The notes beneath the pieces were generated by a model. It was not told the DNA's origin. It was given only the letters and a program-made list of their open reading frames with translations, and made no database searches. Shown here piece by piece: positions 1-45,764 of a DNA stretch of 45,764 bases. This DNA is from a virus. Location of the stretch: positions 1 to 45,764 of IMG/VR virus record IMGVR_UViG_3300032326_001228. One strand, given 5' to 3'. The stretch's first letter is position 1, and each line of letters opens with the position of its first letter. The position numbers and the translations under genes are program-made.

Positions 1-1
1 C

Positions 2-637
2 ATCCAAACCCCAGCCCATTTCATCATTTTCTATGGTGATAAGATTGCGTGCTTCGGGTGATAATCTAGGTAATACCTTAATGATACCTTCCGGTCCTTG
101 ACGACCCGATATATGAACATTGATCTTGCAACCATCTTGAAATTTTTTACCAAAACCCATCCAACGTGCCATACGCACATGATATTCAAATTCGTCTATG
201 CTTCTTTCCACTATGTCTGGATTATCAGATGCCAACACAGTAAACTGACCAGGATGAAAAGATATTTTAACATTGTGTTTGCGAGCCAAATCGCCTGCTT
301 CAGCAAAATGTTGTTCGCAATACTTGATTATGTCTGGCTTGTCCCAATAGTATCTCCAAGTGTTTTCAGTGGCCACTGGCAGTATGGGTGATGATATTCT
401 ACACATTCTTCTGCTCACAGGCAGTTCAGATACTTTTAATATTAAATTTTTGATGCCATCTATGTTGTGTTTGAACACAAATGCCAGTTTTTCTTCGGCT
501 TGAGCTTTGTGCTCATTCAACCAACGCACAGTGGTTGCTCTGGTATTGTAAGGACGTTCTAATTCTTCCAGTTGTTTCTTTTTAAGAGTTCTATCGTGAT
601 GAAACCATTGACAGCAGAAACCTATTCTTTTGATCAT
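2..637 (-). CDS. uvsE: UV damage endonuclease UvsE (partial, C-terminus beyond window)
   Basis: Only the N-terminal 212 residues are inside the window. The UvsE/UVDE family is a TIM-barrel metal endonuclease that nicks DNA 5' of UV photoproducts, and it is known from several T4-like phages. Seen here are GFCC at residues 6-9, SSPILP at 82-87, FHPGQFTVLAS at 127-137, NVHISG at 173-178 and TIENDE at 201-206, which carry His and Glu residues typical of the metal site. The ATG at 637 lies six bases after a TATACT box, so the mRNA is probably leaderless. The family usually has about 300 residues, so roughly a third is missing. It would act in repair of phage or host DNA in sunlit water. Confidence 0.88.
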   Translation of the reverse strand, partial: MIKRIGFCCQWFHHDRTLKKKQLEELERPYNTRATTVRWLNEHKAQAEEKLAFVFKHNIDGIKNLILKVSELPVSRRMCRISSPILPVATENTWRYYWDKPDIIKYCEQHFAEAGDLARKHNVKISFHPGQFTVLASDNPDIVERSIDEFEYHVRMARWMGFGKKFQDGCKINVHISGRQGPEGIIKVLPRLSPEARNLITIENDEMGWGLD

Positions 638-643
638 ACTATT

Positions 644-672
644 AGTATATGCGATATTTTGACTGCAGTCAA
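644..672 (-). promoter_or_regulatory. host-type early promoter of uvsE
   Basis: Reading the minus strand: TTGACT (672-667), 17-base spacer, TATACT (649-644), then 6 bases to the ATG at 637. Transcription should begin at or within a base or two of the start codon. Confidence 0.7.
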
Positions 673-686
673 TGTGAATTAAGTGG

Positions 687-1391
687 CTATTTCCAATGGG
701 TTTGACACCAAGGGTCCACACATTCTCTAGGATTGGGATCACCGTGAAACACAGCCACAGCAGTTTCTGATTTTATCTTGGGCTCACCTGGAGAGGTGAA
801 ATTTTTCTGTCCTGATTTTTGTCTCACCAGTTTGGGATTACCACGCATCTCCCATTTGTAACTTTGTATCCATTCATCTGGCCAAAACTGATAGTGTTTC
901 TTCACTTGATCAAACAGCCAGTCCTGATCTCCGTGAAATCTCTTGCTGGTGGTGTGTGGATCCTTAACGAAATTGTTGTAAAGTTGCGGATGTTGTCCTG
1001 TGACCCATCGTACCACACTGCTGTTCATTTTTTTCCATTCAGGTTGAAAACATCTATTGAAATCACGACACACGCAGAACTCTCCTGGTTTATATTCAAA
1101 CAGTTTGTCTATGTTTTTGAAAATAACCACATCCAGATCAATGAACAGTATGGTGCCTTGAATCTGTAGATTGGGGTTGAACAACATGGTTTTAAACCAC
1201 CAGCCTTTGAGTGGTATGTTGGGCAAAGGTAGTATGGTGATACCTGCGTCTATGCCTCGGGGATCTTCAGTGAAACACACAAATTCGTGCGGTGTGGTGA
1301 GATTACGCTGAGTCATTTTTCTCAGCACATTCACATATTCAGCATCATATTTGGTGCCGTGTTTGAGGCACACCACATATCTTTGGGACAT
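687..1391 (-). CDS. putative glycosyltransferase (GT-A fold, DxD)
   Basis: A 234-residue soluble protein. The segment LFIDLDVVIF (82-91) is the hydrophobic strand plus DxD motif that binds metal and nucleotide-sugar in GT-A transferases, and HGDQDWL (153-159) resembles the acceptor-side acidic motif of family 8-like enzymes. Substrate and acceptor cannot be read from sequence; possible targets are host envelope glycans, phage DNA bases or virion proteins. It lies just downstream of the QueD-like gene, with a late-type box overlapping that gene's stop region, so it can be read from its own late promoter or from the queD unit. No transmembrane segment is visible. The fold is likely; the exact reaction is unknown. 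Confidence 0.65.
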   Translation of the reverse strand: MSQRYVVCLKHGTKYDAEYVNVLRKMTQRNLTTPHEFVCFTEDPRGIDAGITILPLPNIPLKGWWFKTMLFNPNLQIQGTILFIDLDVVIFKNIDKLFEYKPGEFCVCRDFNRCFQPEWKKMNSSVVRWVTGQHPQLYNNFVKDPHTTSKRFHGDQDWLFDQVKKHYQFWPDEWIQSYKWEMRGNPKLVRQKSGQKNFTSPGEPKIKSETAVAVFHGDPNPRECVDPWCQTHWK

Positions 1392-1400
1392 ATTCCAGGA

Positions 1401-1408
1401 TATTTATT
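1401..1408 (-). promoter_or_regulatory. T4-type late promoter box
   Basis: Minus-strand AATAAATA, 9 bases before the ATG at 1391. Confidence 0.5.
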
Positions 1409-1932
1409 TAGGCTTCGTAGACAGCAGAATTTCCAGCGTGTTCGAAAACTTCCACAGATTTCAGTCGCACTCCCTGTCCCACAGGATATCTGCAATCAAA
1501 TCCTTTGCCGTTGGGCAGTTTGTATGTTTTGCCTGCTTTGAAAGTATTCAAAATTTTGTTCATCTCATTGTAAACCAGTTCACTGAATTTTTCACAGCCC
1601 ACTGCTTCCACAATTCTTATGTCACAAACTCCTCCTTCACTGTGGGTTCCTAACTCTGCTAATTTTTTAAACTTGTCTAGGTGTGGATCATCTTGTGCAA
1701 TCAATAATGTGTGATCAAACATATATTCACTCCATTCTTTGAATGCTTTGAGTCCACCAAAGTCCATAACCCAGTTGCGATCATCCAATGTTTCTGATTC
1801 AAAGATTAGTTTGATGCCAATGGAATATCCATGCAATAATGAACAATGTGAATGAGTACTGCGCCATTGTCTAAAAGCACAACTCAAACCTCTGTCGTTG
1901 CCGTATGTTTTTGTACTGTAATATTTTACCAT
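1408..1932 (-). CDS. 6-pyruvoyltetrahydropterin synthase / QueD-like protein
   Basis: A 174-residue member of the QueD/PTPS family, which acts on dihydroneopterin triphosphate; QueD makes 6-carboxytetrahydropterin on the way to 7-deazaguanines (queuosine, or modified phage DNA bases). Seen: HSHCSLLHGYS (27-37), the region of the zinc ligands; VMDFGGLKAF (55-64), the family's D-F motif; and VEVFEHAGNSAVY near the C-terminus. Odd: the usual HGH pair is HGY and the first zinc His position reads FRQ, so the metal site differs from E. coli QueD. The start at 1932 has a strong AAAGGAG ribosome site, and TATAAT (1979-1974) lies upstream. No FolE, QueE or QueC is in the window, so the role is open. 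Confidence 0.75.
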   Translation of the reverse strand: MVKYYSTKTYGNDRGLSCAFRQWRSTHSHCSLLHGYSIGIKLIFESETLDDRNWVMDFGGLKAFKEWSEYMFDHTLLIAQDDPHLDKFKKLAELGTHSEGGVCDIRIVEAVGCEKFSELVYNEMNKILNTFKAGKTYKLPNGKGFDCRYPVGQGVRLKSVEVFEHAGNSAVYEA

Positions 1933-1973
1933 ATTTTTCTCCTTTAATATGGTAGAAGAATTTTTAAAGAGGG

Positions 1974-1979
1974 ATTATA
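1974..1979 (-). promoter_or_regulatory. -10 box upstream of the QueD-like gene
   Basis: Minus-strand TATAAT about 40 bases before the ATG at 1932. The matching -35 is weak (TTGCAC at 15 bases or TTGATT at 19). Confidence 0.4.
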
Positions 1980-2034
1980 CCAAGTCCTCTGTGTGTGCAA
2001 TCAACATATATCGCAAACATCACATATTATTACA

Positions 2035-2619
2035 TTATTGCCGCAGCATTGTCAAGCTCTGATATGTCAAATTGGTATGATTCCAATCTTTGGGTTTGAT
2101 AAAGTTATCTGGCACATACAGCTGGAATTGCATTTTGGCATTTATCTCAAATATCTTGCTCAACTGATGTATCCAATATCTAGGATCCACTGCACGATCA
2201 CTGCTGCGATTGTAACCATGGGAGTCTTTGTACACATTGTTGATGTGTTCTCCCATGCCATACAAATCAAATCCCAAAAGATTGATTATTTCATTTTCAG
2301 TGTTCAATTGAGTGGCCAGCAGCACAGCATAAGGACCACTGCCCCAGTGTATGGGTTGATCCTGTCTCAACTCACTGTCATAAGGCAGTGTGGGCAGAGA
2401 TTTCAATAATGGATGCATGTGAATATATTCTGGTCTGGTGTATACTGCAGTCTTTTGCAGATCTGTTTCAGCAATGGATTCCAACACCATTTTGCGATCA
2501 CAACAGATCAGATGATTCATCGACCAATCACGTAATATGGCATTGCAGCCTATTTTTATTTGATCGATCCTATCAAGATTGATATTTTTTCTGCTTTCAC
2601 CATTGCCTATCACAAACAT
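2035..2619 (-). CDS. DUF115/sialyltransferase-like protein
   Basis: A 194-residue protein from the ATG at 2619. The N-terminus FVIGNGESRKNI resembles the glycine-rich nucleotide-binding opening of DUF115 (MptE-like) and some sialyltransferase-like proteins. GSGPYAVLLA, LLGFDLYG and INNVYKD in the middle fit that Rossmann-like fold. I cannot name a substrate. The start was chosen because an AATAAATA late box ends five bases before it; an in-frame ATG further upstream (2691) would put the promoter inside the gene. With the glycosyltransferase at 687-1391 it may belong to a surface-sugar or glycan-modifying set. The neighbour on the other strand begins 26 bases away. Confidence 0.6.
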   Translation of the reverse strand: MFVIGNGESRKNINLDRIDQIKIGCNAILRDWSMNHLICCDRKMVLESIAETDLQKTAVYTRPEYIHMHPLLKSLPTLPYDSELRQDQPIHWGSGPYAVLLATQLNTENEIINLLGFDLYGMGEHINNVYKDSHGYNRSSDRAVDPRYWIHQLSKIFEINAKMQFQLYVPDNFIKPKDWNHTNLTYQSLTMLRQ

Positions 2620-2624
2620 GTGAA

Positions 2625-2637
2625 TATTTATTAAATA
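2625..2637. promoter_or_regulatory. overlapping divergent late promoters
   Basis: Minus strand: AATAAATA (2632-2625), 5 bases before the ATG at 2619. Plus strand: ATTAAATA (2630-2637), 7 bases before the ATG at 2645. The two boxes share three base pairs and drive genes in opposite directions. Confidence 0.55.
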
Positions 2638-2644
2638 CACATAT

Positions 2645-3091
2645 ATGTCCATGCAATCACACATCAAACTCTGGATACAGCATCTCAGCAATCCACAAGA
2701 AAATCTAGGTGGTTTATCGGTGTGTCCCTATGCTGCCCGTGCTCGATACAAAATATTGAATCGCGTGAAGAAACTCATAAAGTTTGAACGGGATCAACAT
2801 CTGTTGGACACTGTGGATGTGCTGTTGTATCTTAAAGAATTTCGCATGAAAAAATCTAAGATGTATGAGTTATGCGATCAGCTGAATGACACTCACAAAG
2901 AATATGTTTTTCTGGCAGATCACTGGGAGGTTGAAACCAACATCAAAGATGTACGCACCAATAATGGACTGTACAATTTAATACTGTGTCAAAAGAGATC
3001 CAAATTGGAAAATGCAAGACGATTTCTGCAATCTAAAGATTATTACAGTTATTGGAGTAAGAAGTATCTAAAAGATGTGATGAGCACTTAG
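2645..3091 (+). CDS. hypothetical basic phage protein
   Basis: A 148-residue plus-strand protein in a minus-strand neighbourhood. It contains LGGLSVCPYAARARY near residues 21-35, then Lys/Arg-rich helical sequence and a C-terminal Tyr/Lys-rich tail (YYSYWSKKYLKD). The G-G-x-x-V-C-P-Y-A pattern resembles a short conserved motif of small proteins of unknown function, which is not enough to assign activity. The start at 2645 is supported by a late-type box seven bases upstream; ATG 2651 is an alternative. It ends two bases before the stop of the convergent fibre gene. The strand has no better gene, and codon composition matches neighbours, so I take it as real. Confidence 0.55.
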   Translation: MSMQSHIKLWIQHLSNPQENLGGLSVCPYAARARYKILNRVKKLIKFERDQHLLDTVDVLLYLKEFRMKKSKMYELCDQLNDTHKEYVFLADHWEVETNIKDVRTNNGLYNLILCQKRSKLENARRFLQSKDYYSYWSKKYLKDVMST

Positions 3092-3092
3092 A

Positions 3093-3983
3093 TTAGTTTG
3101 ATATAGTGCCGAATGATTTCCACTGTCCTGGATTGCCAGTGGCCACACACACCCAACCGATAGTTGCGCCTGCTGATGGAGCACTGTTCCAAATAATATC
3201 TCCCACGCTGTAAGCACCTGCAACAGGTATGCCACTGCTCACTTCGAATTTTTTGTTTTGAAATTTAACTGCACCTGATGTACTCAAACTCACATCTGAT
3301 TCCACACTGGTAACACCTATGCCCACTCTGCCATACATATTAATTTTGGTTTCAGTGTTGCCTTTCAATCCCAAAGTGATATTGCCATTGGCAGTGATTG
3401 TGATTCTATCTGTGTTATCAGTTTTGATGTTTAATCCACTGTTGGTGTGAGTGCCTATGTCTGCAGCAGCCACTCCTGGTTGTACTATAAATTCCACTGT
3501 GTTGCTGGCTACACTCAATGTGGCATTGGGAGTTTCTATGCCTATGCCCAATCTGTTCAAACCTGAATCAAATATCACAAATTGACTCACATTCAAGTTG
3601 CCAGACACCACCAAGTTGTTCAGTGTGCCTACTTGACGCAGATTAGATTTGGTCACTGTGCGTCCCAATTCATTCACGGTCAACACTGGTGTGTTGTCTA
3701 TCATGTAAGATTGTTCTGGTTTTAAATCTATGCTGACATTGCTCCACAGCCTGTCAGGTGTGGGTTGCAGATTGAAATATTTGGTTTGACCCACTCCAGT
3801 CCACTGCAAACCTTTGCCATAGATACCGTTGTCTGCTGTGCCGAAGAATTCAATGGGTTTTTCTTGAATATGTTTGTTGTTGATGGCATCCGCTGCAGAT
3901 TGTGCCAACTGTTTTAAACCAGTGGTAAATTCATCTGCTCCTTTATTAACTGATGCTATATTGCGTTCAATGGATTTTGACAT
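3093..3983 (-). CDS. virion fibre-like structural protein
   Basis: A 296-residue protein with short repetitive beta-strand stretches typical of trimeric phage fibres. The N-terminus is helical and could be an attachment region. Residues from about 120 on show SGNLNVSQF, LGIGIETPNATLSV, TITANGNITLG and GRVGIGVTSV, the repeated G-I-G-x-x-x-P/V pattern common in tail-fibre and head-fibre shafts. The C-terminal IGWVCVATGNPGQWKSFG resembles the tip segment often seen in marine fibre proteins. A perfect TATAAATA box five bases before the ATG makes it a late, probably leaderless, transcript. Whether it is a tail or head fibre cannot be told here. Confidence 0.65.
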   Translation of the reverse strand: MSKSIERNIASVNKGADEFTTGLKQLAQSAADAINNKHIQEKPIEFFGTADNGIYGKGLQWTGVGQTKYFNLQPTPDRLWSNVSIDLKPEQSYMIDNTPVLTVNELGRTVTKSNLRQVGTLNNLVVSGNLNVSQFVIFDSGLNRLGIGIETPNATLSVASNTVEFIVQPGVAAADIGTHTNSGLNIKTDNTDRITITANGNITLGLKGNTETKINMYGRVGIGVTSVESDVSLSTSGAVKFQNKKFEVSSGIPVAGAYSVGDIIWNSAPSAGATIGWVCVATGNPGQWKSFGTISN

Positions 3984-3988
3984 ACTAC

Positions 3989-3996
3989 TATTTATA
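3989..3996 (-). promoter_or_regulatory. late promoter, perfect TATAAATA
   Basis: Minus-strand TATAAATA, 5 bases before the ATG at 3983. By analogy with T4, transcription would start at the A of the ATG. Confidence 0.7.
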
Positions 3997-3997
3997 T

Positions 3998-4867
3998 CTA
4001 AACTTTTAATAATATGGTGTCAGGATTGATGCGTCCTGTGAGTGCTATTTCCATGCTCTTAATTTCACTGAAAAAAGTCTTGGATTTAACAGGTCCACAC
4101 TTCATAAATTCAGACAGTTGTTCTTCAGGCTTTCTAAGAGTCTTTTGTACGCTTTTTTCTGGGTCAAATCCTTGCACAGAAGTACCTTTTACATTCAATC
4201 CTGTGCCCTCTCTGTTAAGACCTCTAGGATCCAACACACTGGCCACATATATGCCCAATTTTCTAGTTTTTGTGTTGAACACCCACAGTTGTTCAGCAGT
4301 GATGATGTCTTTGGGATCAATGCTTTTTAAATTGTATTTGGTGTCTTCTTTGGAATATTGCAGTTTGGATACCAACTTGTCTTTGCTGATGGGCTTCTTT
4401 TTGCGTGGTTTACGATTGGCATTGGCAATGTCTATCATATAATCGCAGGCTTTGAATATGTTATCGTGGGCTTTGATACCTTTTTCTATCACTTCATTGC
4501 TGATGTCTTCGTATGATTCCAACAGTTGTCTTTCTTCAGAATCACCCTCTCCTTCTTCATCTATTTCTTTGAATTTTAAATTTTTCTTTCTTAATTCTAA
4601 TAAATCTTTGTATTCTTTGTATTGTGTTTCATACATTTCTATTATTTTACGAGCATGTACTCCACCCACTTTTTCTTTTTTAAAATGATCTATCAATTGA
4701 AATGTTTCAGGATTGAATCTATCAGGCATAGTGATCAATCTTTCCAACCAGTCTTCTATTGGCACAACTATTTCACGCACTCTCTCTGCGATTCTGTCTT
4801 GAATGCTGGGACGATATTTTTCTGCTGTATCACTCATGCTATAACAGCTATATAGCCATTTGAGCAT
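3998..4867 (-). CDS. hypothetical helical phage protein
   Basis: A 289-residue charged, mostly helical protein with no domain I recognise. Residues about 75-145 look like a coiled coil (KEYKDLLELRKKNLKFKEI and onward). A basic patch RKPRKKKPISKDK follows. The C-terminal half has beta-rich stretches (QLWVFNTKTRKLGIYVAS, MEIALTGRINPDTILLKV). That mix suggests a virion assembly or neck/tail component, but this is inference. A TCTAAATA box lies ten bases before the ATG at 4867; an inner ATG at 4837 (MSDTAEKY) is an alternative start, and neither has a clear ribosome site. It ends 15 bases before the fibre gene start, which has its own promoter. Confidence 0.6.
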   Translation of the reverse strand: MLKWLYSCYSMSDTAEKYRPSIQDRIAERVREIVVPIEDWLERLITMPDRFNPETFQLIDHFKKEKVGGVHARKIIEMYETQYKEYKDLLELRKKNLKFKEIDEEGEGDSEERQLLESYEDISNEVIEKGIKAHDNIFKACDYMIDIANANRKPRKKKPISKDKLVSKLQYSKEDTKYNLKSIDPKDIITAEQLWVFNTKTRKLGIYVASVLDPRGLNREGTGLNVKGTSVQGFDPEKSVQKTLRKPEEQLSEFMKCGPVKSKTFFSEIKSMEIALTGRINPDTILLKV

Positions 4868-4876
4868 AAAATCAAC

Positions 4877-5092
4877 CTATTTAGATGTGTTGTCTTGATC
4901 TTGTTGATTTTTTTCTTTGTGTTTGAGTATGTCTTCCCACAGTGCGATAGTGGCTGCATTTAATTTTTTGCACTCTTCCAGTATGATACAGATACTTTTG
5001 GAATACCATCTTTCACACAAATACCATCCTATACAAACACCTATCATTATTAATAATACAATGCCCATAATTAGTGCTGCGTCAGAACTCAT
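4877..5092 (-). CDS. small membrane protein
   Basis: A 71-residue protein with one strong transmembrane helix at residues about 5-26 (ALIMGIVLLIMIGVCIGWYL) and a hydrophilic helical tail rich in Lys, Glu and Gln. Function unknown; the layout (short outside, helix, charged cytoplasmic tail) fits an inner-membrane phage protein. Its ATG overlaps the stop of the upstream gene by four bases (ATGA), so it is translationally coupled. It is last in a chain of four tiny genes below DNA ligase. Confidence 0.6.
   Translation of the reverse strand: MSSDAALIMGIVLLIMIGVCIGWYLCERWYSKSICIILEECKKLNAATIALWEDILKHKEKNQQDQDNTSK
4878..4885 (-). promoter_or_regulatory. late promoter box
   Basis: Minus-strand TCTAAATA, 10 bases before the ATG at 4867, inside the 3' end of the preceding gene. 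Confidence 0.45.
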
Positions 5093-5304
5093 TTTTTCTC
5101 CTGTAATATTTGTTTGGGTGTTTTACTGCCGGGATCCAGCTTGGTTACTCTACAACTGAATAATTTTTTAGGACCTTTGTTGGTGTATATGATTGGTTGA
5201 CCATATTCATCCACTTTTATGTCTTTAATCTGTGTGGTCACGTTTCTAAAACGACCCACAGCCACATAGTCTCCCACTGATATTTCTATTGTGTATTTTT
5301 TCAT
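5089..5304 (-). CDS. small hypothetical protein (beta-rich)
   Basis: A 71-residue protein with alternating hydrophobic residues (YTIEISVGDYVAVGRF, PIIYTNKGPKKLFS) that suggests a small beta-barrel, similar in style to KOW/SH3-like folds. GDYVAVGRFRNVTTQIKDI looks like the ligand-binding loop of such barrels, but I do not recognise a named family. It overlaps both neighbours by four bases (ATGA junctions), so it is made as part of the ligase-region operon. Function unknown. Confidence 0.55.
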   Translation of the reverse strand: MKKYTIEISVGDYVAVGRFRNVTTQIKDIKVDEYGQPIIYTNKGPKKLFSCRVTKLDPGSKTPKQILQEKK

Positions 5305-5588
5305 TCGTGTTCTCCTCCCAATCCTCTGCCATTATAGCCGTCAATTCTTTGATTTAATTTTTTTCTTGTGAAGATTACACCACCTATCACCAAAGCATGA
5401 GCAATTACACTGGTGGTCGCAGTGATTCCAAATGCAATAAACTCTGCTACAATAAGTGCAAAAATGAAAGCCCACATTGTGGCAAGAGTCATTAGAATTT
5501 GAAATCTTGTGACTTTGGGCAAAGTGGTATTGAATGCTTTGTTTTCATCAAACAGTTCCGGCAATAGTTTTTTTATTATTGAGTACAT
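5301..5588 (-). CDS. small membrane protein with two helices
   Basis: A 95-residue protein from the ATG at 5588, which follows the upstream stop directly. After an amphipathic start (YSIIKKLLPELF), residues about 35-55 (MTLATMWAFIFALIVAEFIAF) and 57-76 (ITATTSVIAHALVIGGVIF) form two transmembrane helices. The tail is basic, then ends GRGLGGEHE. It could be a holin-like or membrane-anchoring protein, but the better holin candidate is at 18346. Four-base overlap with the next gene. An upstream in-frame ATG (5618) lies inside the preceding gene and is less likely. Confidence 0.55.
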   Translation of the reverse strand: MYSIIKKLLPELFDENKAFNTTLPKVTRFQILMTLATMWAFIFALIVAEFIAFGITATTSVIAHALVIGGVIFTRKKLNQRIDGYNGRGLGGEHE

Positions 5589-5589
5589 A

Positions 5590-5778
5590 TTATTTGAACA
5601 GTTTTTTAAATTTTTCAATGCTGTTGCTCAAAGGTGCATACACATTTTCAATAAATGTGATATGTCGGCTCAGTTTAGCATCCAAAGCATCTATCTTATG
5701 ATTGATCTGTTGCATTTCTTTGAGAAATAGTTTCTTGTTGTCTGCCATTGCTTTTTTAATGATCTCTAATTCACTCAC
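5590..5778 (-). CDS. small coiled-coil protein
   Basis: A 62-residue, all-helical protein with heptad-like spacing (LEIIKKAMADNKKLFLKEM, INHKIDALDAKL). It starts inside the last bases of the DNA ligase gene (ATGA overlap), so its translation is coupled to ligase. No catalytic motif. It may pair with the two-helix membrane protein that follows, since coiled-coil plus membrane pairs are frequent in phage operons, but that is a guess. Confidence 0.55.
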   Translation of the reverse strand: MSELEIIKKAMADNKKLFLKEMQQINHKIDALDAKLSRHITFIENVYAPLSNSIEKFKKLFK

Positions 5779-7109
5779 AGTTTTTCTCCCTTTGTGAATC
5801 CTCTAAACTTCATAAATCTTGGAAAACGCAACGAATATTCATTCACAGCATCTTGATTCTGTGTGACTGCATCTGCTCTCACTTCAATCACTTGTCCAAT
5901 TAATGCATCTTTGTCTTTCCAAAATTCGTCTCGTTCTTCATCGGTCAATCCTGAACCCACATTGGATTTGATTAATTTATTATCATCCATGCCTTCCACA
6001 ATGAATGCTCCCAGTTTGCCCACATTCTTGCCTGTGCCTTCTTCCACAGATTTCACAGTCAAGCTCACTTCAATAAATGGTTTTAATTTTAACCAAGCAT
6101 GACTTCTTTTGCATTCGTATGAAGCATCCACATCTTTGATCATGATGCCTTCATATCCACCTTCTACTGCCCTCTTATTAACCTCTGTGTAAGTCTTTTG
6201 TCCTTCTGCTGTGTCCAAGTCCACAATTTCATGAGCCAACACTGTAACGGCGTTTAAATCATTCTTGTGTTGATCATACCAAGCCTTCAGCATGATGGTT
6301 CTATCTGTTTGTTTCTTATCCCAATATCCTTCCATAAAATTAGACAATGGTAAGAAATCAAACAAATGCAACACAGCATCCAAAGCACCTGCTGATTCTT
6401 TACGATGTACCTGTTTCATTAAATCTTGAAAGTTTTCACTCATCACTTCACCATCCAATACCAATGGATAGGGAGGAGGTGATTTTTTAACCACCAGTGA
6501 TATCTGTTCTGAGATGTGTCCAAAGTTGGTAAACTCTTTGCCATTACGACTGAACATGTCCACTTTGCCATCTGGATACACAATAGTGATCACTCTCACA
6601 CCATCCAATTTAACTTCCAACATTTTCTTACCCACCAACTTCTTTTCGTGGTTGGCGCTGTCATGTGCTAATTGGCAAGTGAATACTGGCACTTCATATT
6701 TTTTAAATTTGTTCTTAGTAGCCACACTGTTCACAGTTTTTTCACTCACTCCACATCTAAGATCTTTGATTAGTATTCTTCTGTAAAAACCATTCCATTG
6801 TTCTGCTGTGGCTGAACTCATCACAAGATTAATGGCATCACGAGCCGCATGACCTGTGAGCTCTCTACGATGTAATTGTTCTGCCAATTGTTTGAATATC
6901 TTCCATTCGCATCCTTGAGCAGATATCACGGAGTCTTTTTCAGGCACTTGCTTAACACCAAATGTGTACAGTTTGTCCAAACACATACGCACACCTTCAA
7001 AGAACTCATCCAATCCTTCCTGCATGGCTGACAACAGAATGGCTTCCTTGGCCAATCTGCTGTTGTCTGCTTCCAATTTAGCAATTACTTGTTGCGGTTG
7101 AGTTCTCAT
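5775..7109 (-). CDS. ATP-dependent DNA ligase (T4 gp30 family)
   Basis: A 444-residue ATP DNA ligase that seals nicks during phage replication and repair. Domains in order: N-terminal helical DNA-binding domain (about 1-140), adenylation domain and OB-fold. Motif I is VKLDGVR with catalytic Lys167; motif III is VLDGEVM (218-224); motif IV is EGIMIKD; motif V is WLKLKP. The OB part ends near RFPRFMKFRGF. Length is a little below T4 gp30 (487) but all catalytic motifs are present. It starts 11 bases after the AAA ATPase stop without a clear ribosome site and is followed by four coupled small genes, so all share the promoter at 8160-8188. Confidence 0.95.
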   Translation of the reverse strand: MRTQPQQVIAKLEADNSRLAKEAILLSAMQEGLDEFFEGVRMCLDKLYTFGVKQVPEKDSVISAQGCEWKIFKQLAEQLHRRELTGHAARDAINLVMSSATAEQWNGFYRRILIKDLRCGVSEKTVNSVATKNKFKKYEVPVFTCQLAHDSANHEKKLVGKKMLEVKLDGVRVITIVYPDGKVDMFSRNGKEFTNFGHISEQISLVVKKSPPPYPLVLDGEVMSENFQDLMKQVHRKESAGALDAVLHLFDFLPLSNFMEGYWDKKQTDRTIMLKAWYDQHKNDLNAVTVLAHEIVDLDTAEGQKTYTEVNKRAVEGGYEGIMIKDVDASYECKRSHAWLKLKPFIEVSLTVKSVEEGTGKNVGKLGAFIVEGMDDNKLIKSNVGSGLTDEERDEFWKDKDALIGQVIEVRADAVTQNQDAVNEYSLRFPRFMKFRGFTKGEKL

Positions 7110-7119
7110 TTTACTACTA

Positions 7120-8124
7120 TTATCTAGGTTTCAATATAGTGTGAGCGGCAGTTTCTGCCCAAGTGTTCGGAAATGCTTTGGCTAAATCTGCTACCTTCAG
7201 CACAGTTCTAAGACTGATCTCTCTCAGTCTGCGTTGATGCTCCACCACAAACTCCACTATTTGATTTTCAGTTTCTGATGACAGCTCATATTCTTTCAAC
7301 ATACCATCAGTCACAATCTGTCTAATTCTCAATATCTTTTCTCTGATAGTGTCTATTGTGAGATCAATATAATGACTTCTAGATTCCAATGCTTCCAAAT
7401 GATCTCTCAATTTTTTGCTCTTAACATTATCAAATTTAATGTTGGTAATGAATATAGCAGAACCTTTGAATTCAAAACTGCTAGGCACTCCTTCTTCTCT
7501 CAGTCTGTATGCTTCTGTGTTCCAACAAATTTTTCTAGTTCTTTTGGAATCCAATGCTGCTTTTAATATGTTCAATGATAGGTCTTCTAATAAGATACTG
7601 TCGCAATCATCAAATACCAGCACATTGTCTTTCTCTTTGAAATGATACAATTTACAATACAAGCCCAACGCACTCATAGCACCTTTGACCACTTCATACT
7701 TGGGTTTACTGTCGCCCAATGTGGCTAGGATATCATGTTTCTGTAGCACTGCTTCTACTCCAAACGATTTACCCACTCCTGGAGGTCCTGACACAATCAT
7801 TGCTCTCACATCACCTCTTTTACAAGCCTTGGTCATTTCAGTTAATATGTCGAATCTTTTTCTTAATCTATCCACCACTTGTTCATCTGATTCTTCTTTG
7901 GGAGTTTCTGGTGCTTTGTCTCTCAATTGAGTTTCAGAATCCACTGATACTCTAATCTCTTTGTCTGTGGCTCCTGGAAATTCTTTAATGTCTTCCACTT
8001 TGACTGTGACGAAGCCACCTTCTTTGTGTGGATATGGATGATATGGTTTCACAAGTTCAAATACCTGATTTTCAATTTTTTTATTTCTGTAACTGCCTTC
8101 TAGAACGTATATTTGCCTTTTCAT
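7120..8124 (-). CDS. AAA+ ATPase
   Basis: A 334-residue ATPase. Walker A is GPPGVGKS (about 113-120), Walker B is VLVFDDCDS, and ITNI further on carries the sensor-1 Asn. The N-terminal 85 residues are a separate hydrophilic region with PYHPYPHKEGG. Its partner and substrate are unknown. Plausible jobs in a T4-like phage include replication, late transcription or assembly support. It is the first gene of the ligase operon and has its own host-type promoter with a leader of about 30 bases. No nuclease or helicase domain is fused to it. Confidence 0.8.
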   Translation of the reverse strand: MKRQIYVLEGSYRNKKIENQVFELVKPYHPYPHKEGGFVTVKVEDIKEFPGATDKEIRVSVDSETQLRDKAPETPKEESDEQVVDRLRKRFDILTEMTKACKRGDVRAMIVSGPPGVGKSFGVEAVLQKHDILATLGDSKPKYEVVKGAMSALGLYCKLYHFKEKDNVLVFDDCDSILLEDLSLNILKAALDSKRTRKICWNTEAYRLREEGVPSSFEFKGSAIFITNIKFDNVKSKKLRDHLEALESRSHYIDLTIDTIREKILRIRQIVTDGMLKEYELSSETENQIVEFVVEHQRRLREISLRTVLKVADLAKAFPNTWAETAAHTILKPR

Positions 8125-8159
8125 ATGTTTTGCCTATAGTTTGTTTGCCTAATATGTAT

Positions 8160-8188
8160 ATAATAACTTCTTTGAAGCAAAAAGTCAA
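8160..8188 (-). promoter_or_regulatory. host-type promoter of the AAA/ligase operon
   Basis: Minus strand: TTGACT (8188-8183), 17 bases, TATTAT (8165-8160). The ATG at 8124 is 35 bases downstream of the -10, so this early unit has a normal leader. Confidence 0.65.
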
Positions 8189-8257
8189 AATATATTGGTG
8201 CCTTAAACCCATCTAAAAGGTCATATAAATCAATGACTTAACATGGGTTGTCTTAAA

Positions 8258-8287
8258 ATAAAAAAGGGCGACTCCTAAGAGCCACCC
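8258..8287 (-). terminator. intrinsic terminator after the clpP-8313 unit
   Basis: Minus-strand stem GGGTGGCTC / GAGTCGCCC with loop TTAG, then a T-rich run. The 9-bp stem closes fully only as minus-strand RNA, where two G-U pairs form; on the plus strand they become mismatches. Confidence 0.75.
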
Positions 8288-8312
8288 TTTTTAAAACTAA
8301 CAGAAGTAGAAA

Positions 8313-8687
8313 TTAGTCTACTTGGATTAAGCCTTTAGCAATGGCCTGATAACCAGCGCCGATTACTTTTCTTGGGGCTTTACCAGTTCTGTAAACTTTA
8401 GCACCAGTTCTCTTATTTGTGTTTAAGAATACTGGGAAGCCTCTGAATCTTAGGCTTTGAATTACAGCACCTGGATTAGCGGCACCGAATCTATTTTTGA
8501 TCGCTGACGCTGTAAGAGCTTGACCAGCTTCTAAAGCGGCTTGTACTCTATCTTGGATACTAGTAGTTTTTCTCATTGAGATAACTCCTTCATTTTTTCT
8601 AGTTGTTGCATTATTCGAAACAAAGTTTCTAAATAATCTTGTTAATATATTACTAGATTTATTGGTTCTAGTCAATGTATTTTTCAT
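8313..8687 (-). CDS. winged-helix-like small DNA-binding protein
   Basis: From 8687 the protein has 124 residues; an inner ATG at 8576 (MRKTTSIQDRV) gives 87. Both starts have good ribosome sites (GGAGG and AAGGAG), so two forms may be made from one frame. The common part has helix-turn-helix character: LEAGQALTASAIKNRFG, then AANPGAVIQSLRFRGFPV and a beta-hairpin (LNTNKRTGAKVYRTG), as in winged-helix proteins. The extra N-terminal segment is basic and Asn/Thr-rich. It sits between clpP and a strong terminator. It could be a transcription or chromatin factor; no closer assignment is possible. Confidence 0.6.
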   Translation of the reverse strand: MKNTLTRTNKSSNILTRLFRNFVSNNATTRKNEGVISMRKTTSIQDRVQAALEAGQALTASAIKNRFGAANPGAVIQSLRFRGFPVFLNTNKRTGAKVYRTGKAPRKVIGAGYQAIAKGLIQVD

Positions 8688-8705
8688 AGTTGGTCCTCCG
8701 TTTTT

Positions 8706-9296
8706 TTAGTCTTTTTTAGATAGAATTTTATCTATCAATCCATACTCAAGGGATTCTTGGGCGTTCATGAATTTGTCTCTTTCCATATCAGCACTCAATT
8801 GCTCAAAGGTTTTGCCTTTGGAATTGTGATTAACATAGATCTGAGTGAGTTCCTTTTTAAGTTTAAGGATCTCTTGAGCATGAATTTGTATGTCTGTGGC
8901 TTGACCTTGAGTGCCACCTGATGGTTGGTGTATCATGTGTCTAGCATGTTTTAGCATGTATCTGTGTCCGGCTTCACCTGATTGTGCCAATAGACTGCCC
9001 ATAGAGCAAGCCTGACCAATCACATAGGTGTACACTGGAGATTTGATGTATTGCATGGTATCGTAGATTCCTAAACCTGCTGTGACCAATCCTCCTGGTG
9101 AATTGATATAAAAATGTATGGGTTTGACTGCTTCACTTTCTAAAAATAAAAGTTGACTCACTATAAGACTGGCACTGATTGGATTCACATCTGTATCCAA
9201 CATCACTAATCTATCTTTGAGCAGTCGACTGTATATGTCGTAGGAACGTTCTCCTCTGGCTTCTTGTTCTATAACTATGGGTACTAATGATGGCAT
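8706..9296 (-). CDS. clpP: ATP-dependent Clp protease proteolytic subunit ClpP
   Basis: A 196-residue serine peptidase, the full length of bacterial ClpP. The triad is complete: Ser98 in QACSMGS, His123 in MIHQPSGG, Asp174 in ERDKF. INSPGGL (65-71) forms the oxyanion strand. It would form tetradecamers, alone or mixed with host subunits, and needs an unfoldase (ClpX or ClpA), none of which is in the window, so host unfoldases are the likely partners. Its ATG directly follows the stop of the 70-residue gene upstream, under a leaderless early promoter. Context: ClpS, tmRNA and Hsp20 are also phage-encoded nearby. Confidence 0.95.
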
Positions 9297-9509
9297 CTAT
9301 TTGGGTCCTTTCGCAGTAAATTCTAGTTTGGCCATGTTGCCTACATATTGATCATGTTTGGCATCATATCTCATTGTGAGCCTAATGGATCGCTCCACGG
9401 CCACATTTAAAAATTGTCTAGGTTTGAATTCCAACACTTCTGCCATCACTGTTTTATCTGTGTCTGAACAGTACACTGGAATTTTATCTGTGTAAGTTGT
9501 TTGATTCAT
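9297..9509 (-). CDS. small hypothetical protein upstream of ClpP
   Basis: A 70-residue protein starting MNQTTYTDKI. The sequence is rich in beta-branched and charged residues (AEVLEFKPRQFLNVAVERSIRL) and ends TAKGPK. No family recognised. An in-frame GTG codon 15 bases upstream overlaps the -10 box, so the ATG at 9509 is the true start, six bases after TATAAT. It is the promoter-proximal gene of the clpP unit and its stop touches the clpP start, so it may set the level of ClpP translation. Confidence 0.65.
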   Translation of the reverse strand: MNQTTYTDKIPVYCSDTDKTVMAEVLEFKPRQFLNVAVERSIRLTMRYDAKHDQYVGNMAKLEFTAKGPK

Positions 9510-9515
9510 ATGTGT

Positions 9516-9544
9516 ATTATACACTCTTAATCTTCATTTGTAAA
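9516..9544 (-). promoter_or_regulatory. host-type early promoter of the clpP unit
   Basis: Minus strand: TTTACA (9544-9539), 17 bases, TATAAT (9521-9516), then 6 bases to the ATG at 9509; predicted leaderless. Confidence 0.72.
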
Positions 9545-9724
9545 GTTTAATTTTTCAAAAAAGATATAATAAAGAACGTCAAAAATTATAAAATTGTTAA
9601 AATAATGAATACTGTCCAGTTGTCTATCCAAAATATACATGGGCATAAACACAGTGATCATCATCATCAATATGCCGTAGTGAATTACTCGGTGTTCTGG
9701 AACCCGATACAGCAGCCAATCCAT
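9527..9724 (-). CDS. small membrane protein
   Basis: A 65-residue protein with a hydrophobic segment at about 15-33 (HYGILMMMITVFMPMYILD) and a second semi-hydrophobic one near 42-55 (FNNFIIFDVLYYIFF). It begins eight bases after the bS21 stop, so it is probably co-transcribed with it. Its 3' end overlaps the -35 region of the clpP-unit promoter. No function can be assigned; the reading frame is short and its reality rests on spacing and hydrophobicity. Confidence 0.45.
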   Translation of the reverse strand: MDWLLYRVPEHRVIHYGILMMMITVFMPMYILDRQLDSIHYFNNFIIFDVLYYIFFEKLNFTNED

Positions 9725-9732
9725 TTTGTGAA

Positions 9733-9930
9733 TTATCTTAATTGCTCTCTAAGTTTCTTAGCCCGTTTCCAATTAGAGATATTCTTTTTGCGTTCTTCTC
9801 TTTTTTTGGCACTAGGCTTCAAGTAGAACTCTTTAGATTTTAATAATTGAAAAAATCCATCACGTTTTTGTTTTTTCTTAAGAATACGCAATGCCTTTTC
9901 TACATTATTGTTTCTTACTTCAACTTTCAT
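9733..9930 (-). CDS. rpsU: ribosomal protein bS21
   Basis: A 65-residue bS21 homologue. KVEVRNNNVEKALRILKKK (2-20) matches the start of bacterial bS21, and the Lys/Arg-rich rest (PSAKKREERKKNISNWKRAKK) is the rRNA-binding helix. In the cell bS21 joins the 30S platform near the anti-Shine-Dalgarno region and affects initiation. Phage copies of bS21 are known, including from pelagiphages, and may replace the host copy. It has its own host-type promoter (9964-9992) with a leader of about 27 bases and no clear ribosome site. Full length for the family. Confidence 0.92.
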   Translation of the reverse strand: MKVEVRNNNVEKALRILKKKQKRDGFFQLLKSKEFYLKPSAKKREERKKNISNWKRAKKLREQLR

Positions 9931-9963
9931 TCAGTGTTTTTTAGTTTGTGTTAAATATACTAA

Positions 9964-9992
9964 AATATAGCACTATTTGGTGCCTAAGTCAA
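9964..9992 (-). promoter_or_regulatory. host-type promoter of the bS21 gene
   Basis: Minus strand: TTGACT (9992-9987), 17 bases, TATATT (9969-9964). Confidence 0.68.
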
Positions 9993-10010
9993 CCTTAAGA
10001 TAAGTAATAT

Positions 10011-10190
10011 ATGTCCAAAAAGAGTTTAAGACAGATTAGAAGAATAGAAGCCAAAGCGGACAAAGAAATGTCTTATAAATCTTGGACAAAAAACAAATCT
10101 TTTGCGAAGAAAACATCAGAGTCAGAAGTTTTACCAAAAGATGAAATAATCACCCTAGAACACCTGACTAATCCAAATATTGATAAATAA
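10011..10190 (+). CDS. small basic hypothetical protein
   Basis: A 59-residue plus-strand frame that starts MSKKSLRQIRRIEAKAD, is Lys/Ser-rich in the middle and ends in a more acidic tail (LPKDEIITLEHLTN). It occupies the gap between the divergent bS21 promoter and the convergent protease-like gene, ends three bases before that gene's stop, and has no rival frame. There is no clear ribosome site; an AT-rich stretch lies directly before the ATG. Moderately supported; function unknown. Confidence 0.45.
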   Translation: MSKKSLRQIRRIEAKADKEMSYKSWTKNKSFAKKTSESEVLPKDEIITLEHLTNPNIDK

Positions 10191-10193
10191 GAG

Positions 10194-10655
10194 CTATCTA
10201 CTTAAACTTAATCCAAACTTTTTGAAACGATTCTTCCAAGCATAGAAGCTGTCATTGTGATTGGCTGTGGAATCTTGTTCCACGGTCATTTGATATAAAT
10301 GAATCATTTCATGTGCTAATGTTTCAATATAATCTCTCCAAGTGTCAAATCTGTGGTGCATTTCAATCACGTATTTTATGGTGGGGTTATGATAGGGTAT
10401 TTTCTTTTGGTCCCATTCACCTTTGCGTCCCAATACTCTAGCGTCCCAATTGGCCACGCATTGTCCAAATAAGAGTTTCTTTTGACTTACTGTGATCTTG
10501 GGTCTTTTTAATCGAGATTCAAATATTTCTCGATTGATTATATTGAACCAAATTTTAGTTTGTGGTTCAGTGGGTCTAAAATCTTTGATGTGAGTATGGC
10601 GATGCAACGCATGTTTAATCCTATTAACATGAGCAAATGAACTCTTTTTTTTCAT
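10194..10655 (-). CDS. SprT-like zinc metallopeptidase-fold protein
   Basis: A 153-residue protein with AHEMIHLYQ (114-122), the HExxH zinc motif, and a third likely ligand His133 in NHNDSF, the arrangement of SprT/Spartan-like domains. The N-terminal half is basic. SprT-like proteins cut DNA-bound proteins or act as small metalloproteases, but the phage substrate is unknown. It lies downstream of another HExxH gene and a 35-residue membrane peptide in one operon. The C-terminal zinc ribbon of cellular SprT is absent, so this is a minimal catalytic domain. Confidence 0.75.
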   Translation of the reverse strand: MKKKSSFAHVNRIKHALHRHTHIKDFRPTEPQTKIWFNIINREIFESRLKRPKITVSQKKLLFGQCVANWDARVLGRKGEWDQKKIPYHNPTIKYVIEMHHRFDTWRDYIETLAHEMIHLYQMTVEQDSTANHNDSFYAWKNRFKKFGLSLSR

Positions 10656-10679
10656 AGTAGCACACCTGATATTTCAGCA

Positions 10680-10787
10680 TTATTTAAGTATTCCCCACAG
10701 GCAAAGCACCATCAACACCAACATTATTGTTAAAACTGAATAAAAAAACTTGATTAAACTGGGAGTTTTATTCTGTGTTTTAGACAT
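10680..10787 (-). CDS. 35-residue single-helix membrane peptide
   Basis: MSKTQNKTPSLIKFF followed by a transmembrane helix (SVLTIMLVLMVLCLWGI) and a short LK end. The ATG at 10787 lies just inside the 3' part of the preceding gene, with GGAG four to five bases upstream, and the stop is 25 bases before the next start. Spacing, ribosome site and strong hydrophobicity support a real micro-gene. The topology (basic N-terminus, one helix) fits a membrane modulator; no function is known. Confidence 0.55.
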   Translation of the reverse strand: MSKTQNKTPSLIKFFYSVLTIMLVLMVLCLWGILK

Positions 10788-11262
10788 ATTGCTCCTGTGT
10801 CCAAGATTCTTTGCTCAAATCACAGTGTTCAGCCCATCTAATGAATAATCCTAATTCTTTACCATGTGCTTCTATCTCCCATGGGCGATCCCAATACTGC
10901 CACTTCATTAAATCTATCGATTTCTTCTTCCATTGCACAATGTTAGGGTCGTTGGTGTCACACATTTCCCCCATAGCATACTGTTTAAGATGAACCATTT
11001 CATGAGCAATGGATTCCATAATGCGTCTCAGTGGCACTGTGCTGTCCACAGTGATGGTAAATTCTCTAGGTTTATTTGCTCTGTCATCAAAATCTATTTC
11101 AGCCAACATGCCGTCTTCTTTGTACAATGTTCTACTGAATTCTATGTCCACTGTTAATTTCTCTATTAGTTTTTTGTCCAATAATAATTCAGCTGAATAT
11201 CTTGTGATACTTTCTGCTAGGTCTTTGAGTTTGGCACTGCCGCCTGTGATGGAAATAATCAT
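10780..11262 (-). CDS. HExxH metallopeptidase-like protein
   Basis: A 160-residue protein with SIAHEMVHLKQYAMGE (84-99), the HExxH motif in a helix, and RPWEIEAHGKE further on, where the Glu/His pair could complete the zinc site. The N-terminal part (MIISITGGSAKLKDLAE) is a separate small beta-alpha unit. Its arrangement resembles small phage metalloproteases of the SprT-like superfamily. It shares the operon with the protein at 10194-10655 but the two are not close copies. The upstream gene overlaps its start by four bases. Confidence 0.7.
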   Translation of the reverse strand: MIISITGGSAKLKDLAESITRYSAELLLDKKLIEKLTVDIEFSRTLYKEDGMLAEIDFDDRANKPREFTITVDSTVPLRRIMESIAHEMVHLKQYAMGEMCDTNDPNIVQWKKKSIDLMKWQYWDRPWEIEAHGKELGLFIRWAEHCDLSKESWTQEQYV

Positions 11263-11444
11263 TTTTGTATTAAATCGTAAGTGTTAGCAATCTCTTTAGC
11301 CAATGTTTGTATGTCATTGATTAAAAATCTTAACTCCTCTTCAGACACTGTGCAAGGTATTTCGTTAATCAATCGGTTTAATTCCAGAGATTTTTCGTAC
11401 ATGGCTTGTACTTTTTTAATCACAAGATGATAGGTTGTCTGCAT
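11259..11444 (-). CDS. small helical protein, leaderless early gene
   Basis: A 61-residue all-helical protein (MQTTYHLVIKKVQAMYEKS..., EEELRFLINDIQTLAKEIAN). Two tandem ATGs, 11447 and 11444, are both in frame; the second is six bases after the TATATT box and is preferred by comparison with the other leaderless genes. No domain is recognised. It opens the operon of two HExxH proteins and could be their regulator or an antitoxin-like partner, though nothing direct supports that. Confidence 0.55.
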   Translation of the reverse strand: MQTTYHLVIKKVQAMYEKSLELNRLINEIPCTVSEEELRFLINDIQTLAKEIANTYDLIQK

Positions 11445-11450
11445 CATTAT

Positions 11451-11479
11451 AATATAACAGGATTGCCAACACAAGTCAA
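11451..11479 (-). promoter_or_regulatory. host-type promoter of the HExxH operon
   Basis: Minus strand: TTGACT (11479-11474), 17 bases, TATATT (11456-11451), 6 bases to the ATG at 11444. Confidence 0.68.
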
Positions 11480-11492
11480 ACTGTGTAGGGCC

Positions 11493-11521
11493 AAAAAAAG
11501 TCACAGTTTATGCGACTTTTT
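11493..11521 (-). terminator. terminator after the bilin reductase gene
   Basis: Minus strand: AAAAAGTC, an 11-base middle, GACTTTTTTT. The stem ends in a T run, nine bases after the stop of the gene at 11530. Confidence 0.65.
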
Positions 11522-11529
11522 GCTGTGGT

Positions 11530-12225
11530 TTATCGTATTTTTGGAAACAATGCGTCGGTGCAGAACAATTCCACATCTGCTTCAGCCAAACCTAAACTTT
11601 TCATCACTCTAGGTGTGTGTGGGTTCTGTTGTTGATTGTGACAATAATAATTTTGTGCTTCAATGGTATCTGCTTCTTTGGCTGTGTGAGCATATTGTCC
11701 TATGCTATCAAAATACACTTGTAGGTTGTTCACTGCAAGATTCACAATGGCTGTGGCTTCTTCATCGGTTTGCACATTGCCTGCAGCAATCATACTGCCT
11801 GAAAATATGTTCAATGCCCATTCTGGCAATTTTCTTTTCTTAGTGGGTACAAATTCTGACACTGCTTGATGATACCATTCTATCAATGGATGGTTTTCTC
11901 CGCCTGAACTGCGTGAAAAGTCATGAAATGCGCCAGTCATTTTGTGTTCTCCAGCAATCACATCAAATCCATAGATAGGACCATTGTTGTGCAAATGTGG
12001 AAATACACACACATGCATCATCCATAAGCCTTTGGATTGTCTAGCATCCACCACGTCTATATGACATCGACGACAGTGTTCGGTTTCCCATACTCTATTG
12101 ATCCAACCATTTTCAGGTTGATTGAATCTGCTCATGCCGGGTTCTTGAATCTCTCGACCTCGCAAATCAAATTCTTTGATGATATTATCCTTGCATTCTA
12201 TAAGGATATTCCAGATACTGCTCAT
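11530..12225 (-). CDS. pcyX: ferredoxin-dependent bilin reductase (PcyX/PebS-like)
   Basis: A 231-residue member of the ferredoxin-dependent bilin reductase family, which reduces biliverdin IX-alpha using electrons from ferredoxin. Seen: CVFPHLHNNGPIYGFDVIAG (73-92) with Asp88, the position of the catalytic Asp; GAFHDFS (98-104); the HNQQQNPHTPRVMKSLG segment (196-212); and Asp224 in CTDALF near the end. Phage members PebS and PcyX make phycoerythrobilin by a four-electron reduction; the setting outside a cyanophage-like gene set suggests PcyX, but a phylogeny is needed. It is the last gene after clpS, hemO and a 60-residue gene, and ends at a terminator. Reductant would come from host ferredoxin. 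Confidence 0.85.
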   Translation of the reverse strand: MSSIWNILIECKDNIIKEFDLRGREIQEPGMSRFNQPENGWINRVWETEHCRRCHIDVVDARQSKGLWMMHVCVFPHLHNNGPIYGFDVIAGEHKMTGAFHDFSRSSGGENHPLIEWYHQAVSEFVPTKKRKLPEWALNIFSGSMIAAGNVQTDEEATAIVNLAVNNLQVYFDSIGQYAHTAKEADTIEAQNYYCHNQQQNPHTPRVMKSLGLAEADVELFCTDALFPKIR

Positions 12226-12226
12226 A

Positions 12227-12409
12227 TTAATATTCTTCTGGTAGACCTTTGAGCTCTCTCACTCTGTCTTTCAGTGTGTCTATGGTGGTGTAGATATGAC
12301 CTGTGTCGTGTTCTTGAATCTGTGTTTTAAAATAACTTATTTCATCTTCCAACACTTTTATTTTGATAAGATTACCCGGGAAGTCTTTGAATTTTTTCTT
12401 TTTAGTCAT
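12227..12409 (-). CDS. small coiled-coil protein between hemO and the bilin reductase
   Basis: A 60-residue protein: basic start MTKKKKFKDFPGN, then a helix with heptad character (KVLEDEISYFKTQIQEHD), a short break (TGHIYTT) and a second helix (IDTLKDRVRELK). It overlaps the hemO 3' end by eight bases and its stop is one base before the bilin reductase start, so it is tightly coupled to both. It might be an accessory or scaffold for the heme-to-bilin step, or just a passenger. No family recognised. Confidence 0.6.
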   Translation of the reverse strand: MTKKKKFKDFPGNLIKIKVLEDEISYFKTQIQEHDTGHIYTTIDTLKDRVRELKGLPEEY

Positions 12410-12932
12410 TGATCATTTCTTTAAACAAGGCAGTGGCAAATTCAAAACATTTCTTTGCTTCATCTGCCATTGAATCATTGATCTTGGATCTGATAACTTC
12501 TTTGGCCTTATCTCTGTTTTCAAAATCAAACATTTTACCCAGTCCAGGCACTTTTTTGCGAATCATCTGACCACCAGACAGATCTCCCATGTGTCGCACA
12601 TAGATATGCGCCATCAATGCAGTTGGATTGTCTTTGATTGTTTTAAGATGTGCAAGATATTCTTTCACACTGGATTTAATTTCTGGCACAGTATCATCCT
12701 GCCATAATTCTTTAAAATCTTCATAAATTTTTGGAGCTCTTCGCACATCAGGCATGTCATTGAACAATCCATGTGACATAGCCATAGCCTCCAACAGATC
12801 ATAAGAATTAAATTGATTGAATAAAAATTCTGCGTAAAGTTTGGGATCTATGCTGCCTGAAAACATAACCTTCACAAACTTTTGACGCTCTGCGTTTTTG
12901 TGATGTTCCCAAGTGAGATCTTTAAGGCTCAT
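12402..12932 (-). CDS. heme oxygenase (HO-1 type)
   Basis: A 176-residue heme oxygenase that opens heme to biliverdin IX-alpha, CO and free iron using ferredoxin-derived electrons. Seen: EHHKNAE (9-15) with the proximal His, and GDLSGGQMI (116-124), the distal helix signature of the HO-1 family. It is shorter than cyanobacterial HO1 (about 240) because the C-terminal tail is missing, as in other phage copies. It sits two bases after clpS and before the bilin reductase, so substrate and product enzymes are co-expressed. The released iron could serve phage ribonucleotide reductase and the 2OG-Fe(II) oxygenases. Confidence 0.93.
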   Translation of the reverse strand: MSLKDLTWEHHKNAERQKFVKVMFSGSIDPKLYAEFLFNQFNSYDLLEAMAMSHGLFNDMPDVRRAPKIYEDFKELWQDDTVPEIKSSVKEYLAHLKTIKDNPTALMAHIYVRHMGDLSGGQMIRKKVPGLGKMFDFENRDKAKEVIRSKINDSMADEAKKCFEFATALFKEMIND

Positions 12933-12934
12933 GA

Positions 12935-13237
12935 TTATTCCATTCTTACTTGTAGGGGGAATCCTCTGCTTCTAGATTCTTCTATGGCTTCTTTGGTTTT
13001 TTGTTCTGCCACTTCGAAACTGTATGCTCCCACCACACTGCTGCCTTCGGTGTGTATCTTCAGTGTGATCTCTTTGGCTGATTCTTCTGTGTGTTTGAAT
13101 ATTTTTATTAGTAATTCCACCACAAAGTCCACAGGAGTGATGTCATCGTTCAGCATTATGACCTTGACCGGTTCTGGTTCCAGCACTATCTGCTGAACCT
13201 TCTCATCAATCACCACATCTGTTTTGGTTTTGCTCAT
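12935..13237 (-). CDS. clpS: ClpS N-end-rule adaptor
   Basis: A 100-residue ClpS. VKVIMLNDDITPVDFVVELL (24-43) holds the substrate-pocket Asn30-Asp31-Asp32, and His62 in KIHTEG matches the other pocket residue. RGFPLQVRME ends the core. ClpS hands proteins with bulky N-terminal residues to ClpAP. No clpA is visible, so it would recruit host ClpA. It leads the hemO/bilin reductase operon, an unusual pairing. The ATG is eight bases from an ACTAAATA late-type box that overlaps the hairpin behind hsp20. Confidence 0.93.
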   Translation of the reverse strand: MSKTKTDVVIDEKVQQIVLEPEPVKVIMLNDDITPVDFVVELLIKIFKHTEESAKEITLKIHTEGSSVVGAYSFEVAEQKTKEAIEESRSRGFPLQVRME

Positions 13238-13245
13238 ATATTTTA

Positions 13246-13253
13246 TATTTAGT
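13246..13253 (-). promoter_or_regulatory. late-type promoter of the clpS-hemO-pcyX operon
   Basis: Minus-strand ACTAAATA, 8 bases before the ATG at 13237, overlapping the end of the hsp20 hairpin. Confidence 0.5.
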
Positions 13254-13276
13254 TAGGGCGTGTTGCCACGCCCTAA
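13253..13276. terminator. perfect hairpin after hsp20
   Basis: Ten-base perfect inverted repeat TTAGGGCGTG / CACGCCCTAA with a 4-base loop, nine bases after the hsp20 stop. There is no long T run on the minus strand, so termination may be partial and let hsp20 transcripts reach clpS. Confidence 0.6.
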
Positions 13277-13284
13277 GATTTGTA

Positions 13285-13731
13285 TTATAGGATTTCGATG
13301 GTTCTAAGTTTTTTAGACTCAGGTACTATCTTTTCCAGTGATATGGTTAAAAGACCATCCTTAAGCTCAGCGCCTTTGATTTCGATATCATCAGCGATGG
13401 CAAACGATCTTTCAAAATATCTACTAGCGATGCCTTTGTGTAATATTTCACCATTGGCGTCTTTTGATTCTGTGTTTTCCAATCTTTTGGATTTCACAGT
13501 CAATTGACCTTCTTCCACAGTTACTTCAATGTCTTTCTTGTTGTAACCTGCAAGCGCCAATTCAATATTGAACTGATTTCTGCCAGTTCTAACAATATTG
13601 TATGGTGGATAGTTCACAGCAGGAGCCATTATATCTCCTTCAAACATTCTTTCGAAATGATCAAAGAAGTTATCAAAGCCCACTGTAACGGGTCTCAGTT
13701 GATTAAAGATAGTTAGTGCTCTATTGTTCAT
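13285..13731 (-). CDS. small heat-shock protein, Hsp20/alpha-crystallin family
   Basis: A 148-residue IbpA-like chaperone. The alpha-crystallin domain spans about 40-135 (NQFNIELALAGYNKKDIEVTVEEGQL, LTISLEKIVPES) and the C-terminal IEIL supplies the I-x-I/L oligomer motif. It would hold unfolded proteins in the infected cell. Start 13731 has a strong AAGGAG site. A host-type promoter (13812-13840) and a structured leader with two inverted repeats lie upstream; cellular hsp20 genes often use leader RNA thermometers, so heat control is possible. Small Hsps are common in marine T4-like phages. Confidence 0.93.
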   Translation of the reverse strand: MNNRALTIFNQLRPVTVGFDNFFDHFERMFEGDIMAPAVNYPPYNIVRTGRNQFNIELALAGYNKKDIEVTVEEGQLTVKSKRLENTESKDANGEILHKGIASRYFERSFAIADDIEIKGAELKDGLLTISLEKIVPESKKLRTIEIL

Positions 13732-13756
13732 AGTTTTCTCCTTTTTAGCGAGTTAT

Positions 13757-13804
13757 GTATGAATCCCATATGGCAATTCATACGTTTGGTCACATTATTG
13801 TGAC
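13757..13804 (-). promoter_or_regulatory. structured hsp20 leader (two inverted repeats)
   Basis: GTATGAAT / ATTCATAC (arms 13757-13764 and 13776-13783) and GTCAC / GTGAC (arms 13789-13793 and 13800-13804) fall between the predicted transcription start and the ribosome site. They could be operators or an RNA thermometer. Confidence 0.45.
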
Positions 13805-13811
13805 AAATGTT

Positions 13812-13840
13812 AATATAGTGACTAATGTGGTAAAAGTCAA
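13812..13840 (-). promoter_or_regulatory. host-type promoter of hsp20
   Basis: Minus strand: TTGACT (13840-13835), 17 bases, TATATT (13817-13812). Confidence 0.7.
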
Positions 13841-13853
13841 GAGATTTTGGCAA

Positions 13854-14447
13854 TTATTTTTGTAAATCCAATTCTGTATTAAAGCTCATGGATATGCGTG
13901 CCTGTTCTGATTGATTGCTGTGTACAAAATGTTTGAGCCAGCTGGGGAATATCAGCAGCATGCCTGTCACAGGATGGTAGGTGGCTTTGTGACTGGTGAA
14001 TTGTGTGTATCTATCCAGATTGTCTGGTATGTAATACTGTGCTTCGTCGCTTCGATGAAATTCAATGCTGCCCATGTTCTGATCTGGTATGTCGATGTAG
14101 TACACACCACTCAGCACACTGTGTTGATGATTGTGCAGAGTATTGTAGGATCCTTTGGGATTCACATTGAACCAAAAATTACAGATTCTCAAAGGTGGCA
14201 GACTGCCTTGACGAGCACAATCATTCACCAGTGTGTTCAAAGTTCTAATCATATGATCCACCTGTATGGGTCTACCAGTGTCCAGCAGATAGTCTTCACT
14301 CTGCCAGCCCAACTGATTGGTAGCATTTTTGCCTTTGTGATTGGCTTTGGTTTCCAGCACGTATGTTCGAATGGCAGCATTGTCCACAGAGGTCAGTGTG
14401 TCTTTCCAAATAATCTGTGGAAACCACAGGTCAGCTCGCATGGGCAT
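13854..14447 (-). CDS. 2OG-Fe(II) oxygenase family protein
   Basis: A 197-residue protein of the putative 2OG-Fe(II) oxygenase family seen in many marine phages (PF13759-like). NVNPKGSYNTLHNHQHSVLSGVYYI holds the first iron His cluster, LIFPSWLKHFVHSN gives the distal His, and the following ARISMSFN contains the Arg that would hold 2-oxoglutarate. It would hydroxylate a protein or small molecule; the substrate is unknown. It follows the gene at 14451-14828 by three bases and precedes the hsp20 promoter. A second family member is at 38342-38995. Confidence 0.75.
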   Translation of the reverse strand: MPMRADLWFPQIIWKDTLTSVDNAAIRTYVLETKANHKGKNATNQLGWQSEDYLLDTGRPIQVDHMIRTLNTLVNDCARQGSLPPLRICNFWFNVNPKGSYNTLHNHQHSVLSGVYYIDIPDQNMGSIEFHRSDEAQYYIPDNLDRYTQFTSHKATYHPVTGMLLIFPSWLKHFVHSNQSEQARISMSFNTELDLQK

Positions 14448-14450
14448 ACG

Positions 14451-14828
14451 TTAATTCTTCCTGTTGATTTTTTCCACCAATGCAGTAAAATCATATATTC
14501 TATTGGCATTCAGCAAATGATAGGGTGTGGGATCTTGCACACTGAGATAATGAGTGTGAGGTAGATTTAATAGATATCCCAACAACCAGAAATCTTTGCC
14601 AGTGTGGCTGATATCCAACACTATGTGGTCCACTGTGTTGCTCACAGTGATCAGCCATTCATCGTTATTGACCGAAGTTTCATAAAGATAAAGATTGATA
14701 TCTTTGTTCAAATTCAACACTGCACGGTTAAAATCTAATTTGACAGCATCACTGGGATTAATCAGCAGCACACTCACATTGGAGTTGTGCAGTCTGTCTG
14801 GTGCTGTGATTAAATTGATTTTACTCAT
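14451..14828 (-). CDS. hypothetical protein next to the 2OG oxygenase
   Basis: A 125-residue protein from the ATG at 14828 (a TTG just upstream is possible). It alternates beta strands and helices (INLITAPDRLHNSNVSVLLINPS, ITVSNTVDHIVLDIS, PTPYHLLNANRIYDFTAL), a Rossmann-like or receiver-like small alpha/beta fold. No catalytic motif stands out. Tight spacing with the oxygenase and with the upstream membrane protein suggests one late operon. Function unknown. Confidence 0.6.
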   Translation of the reverse strand: MSKINLITAPDRLHNSNVSVLLINPSDAVKLDFNRAVLNLNKDINLYLYETSVNNDEWLITVSNTVDHIVLDISHTGKDFWLLGYLLNLPHTHYLSVQDPTPYHLLNANRIYDFTALVEKINRKN

Positions 14829-14845
14829 CAATAGTAGTTATTGAT

Positions 14846-16426
14846 TTATTTTTTGATGCGATTCCAGATTGATTGATCTGACTGTTCTTCGTTTTGAATG
14901 TATTCTTCTTCTACCGTTTTTCTCACTTGTTGCTGATCTTCTTTGATTATATAGCTCTTAGATTTTTTTTCTTTGTCTTCTTCCAGTGCTTTTTCTGCTT
15001 GTTCCAACATTTGATTCCATTGTTCTACAGGCATAGGTGGTGTCACTGTCTCTTCTTTTTCCCAAGGCAGTTTATCAATAGCACCTGACACATAATTGAA
15101 TCTTAATCTCTTGATGGTGTTTCTTGGATTGGTTTGTTGACCTTTCCATTCTTTGGCTTTTTCTTTTTGAGAGTTAAAATATTCTAATCTGGTTTTGTGT
15201 TCTTCAGTAACTATTTCCAATATGTCACCATCTTCGGTGTCTATGACTTCGGGTTTAGATTGTTCGATTATTTCTTTTGGTTTAACTCCAAATAATCTTG
15301 GCATATTAGGCAAAGACAATTTACTTAATTTTATACCACCACTTTTTGTGGGTTCCTCAGATATGATGACTGAGGGTGGAACTTGAATCACAGTAGGCGT
15401 GGATAATGTGCTCAGTTTATTTGGGTTAGAGTCTTTTTTTTTGAAAGAAAAGTTTTTAAACTTTTCTGATAATCTGTTTATGAGTGGTGTGGGATCTATG
15501 ATTGGAGGAATGGATCTACCACCACCGTTGCTATTGCCTGAATAGTGTTGTTTAATGCTTTGTTGTCCAGCAATCAATAATAACACAGCCAATGGATCGA
15601 ACACAATAATAATCAACACGATGATCCAACGCACTGCCATATCAGTGTTGACTTTGTCCACCATGCCTAGATCCACAAACAATTCACCAATGTATTTGAT
15701 GGGACCAATTTCAGCATCTAATGAAATCTGTGTGGTTTGTAATGGAGCTCGTTGATTGATCAACTGTTGTATCTTCTGTTGACTGCGAGTAATCTGTGCT
15801 TCAGCGGCAGAGTTATTGCCTTGATTGGCAGTGGTCAACTGTTTAATTTCTGCATCAATTTTGTCTCGTTCTGCTTTTTGTGATTCTTTTAGAGCTACAC
15901 CTTTGGCCACTTTGTCATTGAATATGGTGCTGGTAGCACCTTGTGAAGTGTAGGCTTCCACTTCCTTGTCCAATTGTTTGATCTTGTCTCTCAATTGACT
16001 CACACGTTCACCTGATCCTCCGCCTGAGCCTGAATTACGTCGGATAATGTCTTGTTGACGTTCAATTACGTCCTGTTCTGTTTTGATCTGACTGTTGATT
16101 ATAGCAATTTGTTGAGTATTGTTGCTGGAAGTAGCACCTTGTTGTAGATGTGATTTGGATAGGAATCCAAACACTCCCATGCTGGTGATCACCATCAGTA
16201 TGAATATGGCAATACTCATGTACACTTTCATATATCTTGCTGCCACATGCCAATTACGATACAACCAACTGGCAGTGACCAACTTGGCCAATTCCAAAGT
16301 GGTTCCCATGAATATGATTGGCACAGCGGCTCCTGAAAATATGGCCACTAGACCCACAACCGAAAAATAGATTGCGGCTGAACTCAATGCAAATGCTGTC
16401 AATAAGGTGATTATGCCCAATAACAT
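14846..16426 (-). CDS. large membrane protein with coiled coil
   Basis: A 526-residue protein. Transmembrane helices lie at about 2-40 (LLGIITLLTAFALSSAAIY and on), about 68-90 (VYMSIAIFILMVITSMGVFGF) and about 265-285 (WIIVLIIIVFDPLAVLLLI). Between them, residues about 100-235 form a long coiled coil rich in Gln, Lys and Ser. The last 240 residues are soluble and charged, ending in a Glu/Lys-rich region. This layout resembles membrane-spanning, coiled-coil phage proteins of marine T4-like phages with unknown role. A late box (16447-16454) and AAGGA site precede it. Confidence 0.7.
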   Translation of the reverse strand: MLLGIITLLTAFALSSAAIYFSVVGLVAIFSGAAVPIIFMGTTLELAKLVTASWLYRNWHVAARYMKVYMSIAIFILMVITSMGVFGFLSKSHLQQGATSSNNTQQIAIINSQIKTEQDVIERQQDIIRRNSGSGGGSGERVSQLRDKIKQLDKEVEAYTSQGATSTIFNDKVAKGVALKESQKAERDKIDAEIKQLTTANQGNNSAAEAQITRSQQKIQQLINQRAPLQTTQISLDAEIGPIKYIGELFVDLGMVDKVNTDMAVRWIIVLIIIVFDPLAVLLLIAGQQSIKQHYSGNSNGGGRSIPPIIDPTPLINRLSEKFKNFSFKKKDSNPNKLSTLSTPTVIQVPPSVIISEEPTKSGGIKLSKLSLPNMPRLFGVKPKEIIEQSKPEVIDTEDGDILEIVTEEHKTRLEYFNSQKEKAKEWKGQQTNPRNTIKRLRFNYVSGAIDKLPWEKEETVTPPMPVEQWNQMLEQAEKALEEDKEKKSKSYIIKEDQQQVRKTVEEEYIQNEEQSDQSIWNRIKK

Positions 16427-16446
16427 TTTTTATCCTTTACAGGATA

Positions 16447-16454
16447 TATTTATC
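16447..16454 (-). promoter_or_regulatory. late promoter box
   Basis: Minus-strand GATAAATA, 20 bases before the ATG at 16426; the leader contains an AAGGA ribosome site. Confidence 0.6.
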
Positions 16455-16458
16455 AGAT

Positions 16459-16911
16459 TTATTTGATGAATCGCCAGCCTAAATGGGCTATGTCCAAACA
16501 AGCAGTCTCACTGAAACTGCGTTCTTTGCCTTTGTGAATTAATTGACTGAAAATAACTCTACAATAGCCACTGCCTTGCGGATAACTGCTGACTATTTTA
16601 ACATGACCTTGTGCTTCTGTACGATTGTTGTACCAACTGGTCATCACATCATGATCCAAATTATTAAGGGCATAATATATGGCAGTTTTTTGTTTTTCTT
16701 TGTCTTCATCATTCAACATGTAGTAGTTGTATTTGAAAAAGTTAGCCACATAGTTGGCACTGCTCATGTTTTTGCTGTAAACAGTTTCCACACTTTTATA
16801 GGTGCTTTGACTGTCCACTGCCACAGTGTGTGAAGCACACTGATTCAACAGCAATAAACTAATTGCCAGTGTGAACGATTTCCCAACTGCCATCAAATTT
16901 TTGACAAACAT
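16459..16911 (-). CDS. exported small protein (putative lipoprotein, surface-antigen-like)
   Basis: A 150-residue protein from the ATG at 16911. The N-terminus is a signal peptide (LAISLLLLNQCAS) with a Cys at the cleavage site, though Gln before Cys is not a standard lipobox. The mature part ends with YCRVIFSQLIHKGKERSFSETACLD, resembling the C-terminal beta domain of 17-kDa surface-antigen-type proteins. Probably periplasmic or outer-membrane. It is third in an early operon of three exported proteins and overlaps the one before it by 53 bases; a later start at 16893 is possible. Role could be envelope remodelling or exclusion of other phages. Confidence 0.6.
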   Translation of the reverse strand: MFVKNLMAVGKSFTLAISLLLLNQCASHTVAVDSQSTYKSVETVYSKNMSSANYVANFFKYNYYMLNDEDKEKQKTAIYYALNNLDHDVMTSWYNNRTEAQGHVKIVSSYPQGSGYCRVIFSQLIHKGKERSFSETACLDIAHLGWRFIK

Positions 16912-17200
16912 AACCCCTCTTGTTGACCCATGATCCATTAAGATTGATTTCATACCAGAATTCTCTGCAACTTTTGGCTATACCGCTGTATTGAAGAAAG
17001 TCTTTGCGACCATCATCACACACCAATTTTTCCACTGAATCCTCTTTAATGATATTACCTTTGGCATCTTTAATAATCACTGTTTCTGTTTTAAGATTAC
17101 AGTATTGATTATTCCAAGGACCACCAGCTATTGCTGTTGAAGCCCATATCAGTGCTAAAAATAGAACTGTGGCTGCCAATAGGTATTCAAAACGGATCAT
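16859..17200 (-). CDS. exported small periplasmic protein
   Basis: A 113-residue protein with a signal peptide at 1-25 (LLAATVLFLALIWASTAIAGG, Ala-x-Ala cleavage). The mature part has four Cys (YCNLKTE, LVCDDG, SCREFW, GYVCQKF) that could form two disulfides, supporting a periplasmic place. The order of beta-like segments (VIIKDAKGNIIKEDSVEKL) suggests a small beta sandwich. It follows the LPP20-like gene by two bases. Function unknown; the neighbours are also exported, so a joint envelope role is likely. Confidence 0.62.
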   Translation of the reverse strand: MIRFEYLLAATVLFLALIWASTAIAGGPWNNQYCNLKTETVIIKDAKGNIIKEDSVEKLVCDDGRKDFLQYSGIAKSCREFWYEINLNGSWVNKRGYVCQKFDGSWEIVHTGN

Positions 17201-17201
17201 A

Positions 17202-17798
17202 TTATCTCGTTTTGTTTAATAACTTATCGCTAGACTTTTCCAAATCACTGGATTTATTAAAACCCGAAAATAATTTGTTTTGTTTGTCCTGCTCGTATTT
17301 TTTTAAGATAGCATCCATATCTGTTTTAGAGATCTTAACCAGTATAAAACTTCTGTAATTGTTAATTTCAGGGTTATATAATGTTAATTTCTTTTCCACA
17401 GCATAGGTTCTTAAAGATGTGTCTGATATGATGTTCACAATCAGTTCTTGAGCTTCCACTCTACCCACTGTTCTTTCAGCATTACCAGTTTCATCCAATT
17501 TGTAAGAAGTTTTGTTGTTCACTTCTCCTACCACTCTGTCCACTATCTTTGCTTTGGCTTTAATCAAAGCCTTTTTATAAGACATTTCCATATCTGGAGA
17601 AACGTCTGATCCCACAGCATAGAACATACCTTCTTTGTTCCATAACCATCCTTCTGATCCTGTGTCAGCATGATCCAAATACCAAGCCGGAACTTGTTTA
17701 GCATCTGTGTTTTCCACAGGCAGTTTTACCATTCTGTTTGCACAGGCATTCAGTAAACCAGCCAGTAATATCACAATCGCTATTCTTGAGCCTATCAT
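17202..17798 (-). CDS. lipoprotein, LPP20-like
   Basis: A 198-residue protein from the ATG at 17798, chosen because AAAGGAGG lies four bases upstream. Signal peptide and lipobox: IVILLAGLLNAC (LNAC). The mature part has GMFYAVGSDVSPDMEMSYKKALIKAKAKI, a pattern of the LPP20/LpoA-like alpha-beta fold, and ends in a charged tail. It would sit in the inner or outer membrane. First gene of the exported-protein operon, under a near-consensus host-type promoter, so it is made early, a timing that suits superinfection exclusion or envelope protection. Confidence 0.7.
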   Translation of the reverse strand: MIGSRIAIVILLAGLLNACANRMVKLPVENTDAKQVPAWYLDHADTGSEGWLWNKEGMFYAVGSDVSPDMEMSYKKALIKAKAKIVDRVVGEVNNKTSYKLDETGNAERTVGRVEAQELIVNIISDTSLRTYAVEKKLTLYNPEINNYRSFILVKISKTDMDAILKKYEQDKQNKLFSGFNKSSDLEKSSDKLLNKTR

Positions 17799-17840
17799 TT
17801 TGCCTCCTTTGTATATTGTAGCATTTTTGCTCATGTGTTC

Positions 17841-17869
17841 ATTATATGTGAAGCTGATTCCAAAGTCAA
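17841..17869 (-). promoter_or_regulatory. near-consensus host-type promoter of the exported-protein operon
   Basis: Minus strand: TTGACT (17869-17864), 17 bases, TATAAT (17846-17841). The leader is about 35 bases and ends in AAAGGAGG. Confidence 0.78.
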
Positions 17870-17998
17870 TCACTAATGCCAAAACAAAAACGGCGTAATC
17901 ATTGACTTTTGATGACTAATGTAACCAAAATATTGTGTGGGAGAGCAATAGCAACACTTTATTACTCACACAGTCATTTTAAATAATTTAAAGGTAAC

Positions 17999-18292
17999 AT
18001 GGCAAGAAAAAAAAGAATACCCAAGCATGAATCGGTGTGGAGATCGGTGCGACGCAAGGCACCTAAAGTGCCTGACATTACCTGTCCTGCCATAGATGAT
18101 GTGATTCAGCGATTGGATGCACTCAGCAACACCACCAAACGACTTACCACAGCACAGAACAGAACACTGTGTGGCAAATTGGAACGACTGCGTAGAGCCA
18201 ATGAACAGTTGCGTGACAGCGGCATATACTGGCATGATGCCTGCAAATCTGTGATCGAAAAATACATTAGAAAAAAAATCAATAAGTGGTAG
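17999..18292 (+). CDS. small basic hypothetical protein
   Basis: A 97-residue basic protein beginning MARKKRIPKHESVWRSVRRK. It has a helical middle (DDVIQRLDALSNTTKRL) and a C-terminal helix (KSVIEKYIRKKINKW). Cys31 and Cys82 are isolated, so there is no zinc motif. An AAAGGT ribosome site precedes the ATG. It stands upstream of the holin on the same strand and may be part of the late lysis region or a nucleic-acid-binding protein. Function unknown. Confidence 0.6.
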   Translation: MARKKRIPKHESVWRSVRRKAPKVPDITCPAIDDVIQRLDALSNTTKRLTTAQNRTLCGKLERLRRANEQLRDSGIYWHDACKSVIEKYIRKKINKW

Positions 18293-18311
18293 TTTAATTC
18301 CTAACATTTTG

Positions 18312-18319
18312 GATAAATA
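18312..18319 (+). promoter_or_regulatory. late promoter of the holin gene
   Basis: Plus-strand GATAAATA, 26 bases before the ATG at 18346. Confidence 0.6.
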
Positions 18320-18345
18320 TATTGGTACATAACCAACATATCACA

Positions 18346-18759
18346 ATGAACAACATAGACATCAACAAGACAGAAAATTCCGGCAAAGACTTTGAGATGA
18401 GCACATCAAGTGCTATCACCAAAGAAGACTGGATGAGCAAAAAATGGCGTCCCATGATGGGATGGGTCTACATGAGCACCTGTACTTTTGATTTTGTGAT
18501 TGCTCCTATTTTGTGGTCCATATTGCAGGCTTATTCAGGTGGCGCAGTAACCAGCCAATGGATGCCGCTGACTTTACAAGGTGCAGGACTGTATCACGTG
18601 GCCATGGGTGCTGTGTTGGGTTTAACTGCGTTCGGAAGAACACAAGAGAAAATAGCAGGAGCCAACAATGTGCCTGCGATCCCAAGTCGACCACTGCCCA
18701 CACCATCCATACCATCCACACCATCTAGACCAGCTAGAATGGAAGAACCAGCACTGTAA
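18346..18759 (+). CDS. holin (3-TM, gene-transfer-agent type)
   Basis: A 137-residue protein. After a soluble N-terminus, KKWRPMMGWVYMSTCTFDFVIAPIL (about 32-56) resembles the opening of the GTA-type 3-TM holin family (PF11351-like), followed by LQGAGLYHVAMGAVLGLTAFG as another membrane segment. The tail is Pro/Ser/Thr-rich with repeats of the PSIPSTPSRP type. A holin opens the inner membrane so that the endolysin (Bax-like, 19668-20351) reaches the wall. The start could also be at MSTSSAITKE (18397). A late promoter upstream fits lysis timing. Confidence 0.75.
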   Translation: MNNIDINKTENSGKDFEMSTSSAITKEDWMSKKWRPMMGWVYMSTCTFDFVIAPILWSILQAYSGGAVTSQWMPLTLQGAGLYHVAMGAVLGLTAFGRTQEKIAGANNVPAIPSRPLPTPSIPSTPSRPARMEEPAL

Positions 18760-18814
18760 GCAACACAGCTTTGCATTAATCATTAAACAACCATAAAATT
18801 GTTACAAATCAAAG

Positions 18815-18822
18815 GTTAAGTA
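18815..18822 (+). promoter_or_regulatory. late-type box
   Basis: GTTAAGTA, 5 bases before the ATG at 18828; one mismatch to the GTTAAATA variant seen elsewhere. Confidence 0.45.
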
Positions 18823-18827
18823 TTTTT

Positions 18828-19079
18828 ATGAAGTTTTTTTTGGTGGTAGTGATTTGTATGTGGGGGCAATGTGAAAATTACCTTATCACAGAACCTGAAT
18901 TTACCAACATAGAAGCATGCAGAGAATATTCTCGAACTATGGTGGAAAAAATAATGAACGAACTGCCTGACAGCTCTGGCAAAACTTACTGTTTTGATGA
19001 AAAAGAAATAATAGACCTAACCAACAGTCTATTGAAACAAGAACAAGAATTCTTAGAACAATTTAACCCAAGTATCTAG
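18828..19079 (+). CDS. small exported protein in the lysis region
   Basis: An 83-residue protein with a signal-like N-terminus (MKFFLVVVICMWGQCENYL) and then a soluble helical part with two more Cys (EACREYS, KTYCFDE). The three or four Cys suggest disulfides outside the cytoplasm. It lies after the holin and before the 31-residue membrane peptide on the plus strand, so it may be a lysis accessory (spanin-like or antiholin-like). No family recognised. Confidence 0.5.
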   Translation: MKFFLVVVICMWGQCENYLITEPEFTNIEACREYSRTMVEKIMNELPDSSGKTYCFDEKEIIDLTNSLLKQEQEFLEQFNPSI

Positions 19080-19081
19080 AT

Positions 19082-19426
19082 TTAATTTCTTCTCATTTTG
19101 GAAATGTCTATGGCGTCCTGTGCGTCGAACACTGGCACAAGGTTGCTCTTGTGCAACATACCAATTCCCAATAATTTACGCTCACCTGAATAGTGCTGTG
19201 GTTCTGCACGTCCACTCACTTTGTGTATCTTATCTGATGTGCGAGGCATTTTTCTTTTGGGAGTGTAATCGGGAATGTCGTAACCAAAGTTCTTGTCTTT
19301 TTTGATATTGTCTAGGCCTTGGCTTTTCAACCACTTGCGATGTTCTTCTCTCGCCTTGGCCAGTCTTTTGGTTCTTGCTAATTTTTTTTTGATTCTTTTG
19401 CCTAAACCCATCACAATAAAACTCAT
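19082..19426 (-). CDS. hypothetical basic protein (GLGKRIKKKLARTKR type)
   Basis: A 114-residue protein, very basic in its first half (GLGKRIKKKLARTKRLAKAREEHRKWLKSQG), then GYDIPDYTPKRKMPRTSDKIHK and a short C-terminal domain. It may bind nucleic acid or act in head assembly; I do not recognise a named family. The ATG at 19426 is six bases after TATAAT, so the mRNA is probably leaderless and early. An inner ATG (MGLGKR, 19411) is an alternative. It ends two bases after the convergent gene. Confidence 0.58.
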   Translation of the reverse strand: MSFIVMGLGKRIKKKLARTKRLAKAREEHRKWLKSQGLDNIKKDKNFGYDIPDYTPKRKMPRTSDKIHKVSGRAEPQHYSGERKLLGIGMLHKSNLVPVFDAQDAIDISKMRRN

Positions 19427-19432
19427 CCTCTT

Positions 19433-19461
19433 ATTATAGCATCACATAATCTCACAGTCAA
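19433..19461 (-). promoter_or_regulatory. host-type leaderless promoter
   Basis: Minus strand: TTGACT (19461-19456), 17 bases, TATAAT (19438-19433), 6 bases to the ATG at 19426. Confidence 0.72.
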
Positions 19462-19474
19462 TCGTAGATACATG

Positions 19475-19482
19475 GCTAAATA
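19475..19482 (+). promoter_or_regulatory. late-type box for the 31-residue gene
   Basis: Plus-strand GCTAAATA, 25 bases before the ATG at 19508; a GGAG ribosome site lies between. Confidence 0.45.
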
Positions 19483-19507
19483 CTTATACAAAACAATGGA
19501 GACAATT

Positions 19508-19603
19508 ATGATCACAATAATTATCACATTAGCAGTTGGTGTTGCCTTAGGTTACTTCGGCAAAGATCAAATCAACTCTATCATAGCCAAGTTTAAAAAA
19601 TAA
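19508..19603 (+). CDS. 31-residue membrane peptide
   Basis: MITIIITLAVGVALGYFG forms one transmembrane helix, followed by a basic tail (KDQINSIIAKFKK). GGAG lies six bases before the ATG and a late box upstream. It has the size and shape of small holin-like or antiholin-like peptides, and it lies between the holin and the endolysin. It is followed by a plus-strand terminator. Too short for a family call. Confidence 0.5.
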   Translation: MITIIITLAVGVALGYFGKDQINSIIAKFKK

Positions 19604-19640
19604 TAACTATATTTGGTTCAAGGCAACGAGAGCAAAATGG

Positions 19641-19665
19641 TGTGCTGGTGTTTGACACTGGCACA
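19641..19665 (+). terminator. terminator for the plus-strand lysis-region genes
   Basis: Eleven-base stem TGTGCTGGTGT / ACACTGGCACA with a 3-base loop, closing with two G-U pairs only on the plus strand, then a T-rich tail. Confidence 0.55.
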
Positions 19666-19667
19666 CT

Positions 19668-20351
19668 CTAATCTTTAAATTCTTTTAAATTATCTTCGAT
19701 GATCTGTTTGATACCGTCTCGGTAGTTAGGATTAGTGGCCCATTTGTCCAAACGATCCACTATTTTGTTGATGTCAGGATTAGATTTACTCATCTGACGA
19801 TTTCTTTCATATCTGAATTCTTTGTGTACATCTTTGGTGTTCAGGATGTTCACCATGTCTTGCACTGATGCACATTTGGTTCTGTATTTTTTAAGTCCCC
19901 ACTTGGCATTCAATTGATAGTAGGCTTTCATCTGAGGTTCTGCTGGATCCCAAGTTCTAATTCCAAACAAGTTATTGCCTTCCATTGCAAATCTACTGCT
20001 GCCATTGTCTGACTCCATCATGGCCATGGCAATTATGATGGCTTTGGGTATGTGCTGTTCTCTGGGTAAACCAAATTCCACATAGTCTATGCATTTGCTC
20101 ATGGCATTAATAAATGTGCTCTGATTGTAATAACTCATGATGGGTTCTGCTAGACCTAAACTTTTGGCAGTTTTTCTCAACTGCTCCACAGGACCTGTGG
20201 TGATTTGTTTCTGAGCATTATTGTTGGGATACCATGTGCCCACATAGAAACTCAACAGCATCAGACCTGCGATGCTCAATTCTTTTCTGTACCATTTACA
20301 CCAACGCCAAAATATGTTTAACCAAATTTTAGCTCTTGTTTTAAAAGTCAT
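19668..20351 (-). CDS. membrane-anchored glucosaminidase-like endolysin (Bax family)
   Basis: A 227-residue protein. Residues 24-40 (ELSIAGLMLLSFYVGTW) form a signal anchor, so the enzyme would be tethered in the inner membrane facing the wall. The catalytic region has AMMESDNGSSRFAMEGNNLFGIRTW (110-134), the Bax/glucosaminidase motif with Glu113 as likely acid. KYRTKCASVQDMVNIL and YRDGIKQIIEDN complete the domain. It cuts peptidoglycan glycan strands. A signal-anchored endolysin can be released by membrane depolarisation. It has its own promoter at 20364-20392, so it may be made early as well as late. Confidence 0.85.
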   Translation of the reverse strand: MTFKTRAKIWLNIFWRWCKWYRKELSIAGLMLLSFYVGTWYPNNNAQKQITTGPVEQLRKTAKSLGLAEPIMSYYNQSTFINAMSKCIDYVEFGLPREQHIPKAIIIAMAMMESDNGSSRFAMEGNNLFGIRTWDPAEPQMKAYYQLNAKWGLKKYRTKCASVQDMVNILNTKDVHKEFRYERNRQMSKSNPDINKIVDRLDKWATNPNYRDGIKQIIEDNLKEFKD

Positions 20352-20363
20352 AAAATTAATACA

Positions 20364-20392
20364 ATATTAAACTATTACTTATCCATTGTCAA
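20364..20392 (-). promoter_or_regulatory. host-type promoter of the endolysin
   Basis: Minus strand: TTGACA (20392-20387), 17 bases, TAATAT (20369-20364). Confidence 0.6.
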
Positions 20393-20438
20393 GGCTCTAA
20401 GAATTGTTATTTTGTGCGGATTTTGTGGTGAATTTAAT

Positions 20439-20458
20439 GGTGGGAGTTGCCTCCCACC
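20439..20458 (-). other. GCAA-loop hairpin at the 3' end of the tmRNA coding piece
   Basis: GGTGGGAG GCAA CTCCCACC: a perfect 8-bp stem with a GNRA tetraloop, at the point where the coding piece should end. It can mark the processed end or help termination; there is no T run. Confidence 0.6.
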
Positions 20459-20509
20459 ACTGATCACGTTCTGTTGCCAAGTGTGATCACTCTCCGAAGT
20501 AGCAGGTTT

Positions 20510-20584
20510 TTAGGCTGCCATCAATTCCGAGCCAACTAAAAAGTTAGCAGGGATTGTTACTTCTGATACGAAACGCTTGTTAGC
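20510..20584 (-). other. tmRNA tag reading frame
   Basis: Resume codon GCU at 20584-20582, 24 codons, stop UAA at 20512-20510. The peptide starts ANKRFVSEV and ends SELMAA. The double-Ala end matches the degradation signal read by ClpX/ClpA, but the usual penultimate Leu (LAA) is Met. It is longer than the common 10-15 residues. Confidence 0.8.
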
Positions 20585-20775
20585 ATTTGTAATGTTGAGC
20601 CTTTACAGAGCCCTCACTGGTAAACTCCATGATCTTTTCATCACTAGTCGAAACATTTCACCCCCGTGAAGCATAATAATTTATATTATGTTTTGCGTGA
20701 GCGAATTTGGTGGAGGTGTCGGCATCGAGCCGAGTCCTACATGATTATTACAATCACTTCATCGCCTACGTCAGT

Positions 20776-20804
20776 ATTTAAACATATTCCATGGTGATTG
20801 TCAA
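20776..20804 (-). promoter_or_regulatory. promoter of the tmRNA
   Basis: Minus strand: TTGACA (20804-20799), 17 bases, TTAAAT (20781-20776). The same region reads TTTAAATA, close to a late box, so it may be used at both stages. Confidence 0.55.
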
Positions 20805-20851
20805 CAGATGATTCCGTTGTGCCACAGGTGTATTTTGGATCTATGTGTGGA

Positions 20852-21055
20852 TTATATCAGTCTTAGATTGCCAGCAGCAGTTCTTCCACGAGATTCAATC
20901 AATTCATAACTGATTGTTTGACCTTCTGTGATCACTTCCAACTGGGCACTTCTAAGAGCAGATGCATGTACGAATACATCTTTGCTGCCATCGTCTGGAG
21001 TGATAAAACCGTAACCTTTAGCGGCGTTGTACCACTTAACTTTACCTTGATTCAT
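20852..21055 (-). CDS. cold-shock protein (CspA family)
   Basis: A 67-residue single cold-shock domain. KGYGFITPDD carries RNP1 and DVFVHASAL carries RNP2; KVKWYN opens the OB-fold as in CspA. It binds single-stranded RNA or DNA and may act as an RNA chaperone or antiterminator. The leader is about 30 bases and contains no strong ribosome site; a CATAAATA late-type box is at 21087-21094. It lies next to the tmRNA on the same strand. Phage cold-shock proteins are known. Confidence 0.93.
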   Translation of the reverse strand: MNQGKVKWYNAAKGYGFITPDDGSKDVFVHASALRSAQLEVITEGQTISYELIESRGRTAAGNLRLI

Positions 21056-21086
21056 TATACTTTTTGTTTTATTGTTGTTATGAGTT

Positions 21087-21094
21087 TATTTATG
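21087..21094 (-). promoter_or_regulatory. late-type box upstream of the cold-shock gene
   Basis: Minus-strand CATAAATA, 31 bases before the ATG at 21055. Confidence 0.45.
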
Positions 21095-21131
21095 TGGAAT
21101 TGAAGTTATTGGGGTCTAAAACTGTGGGATA

Positions 21132-21148
21132 GGGCTCTTTTGGAGCCC
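21132..21148 (-). terminator. possible terminator hairpin after the 58-residue gene
   Basis: GGGCTC / GAGCCC, six base pairs, 14 bases after the stop at 21162. No good T run follows on the minus strand, so it may be weak. Confidence 0.4.
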
Positions 21149-21161
21149 CACCCCAGCGAAA

Positions 21162-21338
21162 TTACATCGCGTTCTTTTTTTCTTGGATTTCTTTTCTTCT
21201 TGTTTTAGAAGCTTTAGAAAGAATCCCTAGAGCTTTTCTTGCTCTAGCAGCCGCAGCCTTTACGCCTTTGGTTTCAAAAGCTTCAGACTCTACTTTGTAC
21301 GATTCAAATGCTTGTACTATTTCATCGTGTGTAGGCAT
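21162..21338 (-). CDS. 58-residue basic Ala/Lys-rich protein
   Basis: A small protein: MPTHDEIVQAFESYK is mildly acidic, then TKGVKAAAARARKALGIL, SKASKTRRKEIQEKKNAM. The Ala/Lys/Arg-rich tail recalls histone-H1-like or DNA-binding tails and is strongly helical. The ATG at 21338 has AAGGAG upstream and a clean host-type promoter further up, so it is a real, separately expressed early gene. It may bind DNA or RNA; no family match is recognised. Confidence 0.7.
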   Translation of the reverse strand: MPTHDEIVQAFESYKVESEAFETKGVKAAAARARKALGILSKASKTRRKEIQEKKNAM

Positions 21339-21392
21339 TATGTTTCTCCTTATTGTTTATGATATCATAATGAGTTTGTTAAACTCTTCATT

Positions 21393-21421
21393 AGTATATC
21401 GGTTTGTTTGATTCAAATCAA
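21393..21421 (-). promoter_or_regulatory. host-type promoter of the 58-residue gene
   Basis: Minus strand: TTGATT (21421-21416), 17 bases, TATACT (21398-21393). Confidence 0.6.
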
Positions 21422-21440
21422 TCAGATAGTTTGCCAAATA

Positions 21441-22019
21441 TTAGTTTTGGTAAGTGGAAATAAATTGGTATATGTCTTTCCACGTGTCGCATCTGACAAC
21501 ATCTTTGTGTTTGAAATCTCTATTGTGTGGCTGAGTGTACAGCATGGGTATCATGCCTGCTTTCAATCCTGCCAAAGCATTCACTGGTTTGTCTTCAATC
21601 CAAAAACTACCTGCGGATTGTGTTGCCAATACTTCATCTTTGTCACTGCCGGTTTCTAAAAATATCACTGCGTCAAATATTGAACCGAATTTATCACGTA
21701 GATTATCTTCACGTGCTCTATGAGCCATGGGTTCCAATGTTTGACTGGTGATCAATCTAATAGTATAGCCTGCTTCGTGCAACAGATTCAAATAATGGCT
21801 GGCTCCGTCAATGGGATCCAAATATCTCATGGCAGCACTCTCGTTGAATATCTGTATCAACAGAGCACAAGAATTCTTGTCCAAACCGTAGTGTTCAGCC
21901 ACATTGTAGTTGCCTTCTTTCTGTTTTTGATAGCCTTGACGCAACATCCAATGGTCAAAAGCCTGTTCCCAATGCAACAGCACTCCATCCACATCACACA
22001 GTATCATTCTTTTGTTCAT
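21441..22019 (-). CDS. HAD-superfamily phosphatase
   Basis: A 192-residue protein from the ATG at 22019 (overlapping the upstream stop by four bases). LCDVDGVLLHWE (6-17) is HAD motif I, with D8 as nucleophile and D10 as acid. RLITSQ holds motif II and WIEDKPVNALAGL motif III/IV. The cap resembles phosphatases acting on nucleotides or polynucleotide 3' ends (T4 Pnk-like, deoxyribonucleotidase-like). No kinase domain is attached. It follows glutaredoxin and a small beta protein in one early unit, close to the ribonucleotide reductase genes. Confidence 0.75.
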   Translation of the reverse strand: MNKRMILCDVDGVLLHWEQAFDHWMLRQGYQKQKEGNYNVAEHYGLDKNSCALLIQIFNESAAMRYLDPIDGASHYLNLLHEAGYTIRLITSQTLEPMAHRAREDNLRDKFGSIFDAVIFLETGSDKDEVLATQSAGSFWIEDKPVNALAGLKAGMIPMLYTQPHNRDFKHKDVVRCDTWKDIYQFISTYQN

Positions 22020-22303
22020 ATGGTCAATCCTGTGGTGCTTTGAATATAACTGCTGCCTATTTCTTGATTGGATCTTGTGATGGTCAAAATGTGTTGTACA
22101 TTGATCCATTGTTCCATAGAGCCTCCTGTGAGTGCCCAAGGCAACATGCCCACTCCGTTCTGCGTTTGTATCATACACATGGGTTTACGCACACACACTT
22201 CTGTGTCGTTAAATTCAGTGATCCTGGTAACCAGTTCTTCTTTGCTGACTAATTTGATTGTGAACACATCGGTGGTGTTCAATTCTTTCATAAAACTATT
22301 CAT
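22016..22303 (-). CDS. small beta-rich phage protein
   Basis: A 95-residue protein (MNSFMKELNTTDVFTIKLVS) with repeated beta strands (ELVTRITEFNDTEVCVRKPMCMIQT, GVGMLPWALTGG). The succession of five short strands resembles a small barrel of the SH3/Sm type, but no key signature is present. It overlaps the glutaredoxin gene by eight bases and the phosphatase by four, so it is coupled to both. Function unknown. Confidence 0.6.
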   Translation of the reverse strand: MNSFMKELNTTDVFTIKLVSKEELVTRITEFNDTEVCVRKPMCMIQTQNGVGMLPWALTGGSMEQWINVQHILTITRSNQEIGSSYIQSTTGLTI

Positions 22304-22544
22304 TTTTTCCTTTGTTGAAATGTGCCTTCAGTTGTTCATATCCGCCTATCAACACTCCGTTGAGTATGATTTGTGGCACTGTTCTTGCTTGTGGTATTGA
22401 TTCCAACAGTTGTTCTCTGGTCCAATTCACACCTATCATTCTTTCTTCAAACACAATGCCTTTGTTTTTTAACAGTGTTTTGGCCATGTCGCAAAAAGGA
22501 CAAGTGACCTTGCTCCAGACTATGGTTTTGTTTGATTCTGACAT
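22296..22544 (-). CDS. glutaredoxin
   Basis: An 82-residue thioredoxin-fold protein with active site CPFC (15-18), and TVPQIILNGVLIGGYEQL holding the cis-Pro and glutathione-binding loop. It would reduce the phage ribonucleotide reductase (nrdA ends in a CxxC tail) and other disulfides. The true ATG (22544) is six bases after TATAAT; an upstream in-frame GTG overlaps the -10 box. Leaderless promoter TTGACA-18-TATAAT, almost consensus. The nrd genes are upstream but separately promoted. Confidence 0.92.
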   Translation of the reverse strand: MSESNKTIVWSKVTCPFCDMAKTLLKNKGIVFEERMIGVNWTREQLLESIPQARTVPQIILNGVLIGGYEQLKAHFNKGKNE

Positions 22545-22550
22545 GCTTGT

Positions 22551-22580
22551 ATTATACACTATTTAACGGTGCCGTGTCAA
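22551..22580 (-). promoter_or_regulatory. near-consensus leaderless promoter of glutaredoxin
   Basis: Minus strand: TTGACA (22580-22575), 18 bases, TATAAT (22556-22551), 6 bases to the ATG at 22544. Confidence 0.8.
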
Positions 22581-22981
22581 CGAAGTCTTTGAATAGGATA
22601 GTTGTAGTTCACTATCACTGTGTCAAAGAATACATTATGGAATAATTTTTTGGCAGTGCGACTCCAAATGAAACAATTGGTATGCAGTTGGGATGATTGT
22701 ACTGGAGTGATGTCTGTCAAAAGTTCTTGTGCATTCCGCCATACACAGTGTTGGATGGCCGTCCAACGAGTGGTGTTGGCAGACACACACACATTGTAGC
22801 CCAGTTGTGCTGTGCCTTGATGCTTTTGAATGTGCTGAGCCACATTTTCAAAACACTGTTGTTCTCTGCTGTGAGCAGTGGGTTGTGATGTGAGCCAATC
22901 CACACACTCACAATGCAGCAACAATTGTATTTCGGCCACACGTGCATCTGAAGCAGTGGGCATCCTGGTGTCGGATATCAT
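22577..22981 (-). CDS. hypothetical protein after nrdB
   Basis: A 134-residue protein with several scattered Cys and His (HCECVDWLTSQ, TAIQHCVWRNAQE) but no ordered metal motif. MISDTRMPTASDARVAEIQLLLH opens with a likely helix; FHNVFFDTVIVNYNYPI near the end is beta-like. Codon use resembles the neighbours. The ATG is five bases after the nrdB stop, so it probably belongs to the nrd operon. Its stop overlaps the -35 of the glutaredoxin promoter. No family recognised. Confidence 0.5.
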   Translation of the reverse strand: MISDTRMPTASDARVAEIQLLLHCECVDWLTSQPTAHSREQQCFENVAQHIQKHQGTAQLGYNVCVSANTTRWTAIQHCVWRNAQELLTDITPVQSSQLHTNCFIWSRTAKKLFHNVFFDTVIVNYNYPIQRLR

Positions 22982-22988
22982 AGTGACC

Positions 22989-24089
22989 TTACAGTTTGAA
23001 TTTGGAGAACGTTTCTTTTTTGATATCTTGTTTGATGCCGCCCACTATGTAAGAAGTTATTTCTGTTTCTTGTGGGGCTATCTGTTCACCTTTACTGCTC
23101 AACCAATGTGAAGTCCAAGGCAGAGGATTTTGATTAGCTGGTGTATCAAATTCAGCATCATAACCCAATGCTTTCAATCTTTTGTTGGCAATGTGTTCCA
23201 CATATTGACCCAGTAATCTTTCATTTAAACCAATGATAGAACCATCTCGGAACAAGTGTCTTGCCCACGCCTTTTCTTCTTCCACGCATTTTTTAAACAT
23301 CTCAATCACAGTCTTATCTTCCTGTTTGATTATTTTTAGAATGTCTTTGTCGTCACCTTTTTGCCATGCTTTGATCACATGAGTGGTTAGATTCAAGTGT
23401 GTGGCTTCATCTCTAGCAATCAATGAAAGTATCTTGGCAGATCCTTCCATCAGTTTCAATTCTCCAAATGCAAATGTGCAGGCAAAACTCACATAGAATC
23501 TCAGTCCTTCCAACAGATTCACATTCACCATGGCCAAATACAATTGTCTTTTTAATTCTTCCACACTGCCTTTTTTGTTCACAGTGTATTGCAGTGCTAG
23601 ATCACCAAACTTGTCATAGTTTTCAGTGACTGACACGGCTCTTTTGGTTATTTCTTTGTCATTCAATATGGTGTCAAATACTTCAGATGGATCAGCATAC
23701 ACGTTCTTCATGATGTGTGTGTAGGCTCTGCTATGTATGGTTTCAAAGAAATCCCAAGTCACAATGCAACCTTCCAACTCTGGATTAGAACAATAAGGTA
23801 GGAAATTTAAACTAGGTCCTCTGCCTTGCACAGAATCCAACAGTGTTTGATATTTTAAATTTGAAGTGAATATGTGTTTTTGTTCTGGTCTAAAACCAGC
23901 ATAATCTGATCTGTCTTTTTGCAGTGATACTTCCTCAGGTCTCCAAAAGTAACCCAACATGGTTTGATTCAGTTTGTCAAACTGTGGATACTTGAACACA
24001 TCATATCTTTGCACAGATAAATCTTCACCAAAGAACATAGGCTCCTTTGACCAATCCACTTCGTTTCTATTGAATATTGTTTTGCTCAT
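22989..24089 (-). CDS. nrdB: ribonucleotide reductase class I, beta subunit
   Basis: A 366-residue NrdB. Metal ligands and radical Tyr: DSVQGR (Asp), ETIHSRAY (Glu-x-x-His and the radical Tyr three residues later), EGLRFYVSF (Glu), and IARDEATHLNL (Glu-x-x-His). It provides the tyrosyl radical for NrdA in deoxynucleotide synthesis. The ATG overlaps the stop of the PspC-like gene. It depends on iron, which links to phage heme oxygenase and Nfu. Length agrees with E. coli NrdB (376). Confidence 0.95.
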   Translation of the reverse strand: MSKTIFNRNEVDWSKEPMFFGEDLSVQRYDVFKYPQFDKLNQTMLGYFWRPEEVSLQKDRSDYAGFRPEQKHIFTSNLKYQTLLDSVQGRGPSLNFLPYCSNPELEGCIVTWDFFETIHSRAYTHIMKNVYADPSEVFDTILNDKEITKRAVSVTENYDKFGDLALQYTVNKKGSVEELKRQLYLAMVNVNLLEGLRFYVSFACTFAFGELKLMEGSAKILSLIARDEATHLNLTTHVIKAWQKGDDKDILKIIKQEDKTVIEMFKKCVEEEKAWARHLFRDGSIIGLNERLLGQYVEHIANKRLKALGYDAEFDTPANQNPLPWTSHWLSSKGEQIAPQETEITSYIVGGIKQDIKKETFSKFKL

Positions 24090-24295
24090 TATTTTTTATT
24101 GTATGTGGAACGTTCTGGAAATATCATCCAGCATACCACATAAACTATCAGTGGTAACCAGAAAAATAATGTGCCTAGAGCAAATGCAATTCGCAATCCT
24201 ATTTTGCTCAAGCCCAACTTGTGTGCCAATCCAGCACAGACTCCAGCAATAAATTTATCATCACTGCTTCTATACATATTATTATTTTTTTCCAT
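24089..24295 (-). CDS. PspC-domain membrane protein
   Basis: A 68-residue protein from the ATG at 24295 (the frame opens earlier inside nrdA). YRSSDDKFIAGVCAGLAHKLGLSKIG is the PspC opening, and ALGTLFFWLPLIVYVVCWMIFPE is its transmembrane helix. PspC in bacteria senses inner-membrane stress and binds PspB/PspA. A free-standing phage copy between nrdA and nrdB is unusual; it could mute the host stress response or anchor the reductase to the membrane. It is five bases after the nrdA stop and overlaps the nrdB start. Confidence 0.82.
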   Translation of the reverse strand: MEKNNNMYRSSDDKFIAGVCAGLAHKLGLSKIGLRIAFALGTLFFWLPLIVYVVCWMIFPERSTYNKK

Positions 24296-24299
24296 AGTA

Positions 24300-26645
24300 T
24301 TATATTGCACATGCATCACAGTCAGTTGTGTCTGTGGATGCTGTATTTATTTTAGCGTCTTTTTCTGGCAATGTCAAGTCCTCTGATCCATCTTTAGTAT
24401 CAATGGTTTCAATGCCTGATGGTTGTAGATCTTCTTCATCACCTTTGAAGTCGTAAGTGTTTTGGTAATATGAAGTTTTCCAGCCATATTTGTAAGCATT
24501 CAACATGTCAGTAGCCATCACACTCAATGGCACTTCATTATTATCATAGTTAAGTGGATTGTAACTCCAGTTGCCTGATATGGCTTGATCAAAATATTTC
24601 TGCATCATGGCCACAATTTTGATATATCCATCATTGCTGGGCATGTCCCACAACAGTGTGTATGAATTTTTTAATTTGGGAAAGCCTGGTATCACTTGTT
24701 TGAGTGGGCCTTTTTTACTTTTTTTGATGCTTAATAATGCTCGGGGTGGTTCAATACCATTGGTAGCATTGGAAACCACTGAAGAACTTTCTGATGGCAT
24801 CTGTGCTGACAGTGTGCTGTGTCTTAATCCATACTGTTTGATGTCTTTTCTTAATGTTTCCCAGGCCATTCTGGTTTTGTGTGGCACAATTTCATCCACT
24901 TCTTTTTTGTAAGTGTCTATGGGCAACAGTCCATCTGCGTATTTGGTTCTATTAAATTTTTCACAAGCACCTCGCTCCTGTGCCAATTGATTGCTGGCTT
25001 TTAACAGATAGAATTGAAATGCTTCGGTGAGTTTGTCCACTGCCTCCCAAGCAGCTTTGTGATGATATTTCACTTCCATTCGAGCTAGATAATGTGCCAA
25101 GCCAATGTAACCTACACCCAGTGAACGTCTGGCTTTGGTGCTGACTTCTGCGGCTTTCACAGGATACTGTTGATAGTCTATGATTTCTTCCAATGCTCTC
25201 ACTGCCAAATCACACAGTGGTTCCAATTCATCCAAATCATTGATTATGCCCACATTGATAGCACTCAATATGCACAATGCTATTTCGCCATTCACATCAT
25301 CTATGTGCTGTATGGGAGTGGTGGGCAGTGTGATTTCTTGACAAAGGTTACTCATGGATACTCTGTCTTTAAATGATGAATGACTGTTCACGTGATCAAT
25401 ATTCATGATGTAAATTCTACCTGTTTCTGCTCGTTCTTTCAATAGATCAAAGAACAACTCTTGAGCACCAATGGTTTTCTTAGGAATTTTTTTGTCTGCT
25501 TCATATTTTAGATATAGGTCATCAAATGAATCTGTGCCAAATGCGTCATAGAGTCCAGGTACCTCGTGTGGCGAGAACAGAGTGATTTCTTCGTCATTGA
25601 TGAATCTTTCATAGAACAATTTGGATATTTGTATGCTGTAATCCATTCTTCGCACACGATTGTCTTCGGTGCCTTTGTTGTTCTTCAACACCAGTATGTC
25701 TTCAATCTCTGAGTGCCAGATAGGGAAGTGTACAGTGGCATTGCCGCCTCTCACGCCATTCTGTGTGCAACATCTCACTGTGCTTTCAAATTTCTTAAGG
25801 AATGGAATCACTCCTGTGTGCTGTACTTCACCACCTCGGATTTTAGAATTAATGCCTCTGATACGGCCAGCATTGATACCGATACCTGCACGACGTGCCA
25901 CATAGAGTCCAATGGCCATATCACTGCTGAATATAGAAGTAAGTGTGTCATCCGAGTCCACCAACACACAGCTGGCAAACTGACGTATGGGAGTTCGCAC
26001 ACCTGCCATCACTGGAGTGGGAATATTAATCTTGTGTGTGGAGATAGCATCATAGTATCTTTTCACATATTGCATTCTTTTCTTTTCAGGATAATTCATG
26101 AACAATGTGGCAGCAATCATCATGTACATATCCTGTGGAGTTTCATACAATGCTCCTGATGAACGATCCTGTACAAGATATTTGTCCACAATTTGTCTCA
26201 GTCCTGCGTAGGTAAAATCTAAATCTCTATCTCTTCTGATCCATGTGTTGAGTTTTTTAATTTCAGTTTTGTTGTATTTGTCCAATATGGTTTTGTCATA
26301 CACACCTGATCTGACATTTCTTATGATTAATTTTAACAAATGCAGATATTCATAATCACCATGTGCTTGTTTGCGTAGATCATACAGCAACAATCTTGCT
26401 GCTGCATATTGATAGTTGGGATTTTCCAATGTGATCAAGTCGTTGGCTGATTTGATTAAAACATTTTGAATATCTCTGGTGCTGATGCCGTCATAGAATT
26501 GTATGTTAGCATTCATTTCTATCTGTGATGCTGATACTCCTGATAAACCTTCGCAGGCCTCCTCCACCACAAAGTGCATTTTATTGATGTCAAGTGGTTC
26601 CAGTTCGCCTGTTCGCTTTTTTACTTTGATTTTAGAAGAATTCAT
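24300..26645 (-). CDS. nrdA: ribonucleotide reductase class I, alpha subunit
   Basis: A 781-residue NrdA of near full family length. An ATP-cone at the N-terminus (VKKRTGELEPLDINKMHFVVEE) suggests dATP feedback control. ASCVLVDSDDTL carries the first redox Cys; NLCQEITLP carries the radical Asn, Cys and Glu; the C-terminus is DCDACAI with the CxxC pair that glutaredoxin would recharge. GGNATVHFPIW and GLAHYLARM are typical. It makes deoxynucleotides from ribonucleotides for phage replication. First gene of the nrd operon; the promoter is not sharply defined. Confidence 0.96.
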   Translation of the reverse strand: MNSSKIKVKKRTGELEPLDINKMHFVVEEACEGLSGVSASQIEMNANIQFYDGISTRDIQNVLIKSANDLITLENPNYQYAAARLLLYDLRKQAHGDYEYLHLLKLIIRNVRSGVYDKTILDKYNKTEIKKLNTWIRRDRDLDFTYAGLRQIVDKYLVQDRSSGALYETPQDMYMMIAATLFMNYPEKKRMQYVKRYYDAISTHKINIPTPVMAGVRTPIRQFASCVLVDSDDTLTSIFSSDMAIGLYVARRAGIGINAGRIRGINSKIRGGEVQHTGVIPFLKKFESTVRCCTQNGVRGGNATVHFPIWHSEIEDILVLKNNKGTEDNRVRRMDYSIQISKLFYERFINDEEITLFSPHEVPGLYDAFGTDSFDDLYLKYEADKKIPKKTIGAQELFFDLLKERAETGRIYIMNIDHVNSHSSFKDRVSMSNLCQEITLPTTPIQHIDDVNGEIALCILSAINVGIINDLDELEPLCDLAVRALEEIIDYQQYPVKAAEVSTKARRSLGVGYIGLAHYLARMEVKYHHKAAWEAVDKLTEAFQFYLLKASNQLAQERGACEKFNRTKYADGLLPIDTYKKEVDEIVPHKTRMAWETLRKDIKQYGLRHSTLSAQMPSESSSVVSNATNGIEPPRALLSIKKSKKGPLKQVIPGFPKLKNSYTLLWDMPSNDGYIKIVAMMQKYFDQAISGNWSYNPLNYDNNEVPLSVMATDMLNAYKYGWKTSYYQNTYDFKGDEEDLQPSGIETIDTKDGSEDLTLPEKDAKINTASTDTTDCDACAI

Positions 26646-26682
26646 TTGATTTTATTCGAATTAGTTGTTGTGTATAAAAGTA

Positions 26683-26690
26683 TATTTATC
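26683..26690 (-). promoter_or_regulatory. late-type box upstream of nrdA
   Basis: Minus-strand GATAAATA, 37 bases before the ATG at 26645. A weak TAAAAT box lies closer. The early promoter for this operon is not obvious. Confidence 0.35.
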
Positions 26691-26694
26691 AATT

Positions 26695-27177
26695 TTATAA
26701 ATTAAAGTAAGTATATTGCGAAATGAATAGATTGTCAAACTCTTTCTGATATAAAATGGCAGAATTTTCCAACACCAAGTATTGGTGATCCACTGCCAAT
26801 GCGTGATACGTATTGGTTTTTTCTAACTGGTTTGAATTTTTATCCACACACTGTATCAAATCAATCTTGTCACGCACAAATCTATCAGTTAATCGCAATG
26901 TGTACCATACTCCCAACAGTCTATCCACTGTGTTGTAATCATTTTTTTCAATGAGATTCCATGCTTGTGGCCAAGTGGATCTGTCAAAGAAATTTGTTTT
27001 GGTATGAGTCAGTGGACATTGTTGATACAACTGCAGCGTTAGTTGGAGTGCTAATGGTTCAATTTCTAATCCTTCTCTGAATTCGCGCCAGGCAGTGAGA
27101 CGTTCTGTGTAATCTCCGTGGAAGATCAAAGGTTTATGATTGTGTCTTGACTTGGAAAAGAATGGTTGCGGCATCAT
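26695..27177 (-). CDS. hypothetical virion-region protein
   Basis: A 160-residue protein overlapping the tail-spike 3' end by 44 bases. RSTWPQAWNLIEKNDYNTVDRLLGVWYTLRLTDRF (about 67-101) is a helical, Trp-rich stretch, and the ends are less structured. It may be a baseplate or fibre-assembly helper, given its place, but no family is recognised. Starts at 27177 or 27174 are both ATG. Confidence 0.5.
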   Translation of the reverse strand: MMPQPFFSKSRHNHKPLIFHGDYTERLTAWREFREGLEIEPLALQLTLQLYQQCPLTHTKTNFFDRSTWPQAWNLIEKNDYNTVDRLLGVWYTLRLTDRFVRDKIDLIQCVDKNSNQLEKTNTYHALAVDHQYLVLENSAILYQKEFDNLFISQYTYFNL

Positions 27178-28747
27178 TCAATATGCTGTCTTTGGTTTGA
27201 ACCAACACAGTGTCCACATTAGTATCGGCATTGATGTCACTCAATGTCACATTGAAGTCCAATGATGTTTTGTAGGCAGGATCACCCACGTAGTCATAAG
27301 TGTCTGTGAGACTGGTGCTGTTGTTGTTGCGATTCACTGTGATTTCCAAAGTGCCGTGACGCACAGCATTCACATAAGAGCTCTTGTAAAGGTAGTACAC
27401 AATATAGCTTTTGGTGGCGTCAGCAGGCAATCTAAATGAATTGGTGAATGCCACGGTGTAACCCACATTTACCAGCAATGAATAAGTGTTGGTGTTGTCC
27501 ACATATCCTTCAATTTCTGGAGTGTATGCAGCAGACAATGTGTAGGTGCTTTCAGTGGATAATTTTTTTGATCTATCAAAGAAATCATTGTGTGAGGCAT
27601 TTTCCATAGTTTCAAATTTGATCACACTGTACACAGCATTAGCTTCTGTGCCACCATCGTTGCCCACGCTCTCAAAAGAATTACTGATACTCTTGTTGCC
27701 TCTGCCTTTGCGGATCCAAACACCTTGACGATTGATGTCTTTGAATTGTGACTTGCTCACAGTGTTATTGATTGGTCCTGTGGCTTGTCCTGGTGAACCT
27801 ATGGTGGTTAATTCTCCAAACACTATGCCATACTGACAGTTTTCAAACACACAATTTTCAAAATGATTTTCTGCAACATCGTAATCAGAATGCACAGATT
27901 GTTGAAACTGATTGATCTTGATACTTCTAAAATTATTGTTGGCTGAAGTTACTGTGCTGCTGATAGCCACCATCTTAATGGCAAAATTATCCGTGTAAGA
28001 AGCACTGTTGTCCCAATCTCCCACTATTTTGATGTCTTCGAAATCACTGTTCACACAGTTGTCTACCAATATGGCTGTGTTGTTGCCTGTGATATTTAAA
28101 GTCATGCCTTTGACGGCAATGTGACGTGCTTGATTCAATGTGGTTGTGGCTGCTCTATTGCCGGCCACTCCTGGAGTTCTCAATCCATTCACTGTTTCGA
28201 ACACAGGAAAGTTGCCTGTTTGATTGATGATGGTCTTGTTGCTGCCATCTCCAATCAGTGTGGTGAATGGTGGTAGTTTCAAACTATTATTAATAATGTA
28301 ATTGCCTGCTGGTATGTGCAGTTGCACTCGGCTTTGAGGATTGCCCACTGTGGCCACATTCACAAACAATTGATCAATGGCTCTTTGTAATTCCACTGTT
28401 TCTGTGCTGCCATCTGCTTCAACACCAAATGCTCTCACACTCACTGTGTCGTCTAATCTGTCTTTCAGTGTGCGTTGAATAGGTGATCCTGACGAAGCAC
28501 CTGTTTGTACCACACTCTCGTCACCATAAATGTATTCGCTGCTGAGTTCAAATAAATTGTCGTGTTCAGTTAAAATTTTTGTATTGCCCACTGCAGGAGC
28601 GCCTTCTGACACAGAACCATTACCAATGTACAATGCTTGGGTATCCACTGCCCAACCAAATTCTCCACCCGCCAATTGAGGTATGCCTGAGCCTGCATTG
28701 GCTTGGCCTCTGCGTACTTGAATCCTACTGATTGATACAATTGCCAC
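27134..28747 (-). CDS. tail spike/fibre protein with beta-helix
   Basis: A 537-residue virion protein. The true start is the GTG at 28747 (AGGAGT seven bases upstream), giving MAIVSISRIQVRRGQANAG. This N-terminus and GEFGWAVDTQALYIGNGS resemble the attachment domain seen in major tropism determinant and fibre N-termini. Residues about 100-400 look like a right-handed beta helix of pectate-lyase type: AFGVEADGSTETVELQRAI, then many short strands with Asn/Gly turns (NNFRSIKI, HFENCVFENCQYGIVFG). The C-terminal part is a different beta domain. It would bind or cut surface polysaccharide. A late box is at 28784-28791. Confidence 0.78.
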   Translation of the reverse strand: MAIVSISRIQVRRGQANAGSGIPQLAGGEFGWAVDTQALYIGNGSVSEGAPAVGNTKILTEHDNLFELSSEYIYGDESVVQTGASSGSPIQRTLKDRLDDTVSVRAFGVEADGSTETVELQRAIDQLFVNVATVGNPQSRVQLHIPAGNYIINNSLKLPPFTTLIGDGSNKTIINQTGNFPVFETVNGLRTPGVAGNRAATTTLNQARHIAVKGMTLNITGNNTAILVDNCVNSDFEDIKIVGDWDNSASYTDNFAIKMVAISSTVTSANNNFRSIKINQFQQSVHSDYDVAENHFENCVFENCQYGIVFGELTTIGSPGQATGPINNTVSKSQFKDINRQGVWIRKGRGNKSISNSFESVGNDGGTEANAVYSVIKFETMENASHNDFFDRSKKLSTESTYTLSAAYTPEIEGYVDNTNTYSLLVNVGYTVAFTNSFRLPADATKSYIVYYLYKSSYVNAVRHGTLEITVNRNNNSTSLTDTYDYVGDPAYKTSLDFNVTLSDINADTNVDTVLVQTKDSILNDAATILFQVKTQS

Positions 28748-28783
28748 GTGTTTACTCCTAAAACTTGCTGATTGTTGCAAGTG

Positions 28784-28791
28784 TATTTATC
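28784..28791 (-). promoter_or_regulatory. late promoter of the tail-spike gene
   Basis: Minus-strand GATAAATA, 36 bases before the GTG start; the leader contains AGGAG. Confidence 0.65.
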
Positions 28792-28805
28792 GACTGAGAA
28801 GTGTA

Positions 28806-29498
28806 TTATGCGGTGTGATTTGCTTGTTTTTTGAAGTATTGTTCCACACGATCCCACCACTGGTCTGCATATTTGGAATATTCCAAAGCAGTGATGTCAA
28901 ACTGTTGGTATGTTAAATCTCTACTGCACATGAACACATGAGCTTCTTTGATCTGTGTGCCATACACTTTGTTGTGGGCTTCAGCATAGGCTGTGAGCTG
29001 TAAAAAATAATCAGTGATCCACTCTTTTTTCTTGGGTTTGTTGCTCTGTTTAAAATCTATGATGCAGGGTGCGCCTTTGTAAGTGCCCACACAATCTGTG
29101 GTGCCAGCATAAATTTGAGGATAGTAAAGACTCACTTCTGAACCCCATATTTCATCCACATGAATCAAAGCATTCTTGCCCACGGTCTGAGCCATTTGAT
29201 GTGCTTGCTGTGCAAATGGATTTGAACCAGGTGCGCCCCAACTGCCTCGTTCAATATATTCTTCCAAATATTTGTGCATGCGAGTTCCAATGCCACTGGC
29301 TTCTTTGGTGATAATGTTGGCTTGTTCTTCACCCACTTTGCGACGCCATTCTATCAGATGTGATTTATCTTTGGTACTGTCCAATATGGTTGTGACTGAT
29401 GGCAGTGATTCACCATTGGGACAACTGTATAATCTTTTGCCATCAACCAACACTCTTTTTAAATTTTCGTACTGATATCGTGGTTTAAGTAGTGTCAT
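28806..29498 (-). CDS. PD-(D/E)XK family nuclease (RecB/MGME1-like)
   Basis: A 230-residue nuclease. GTRMHKYLEEYIERG opens the domain; EVSLYYPQIYAGTTDCVG holds the Glu and Asp metal ligands; CIIDFKQSNKPKKKEW is the D-x-K motif; FLQLTAYAEAH follows with the Gln-x-x-x-Tyr motif of RecB-like exonucleases. It would trim or degrade DNA (recombination, or host DNA turnover). It follows Nfu by eight bases. No helicase domain is fused. Similar small nucleases occur across marine T4-like phages. Confidence 0.85.
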   Translation of the reverse strand: MTLLKPRYQYENLKRVLVDGKRLYSCPNGESLPSVTTILDSTKDKSHLIEWRRKVGEEQANIITKEASGIGTRMHKYLEEYIERGSWGAPGSNPFAQQAHQMAQTVGKNALIHVDEIWGSEVSLYYPQIYAGTTDCVGTYKGAPCIIDFKQSNKPKKKEWITDYFLQLTAYAEAHNKVYGTQIKEAHVFMCSRDLTYQQFDITALEYSKYADQWWDRVEQYFKKQANHTA

Positions 29499-29506
29499 CG
29501 GAAATT

Positions 29507-29884
29507 TTATTCTTTTTTGTCCTGATCTGTGCCCACAAATTTGCTGAGATGGTTGAGTTCGTCCAACATCTCATTGGCACTAGGATAATCTATGGGATGA
29601 CTGAAGTAAGGATCCACTGTGCTGTGTTCATCATCTTCTGCTTGAATTTTTTTGACCTCAGGCACATAATGAAACAAAATTTTTTCCACTCCATGCTGCA
29701 GAGTCATTTTGCTGCCGGCACAGCCTGAACATGCTCCACCCATCTGCAGTGTGAGTGTACCTGTGGCTTCATCAAAATTCATCACTCGCACAGCACCCCC
29801 ATGGCTGCCCACTCCTGGCAACACATATTTTTCAATCACTGTGTGAATGTCAGACATAATGTCCAATTTAGTTCTTTGGGTCAT
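29507..29884 (-). CDS. Nfu/NifU C-terminal-type Fe-S scaffold
   Basis: A 125-residue protein with a 95-residue Nfu domain. GGACSGCAGSKMTLQHGVEKIL carries the CxxC (Cys52, Cys55) that holds a transient [4Fe-4S] cluster, and HGGAVRVMNF is the family's opening. Nfu delivers clusters to target enzymes; PD-(D/E)XK and RecB-like nucleases in some families carry Fe-S clusters, so the gene next door is a candidate client, but no Cys cluster is obvious in it. The tail is acidic. A leaderless early promoter TTGACA-17-TATACT lies upstream. Confidence 0.88.
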   Translation of the reverse strand: MTQRTKLDIMSDIHTVIEKYVLPGVGSHGGAVRVMNFDEATGTLTLQMGGACSGCAGSKMTLQHGVEKILFHYVPEVKKIQAEDDEHSTVDPYFSHPIDYPSANEMLDELNHLSKFVGTDQDKKE

Positions 29885-29890
29885 TGTGTC

Positions 29891-29919
29891 AGTATACGAT
29901 TTATGTGGGATTTTGTCAA
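29891..29919 (-). promoter_or_regulatory. leaderless host-type promoter of the Nfu-nuclease unit
   Basis: Minus strand: TTGACA (29919-29914), 17 bases, TATACT (29896-29891), 6 bases to the ATG at 29884. Confidence 0.75.
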
Positions 29920-29923
29920 TCTT

Positions 29924-30253
29924 TTATTTGGATCGTTTTTTCAATGCCTGCTGTGCCATGCGATCCACAGCATTCTTTTTTGGTGTTTGAGGTGCAGTGC
30001 TTGGTTTGGTCACATCTGTTTTGAGTGTGATACCTTCTCGGTCAAAATTTTTGATGATGGATTTGAATTCTGCATCCGTGTCGTAGGCTTGCTTCACAGT
30101 GTCGAAACTGTATTGATCTCCTTGCACGTTTTGCATGATGCGATTCAATGCCACATAATTGATGTAGGCAGGTTGTTGCTGACTGTTGGCAGTGGCAATT
30201 AAATTTCTTAATACTTGAGTGATACGACTGTGATCAGTCTCGATGACTAAACC
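29924..30253 (-). CDS. probable -1 frameshift extension of the 30247-31440 gene
   Basis: This frame has no convincing start codon (a GTG at 30154 without ribosome site), yet it is open for 33 codons upstream of that GTG right up to a run of nine A at 30254-30262. A -1 slip there would fuse 109 more residues (GLVIETDHSRITQVLRNLIA..., ending RMAQQALKKRSK) to the protein from 31440. The sequence is helical, with FDTVKQAYDTDAEFKSIIKNFD and a basic tail. It may be a scaffold or core protein with a long and a short form. A sequencing error in the A run is the simplest alternative. Confidence 0.6.
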   Translation of the reverse strand, partial: GLVIETDHSRITQVLRNLIATANSQQQPAYINYVALNRIMQNVQGDQYSFDTVKQAYDTDAEFKSIIKNFDREGITLKTDVTKPSTAPQTPKKNAVDRMAQQALKKRSK

Positions 30254-31440
30254 TTTTTTTTTCCGATGAAAGGTTTTGACAACATTTCTGCTAATTTTGG
30301 ACTTCTTCTAATGATGGATTCTCTTTTTTTTCTGTCTGCAGGTTCTTCACCACCTGTGGCTGGTTCGCTGGCAGTGAAGTCATCTGCTGTGTCTGGTGTA
30401 ACTTCTGGTTCTACTTCTGTTTCAAGATCTTCAATGTCATCTGTTGGAGCATCCGCGCCCAAGGTTGCCGGCGCTTCTTCGCCTGTCAGGACAGCTACGC
30501 CGCCTGTGAATGATTTTCTTGCAGTTTCCAATTGGCTGTATAATGTTTCTATTGCGGGTTTCATGGTTGCAATGAATTCTTCTGCTTTTTCAGAACCCAT
30601 TTCGTTTCTGATCTCATCGCCTAGGTCAAGATTGACTTCAGTCTGCATTTTGGCTGTGTCTTCCAACCAACCAGTGATTTTGTCCACCATGCTGTTGGCA
30701 GCCATCACTATCTTGGCAGTGTCTTCTGCGCCTTCTTTGATGTCTTTTTTCTTCTTGTCTTTTTCTTTGTCTTGAATAGCTTTTTTCATAGGTTCTTTTT
30801 TGTCACCATCTTTGTCCATGTCTAAAAAATCTGGTTTAGCTTCGGCCACTGCTTCTGCTGGTTCTTTTATTTCTACTCCTGCTGCTGCCATAAATTTTGC
30901 ATGATCAAAATTAGGATTGAAATGTTGGAATATGGCTGAATGATGTTTGGCGTATTCTGCTCTTTTGGTTGGGTCTTGAATATCTTTTAATGTGTCAGCC
31001 ACATATTGAAAATGTTGACGTGTCATTGTTTCATCCACTGTGGTTTCACTTTCATTTTTTTCCACTGACTTGGCAATGTCGTGTGCTTTCTTAATGGTGG
31101 ATTTTTTAAGTGGTGGAGTATCACCTGTGCTCTTCATGGCCTGTGCCATGCCGATTGCGTAAGGACTTTGTGCCTTCTCATCTGTCTGTGATAATTCCGT
31201 AATTCTTTGTTCGATCACTTTTAAAAACAATCTATTTTTTTGATAAGCTTCACTGGAATGTATAGCATCAAAGTTGGCTTGATTTTCAATCACCTGCAAT
31301 TGATTGGCCAGTTTGTCACGAGCCGCAGTCAACTGTTCCACTGTGAATGATTCCAATTTAATTTTGGATCCAAACATCTGAGCCACCCTATCGTTAAGGT
31401 TTTCTGCTGTGGGAGTGCTTTTTAACTGTGTAAATTTCAT
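30247..31440 (-). CDS. hypothetical acidic, helical virion-region protein
   Basis: A 397-residue protein, largely helical. Parts: N-terminal helices (TAENLNDRVAQMFGSKIKLESF and on), a Lys/Asp-rich linker (FLDMDKDGDKKEPMKKAIQD), a helical middle, and a Glu/Asp/Pro-rich tail (DDIEDLETEVEPEVTPDTADD) before a basic end (KRESIIRRSPKLAEMLSKPF). The D-x-D-x-D-G stretch could bind calcium but looks like a linker found in marine T4-like virion proteins. A prohead-core or internal-head role is possible. The stop at 30247 lies directly after the slippery A run. Confidence 0.6.
   Translation of the reverse strand: MKFTQLKSTPTAENLNDRVAQMFGSKIKLESFTVEQLTAARDKLANQLQVIENQANFDAIHSSEAYQKNRLFLKVIEQRITELSQTDEKAQSPYAIGMAQAMKSTGDTPPLKKSTIKKAHDIAKSVEKNESETTVDETMTRQHFQYVADTLKDIQDPTKRAEYAKHHSAIFQHFNPNFDHAKFMAAAGVEIKEPAEAVAEAKPDFLDMDKDGDKKEPMKKAIQDKEKDKKKKDIKEGAEDTAKIVMAANSMVDKITGWLEDTAKMQTEVNLDLGDEIRNEMGSEKAEEFIATMKPAIETLYSQLETARKSFTGGVAVLTGEEAPATLGADAPTDDIEDLETEVEPEVTPDTADDFTASEPATGGEEPADRKKRESIIRRSPKLAEMLSKPFIGKKKV
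30253..30259 (-). other. -1 frameshift slippery heptamer A AAA AAG
   Basis: On the minus strand, A-AAA-AAG in the frame of the 31440 gene, followed by GTT TAG. The same heptamer drives -1 frameshifting in E. coli dnaX. A 5-bp hairpin (GACTG ATCA CAGTC) lies about 13 bases downstream. Confidence 0.6.
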
Positions 31441-31461
31441 TGATTGTTTCCTATATGAATT

Positions 31462-31469
31462 TATTTAGT
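31462..31469 (-). promoter_or_regulatory. late promoter box
   Basis: Minus-strand ACTAAATA, 21 bases before the ATG at 31440; AGGAAA ribosome site between. Confidence 0.5.
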
Positions 31470-31890
31470 CAAAGATATAAGGATCCAGTTCACTTCTCAG
31501 CGTGATCACATCATCCCAAGCCACATCATAGCGTATTTCTGCTGCGTATTTGCGATCTTCATCCTCACTCAAATATATGGTGTGTTTAAAATGCACGCAA
31601 TCATTGTATTTTTGCTGTATTTGATTGTCAATTTTGAGTATTTGTGCAGTGTGATTCACAGTGCCTCGGGCATGACTTTTGGCAATGGCCATTGCCGCAG
31701 TTTTGCTGAAAGTGCAGGCCACTTGCTGATCCGTCAATACATTGATCACCAAAAATCCCTGTGGACTTTCACGCACCACCATGTGTTTGATTGTGACACT
31801 GTTGCCCTGCTGTATGGGCACACACAGTTTGTCTGTTTCTTTGTCTATCAGTTGGAGTATTTCTTTAGCGACTGTCTTGCGGTCTTTCAT
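31465..31890 (-). CDS. hypothetical phage protein
   Basis: A 141-residue protein with an N-terminal helix (TVAKEILQLIDKETDKL), a beta-rich middle (VTIKHMVVRESPQGFLVINVLTD, ACTFSKTAAMAIAKSHARG) and an acidic end. No recognised domain. It overlaps the 31865-32083 gene by 26 bases, so the two are coupled. It belongs to the late virion gene chain from 32780 down, and its role there is unknown. Confidence 0.55.
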   Translation of the reverse strand: MKDRKTVAKEILQLIDKETDKLCVPIQQGNSVTIKHMVVRESPQGFLVINVLTDQQVACTFSKTAAMAIAKSHARGTVNHTAQILKIDNQIQQKYNDCVHFKHTIYLSEDEDRKYAAEIRYDVAWDDVITLRSELDPYIFD

Positions 31891-32083
31891 TGCTCACCAC
31901 CAGTATTTGATTGTTTTTGACTATCTTGGTCACAATGCTCTTGCGGATCATGTTCTCTATGATGAACTGTTCTCGCTCTGTGAAACTTGCCAATGGTTGA
32001 GTGTGCTGCATGCGGTTCAGCAGTGCAGACTCTTCGTTGCTGACGTATATTTCAAAATCTGATATTAATTCGTTGATCTTCAT
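31865..32083 (-). CDS. small hypothetical protein (MKINELIS...)
   Basis: A 72-residue helical protein. The first residues MKINELISDFE are close to the MKIxEL/MKTYQEF-type N-termini of T4 internal head proteins and could be a capsid-targeting peptide. The rest is helical (FTEREQFIIENMIRKSIVTKI). It overlaps its neighbours on both sides (four bases upstream, 26 downstream). Function unknown. Confidence 0.5.
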   Translation of the reverse strand: MKINELISDFEIYVSNEESALLNRMQHTQPLASFTEREQFIIENMIRKSIVTKIVKNNQILVVSNERPQDSR

Positions 32084-32466
32084 CTGTTTGTCTGTTGTCC
32101 TCTGGATCTCTGCATGAGATTGTTGATCACCGGATCCAAATCTTTTTTCTTGGCAGTGAAAGCTCCTGGATTTTTGGGATCCTTGCTCTGCATTTTTACA
32201 TCAGTAGGTCCCACTGACACAATCTCCATGTCTTGTTCTTTGCCAGGTGCTGTGGGTATGGGTAACTTTTCACCAGGTTTTAATAAATTTTTATTGGTGG
32301 CAGTGTTCATTTTGTTCACTGTGCTTTTCACAGTGGGGGTGCTTTTGATGGGTCCTTTGGGTAATACATTTTGTGGTATGGGTGCACCTGTGCGTATGTT
32401 GCTGGGTCCTAATTTTTTCAAAACCTTGTTCAAATAATCGTTGGGTGCAAATTCTTTCAATCTCAT
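32080..32466 (-). CDS. hypothetical virion-region protein
   Basis: A 128-residue protein starting MRLKEFAPNDYLNKVLKKLG, with a Pro/Lys/Thr-rich low-complexity middle (PKGPIKSTPTVKSTVNKMN, PGEKLPIPTAPGKEQD) and a C-terminus QRSRGQQTNR. Intrinsically disordered by composition. It overlaps both neighbours by four bases, so it is translated in coupling. An internal head or linker role is possible; no family recognised. Confidence 0.5.
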   Translation of the reverse strand: MRLKEFAPNDYLNKVLKKLGPSNIRTGAPIPQNVLPKGPIKSTPTVKSTVNKMNTATNKNLLKPGEKLPIPTAPGKEQDMEIVSVGPTDVKMQSKDPKNPGAFTAKKKDLDPVINNLMQRSRGQQTNR

Positions 32467-32780
32467 TTTCTTATGGGCTTTCTTTTGGTTGGTCTGGATG
32501 ATTTGCGTGTTCTTGGTGCATTCAATCTTTTCACTCTGCGACTGGCTGTGGAACGTTTGGTTCTGCCAGCTTTGATGGCAATTTGTGATCCTCTGCGAGC
32601 CAAGGTTTTTCTAAAACTGATTGATTTTTGAATATTTTTAGGTTTGGTACAGGTGGCTGGATTGCCCACTATTCTGCCTTTGCGAATGCCTGCTGTGCAA
32701 CGATAGCGACGGGCCATGCGACCGCCTTTGCGACCCCAGATGGGAGTGACTGCTTCAGTGATGATTTCAGCTATCTTCAT
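32463..32780 (-). CDS. strongly basic protein, possible internal head protein
   Basis: A 105-residue protein, extremely rich in Lys and Arg after residue 15 (GRKGGRMARRYRCTAGIRKG, and a C-terminal SRRVKRLNAPRTRKSSRPTK). The N-terminus MKIAEIITEA is nearly the T4 capsid-targeting peptide MKTYQEFIAEA, with a possible cut after IITE. In T4 such proteins are packed inside the head and injected with the DNA. A basic, DNA-binding internal protein is therefore likely, though unproved. A late box lies upstream; the chain of coupled late genes starts here. Confidence 0.6.
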   Translation of the reverse strand: MKIAEIITEAVTPIWGRKGGRMARRYRCTAGIRKGRIVGNPATCTKPKNIQKSISFRKTLARRGSQIAIKAGRTKRSTASRRVKRLNAPRTRKSSRPTKRKPIRK

Positions 32781-32803
32781 TATAAACCAATGTTGTTGTG
32801 CTG

Positions 32804-32811
32804 TATTTAGT
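32804..32811 (-). promoter_or_regulatory. late promoter box
   Basis: Minus-strand ACTAAATA, 23 bases before the ATG at 32780. Confidence 0.5.
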
Positions 32812-32823
32812 GGTGTTGGAGGA

Positions 32824-33054
32824 TTAACCTGGGAATTTCATCAGCAGTGTGACGATGGTGCTGAGCAATCCAGTGACTATGGCACCAGTGGCACCTATGA
32901 TCACTTTGATCATGCCTGAGTTGCCTTTGAGCATTTCCGAATGTAACCCAGCCACTTTTTCTTCAATAGCAGTGAGACGTGCTTCCAAAGCCTTATAACG
33001 CTCGGCGCAAAGGTCCACGTGTGCTTCTAAATTTTCTCTCTCTAATTCGCTCAT
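32824..33054 (-). CDS. XhlA-like coiled-coil membrane protein
   Basis: A 76-residue protein: a coiled coil (ERYKALEARLTAIEEKVAGLHSEM) followed by a transmembrane helix (IKVIIGATGAIVTGLLSTIVTLL). This order (coil, then C-terminal helix) is that of XhlA/hemolysin-type and other small phage membrane proteins that assist holins. Here it stands among virion genes rather than next to the holin. GATAAATA lies five bases before the ATG, so it is a late leaderless gene. Confidence 0.65.
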   Translation of the reverse strand: MSELERENLEAHVDLCAERYKALEARLTAIEEKVAGLHSEMLKGNSGMIKVIIGATGAIVTGLLSTIVTLLMKFPG

Positions 33055-33059
33055 GCAGA

Positions 33060-33067
33060 TATTTATC
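33060..33067 (-). promoter_or_regulatory. late leaderless promoter
   Basis: Minus-strand GATAAATA, 5 bases before the ATG at 33054. Confidence 0.65.
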
Positions 33068-33069
33068 TG

Positions 33070-33483
33070 CTATTCTGCTTTTTTAACTGTGCTGTTTTTA
33101 TAAAACACTATGTTTGTGTTCTGAGGATCTTTGGTGATAAAAATGTTATTGTTGATATTGATACTTTCTTTGAGATTGGAGATCATAGGCACCATGTTGA
33201 AATCTTCCTGCAGTTGTTCCACAGTGATATAGTCTGGTTGATCTGTGTCAAACTCCATGAACCAAACCATCTGTTGGCCTTGATATCTGCTGCCAAATGC
33301 AAATTGTTTCACATCCTTGTGCAGAGCCACTGGACGACTGTGTATGTTCACATTGCTCCTCAGCATGAGACACTGTTCAAACACATTGTAGTTGGATTGC
33401 TGATCCACAGCACAGCGATCCTCACTCTTGTGGCGATGCTGATCAGTTTTGGTGATGTCTATGAGTGAATAAACTTGGTACAT
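33070..33483 (-). CDS. hypothetical virion-region protein
   Basis: A 137-residue protein. It begins MYQVYSLIDITKTDQHRHKSED, has a beta-rich middle (ALHKDVKQFAFGSRYQGQQMVWFMEFD) and a C-terminal beta strand (NIVFYKNSTVKK). No domain recognised. GTTAAATA lies eight bases upstream of the ATG. Its position among late genes makes it a likely structural or assembly protein. Function unknown. Confidence 0.55.
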   Translation of the reverse strand: MYQVYSLIDITKTDQHRHKSEDRCAVDQQSNYNVFEQCLMLRSNVNIHSRPVALHKDVKQFAFGSRYQGQQMVWFMEFDTDQPDYITVEQLQEDFNMVPMISNLKESININNNIFITKDPQNTNIVFYKNSTVKKAE

Positions 33484-33491
33484 ATCGTGGG

Positions 33492-33499
33492 TATTTAAC
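33492..33499 (-). promoter_or_regulatory. late promoter box
   Basis: Minus-strand GTTAAATA, 8 bases before the ATG at 33483. Confidence 0.5.
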
Positions 33500-33504
33500 A
33501 GTCA

Positions 33505-33536
33505 ATAAAAAAGGGCGCCCAGTTTCCTGAACGCCC
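33505..33536 (-). terminator. strong intrinsic terminator with GAAA tetraloop
   Basis: Minus strand: GGGCGTTCAG GAAA CTGGGCGCCC, 10 bp including two G-U pairs, then a T run (33512-33507). It ends the 33573-33884 transcript. Confidence 0.85.
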
Positions 33537-33572
33537 TTAGTGTGTAGATCCAATCACTTGGAGCTAGCTGTA

Positions 33573-33884
33573 TTATGCATAGATTGCTAATACTGTAGTC
33601 GCTGCACCTGTTACACCGTAAGCATCTGATCCATCAGCTACGAAGGTGTCTGTACCTTGTACTGCGATTTGGATATTGTCAGTTGTGCCTGATGTGAACA
33701 CGCCGCTTTCTGTCAAGCATGATACGCCAGCGATGGTAAAACCATCTTGAGCGATTGCTTTTAACACAGTGTCAACGTTAGCATTAGTCATATTGGTTAA
33801 TGCTAGGTTTACGATTGTAGTTCTTCCACCAATACCGTTACCTACTTTAATCACGGGTTGGTTTGTATTTGTTACTGTAGCCAT
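33573..33884 (-). CDS. small abundant-looking structural protein (decoration-like)
   Basis: A 103-residue protein from the ATG at 33884 (AAGGAG nine bases upstream). It is rich in Thr, Gly, Val and Asn with an even beta pattern (TNTNQPVIKVGNGIGGRTTIVNLALTN, DNIQIAVQGTDTFVADGSDAYGV). There are no charged stretches or enzyme motifs. A late promoter with hairpin, a strong ribosome site and a strong terminator isolate it as a single, highly expressed unit, the pattern of head-decoration or other major virion proteins. The assignment is inferred from that, not from a family match. Confidence 0.6.
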   Translation of the reverse strand: MATVTNTNQPVIKVGNGIGGRTTIVNLALTNMTNANVDTVLKAIAQDGFTIAGVSCLTESGVFTSGTTDNIQIAVQGTDTFVADGSDAYGVTGAATTVLAIYA

Positions 33885-33944
33885 TGTTGTTCTCCTTTTA
33901 TCATTGTTAATGGCCAAATCCACGCTCAGTGGATTGGTTATGAG

Positions 33945-33952
33945 TATTTATG
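33945..33952 (-). promoter_or_regulatory. late promoter of the decoration-like gene
   Basis: Minus-strand CATAAATA, about 60 bases before the ATG at 33884; just upstream GGCAT / ATGCC can form a short hairpin. Confidence 0.6.
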
Positions 33953-33997
33953 GCATTTGATGCCAAAATTTAGTTTACAGTTAATTTTTGAGGTGTT

Positions 33998-34399
33998 TTA
34001 GTACTTGGCAGTGGGCGTGTAGGCAGTTTGACCTTTCATATAAGTGTCCACAAAAGTGCTCACATAATTCTTGGTGTCAGTCTGACTCAAAAACTTTTTG
34101 ATGCCTGCACTGGTTTGAATGTCCTTGGTGAATTGTAATTTCGCAGCTGGTTTGATATTTTCTGCTGTGGCCAATGCTCTCAGTGCCTTTGCCTGTTGTG
34201 CTGTGATGGGGTGTTTTTCACCATCATCTGTGGTCACATGAGTGATGGGATTGGGATTGCCCCTGCTGTCCAACACTTTGCCCAACTGATTGAACATGGT
34301 GTCCTGTTTGAATTCTTTGTCCAGACCTGCATTGGGATCATCTGCTGGATCCATGATGTTGATCTTTTTAATGGGCATGAAATCTGTTGCTTTTACCAT
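33998..34399 (-). CDS. hypothetical virion-region protein
   Basis: A 133-residue protein with an acidic N-terminus (DPADDPNAGLDKEFKQD), a Thr-rich middle and a helical end (DIQTSAGIKKFLSQTDTKNYVSTFVDTYMKG). No domain recognised. ACTAAATA lies six bases before the ATG, giving a nearly leaderless late transcript. It sits just downstream of the ligase-like gene and could be in the same structural set. Confidence 0.5.
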   Translation of the reverse strand: MVKATDFMPIKKINIMDPADDPNAGLDKEFKQDTMFNQLGKVLDSRGNPNPITHVTTDDGEKHPITAQQAKALRALATAENIKPAAKLQFTKDIQTSAGIKKFLSQTDTKNYVSTFVDTYMKGQTAYTPTAKY

Positions 34400-34400
34400 A

Positions 34401-35543
34401 CTATCTATTTAGTTGAAAGTTCTGTCTGCTAAAGCCTGCACGGTTCACTAATTTGATTGGACCTTGAGCTGTCTGTATCACATAGCCCTCACCACCTGGC
34501 TGATCGTTTATGCTGGCAGTGACATCAGCACCTTGACTGTCCAGCTGACTGATCACTGCGTCTTTGGCTGCTTGTATGCCCACAAACACCTTCCATAGTG
34601 CATTGAATCCTTTGATTTCTTGTTTGATATAATCCACAATTTTGCCTTGTTTGTTGCGACTCACTGCACTGGTGGTTGTGAGCCACTTGACAAAATCTCG
34701 GCCCAAATCACTCTCACCTTTCAACACTTTACTGTTCACATAGGTGTACAGTATTTGTGCAAAGTCTGACACTTTCATAGCACTCAGCTTGTTGCGATCC
34801 AACACAGAATCAATATCTCGACTGTACTGATTTAACAACGTTTTGACCTGATCCAATTGAGTGTTGTCCACTGTAACTGGTTCACTCACAGTCACAGGCG
34901 GCATCACCAGCAAACGGCTGCCTCGGAATCCCAAATCTTCTGGCAATGGTTGAGTGACTCCTTGTTCATTGATCTTACTGTGAATCACAATGGCCACTTC
35001 ACTGCGAGCAATCTTTTTGCCCAAAGCACTGTCGGCTGTCACACTGTAGGTCACCACATTGGGTTTGAATCGGTATCTGTTATCTTTCAATTCAGGCTGT
35101 TGAAAATACAATATGTCTGCTTTGTAATAACCTTCCAAATCTTCTGGAGTGGCTGACTCCACCACTGGAAACACTGATTTCATCTTGTCAGCAAAAATTT
35201 TATAATCCTCTGCCTTGCTCACATCTTTGGCACGATTTTGTATCATGGCACCTAAATCATCTGGATTGGTAGCTCTGCCATCATAACTTTTGGCCACAAA
35301 TCCTGCTTTGTCTGTGAATATGAATTCGCCATTGGGATTTCTTCCAAAGATCACTCCCACAGCACCATCCCATTTGATTGAGACACTTTTTAAATTTTTA
35401 TTGATGTTACTGAGTGCTGCCACTGCTTCACGAGCTCCTTGACTGCCATTCCACAGCACAAAGTCTTCCAAGTGATGTATTCTTGCATCTTCCAGCAATA
35501 TATCACAACGTCCAGTGATTGTTTTGAATTCCACTAATTTCAT
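34401..35543 (-). CDS. covalent nucleotidyltransferase/ligase-like protein
   Basis: A 380-residue protein with the marks of the ligase/capping superfamily, unlike the DNA ligase at 5775-7109. Motif I is IKWDGAVG (56-63), with Lys57 as the possible AMP-binding residue; KADILYF (141-147) fits motif III; EGYVIQT (352-358) fits motif IV; and IKLVNR (363-368) fits motif V. Motifs I and IV are about 295 residues apart, wider than in most ligases, with an unassigned helical insert. Marine T4-like phages carry a DUF6267-type family with this look. It could join or cap RNA or DNA ends. Overlaps the nucleotidyltransferase-like gene upstream by four bases. Confidence 0.62.
   Translation of the reverse strand: MKLVEFKTITGRCDILLEDARIHHLEDFVLWNGSQGAREAVAALSNINKNLKSVSIKWDGAVGVIFGRNPNGEFIFTDKAGFVAKSYDGRATNPDDLGAMIQNRAKDVSKAEDYKIFADKMKSVFPVVESATPEDLEGYYKADILYFQQPELKDNRYRFKPNVVTYSVTADSALGKKIARSEVAIVIHSKINEQGVTQPLPEDLGFRGSRLLVMPPVTVSEPVTVDNTQLDQVKTLLNQYSRDIDSVLDRNKLSAMKVSDFAQILYTYVNSKVLKGESDLGRDFVKWLTTTSAVSRNKQGKIVDYIKQEIKGFNALWKVFVGIQAAKDAVISQLDSQGADVTASINDQPGGEGYVIQTAQGPIKLVNRAGFSRQNFQLNR
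34406..34413 (-). promoter_or_regulatory. late leaderless promoter
   Basis: Minus-strand ACTAAATA, 6 bases before the ATG at 34399. Confidence 0.6.
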
Positions 35544-36292
35544 CTGCCCACCACATTCATCATGTTTCTAAACCACACATTGCTGCCTTCCACTGTGTGT
35601 TCAGGCAATCGCTTTCCTGATTTGGCAAATGATTCCACAGCATCTGCCACTAATTTTTCATAATCAGATCTGCCACGAATGATTTTATGAATGCTTTCTA
35701 CACTCGCTAAATCTTCAGCTGTGTGATCCACACCCAACAACAGTTGAGCAATTCTGTCAGGATCTTTGCTCACTGGCTGATTACTCTCACGATTGAGCAA
35801 ACCATAGTTGTGACTCCAACGATATCCCAATGCTTTGGCAATGCTGGCCAACAATATATGACGATCCATGCCTTTGTATTCGCTGCCGGTCAAGCCACCT
35901 TGTAGACTGAATTTTTGCCATGTGGGTTCACCAAACATGAAATCTGTCTGCACAAAACCTTTTTTGACATCACCTGCGATGGGAGTTTTAAAATGCACTG
36001 AGATACCACTTTTGCGTACCCACTGTTTGGGATCTTGCTGTTGTGATTGTGCCCACTGTGATAATTTTAACACCAACTCGTCTTTGCTGATTTTTTTCTC
36101 ATCCACACCCAGATCCAGATCACCGCTGGTGGGAGCCTTGCCTGTGGTGCCCAACATATTATCCTGCAAGGATAATCCTGTGATGCCTTCCAACCATTTC
36201 ACTGTGGGAGCCACATCTGCTTGATTGATTCTGCCTGTGAGCAATTCTCCTTCAGCTCCTTTAAAAATGTTGCCACCTTCTTTCAGCATCAT
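35540..36292 (-). CDS. nucleotidyltransferase-fold protein (Pol beta-like)
   Basis: A 250-residue protein. GKAPTSGDLDLGV (51-63) matches the G-S/T-x(n)-D-x-D signature, with D58 and D60, and QTDFMF (115-120) gives the third carboxylate (D117) of a Pol-beta-like active site. It would transfer a nucleotide to RNA, DNA, protein or a small molecule. It is coupled to the ligase-like gene (four-base overlap) and to a small gene upstream (one-base overlap). The pair suggests one pathway of nucleic-acid end repair or modification, possibly in the virion. Target unknown. Confidence 0.62.
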   Translation of the reverse strand: MMLKEGGNIFKGAEGELLTGRINQADVAPTVKWLEGITGLSLQDNMLGTTGKAPTSGDLDLGVDEKKISKDELVLKLSQWAQSQQQDPKQWVRKSGISVHFKTPIAGDVKKGFVQTDFMFGEPTWQKFSLQGGLTGSEYKGMDRHILLASIAKALGYRWSHNYGLLNRESNQPVSKDPDRIAQLLLGVDHTAEDLASVESIHKIIRGRSDYEKLVADAVESFAKSGKRLPEHTVEGSNVWFRNMMNVVGR

Positions 36293-36546
36293 TAGTCACT
36301 CTCGCCTTCTTGGATCTTCTTCACTCCCATCTTGAATTTCTTGCTGTCGCCGTTTTTGATTGAGTTGATGAATCTTCGCTCCAACTCTTGAGCAGTTTCA
36401 GGATCATACTTCTCATTGATCATTTGAAAAAAATTGATAGCACTCTCAATGATGTTGCTGCCTTTGGCTTCCACGATGTGATCCAGGTCTTTGGATCTGT
36501 ACAAGTGGTTCAATTCCTGCAGAATAGATCTAGTCTGTTTTTTCAT
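36292..36546 (-). CDS. small helical protein leading the NTase/ligase-like operon
   Basis: An 84-residue all-helical protein (TRSILQELNHLYRSKDLDHIVEAKG, then FFQMINEKYDPETAQELERRFI). No motif. It begins the operon of the nucleotidyltransferase and the ligase-like protein; its stop shares a base with the next start. Both early and late promoters lie upstream, so the operon may be used at both stages. It could be a partner or regulator of the enzymes; no family is recognised. Confidence 0.55.
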   Translation of the reverse strand: MKKQTRSILQELNHLYRSKDLDHIVEAKGSNIIESAINFFQMINEKYDPETAQELERRFINSIKNGDSKKFKMGVKKIQEGESD

Positions 36547-36561
36547 ATGATGCTTTCAAGG

Positions 36562-36569
36562 TATTTACC
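36562..36569 (-). promoter_or_regulatory. late box of the NTase/ligase-like operon
   Basis: Minus-strand GGTAAATA, 15 bases before the ATG at 36546. Confidence 0.45.
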
Positions 36570-36600
36570 GTTAAAACCTATCAAAAACAGTGTATGTTTA

Positions 36601-36629
36601 ATTGTAACAGGCTGCAAGGGGTGTGTCAA
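36601..36629 (-). promoter_or_regulatory. host-type promoter of the NTase/ligase-like operon
   Basis: Minus strand: TTGACA (36629-36624), 17 bases, TACAAT (36606-36601); leader about 50 bases and containing the late box. Confidence 0.65.
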
Positions 36630-36659
36630 GCGGTAATACACCGCGAATTATATGGGATT

Positions 36660-36899
36660 TTAAGTGAGTTGGGCCAATATGCTCACACAAGCCACCAAGG
36701 CTGCTTTGACTTCCATCTCTGTGGCTTCTGCATCCAGCTGATCTGTGCGTATGAGATCCTGCATCAGCTCTTGATATTCAGAATCTGTGATCTCCCCCTG
36801 TTCGCGGAATTGCACCAATTGTAAGGCAGTGCGAGCACGCTGTTCTGCCCAAGCGTGTCCACAACCAGTGAGTTCTTTCAGTTTTTCAATGTGTTCCAT
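36660..36899 (-). CDS. small hypothetical helical protein
   Basis: A 79-residue acidic helical protein (MEHIEKLKELTGCGHAWAEQRA, then QEYQELMQDL-like and LVACVSILAQLT). The Cys/His in the middle are isolated. It starts three bases after the lipoprotein gene stop, so it is co-transcribed with it. No function recognised; it lies in the head/neck neighbourhood of the late genes. Confidence 0.5.
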   Translation of the reverse strand: MEHIEKLKELTGCGHAWAEQRARTALQLVQFREQGEITDSEYQELMQDLIRTDQLDAEATEMEVKAALVACVSILAQLT

Positions 36900-36902
36900 A
36901 GT

Positions 36903-37283
36903 TTAAAATCTCGCCAAAACTGCCTGAGCTGCCATGCGGCTCTGAGTATCCAGCAGTTGTTTTTTGGTTTCGCAGTAGGCTTTGGATCCTTGTGTGCCAC
37001 GGCTGCGAACAACAAAATCCTCCACAGTGGCCTGCATGGGTTGGATCAGTTGCAACACATCTTTCTGCAGATAACCTTTGCTTTCACTGTACAATTGAAA
37101 CCATTCCAGCTGATGCTGTATTTTTTGAGCCTGTGGCAAGTGTGGTTCCGCACAGTTGATGTGACGCACTGTTTGACGCACATCTATGATTGCTCTGGAT
37201 TGATTGTCGTCCCAGAAGCTGGGCAGCATGCCTGCACATCCACTGATACCCACCAACAATAACACTGCAAATATTCTATTCAT
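36903..37283 (-). CDS. small lipoprotein
   Basis: A 126-residue protein with a signal peptide and a clear lipobox (FAVLLLVGISGC, cut before Cys16). The mature part is helical (AIIDVRQTVRHINCAEPHL, QKIQHQLEWFQLYSESKGY) and ends basic. It would be lipid-anchored in the periplasm. TATAAATA lies ten bases upstream of the ATG, so it is late; a late lipoprotein may serve as an outer-membrane spanin-type lysis protein. That is a guess; no inner-membrane partner is identified next to it. Confidence 0.65.
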   Translation of the reverse strand: MNRIFAVLLLVGISGCAGMLPSFWDDNQSRAIIDVRQTVRHINCAEPHLPQAQKIQHQLEWFQLYSESKGYLQKDVLQLIQPMQATVEDFVVRSRGTQGSKAYCETKKQLLDTQSRMAAQAVLARF

Positions 37284-37293
37284 TATGTGCTGT

Positions 37294-37301
37294 TATTTAT
37301 A
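37294..37301 (-). promoter_or_regulatory. late promoter, perfect TATAAATA
   Basis: Minus-strand TATAAATA, 10 bases before the ATG at 37283. Confidence 0.6.
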
Positions 37302-37351
37302 TATAAAGTGATTTTGGTCAAATTTTATGTTGCAACGCACAATTTTTTCTC

Positions 37352-37380
37352 TTGACTTTGATAAATAGCAGTGTTATATT
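37352..37380 (+). promoter_or_regulatory. combined early and late promoter
   Basis: Plus strand: TTGACT (37352-37357), 17 bases, TATATT (37375-37380). GATAAATA (37360-37367) lies inside the spacer, so the late box is nested in the early promoter. Confidence 0.65.
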
Positions 37381-37434
37381 ATTGAAGTTACAATAGTGTA
37401 ACACAGACACAAACACACACAAAAGGAGAATAAA

Positions 37435-37821
37435 ATGTCTAACACAACAAGAAACGGCTACGAAATACGTGCCGACCTATTAGGACTTGCGAAACAAATC
37501 GCTGAGTTCAACTACACAATCAAACAACAAGAGTATGAGTACAGCCTAAGAAAAGAAGGCGATCAAGTGGTTGCTGAATTCAAAGCACCTACAATTGCCG
37601 CTGAAGACATCATTGCCACAGCTCAAAAGTTCAATGAGTTTGTGACCAATGGTCAATCATATGCTGAAAACACTCAGGTGTTGATGGAAGGTATGAAAAA
37701 GTTCAATGCAAAAGTGCAAGAATCTTTCAAACCTGAAGCCATCCTTAACAATGTGAAAGAATTTCAATCTAATGTAGAGAAATTCACCAAAGCATTTGTT
37801 AATGGTGTTGAGAAGAAGTAG
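37435..37821 (+). CDS. hypothetical helical protein (phasin-like pattern)
   Basis: A 128-residue helical protein (NGYEIRADLLGLAKQIAEFNYTI, QVLMEGMKKFNAKVQES, NVKEFQSNVEKFTKAFVNGV). Repeated Phe/Asn/Lys spacing recalls phasin-type or granule-binding proteins but is not diagnostic. AAGGAG lies upstream and the nested early/late promoter lies before it, so it should be well expressed throughout infection. Function unknown. Cysteine-free, soluble, no membrane segment. Confidence 0.6.
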   Translation: MSNTTRNGYEIRADLLGLAKQIAEFNYTIKQQEYEYSLRKEGDQVVAEFKAPTIAAEDIIATAQKFNEFVTNGQSYAENTQVLMEGMKKFNAKVQESFKPEAILNNVKEFQSNVEKFTKAFVNGVEKK

Positions 37822-37853
37822 TTTTTAATTTACAAAACTAATCATAACGGTTG

Positions 37854-37885
37854 TGGCAGACATCAGCAGTGTCTTTTGTCTGCCG
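37854..37885 (+). other. hairpin after the 37435 gene
   Basis: GGCAGAC (37855-37861) / GTCTGCC (37878-37884) with a 16-base loop. No T run follows, so it may be an RNA-stability element or a weak terminator. Confidence 0.35.
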
Positions 37886-37909
37886 TGACCCATATAATAA
37901 AAGTAAAAT

Positions 37910-38077
37910 ATGTTACCTTATAACATTTGTGAAAATCGTTGGTTGAGCAGCACCAAGAAGAAGGTCAAATCACACTGGCTGGAATATGAACCAGTGTATG
38001 CAGTGCTGGTAGGCATCTGCGGAGTTGCACTTTTTGCGTTGGCCGTGGTGACTGCAATCTCCAGTTTTTTACCTTAG
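37910..38077 (+). CDS. 55-residue single-helix membrane protein
   Basis: A short protein with a hydrophilic first part (ENRWLSSTKKKVKSHWLEYE) and a strong transmembrane helix (VYAVLVGICGVALFALAVVTAI) near the C-terminus. TATAAT lies 11 bases before the ATG; no ribosome site is evident. It is on the plus strand, after the 128-residue gene. The shape suits an inner-membrane modulator. No family recognised; reality rests on hydrophobic pattern and position. Confidence 0.45.
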   Translation: MLPYNICENRWLSSTKKKVKSHWLEYEPVYAVLVGICGVALFALAVVTAISSFLP

Positions 38078-38087
38078 TCTAATATTT

Positions 38088-38342
38088 TTAGTGCAGAGTT
38101 GAATCTGCTTTGGGTGGGTTCACGCTTGTGTGGCCCGTGAGGCTGTCTATTCTAGCTCGGAAGTATTCTTGCACAATGCGATATTTCAGTATCTTGGTTT
38201 GATTTTCTTCACTCAGTCCTTCATCATCCAATTCGTCTATGGCCATTTGAAGGTTATCAATCTCTTCTTGAAACAGTTCTTCCAATGTGAGTTGTTCGTA
38301 TAAATGACTGTCATCCATCAAATTATTTATGGAGTCACTCAT
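38088..38342 (-). CDS. small acidic helical protein
   Basis: An 84-residue acidic, helical protein (LYEQLTLEELFQEEIDNLQM, ELDDEGLSEENQTKILKY). It starts on the last base of the preceding oxygenase stop, so the two are translationally coupled, in the operon led by ALAS. No motif. It may help the oxygenase or ALAS; no family recognised. Confidence 0.5.
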   Translation of the reverse strand: MSDSINNLMDDSHLYEQLTLEELFQEEIDNLQMAIDELDDEGLSEENQTKILKYRIVQEYFRARIDSLTGHTSVNPPKADSTLH

Positions 38343-38995
38343 TATTGTTGAGAATTGAGTTGGTTTTTGATGTGCAGTTGAGTGACTTGATCATAGCCAA
38401 ACTTGCCAAATGCAAACAGATTGAACGCCACAGCATATCGTTCCTGATCACTGCGGCTGGGATATACTGAATGCTGCAGAGTGCTGGGAAACAGTATCAA
38501 TAGATTGTCTCGGGGTCGCACTGCCCAACCTTCTGTGTTGAATGAATTATTTTGACGAAAAGGTATGTCCACTGTGGGTGTGAATAAATTGTAGTGTGCT
38601 TTGTCTTTGGCAAACAATATGTCACCACTGAGATCATCAGTCTGTATATACAACACTCCGCTCAGTATGGAATTGGCATGCCCATGAGCACCTGATTCAT
38701 CTCCTTTGACATGTTTCACTGCCCAGCTGTTGGTCATTTGAAAATCTGCTGTGGGTGCTACCTCCAACACTTCATATATGTAATGTTTGCAGGCAGACAT
38801 AATGTTTTGTTTCAACTCTGTCAATGGAGGCATATCCAAAAGAAATTTGTTGGGAGTGCCAAAACCATTGTCCACTGGAAATCTTGTGTATTCAGTATTT
38901 TTTATAAATTCTTTTGCACCAGCGGGCACATCAATCATGGCCTCCAGCAATGGTGTGGCAAACAATGGAGTGATACGGAATTGATTGGGATTCAT
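38342..38995 (-). CDS. 2OG-Fe(II) oxygenase family protein (second copy)
   Basis: A 217-residue protein. FRITPLFATPLLEAMID opens the family; TNSWAVKHVKGDESGAHGHANSILSGVLYI holds the first iron His cluster; LLILFPSTLQHSVYPSR gives the distal His and the 2OG-contacting Arg region. Same family as 13854-14447 but clearly diverged. It shares an operon with ALAS: ATGA coupling to the 44-residue gene upstream and one-base overlap with the gene downstream. It would hydroxylate an unknown target and depends on iron. Confidence 0.78.
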   Translation of the reverse strand: MNPNQFRITPLFATPLLEAMIDVPAGAKEFIKNTEYTRFPVDNGFGTPNKFLLDMPPLTELKQNIMSACKHYIYEVLEVAPTADFQMTNSWAVKHVKGDESGAHGHANSILSGVLYIQTDDLSGDILFAKDKAHYNLFTPTVDIPFRQNNSFNTEGWAVRPRDNLLILFPSTLQHSVYPSRSDQERYAVAFNLFAFGKFGYDQVTQLHIKNQLNSQQ

Positions 38996-39126
38996 TTTTT
39001 ATTTTTTTTATTGCGAATGTTTTTGAATTTTATGTTGGAATTATAAGACACATACCAAGACCAATCGCACAAGTTGAAATTGAATTTTTTAAAAGCGTTG
39101 TTGAAATACTTTAATAGACGTTTCAT
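38992..39126 (-). CDS. 44-residue basic protein between ALAS and the oxygenase
   Basis: [19 protein letters not shown]..., ending in an Asn/Lys-rich tail (RNKKNKK). It overlaps the ALAS stop by four bases (ATGA) and the next start in the same way, so it is a coupled middle gene, too precise to be accidental. Basic and amphipathic at the start. Function unknown; may be an accessory of the ALAS/oxygenase unit. Confidence 0.6.
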
Positions 39127-40322
39127 TTGAAATATTTAGTGAACCCTGTGGTGAGTCCTTTGACCAATTGAGTGATCATGTCAGCTGTGTGATTGGGAGT
39201 GGGTGCTATTCTTAATCTTTCGGTACCTTCAGGCACAGTAGGATAATTGATGGGCTGTATGTAAGAATCATGTTCATACAGCAGATGATCGCTGATGCTT
39301 TTGCAAATTTTTGGATCTCGCACCATGACCGGTACAATATGAGTGTGATTTTCCATAATTTCAATTTTGGCATCACGCAGTGCTTGTTTGGTCTGCGCCA
39401 CTATGCGTTGATGATTTTCTCTCATCACTTGTCCTGTTTCATCTCTTAAAAATTTAATACTGGCAGTGGCACCTGCACACACCACTGGTGGCAGCGAAGT
39501 GGTAAAAATAAATCCTGAACTCACTGATCTCACAGCATCAATCAATTCCGCAGCGGCAGCAATGTATCCACCATGACAACCAAAGGCTTTGCCCAATGTG
39601 CCATTGATGATGTCTACTCTAGATTCCAATCCCAACTGTTGCACCATGCCACCACCTTGCTCACCGTACAAACCCACGGCATGCACTTCATCTATGTAAG
39701 TTATGGCGTGGTATTTGTCGGCGAGGTCGCAAATTTCAGAAATCAAACCCACGCTCCCATCCATGCTATACACGGACTCAAAAATAATGCAGGGAGTTCC
39801 TTTGACAGCCATCAGTTTGCTTTCCAGATCCTTCATATCATTATGTCGGAACACATGCTTCACAGCACCACTGTGTCTAATACCTTGAATTAGACTGGCG
39901 TGATTTTTATCATCACTTACGTATTCAACATCCGGAATGATTTTTTTCAAAGCGATCAACGTCCATTCATTTGCGACATAGGCAGACGTGTACAGTAACG
40001 CGGCTGGTTTGTTGTGCAACACAGCCAACTCTTGCTCCAATGCTATGTGATAATGTGTGGTGCCTGAAATGTTTCTAGTGCCACCTGATCCTGCGCCCAC
40101 ATGATCCAATGCCGTACGCATGGCATCCAACACAACTTTATGTTGGCCCATGCCAAGATAATCATTGGAACACCAATTGATAACTTTTTTTATGTTGTAC
40201 TTGGAATGCCATATGGAGTTGGGAAAACTGCCCCTTTCTCTCAGTATGTCATTGAACACACGATAATTGCCGGATTCTTTCAGTTGATCCGTGATACGTG
40301 TGAACTTGTCAATTGGCAGCAT
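39123..40322 (-). CDS. hemA: 5-aminolevulinate synthase (Shemin pathway)
   Basis: A 399-residue PLP enzyme that condenses glycine and succinyl-CoA to 5-aminolevulinate, the first step of heme synthesis in alphaproteobacteria. Seen: NDYLGMGQH (53-61), [15 protein letters not shown] (76-90), [11 protein letters not shown] (210-220) with Asp211 on the PLP ring, [12 protein letters not shown] (241-252) with Lys245 as Schiff-base Lys, and [19 protein letters not shown] near the end. Full length compared with host enzymes (about 405). A CATAAATA box five bases from the ATG gives a late leaderless transcript. It would feed host heme synthesis and so the phage heme oxygenase and bilin reductase. KBL/BioF are the closest alternatives but the motifs favour ALAS. 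Confidence 0.93.
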
Positions 40323-40327
40323 ACAAG

Positions 40328-40335
40328 TATTTATG
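40328..40335 (-). promoter_or_regulatory. late leaderless promoter of ALAS
   Basis: Minus-strand CATAAATA, 5 bases before the ATG at 40322. Confidence 0.65.
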
Positions 40336-40342
40336 GTTGGGG

Positions 40343-40885
40343 TTAGTTGAAGAATTTATCTATGGTTTGCTGACTGACCTGATCCACGGCCTGCTGCCAT
40401 TGGCGAGCCCATTTGGGTTCCAAAATTAGATCCTTGGAAGCATTGTCCAAAATCATCCAATACTTGCGTTTGATTTCGTTCTCCAGCTGATCTGGAGTCC
40501 ACAAGGATATGCCACAGATCATTCTCCAACTTTTGGGTCTATCACCCAGATAAAATTTGTCCATCATAATGTGATCTGAAGTGATGCTGAAACCATTGCC
40601 CAAACGCATGGTGTTGTTGCTTTTCCATTCTTCTGAATGCAACAGAATCACATGATCATGATTCACAGGTCCGCCCATGAACAGTTTGTCTTTGCGGAAA
40701 TCGGTGGTTTTGAAACCTTTGATGCGAAACACTTCATGCACAGTGGTAATATTGGGTTTGTTCAATATCACTCCAGCCACGTGCTGTAGGCTTTCTTCAT
40801 AGATCAATATCACTGATTTGTCAAAAGTGGCATCAGTGCCCATCACAGGTGTGCTGACTAATATTTTATTGAGAAATCTTATCAT
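40343..40885 (-). CDS. AlgH/UPF0301 family protein
   Basis: A 180-residue protein of the AlgH (DUF179) family. [22 protein letters not shown] (11-32), AGVILNKPN (37-45) and [15 protein letters not shown] (69-83) are its landmarks. The cellular function is not settled; AlgH is linked to redox and exopolysaccharide control. Phage copies are found in marine T4-like genomes. It overlaps the basic gene at 40882 by four bases, so it is the second gene of a late unit. Confidence 0.85.
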
Positions 40886-41124
40886 TTGCTGTACAGGGGC
40901 AGTGGTCCTCCATAAGGCTTGCCTTTGATTATTTTGTTTTTGACTTTGACTCGCTTGCGACCTATTTTGAAACTCTTCTCACCTTCTCTGGGTCTCAATC
41001 CTTGACTCTTGCAAGATGCCAATTGACTGGCTCCCAGTTCTGAATTGCTTTTGCGACTGCGACACAGAGCCTTGGTGGCTTTCACTTCGTATTGTAATCC
41101 AGTGATGATTTCTGCAATCTTCAT
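40882..41124 (-). CDS. small basic protein, possible internal head protein
   Basis: An 80-residue basic protein. MKIAEIITGLQYEV at the start shares its first eight residues with the protein at 32463-32780 and resembles the T4 capsid-targeting peptide. The rest is Lys/Arg-rich with two Cys (LCRSRKSNSELGAS, SCKSQGLRPREGEK). GCTAAATA lies five bases before the ATG. A packaged DNA-binding protein is a reasonable reading. The function is inferred, not shown. Confidence 0.58.
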   Translation of the reverse strand: MKIAEIITGLQYEVKATKALCRSRKSNSELGASQLASCKSQGLRPREGEKSFKIGRKRVKVKNKIIKGKPYGGPLPLYSK

Positions 41125-41129
41125 AAAAA

Positions 41130-41137
41130 TATTTAGC
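41130..41137 (-). promoter_or_regulatory. late leaderless promoter
   Basis: Minus-strand GCTAAATA, 5 bases before the ATG at 41124. Confidence 0.6.
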
Positions 41138-41339
41138 GATATTTGTCGGCTGCCACACTACTTACAGTGGGTTGATCGGGTAGCAATTTAAAAGTGAGCA
41201 CTTTACGACTGCCGCGTGTGGTACCAATGGTGATGTCACCGCTGCTGTGTTGTTCTATTTTGGTTATGGTGGCCACGTGATTGCCCAATTGAATCTGTTG
41301 GCCCACTGCTAAATCGATGGAAATTTTTCTGCAATTCAT
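41133..41339 (-). CDS. small hypothetical beta protein
   Basis: A 68-residue protein with a beta-rich core (KISIDLAVGQQIQLGNHVATITKIEQH, DITIGTTRGSRKVLTFKLL), which suggests a small barrel of the Hfq/KOW/SH3 kind. It has a TTTAAATA late box 29 bases upstream and a GGGAGA ribosome site. Its stop lies inside the promoter of the next gene. No family recognised. Confidence 0.5.
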   Translation of the reverse strand: MNCRKISIDLAVGQQIQLGNHVATITKIEQHSSGDITIGTTRGSRKVLTFKLLPDQPTVSSVAADKYR

Positions 41340-41368
41340 GGAAGATCTCCCACTGTGGTTGGTATGAG

Positions 41369-41376
41369 TATTTAAA
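41369..41376 (-). promoter_or_regulatory. late promoter box
   Basis: Minus-strand TTTAAATA, 29 bases before the ATG at 41339. Confidence 0.4.
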
Positions 41377-41395
41377 CCTAAAACTCAAAAACACA

Positions 41396-41403
41396 CATAA
41401 ATA
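41396..41403 (+). promoter_or_regulatory. late promoter of the plus-strand fibre cluster
   Basis: Plus-strand CATAAATA, 20 bases before the ATG at 41424. Confidence 0.55.
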
Positions 41404-41423
41404 CATTTGAACGGAAAAAATCA

Positions 41424-41762
41424 ATGAAAATACGCGAATTATTAGGTCAAGGTCAATGGAAATTACAGCAGGCACAGCTGAAGAATCCTGCTGCAGATGC
41501 TAACCATTTTGTACAGATCAAGGATTTGGTGCATGAACCCACCAAGGGTTATGTGAATCAACCCAATGAAAAATATGCAGATTTGGACGCAGTCACAGCC
41601 CAAGCAGGTGGTGGAGTGAATGGTCCCAAACATCCAGCAGACATCAGAGTGGATCATCAGACAGCCACACCGCATCTGATCACTCAACCCATGCAGAATT
41701 CAGTCACACACAAGCATCAATTGCATCAGGACTTTATCAACTACATGAACAGGAATCAGTAA
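41424..41762 (+). CDS. hypothetical protein (MKIRELL... N-terminus)
   Basis: A 112-residue protein, Gln/His/Asn-rich and probably partly disordered (LQQAQLKNPAADANHF, HKHQLHQDFINYMNRNQ). It starts MKIRELL, again similar to the MKIxEL set. It is the first of three plus-strand late genes, one base before the PA14 protein. A virion or fibre-assembly role is plausible. No family recognised. Confidence 0.5.
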   Translation: MKIRELLGQGQWKLQQAQLKNPAADANHFVQIKDLVHEPTKGYVNQPNEKYADLDAVTAQAGGGVNGPKHPADIRVDHQTATPHLITQPMQNSVTHKHQLHQDFINYMNRNQ

Positions 41763-41763
41763 C

Positions 41764-42687
41764 ATGGCCACCATATATTACATAGGACTGACTTCCAAAA
41801 AAGATTCAGTCACCATCAATCTCACTGATACCATTGGTGATTTGATTGTGGCCATAGCAGCTGACGAAGGATTGCCCACACAGTATTATTCCGTGTCTTT
41901 GGAAGGATCACCTGACAAGAGTGACCGTTATTATGATGACAGCACCACCACACTCACAGCACTGGGAGTTGTGGATGGCAATGTGTTCATATGCACTCCC
42001 AACCAATCAGGCACCAAACAAGATAGACAGATTCAAAAGTTAGAAATTGCTGCAGCAACACGCACAGCAGACGGCAATGTGAGAAACGTTTACGATATCA
42101 CTCGACTGCCAGACACCTACAACGGCAATGTGCCAGGCGCTGATGACAATGCCAATGTGGGCGGATTGTTACAAGGTCGTCCTTGGACATCCTATGAGGC
42201 TGGACTGTACAAAACCACTTACACAGGCTACTTTGCTGATGTTCCTACATGGTTTGCCACAGCCACTCCTACCACAGCTGGTGCGAATCCAGCCACATCT
42301 GTGCAAACCACAGTGATTGAAGAACCAGGTTCAGATGATGGTGAAAGTTTCAGTGTGCAATGGTTGGGCTACTTCAAACCCACCACCACTGAGACCCATA
42401 CATTCTTCCTCAACAGCGATGATGCCAGTTACATGTGGATTGGCGCTACTGCTGTGACAGGATTCACTACAGGCAATGCACTGATCAACAACGGTGGCGG
42501 ACACGCCCCTCAAGAAGTCAGTGGCAGCATTGCGCTCACTGCTGGCCAGTATTATCCTGTAAGGATCCAGTTTGGAGAACAGGGTGGAGGTGATTTATTA
42601 GAATTCAATTATTCAACGCCCACCATTGTGAAAACCACCACCGTGACCGGCAAGGTGTTCTACAACTCAGCCACCAACGGATTCTAA
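41764..42687 (+). CDS. virion protein with beta-grasp-like N-terminus and PA14/GLEYA-like domain
   Basis: A 307-residue protein. Residues 1-80 have a ubiquitin-like order of strands (IYYIGLTSKKDSVTINLTDT, DEGLPTQYYSVSLEG, ALGVVDGNVFICTP). Residues about 140-295 are a PA14/GLEYA-like carbohydrate-binding domain: GYFADVPTWFATATP, FSVQWLGYFKPTTTETHTFF, SDDASYMWIG, GGGDLLEFNYS. It would be an adhesin at the tip of a fibre. AGGA lies nine bases before the ATG. It stands immediately before the large fibre protein, with a late box between. Confidence 0.72.
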   Translation: MATIYYIGLTSKKDSVTINLTDTIGDLIVAIAADEGLPTQYYSVSLEGSPDKSDRYYDDSTTTLTALGVVDGNVFICTPNQSGTKQDRQIQKLEIAAATRTADGNVRNVYDITRLPDTYNGNVPGADDNANVGGLLQGRPWTSYEAGLYKTTYTGYFADVPTWFATATPTTAGANPATSVQTTVIEEPGSDDGESFSVQWLGYFKPTTTETHTFFLNSDDASYMWIGATAVTGFTTGNALINNGGGHAPQEVSGSIALTAGQYYPVRIQFGEQGGGDLLEFNYSTPTIVKTTTVTGKVFYNSATNGF

Positions 42688-42694
42688 ATATTAC

Positions 42695-42702
42695 CATAAA
42701 TA
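42695..42702 (+). promoter_or_regulatory. late promoter of the large fibre gene
   Basis: Plus-strand CATAAATA, 36 bases before the ATG at 42739. A TATAAT also lies just before the ATG. Confidence 0.5.
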
Positions 42703-42738
42703 TACACACAAATTATCAATAAAAATTGTGTATAATCT

Positions 42739-44706
42739 ATGGGCATACTGAATCCTAACAGCACCAATTACGTTCATCCTGCAGAACCCAACCTGAGTGA
42801 TCTGCACTGTGCCATGCGTTACAATGCTGCTGGTGAACCAGTTCTACGAGTTGACATCGGCAGTGACATTAACATCAACGGTGATGTTAACATTCCTGGT
42901 ACCGTTACAGTTAACTCAACTCCAGAAGATCCCGTTCACACGCACATTACAGAAGTAGGTACCAGCGGTATACTTGCTGTACCTTATCTGCCAATAGGCG
43001 GAACTGTTAGCATTGGCTCAGACGGCACAGTTAGTTTATCAGCAAATACATTATCAGCATTAGAGAACATCAGTGCTACGGTATCAGGTACAGTAGAACT
43101 GGGTGCTACTACATTATCAGCATTAGAGAATATAGGAGTTACTGGTACATTCTGGCAAGCAACACAACCAGTATCAATCGCTACAATGCCTACTACTCCT
43201 GTTACAGGTACATTCTGGCAAGCAACACAGCCTGTTAGCGGTACTGTAACAATACAGGATGGTGGCAATACTATTACAGTAGACGGTTCAGTATCAGCAA
43301 CAGTTAGCGGTACTGTAGAACTAGGTGCTACCACATTGTCAGCATTGGAAACTACCACAGCCAATCAAGGCACAGGCGGTGCCAGTGCTTGGAGAATATC
43401 TGCCAACAACACTGACAACTCTAGCGGCAATCCAATTTATGTCAGTGCTGCTATTACAGGCACAGTAACTTCTACTGTGGTTGATAGTGCTGCCGATGCA
43501 TTTGGTAGGATGAGAGTAAGCGAATCGTTTACACTAGGCGACTATAAACACACCTACGGCATCGATCCTAACTTCAGAGACACATATACCAATGGTGGTA
43601 CAGTTACTCATACAACTAATCAAGCTGCAGCAAGATTAGCTACCAGTAATAATTCCAGCAGTCGTGCCATTCATCAGACTAAAATGTATCACAACTACAT
43701 GCCTGGCAAAAGCCAACTGATTAAAAGCACCATAAACTTTTACAGTGCCACTGCCAATGTTACCAAACGCACTGGTTACTTTGACGATTTGAATGGTATT
43801 TACTTTGAACAAATTGGTACTGGTGAATTGGCTTTTGTGATTAGAACTGATACTACTGGAACAGCCAGTGATGCTCGTAGAGCAATTCAATCCACATGGA
43901 ACAAAGACAAGTGTGATGGCACAGGAGCCAGTGGGTTTAATCTAGACATTACCAAAACACAGATTTTCTGGATAGACTTTCAGTGGCTTGGTGTAGGTCG
44001 TGTTCGTTGTGGATTTGTTCATGACGGACAAATGATCGTCGCACATGAGTTTTATAACAGCAACAATCTACCTGTAGTTTATATGAGCAATCCGAACTTA
44101 CCTGTTCGTTGTGAAATTTTAAATACAGGTGCTACCGCAGGAGCATACTTTGATCAAATTTGTTCTACAGTGGTGTCTGAAGGTGGCTACGTAGAGTCGG
44201 GCATTGATTTCAGTATAGACACAGGGCAGACTTCGCAGAGCATCACAGTGGCCAATGGCATGTATCCTATTGTGGCCATCAGATTGAAAAATACCTTTAG
44301 AGGTTATCCCAACAGAGTTGTGGTGCGTTCAGGAAATGTTAATGTTTATGCTGAAGAATATCCAGCATACTGGGCAATATATAAACTAGATGCTCTTGCT
44401 AATATTACACTATCCAGCCCAACTTGGACTTCAGCTGATGCAGACTCAGCAGTAGAATATAGTTTGAATGCAACTGCATTTACAGGTGGTGATAGAATTG
44501 ATGGTGGTATTGTTGGCACGACAAGTCCAGGTGGTTCAGCCAAAGGCACAGGAACTGCACCTGTAAACCAACCTAGTAATGCCAAAAAGAATTTTATTGC
44601 GCAAAATCAAGACAGCACCGACAGCGAAATTTATGTAGTCTGCGGTAAAGCCATTGGTGGAACTTCCAAACTTTGGGTAGACTTTCAATGGAGGGAAATA
44701 TACTAA
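42739..44706 (+). CDS. large tail-fibre protein with shaft repeats
   Basis: A 655-residue fibre. After an attachment region, residues about 60-215 are a repetitive shaft: SGTVELGATTLSALE (twice exactly) and VTGTFWQATQPVS (twice). The C-terminal 400 residues are a non-repetitive beta domain (MYHNYMPGKSQLIKST, YFDDLNGIYFEQIGTGELAFVIR, FWIDFQWLGVGRVRCGFVHDG) that would be the receptor-binding part. TGTFWQATQPVS repeats are common in phage fibres of aquatic samples. It ends overlapping the SpeD stop by four bases (convergent). Confidence 0.8.
   Translation: MGILNPNSTNYVHPAEPNLSDLHCAMRYNAAGEPVLRVDIGSDININGDVNIPGTVTVNSTPEDPVHTHITEVGTSGILAVPYLPIGGTVSIGSDGTVSLSANTLSALENISATVSGTVELGATTLSALENIGVTGTFWQATQPVSIATMPTTPVTGTFWQATQPVSGTVTIQDGGNTITVDGSVSATVSGTVELGATTLSALETTTANQGTGGASAWRISANNTDNSSGNPIYVSAAITGTVTSTVVDSAADAFGRMRVSESFTLGDYKHTYGIDPNFRDTYTNGGTVTHTTNQAAARLATSNNSSSRAIHQTKMYHNYMPGKSQLIKSTINFYSATANVTKRTGYFDDLNGIYFEQIGTGELAFVIRTDTTGTASDARRAIQSTWNKDKCDGTGASGFNLDITKTQIFWIDFQWLGVGRVRCGFVHDGQMIVAHEFYNSNNLPVVYMSNPNLPVRCEILNTGATAGAYFDQICSTVVSEGGYVESGIDFSIDTGQTSQSITVANGMYPIVAIRLKNTFRGYPNRVVVRSGNVNVYAEEYPAYWAIYKLDALANITLSSPTWTSADADSAVEYSLNATAFTGGDRIDGGIVGTTSPGGSAKGTGTAPVNQPSNAKKNFIAQNQDSTDSEIYVVCGKAIGGTSKLWVDFQWREIY
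43048..43365 (+). repeat. shaft repeats inside the large fibre gene
   Basis: Near-identical blocks: ACATTATCAGCATTAGAGAA occurs at about 43048 and 43111, and GGTACATTCTGGCAAGCAAC at 43144 and 43206. They could allow recombination that changes fibre length. Confidence 0.75.
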
Positions 44707-45080
44707 AGTGACAATTCTTGGAAACCAGACTCTCTGTCTAGGTATTTGTAATCAATTTTAATCACGTCAAACTGCTCAATGGCATCCAACACAGTTTTGG
44801 GGTCAAAAGCACCACAGGTGTACACATCCAACTGCATCAAGCCTGGAGAACATTCATCCCAGCAGTGCATCACAATGTGTGAAGTTTCAATGATGGCAGC
44901 CACAGTTAATCCTCTGTTGCCTGGCACATCCAAGTACTTGGCAATGGGGCCTATTAGGATTTTCATGTTGATGTCTTTCACTAGATTTTTAAGCCACTCG
45001 GTGGCCTGGAGTTCATCCTTCAAAGGATTTTTTACTTCTGCTCTGATCAGTATGTGTTTGTGTTGTAACAATTCACTCAT
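44703..45080 (-). CDS. speD: S-adenosylmethionine decarboxylase (SpeD)-like
   Basis: A 125-residue proenzyme-type SpeD. AAIIETSHIVMHCWDE (61-76) is the self-cleavage region: Ser67 would become the pyruvoyl group and His68 assists. LDVYTCGAFDP (84-94) holds the proton-donor Cys89. It would make decarboxylated AdoMet for spermidine synthesis. Oddity: the residue before the cleavage Ser is Thr66 rather than the usual Glu (the Glu is one earlier). A TATAAATA box lies five bases before the ATG, so it is a late leaderless gene. SpeD-like genes are known in marine T4-like phages. Confidence 0.85.
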   Translation of the reverse strand: MSELLQHKHILIRAEVKNPLKDELQATEWLKNLVKDINMKILIGPIAKYLDVPGNRGLTVAAIIETSHIVMHCWDECSPGLMQLDVYTCGAFDPKTVLDAIEQFDVIKIDYKYLDRESGFQELSL

Positions 45081-45085
45081 GAATT

Positions 45086-45093
45086 TATTTATA
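45086..45093 (-). promoter_or_regulatory. late leaderless promoter of SpeD
   Basis: Minus-strand TATAAATA, 5 bases before the ATG at 45080. Confidence 0.68.
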
Positions 45094-45233
45094 AAATACT
45101 TATAAAAAGTGGTCCTTCCAGTGAGTATGAATGTGAATTATTTTTATGAGTTAAAAACTGAAAAATTTTTCTTAAAAACATTTTTTTCTTCAGCATAAAG
45201 CAAAAACTGTTCTGTGTCAATACATCTTTGCAC

Positions 45234-45262
45234 TTGACTTTGTGGATAATTTCTTATAATAT
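45234..45262 (+). promoter_or_regulatory. host-type promoter of the lipoprotein gene
   Basis: Plus strand: TTGACT (45234-45239), 17 bases, TAATAT (45257-45262), 7 bases to the ATG at 45270. Confidence 0.65.
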
Positions 45263-45269
45263 GTGTCAT

Positions 45270-45524
45270 ATGAACCGTATGAAGCAGATTTTTTTACTAC
45301 TTGTGATTGTGTTTGCCTTGAACGCCTGCTCAGGCACCATCAAAGGCTCCATCAATCAGCATGAATGGCTTCAAACCGGAGTGAAAAAAGGTGATAGACC
45401 CGGAGATGTGTGTGTGATCTGTGGAGAAGATTGGATCATGGTGCCCAACGAACCTTTTGCGGCACAGCGTCAAGCTCATAGAGCAGGATTTAGATGGGAC
45501 GGAAACACAGCTCCGATCTATTAA
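45270..45524 (+). CDS. small lipoprotein with Cys pair
   Basis: An 84-residue protein from the ATG at 45270, seven bases after the -10 box. Signal peptide and lipobox: IFLLLVIVFALNAC. The mature part has VCVICGEDWIMVP, a Cys-x-x-Cys that may hold a metal or disulfide, and ends RAGFRWDGNTAPIY. Early and exported, like the 16.4-17.8 kb set, so it may act in exclusion or envelope defence. The start was chosen from the promoter; upstream in-frame ATGs fall inside the promoter. Confidence 0.68.
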   Translation: MNRMKQIFLLLVIVFALNACSGTIKGSINQHEWLQTGVKKGDRPGDVCVICGEDWIMVPNEPFAAQRQAHRAGFRWDGNTAPIY

Positions 45525-45576
45525 ATCAAAAAACTCTTCAAAATCAAACACTTGCCAAAATTGTGTGAGAAGTCCA

Positions 45577-45605
45577 TTGACTTTTGGTGTCAAATCACAT
45601 ATTAT
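45577..45605 (+). promoter_or_regulatory. host-type promoter of the last gene
   Basis: Plus strand: TTGACT (45577-45582), 17 bases, TATTAT (45600-45605). Confidence 0.65.
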
Positions 45606-45634
45606 AAGTGTACAAACCAAACAGGCACACATAT

Positions 45635-45764
45635 ATGATTGATAATAAAATTGAAACCATGCCCGAGCACATCAAGCAACGCATCGCAGAATTGACCAGA
45701 CAGAAAATTATGTTGGAAGATCAGATCGAGCAAACCAACAGTTTTACCAAAAGAAGCATGTTAG
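45635..45764 (+). CDS. hypothetical helical protein (partial, runs off the window)
   Basis: Only the first 43 residues are present. The start MIDNKIETMPEHIKQ is followed by a helix (RIAELTRQKIMLEDQIEQTN) with coiled-coil character. The host-type promoter 30 bases upstream supports it. It cannot be named from the part visible. Confidence 0.55.
   Translation, partial: MIDNKIETMPEHIKQRIAELTRQKIMLEDQIEQTNSFTKRSML

Follow-up and report, generated by a model that had tools for sequence, protein, structure and literature searches.

A candidate virion-associated nucleotidyltransferase and ligase-like pair encoded by an uncultured, probably T4-related phage

An early-transcribed and translationally coupled unit of three genes, which we denote SM, NT and LG, may encode paired enzymes that act on broken polynucleotide ends, that probably travel in the phage head and that have RNA as their likeliest substrate; we judge this combined reading to be evenly poised between right and wrong. 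Its central element is firmer: NT and LG probably constitute a virion-associated end-processing pair, composed of a nucleotidyltransferase and a ligase-like protein. That the substrate of this pair is RNA has a chance slightly short of even. The unit is located in the window, the whole stretch of DNA analyzed here, which is a 45,764-base viral-record fragment from an uncultured, probably T4-related phage; activity, substrate, cleavage, packaging and ejection are what we infer for this phage.

Results

All three genes are encoded on the minus strand. SM (36292..36546), the first gene of the unit, specifies an 84-aa helical protein with a match to PHROG 11854, "virion structural protein". It is followed by NT (35540..36292), which encodes a 250-aa protein with no Pfam assignment, and by LG (34401..35543), which encodes a 380-aa DUF6267 (PF19782) protein. 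The earlier note on this DNA had described a small helical gene leading two overlapping genes, and this arrangement was confirmed: SM and NT overlap by 1 base while NT and LG overlap by 4 bases, the NT stop and LG start sharing an ATGA (35540..35543, minus strand) that is indicative of translational coupling. A conserved SM precedes the NT and ligase-like genes in loci ranging from marine contigs to Agrobacterium phage Atu_ph07, Sinorhizobium phage Phosso and PA5oct (EST35_0225). Directly downstream of LG is an accessory gene of 133 aa (33998..34399, minus strand), which is fused to the LG C-terminus in two other loci (L051 and L057), and the wider surroundings contain replication and recombination genes (DnaB-like helicase, exonuclease, ribonucleotide reductase). 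The window yielded neither a tRNA gene nor a PNK/phosphatase gene for end healing.

Both early and late promoters had been claimed for this operon; the former is plausible, and the latter was not confirmed. A near-consensus sigma-70-like promoter, TTGACA-17-TACAAT with a TG extended -10, is present just upstream of SM (36601..36629, minus strand), and a score this high is reached by 1.2% of the 120-bp tiles across the window. Sites of the TTGACA-17-TATACT/TATTAT type also precede SM in divergent loci (e.g., L044, L047, L063, L072 and L104). The late promoter found no such support: the nearest T4-type TATAAATA is at 37294-37301, approximately 750 bp upstream of the unit and before another gene, and TATAAATA sites are no more frequent than expected by chance.

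The Pol beta signature of NT consists of GTTGKAPTSGDLDL plus VQTDFMF, with D58, D60 and D117 as the predicted catalytic residues. The corresponding pattern, G-T-x-G-K-x3-S-G-D58-L-D60 followed by V-Q-x-D117, is kept in 39/39 aligned relatives, down to 26-28% identity, and all three aspartates are invariant in this set. An AlphaFold model of NT, made with 37 sequences, had a pLDDT of 88.9 and a pTM of 0.76. When this model was compared with the PDB by Foldseek there were 35 matches at an E of 0.001 or below (best E, 1.6e-4; probability of ~1.00), and the first 50 matches were all to Pol mu, TdT, Pol lambda or Pol beta, with ~190-200 aligned columns, ~14% identity and a TM of ~0.45. A direct sequence search of NT against solved structures gave no match. 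NT thus has the features of the Pol beta superfamily, namely G[ST]...SGDxD with a third Asp and a palm fold, and we conclude from the model that it is a predicted Pol X/Pol beta-fold nucleotidyltransferase, as the D-x-D and third Asp had led the earlier note to suggest. The N-terminal 8-kDa/HhH domain of a full Pol X enzyme is absent from the model, in which the active-site strand has only ~46 residues, with a single long helix, before it. NT cannot be assigned to RlaP, as none of the 37 NT members matched PF10127; a genome search found RlaP encoded elsewhere in the Atu_ph07 and Lak-B5 genomes and none in this record. Three NT members gave weak matches to AbiEii. A search run without a positive control detected no NT in RaK2, phAPEC6, CBB, T4, Vibrio 2.275.O, DLP_6 or XG4.

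LG matches the Pfam DUF6267 model over nearly its full length (E, 3.3e-39; 135.8 bits against a cut-off of 27) and is a predicted RNA-ligase-like covalent nucleotidyltransferase. The four ligase motifs that had been read in this protein are all present: KWDG at residues 57-60 (motif I), ADILYF at 142-147 (motif III), EGYV at 352-355 (motif IV) and IKLV at 363-366 (motif V), the "ILYF" being part of what appears as "GDLLY" in relatives. Across 58 DUF6267 proteins, to ~23% identity, no variation is seen at K57, D59, G60, E352, G353, K364 or R368, nor in the N-terminal motif H24-x-E26-D27, while D143 of motif III and H188 of a G-x-V-x-H motif (motif IIIa) are each found in 57 of the 58. The Lys and Asp residues whose loss in relatives had been named as evidence against such a pair are therefore retained in both proteins (58/58 for LG; 39/39 for the Asp residues of NT), and the fold modelled for NT is of the Pol X type. 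Motifs I (KxDG), III, IIIa and IV of the ligase superfamily occur in order in DUF6267, with motif III carrying Asp where ligases have Glu. Motif V is atypical, as K364-L-V366 provides a single invariant Lys, followed by the invariant R368, in place of the usual K-x-K; because there is no second Lys we term LG ligase-like and not a proven ligase.

The AlphaFold model of LG (pLDDT, 89.3; pTM, 0.84) explains the wide gap between motifs I and IV that the earlier note had found unusual. The distance from K57 to E352 is 295 residues, compared with 169 in the T4 Rnl2 alignment, and this spacing is due to a helical insertion of about residues 227-335 (34539..34865, minus strand) between motifs IIIa and IV, which is modelled as high-confidence helices and contains the invariant N270 and K327. 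The chain stops ~15 residues past motif V, and hence LG has no C-terminal OB domain. A canonical ATP DNA ligase with an OB domain is already encoded at 5775-7109, and LG was rejected as a candidate for the replicative DNA ligase of the phage.

Comparisons with known ligases were less direct. The LG sequence had no ligase match among solved structures and its profile had no significant match to the T4 Rnl2 family. Foldseek placed DNA ligase III and a fungal tRNA ligase at the top of the PDB matches, with DNA ligase I also present, all with an E of at least 0.1. In a viral library the first named fold match outside DUF6267 was "RNA ligase [Agrobacterium phage Atu_ph07]", a protein of 324 aa (probability, 0.89), followed by giant-virus RNA ligases with weak E-values. 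A length of 324 aa is also that of the KLDG protein encoded beside the Atu_ph07 NT.

This KLDG family provides a bridge to the RNA ligases. The NT homologues of Atu_ph07 and Phosso adjoin not DUF6267 but a different protein with a KLDG motif, whose gene is directly upstream of NT in these two phages and two genes upstream in PA5oct. Searches with the family and the PA5oct member as queries yielded 12 further viral contigs, in 11 of which an NT homologue is directly downstream of the KLDG gene and an SM homologue upstream. Comparison of DUF6267 with KLDG was unconvincing with three KLDG sequences and strong with 12: hhalign aligned DUF6267 to the 12-member KLDG alignment with a P of 2.8e-10, a probability of 96.8 and a score of 82.8, whereas 13 unrelated profiles scored no more than 21.4 and 60 column shuffles no more than 27.2. 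The two families are in register over motif I (reported span, 30-111), and without realignment the path passes through motifs III, IV and V. KLDG proteins are themselves weakly matched by Pfam RNA_ligase (5/12; best E, 0.002) and by Pfam DUF6267 (5/12; best E, 0.0024), with no significant match to the T4 Rnl2 profile. These profile comparisons indicate homology between DUF6267 and the KLDG proteins. The predicted placement of LG among the ligases is hence good by motif and bridging family, with no significant direct structural match, and is worded here as ligase-like.

Of 63 loci, 60 have NT and LG abutting or overlapping, and in the remaining three the genes are separated by 392-598 bases. 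Fusions of the two occur in eight loci and in both orders (NT-LG in L023, L068, L085, L093 and L096; LG-NT in L059, L060 and L061). One NT family is thus partnered with two distinct ligase-like families, DUF6267 and KLDG. Many DUF6267 phages, including cyanophages and pelagiphages, have no NT; LG must therefore be able to act without NT, which often accompanies DUF6267 but is not obligatory. Some DUF6267 proteins are fused to, or adjoin, cytidylyltransferase-like domains, and in pelagiphage-like contigs without NT, DUF6267 is near a cytidylyltransferase protein with another Pol beta domain (PF18765 in L112; E, 2.9e-4).

In T4, gp21 cleaves head proteins after L/I-X-E, removing capsid-targeting propeptides of 10-19 residues (PMC9026906), and the internal proteins are injected with the DNA (PMC3012670). 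The N-termini of DUF6267 proteins resemble such propeptides. In LG, residues 1-18 (35490..35543, minus strand) form a putative capsid-targeting propeptide, MKLVEFKTITGRCDILLE/D (the slash marking the putative cut), in which an LxE precedes the HxED core, and residues 1-19 are disordered in the model, being its sole low-confidence segment (pLDDT below 50). Alongside MKLVEFKTITGRCDILLE/DARIHHLED of the window, examples include MRFVEFKNILKKPLVE/AARIQHAED and MITFQTFIAE/AASEEKLTHLEHAED. Among NT-linked DUF6267 proteins, [LIV]xE occurs no more than nine residues before HxED in 39/39 distinct N-termini, against a background of 7% of random internal 12-mers; these N-terminus counts are not phylogenetically independent. 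The motif precedes HxED in 17 of 26 N-termini from loci without NT, and the DnaB-like and exonuclease families encoded at these loci had no LxE N-terminal motif. In the window, the propeptide-like ends are LLE18 in LG, where the following residue is Asp and not Ala, Gly or Ser, and LKE5 in NT, whose N-terminus is MMLKE/GGNIF. The NT of DUF6267-type loci starts M-x-L-x-E/GGN-h-F, whereas the NT of Atu_ph07, Phosso, PA5oct and the KLDG contigs starts straight at the core, with MGG or MSG. The extra N-terminal residues are as would be expected if a tag had been added to NT.

Proteomic annotations of relatives also point to the virion. The PA5oct NT homologue, EST35_0231 (HMM E, 2.3e-28), is annotated in the database as "structural protein, ESI-MS/MS", while the PA5oct KLDG and SM homologues carry no MS annotation as virion proteins. 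Because the PA5oct NT starts at the core, without a propeptide, this detection does not test the propeptide idea. Two neighbors of the unit have PA5oct homologues that were detected in virions, a 137-aa protein (33070..33483, minus strand; EST35_0234; HMM E, 4.9e-11) and a 397-aa protein (30247..31440, minus strand; EST35_0237; HMM E, 8.4e-39). Two further neighbor families at these loci carry LxE-type N-termini. A very basic protein of 105 aa and net charge +32 (32463..32780, minus strand), with the N-terminus MKIAEIITE/A, is a candidate internal head protein, and LxE is present in 57% of the distinct N-termini of its family. In Atu_ph07, 29 virion proteins have been reported from a cluster of CDS 31-76 (PMC6102473); by a count of the annotated list NT is at about CDS 65, inside this cluster, which is suggestive only. 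For a gp21-type prohead protease there was a single match, below threshold, in the L094 record (170 kb), the other records being fragments. The idea, raised in the earlier note, that the pair is perhaps carried in the head thus draws support from the conserved propeptide-like N-termini and from the MS annotation of a remote NT relative.

Discussion

Our results suggest a mechanism in which NT and LG would be synthesized with short N-terminal propeptides that target them to the prohead core and that would be cut off after L/I-x-E by a gp21-type prohead protease. The mature proteins would then pass into the host along with the DNA, where the Pol X-like NT may make good the loss of one or more nucleotides from a broken 3' end, and LG, adenylylated on Lys57, may activate the 5' phosphate and seal the break. 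The likeliest substrate would be RNA, for example tRNAs that anticodon nucleases of the host cleave as infection begins. We favor RNA over DNA because LG groups with RNA ligases and has no OB domain. A wider extension of this proposal is tentative, and we think it rather more doubtful than the claims made for this locus: large T4-related phages might inject a capsid-carried, two-enzyme polynucleotide repair kit, combining template-independent addition with ligation and acting before phage gene expression, with DUF6267 as an unrecognised RNA ligase family.

The structural closeness of the modelled NT to Pol mu and TdT leaves some probability for a role at DNA ends. The pair might carry out a virion-delivered, NHEJ-like filling and joining by which phage DNA entering the cell is protected, repaired or circularised, and such a role would be in keeping with DNA polymerases mu, TdT, lambda and beta as the nearest solved structures to NT, with DNA ligases III and I among the fold matches of LG and with the replication/recombination neighborhood of the unit. 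We consider it unlikely, however, as a canonical ATP DNA ligase with an OB domain is already encoded, LG lacks this domain and has homologues that group with RNA ligases, NT is too short to contain an 8-kDa/HhH DNA-binding domain and no Ku-like partner was seen. It is about equally improbable that NT and LG simply serve RNA or DNA repair inside the cell as conventional early enzymes, in the manner of T4 Rnl/Pnkp, and that the LxE N-termini and the MS match are incidental. The conservation of an early-type sigma-70 promoter ahead of the unit would fit with this explanation, as would the cyanophage DUF6267 proteins, which have no propeptide and are encoded among early genes, and virion MS lists may include contaminants. 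Set against these points are the occurrence of LxE in every distinct N-terminus of the NT-linked proteins, its absence from the DnaB and exonuclease families encoded at those loci, the several neighbor families that either have LxE N-termini or were detected by MS in PA5oct, and the precedent for injection of the T4 internal proteins (PMC3012670).

A third possibility, to which we give a somewhat lower probability again, is that the pair modifies small molecules or proteins, NT by nucleotidylylation and LG as an adenylyl or guanylyl transferase, with no sealing of ends. Pol beta-fold nucleotidyltransferases include protein modifiers and toxins, and the weak AbiEii matches of three NT members, the association of DUF6267 with cytidylyltransferase-like domains and the departure of LG motif V from that of ligases could all be accommodated. 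End repair is nevertheless a better fit to the fusion and coupling of a nucleotidyltransferase with a ligase-like protein, an association that recurs with a separate ligase-like family.

The preferred reading, an end-processing pair, has a clear parallel. Aravind and colleagues described RlaP, an RNA ligase-associated Pol beta nucleotidyltransferase, together with phage RNA ligases and predicted that it restores lost nucleotides before ligation (PMC7824862). The deployment of a Pol beta-superfamily nucleotidyltransferase with an RNA ligase in large phages is hence a known idea. Our pair is similar in this respect and differs in its components, as NT lacks the RlaP Pfam match, with Atu_ph07 and Lak-B5 having a separate RlaP as noted above, and DUF6267 falls outside the Rnl1/Rnl2 families by Pfam; the RlaP/ligase pairs are also not described as virion-carried in PMC7824862. 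What is probably new is the partnership of a non-RlaP nucleotidyltransferase with DUF6267, families that are not so described in the literature searched, to which capsid packaging would be an addition.

Similar comparisons can be made for each element. LG shares with T4 Rnl1 and Rnl2 the KxDG nucleophile motif, the motif order I-III-IV-V and the absence of an OB domain, but it differs in its IIIa-IV helical insertion, in the single Lys of motif V and in having nothing that amounts to a domain C-terminal to motif V; from Rnl2 it is further set apart by the absence of a profile-level match between DUF6267 and that family. NT resembles the family X DNA polymerases (Pol mu, TdT, Pol beta and Pol lambda) in its palm with SGDxD and a third Asp, but is only 250 aa long and has no N-terminal 8-kDa/HhH or BRCT domain. 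With T4 IPI-III and Alt the pair has in common a short N-terminal propeptide ending in L/I-x-E and, as proposed here, packaging and injection (PMC9026906 and PMC3012670). The known roles of the T4 internal proteins are, by contrast, those of inhibitors or ADP-ribosyltransferases, with no end-repair pair in the reviews cited (PMC9026906 and PMC3012670), and cleavage and packaging of NT and LG are putative.

Recognition of DUF6267 as RNA-ligase-like, with a Pol X-type nucleotide-adding enzyme as its partner, opens the function of this family to direct testing. If the pair is truly head-borne, then damage inflicted by the host, such as tRNA cleavage, would be reparable from the first moment of infection, and the roles of injected head proteins would widen from inhibitors and ADP-ribosylation to nucleic acid repair. 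Our search of the open-access literature found no paper mentioning DUF6267. The family is nonetheless found in 82 annotated phage records and in at least 584 viral-contig stretches, from marine and other T4-related phages.

Gene neighborhood and domain fusions

Downstream of the genes for the Pol beta-fold nucleotidyltransferase (NT) and the DUF6267 RNA-ligase-like protein (LG), the window encodes a 105-amino-acid protein (32463-32780, minus strand) with a net charge of +32. In many contigs, members of its family, sometimes in tandem, lie 3' of the NT and LG genes. Its start, MKIAEIITE/A (the slash marking a putative cut point), resembles a capsid-targeting propeptide, and the protein is a candidate DNA-binding internal head protein. 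Two further families, that of the 84-amino-acid helical protein (cluster 1) and cluster 3 (~240-315 amino acids), were found in most loci. A cluster 3 gene is absent from the window; the one member scanned had no Pfam match. Cluster 3 follows the ligase/NT unit alike in DUF6267 phages and in those with the second ligase-like family (KLDG), including Atu_ph07 and Phosso, and its proteins often have LxE at their start. In Atu_ph07 (locus L039, 7588-12423; 45.7-50.6 kb of the phage), the NT gene is immediately followed by consecutive paralogous genes (cluster 375, ~250 amino acids each), whose products begin MKWHQLTEA or MRWHQLIENE and, by eye, look ADP-ribosyltransferase-like.

LG and NT are fused in single open reading frames of 979-990 amino acids in L059, L060 and L061. 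In these fusions an additional, weaker NT-like stretch (residues ~423-558; best E value, 7e-5), possibly a degenerate duplicate, lies after LG and ahead of the NT domain at the C terminus. Proteins of 821-836 amino acids are encoded in L112 (6028-8538) and L119 (10359-12824); that of L112 has a Pol beta domain (PF18765/PF01909) at its N terminus as well as a cytidylyltransferase domain, and DUF6267 lies close by.

Elsewhere in the window, also on the minus strand, are a canonical ATP-dependent DNA ligase with an OB domain (5775-7109), distinct from LG, and, upstream, metabolic genes for a 2OG-Fe(II) oxygenase and a class I/II aminotransferase (38342-40322).
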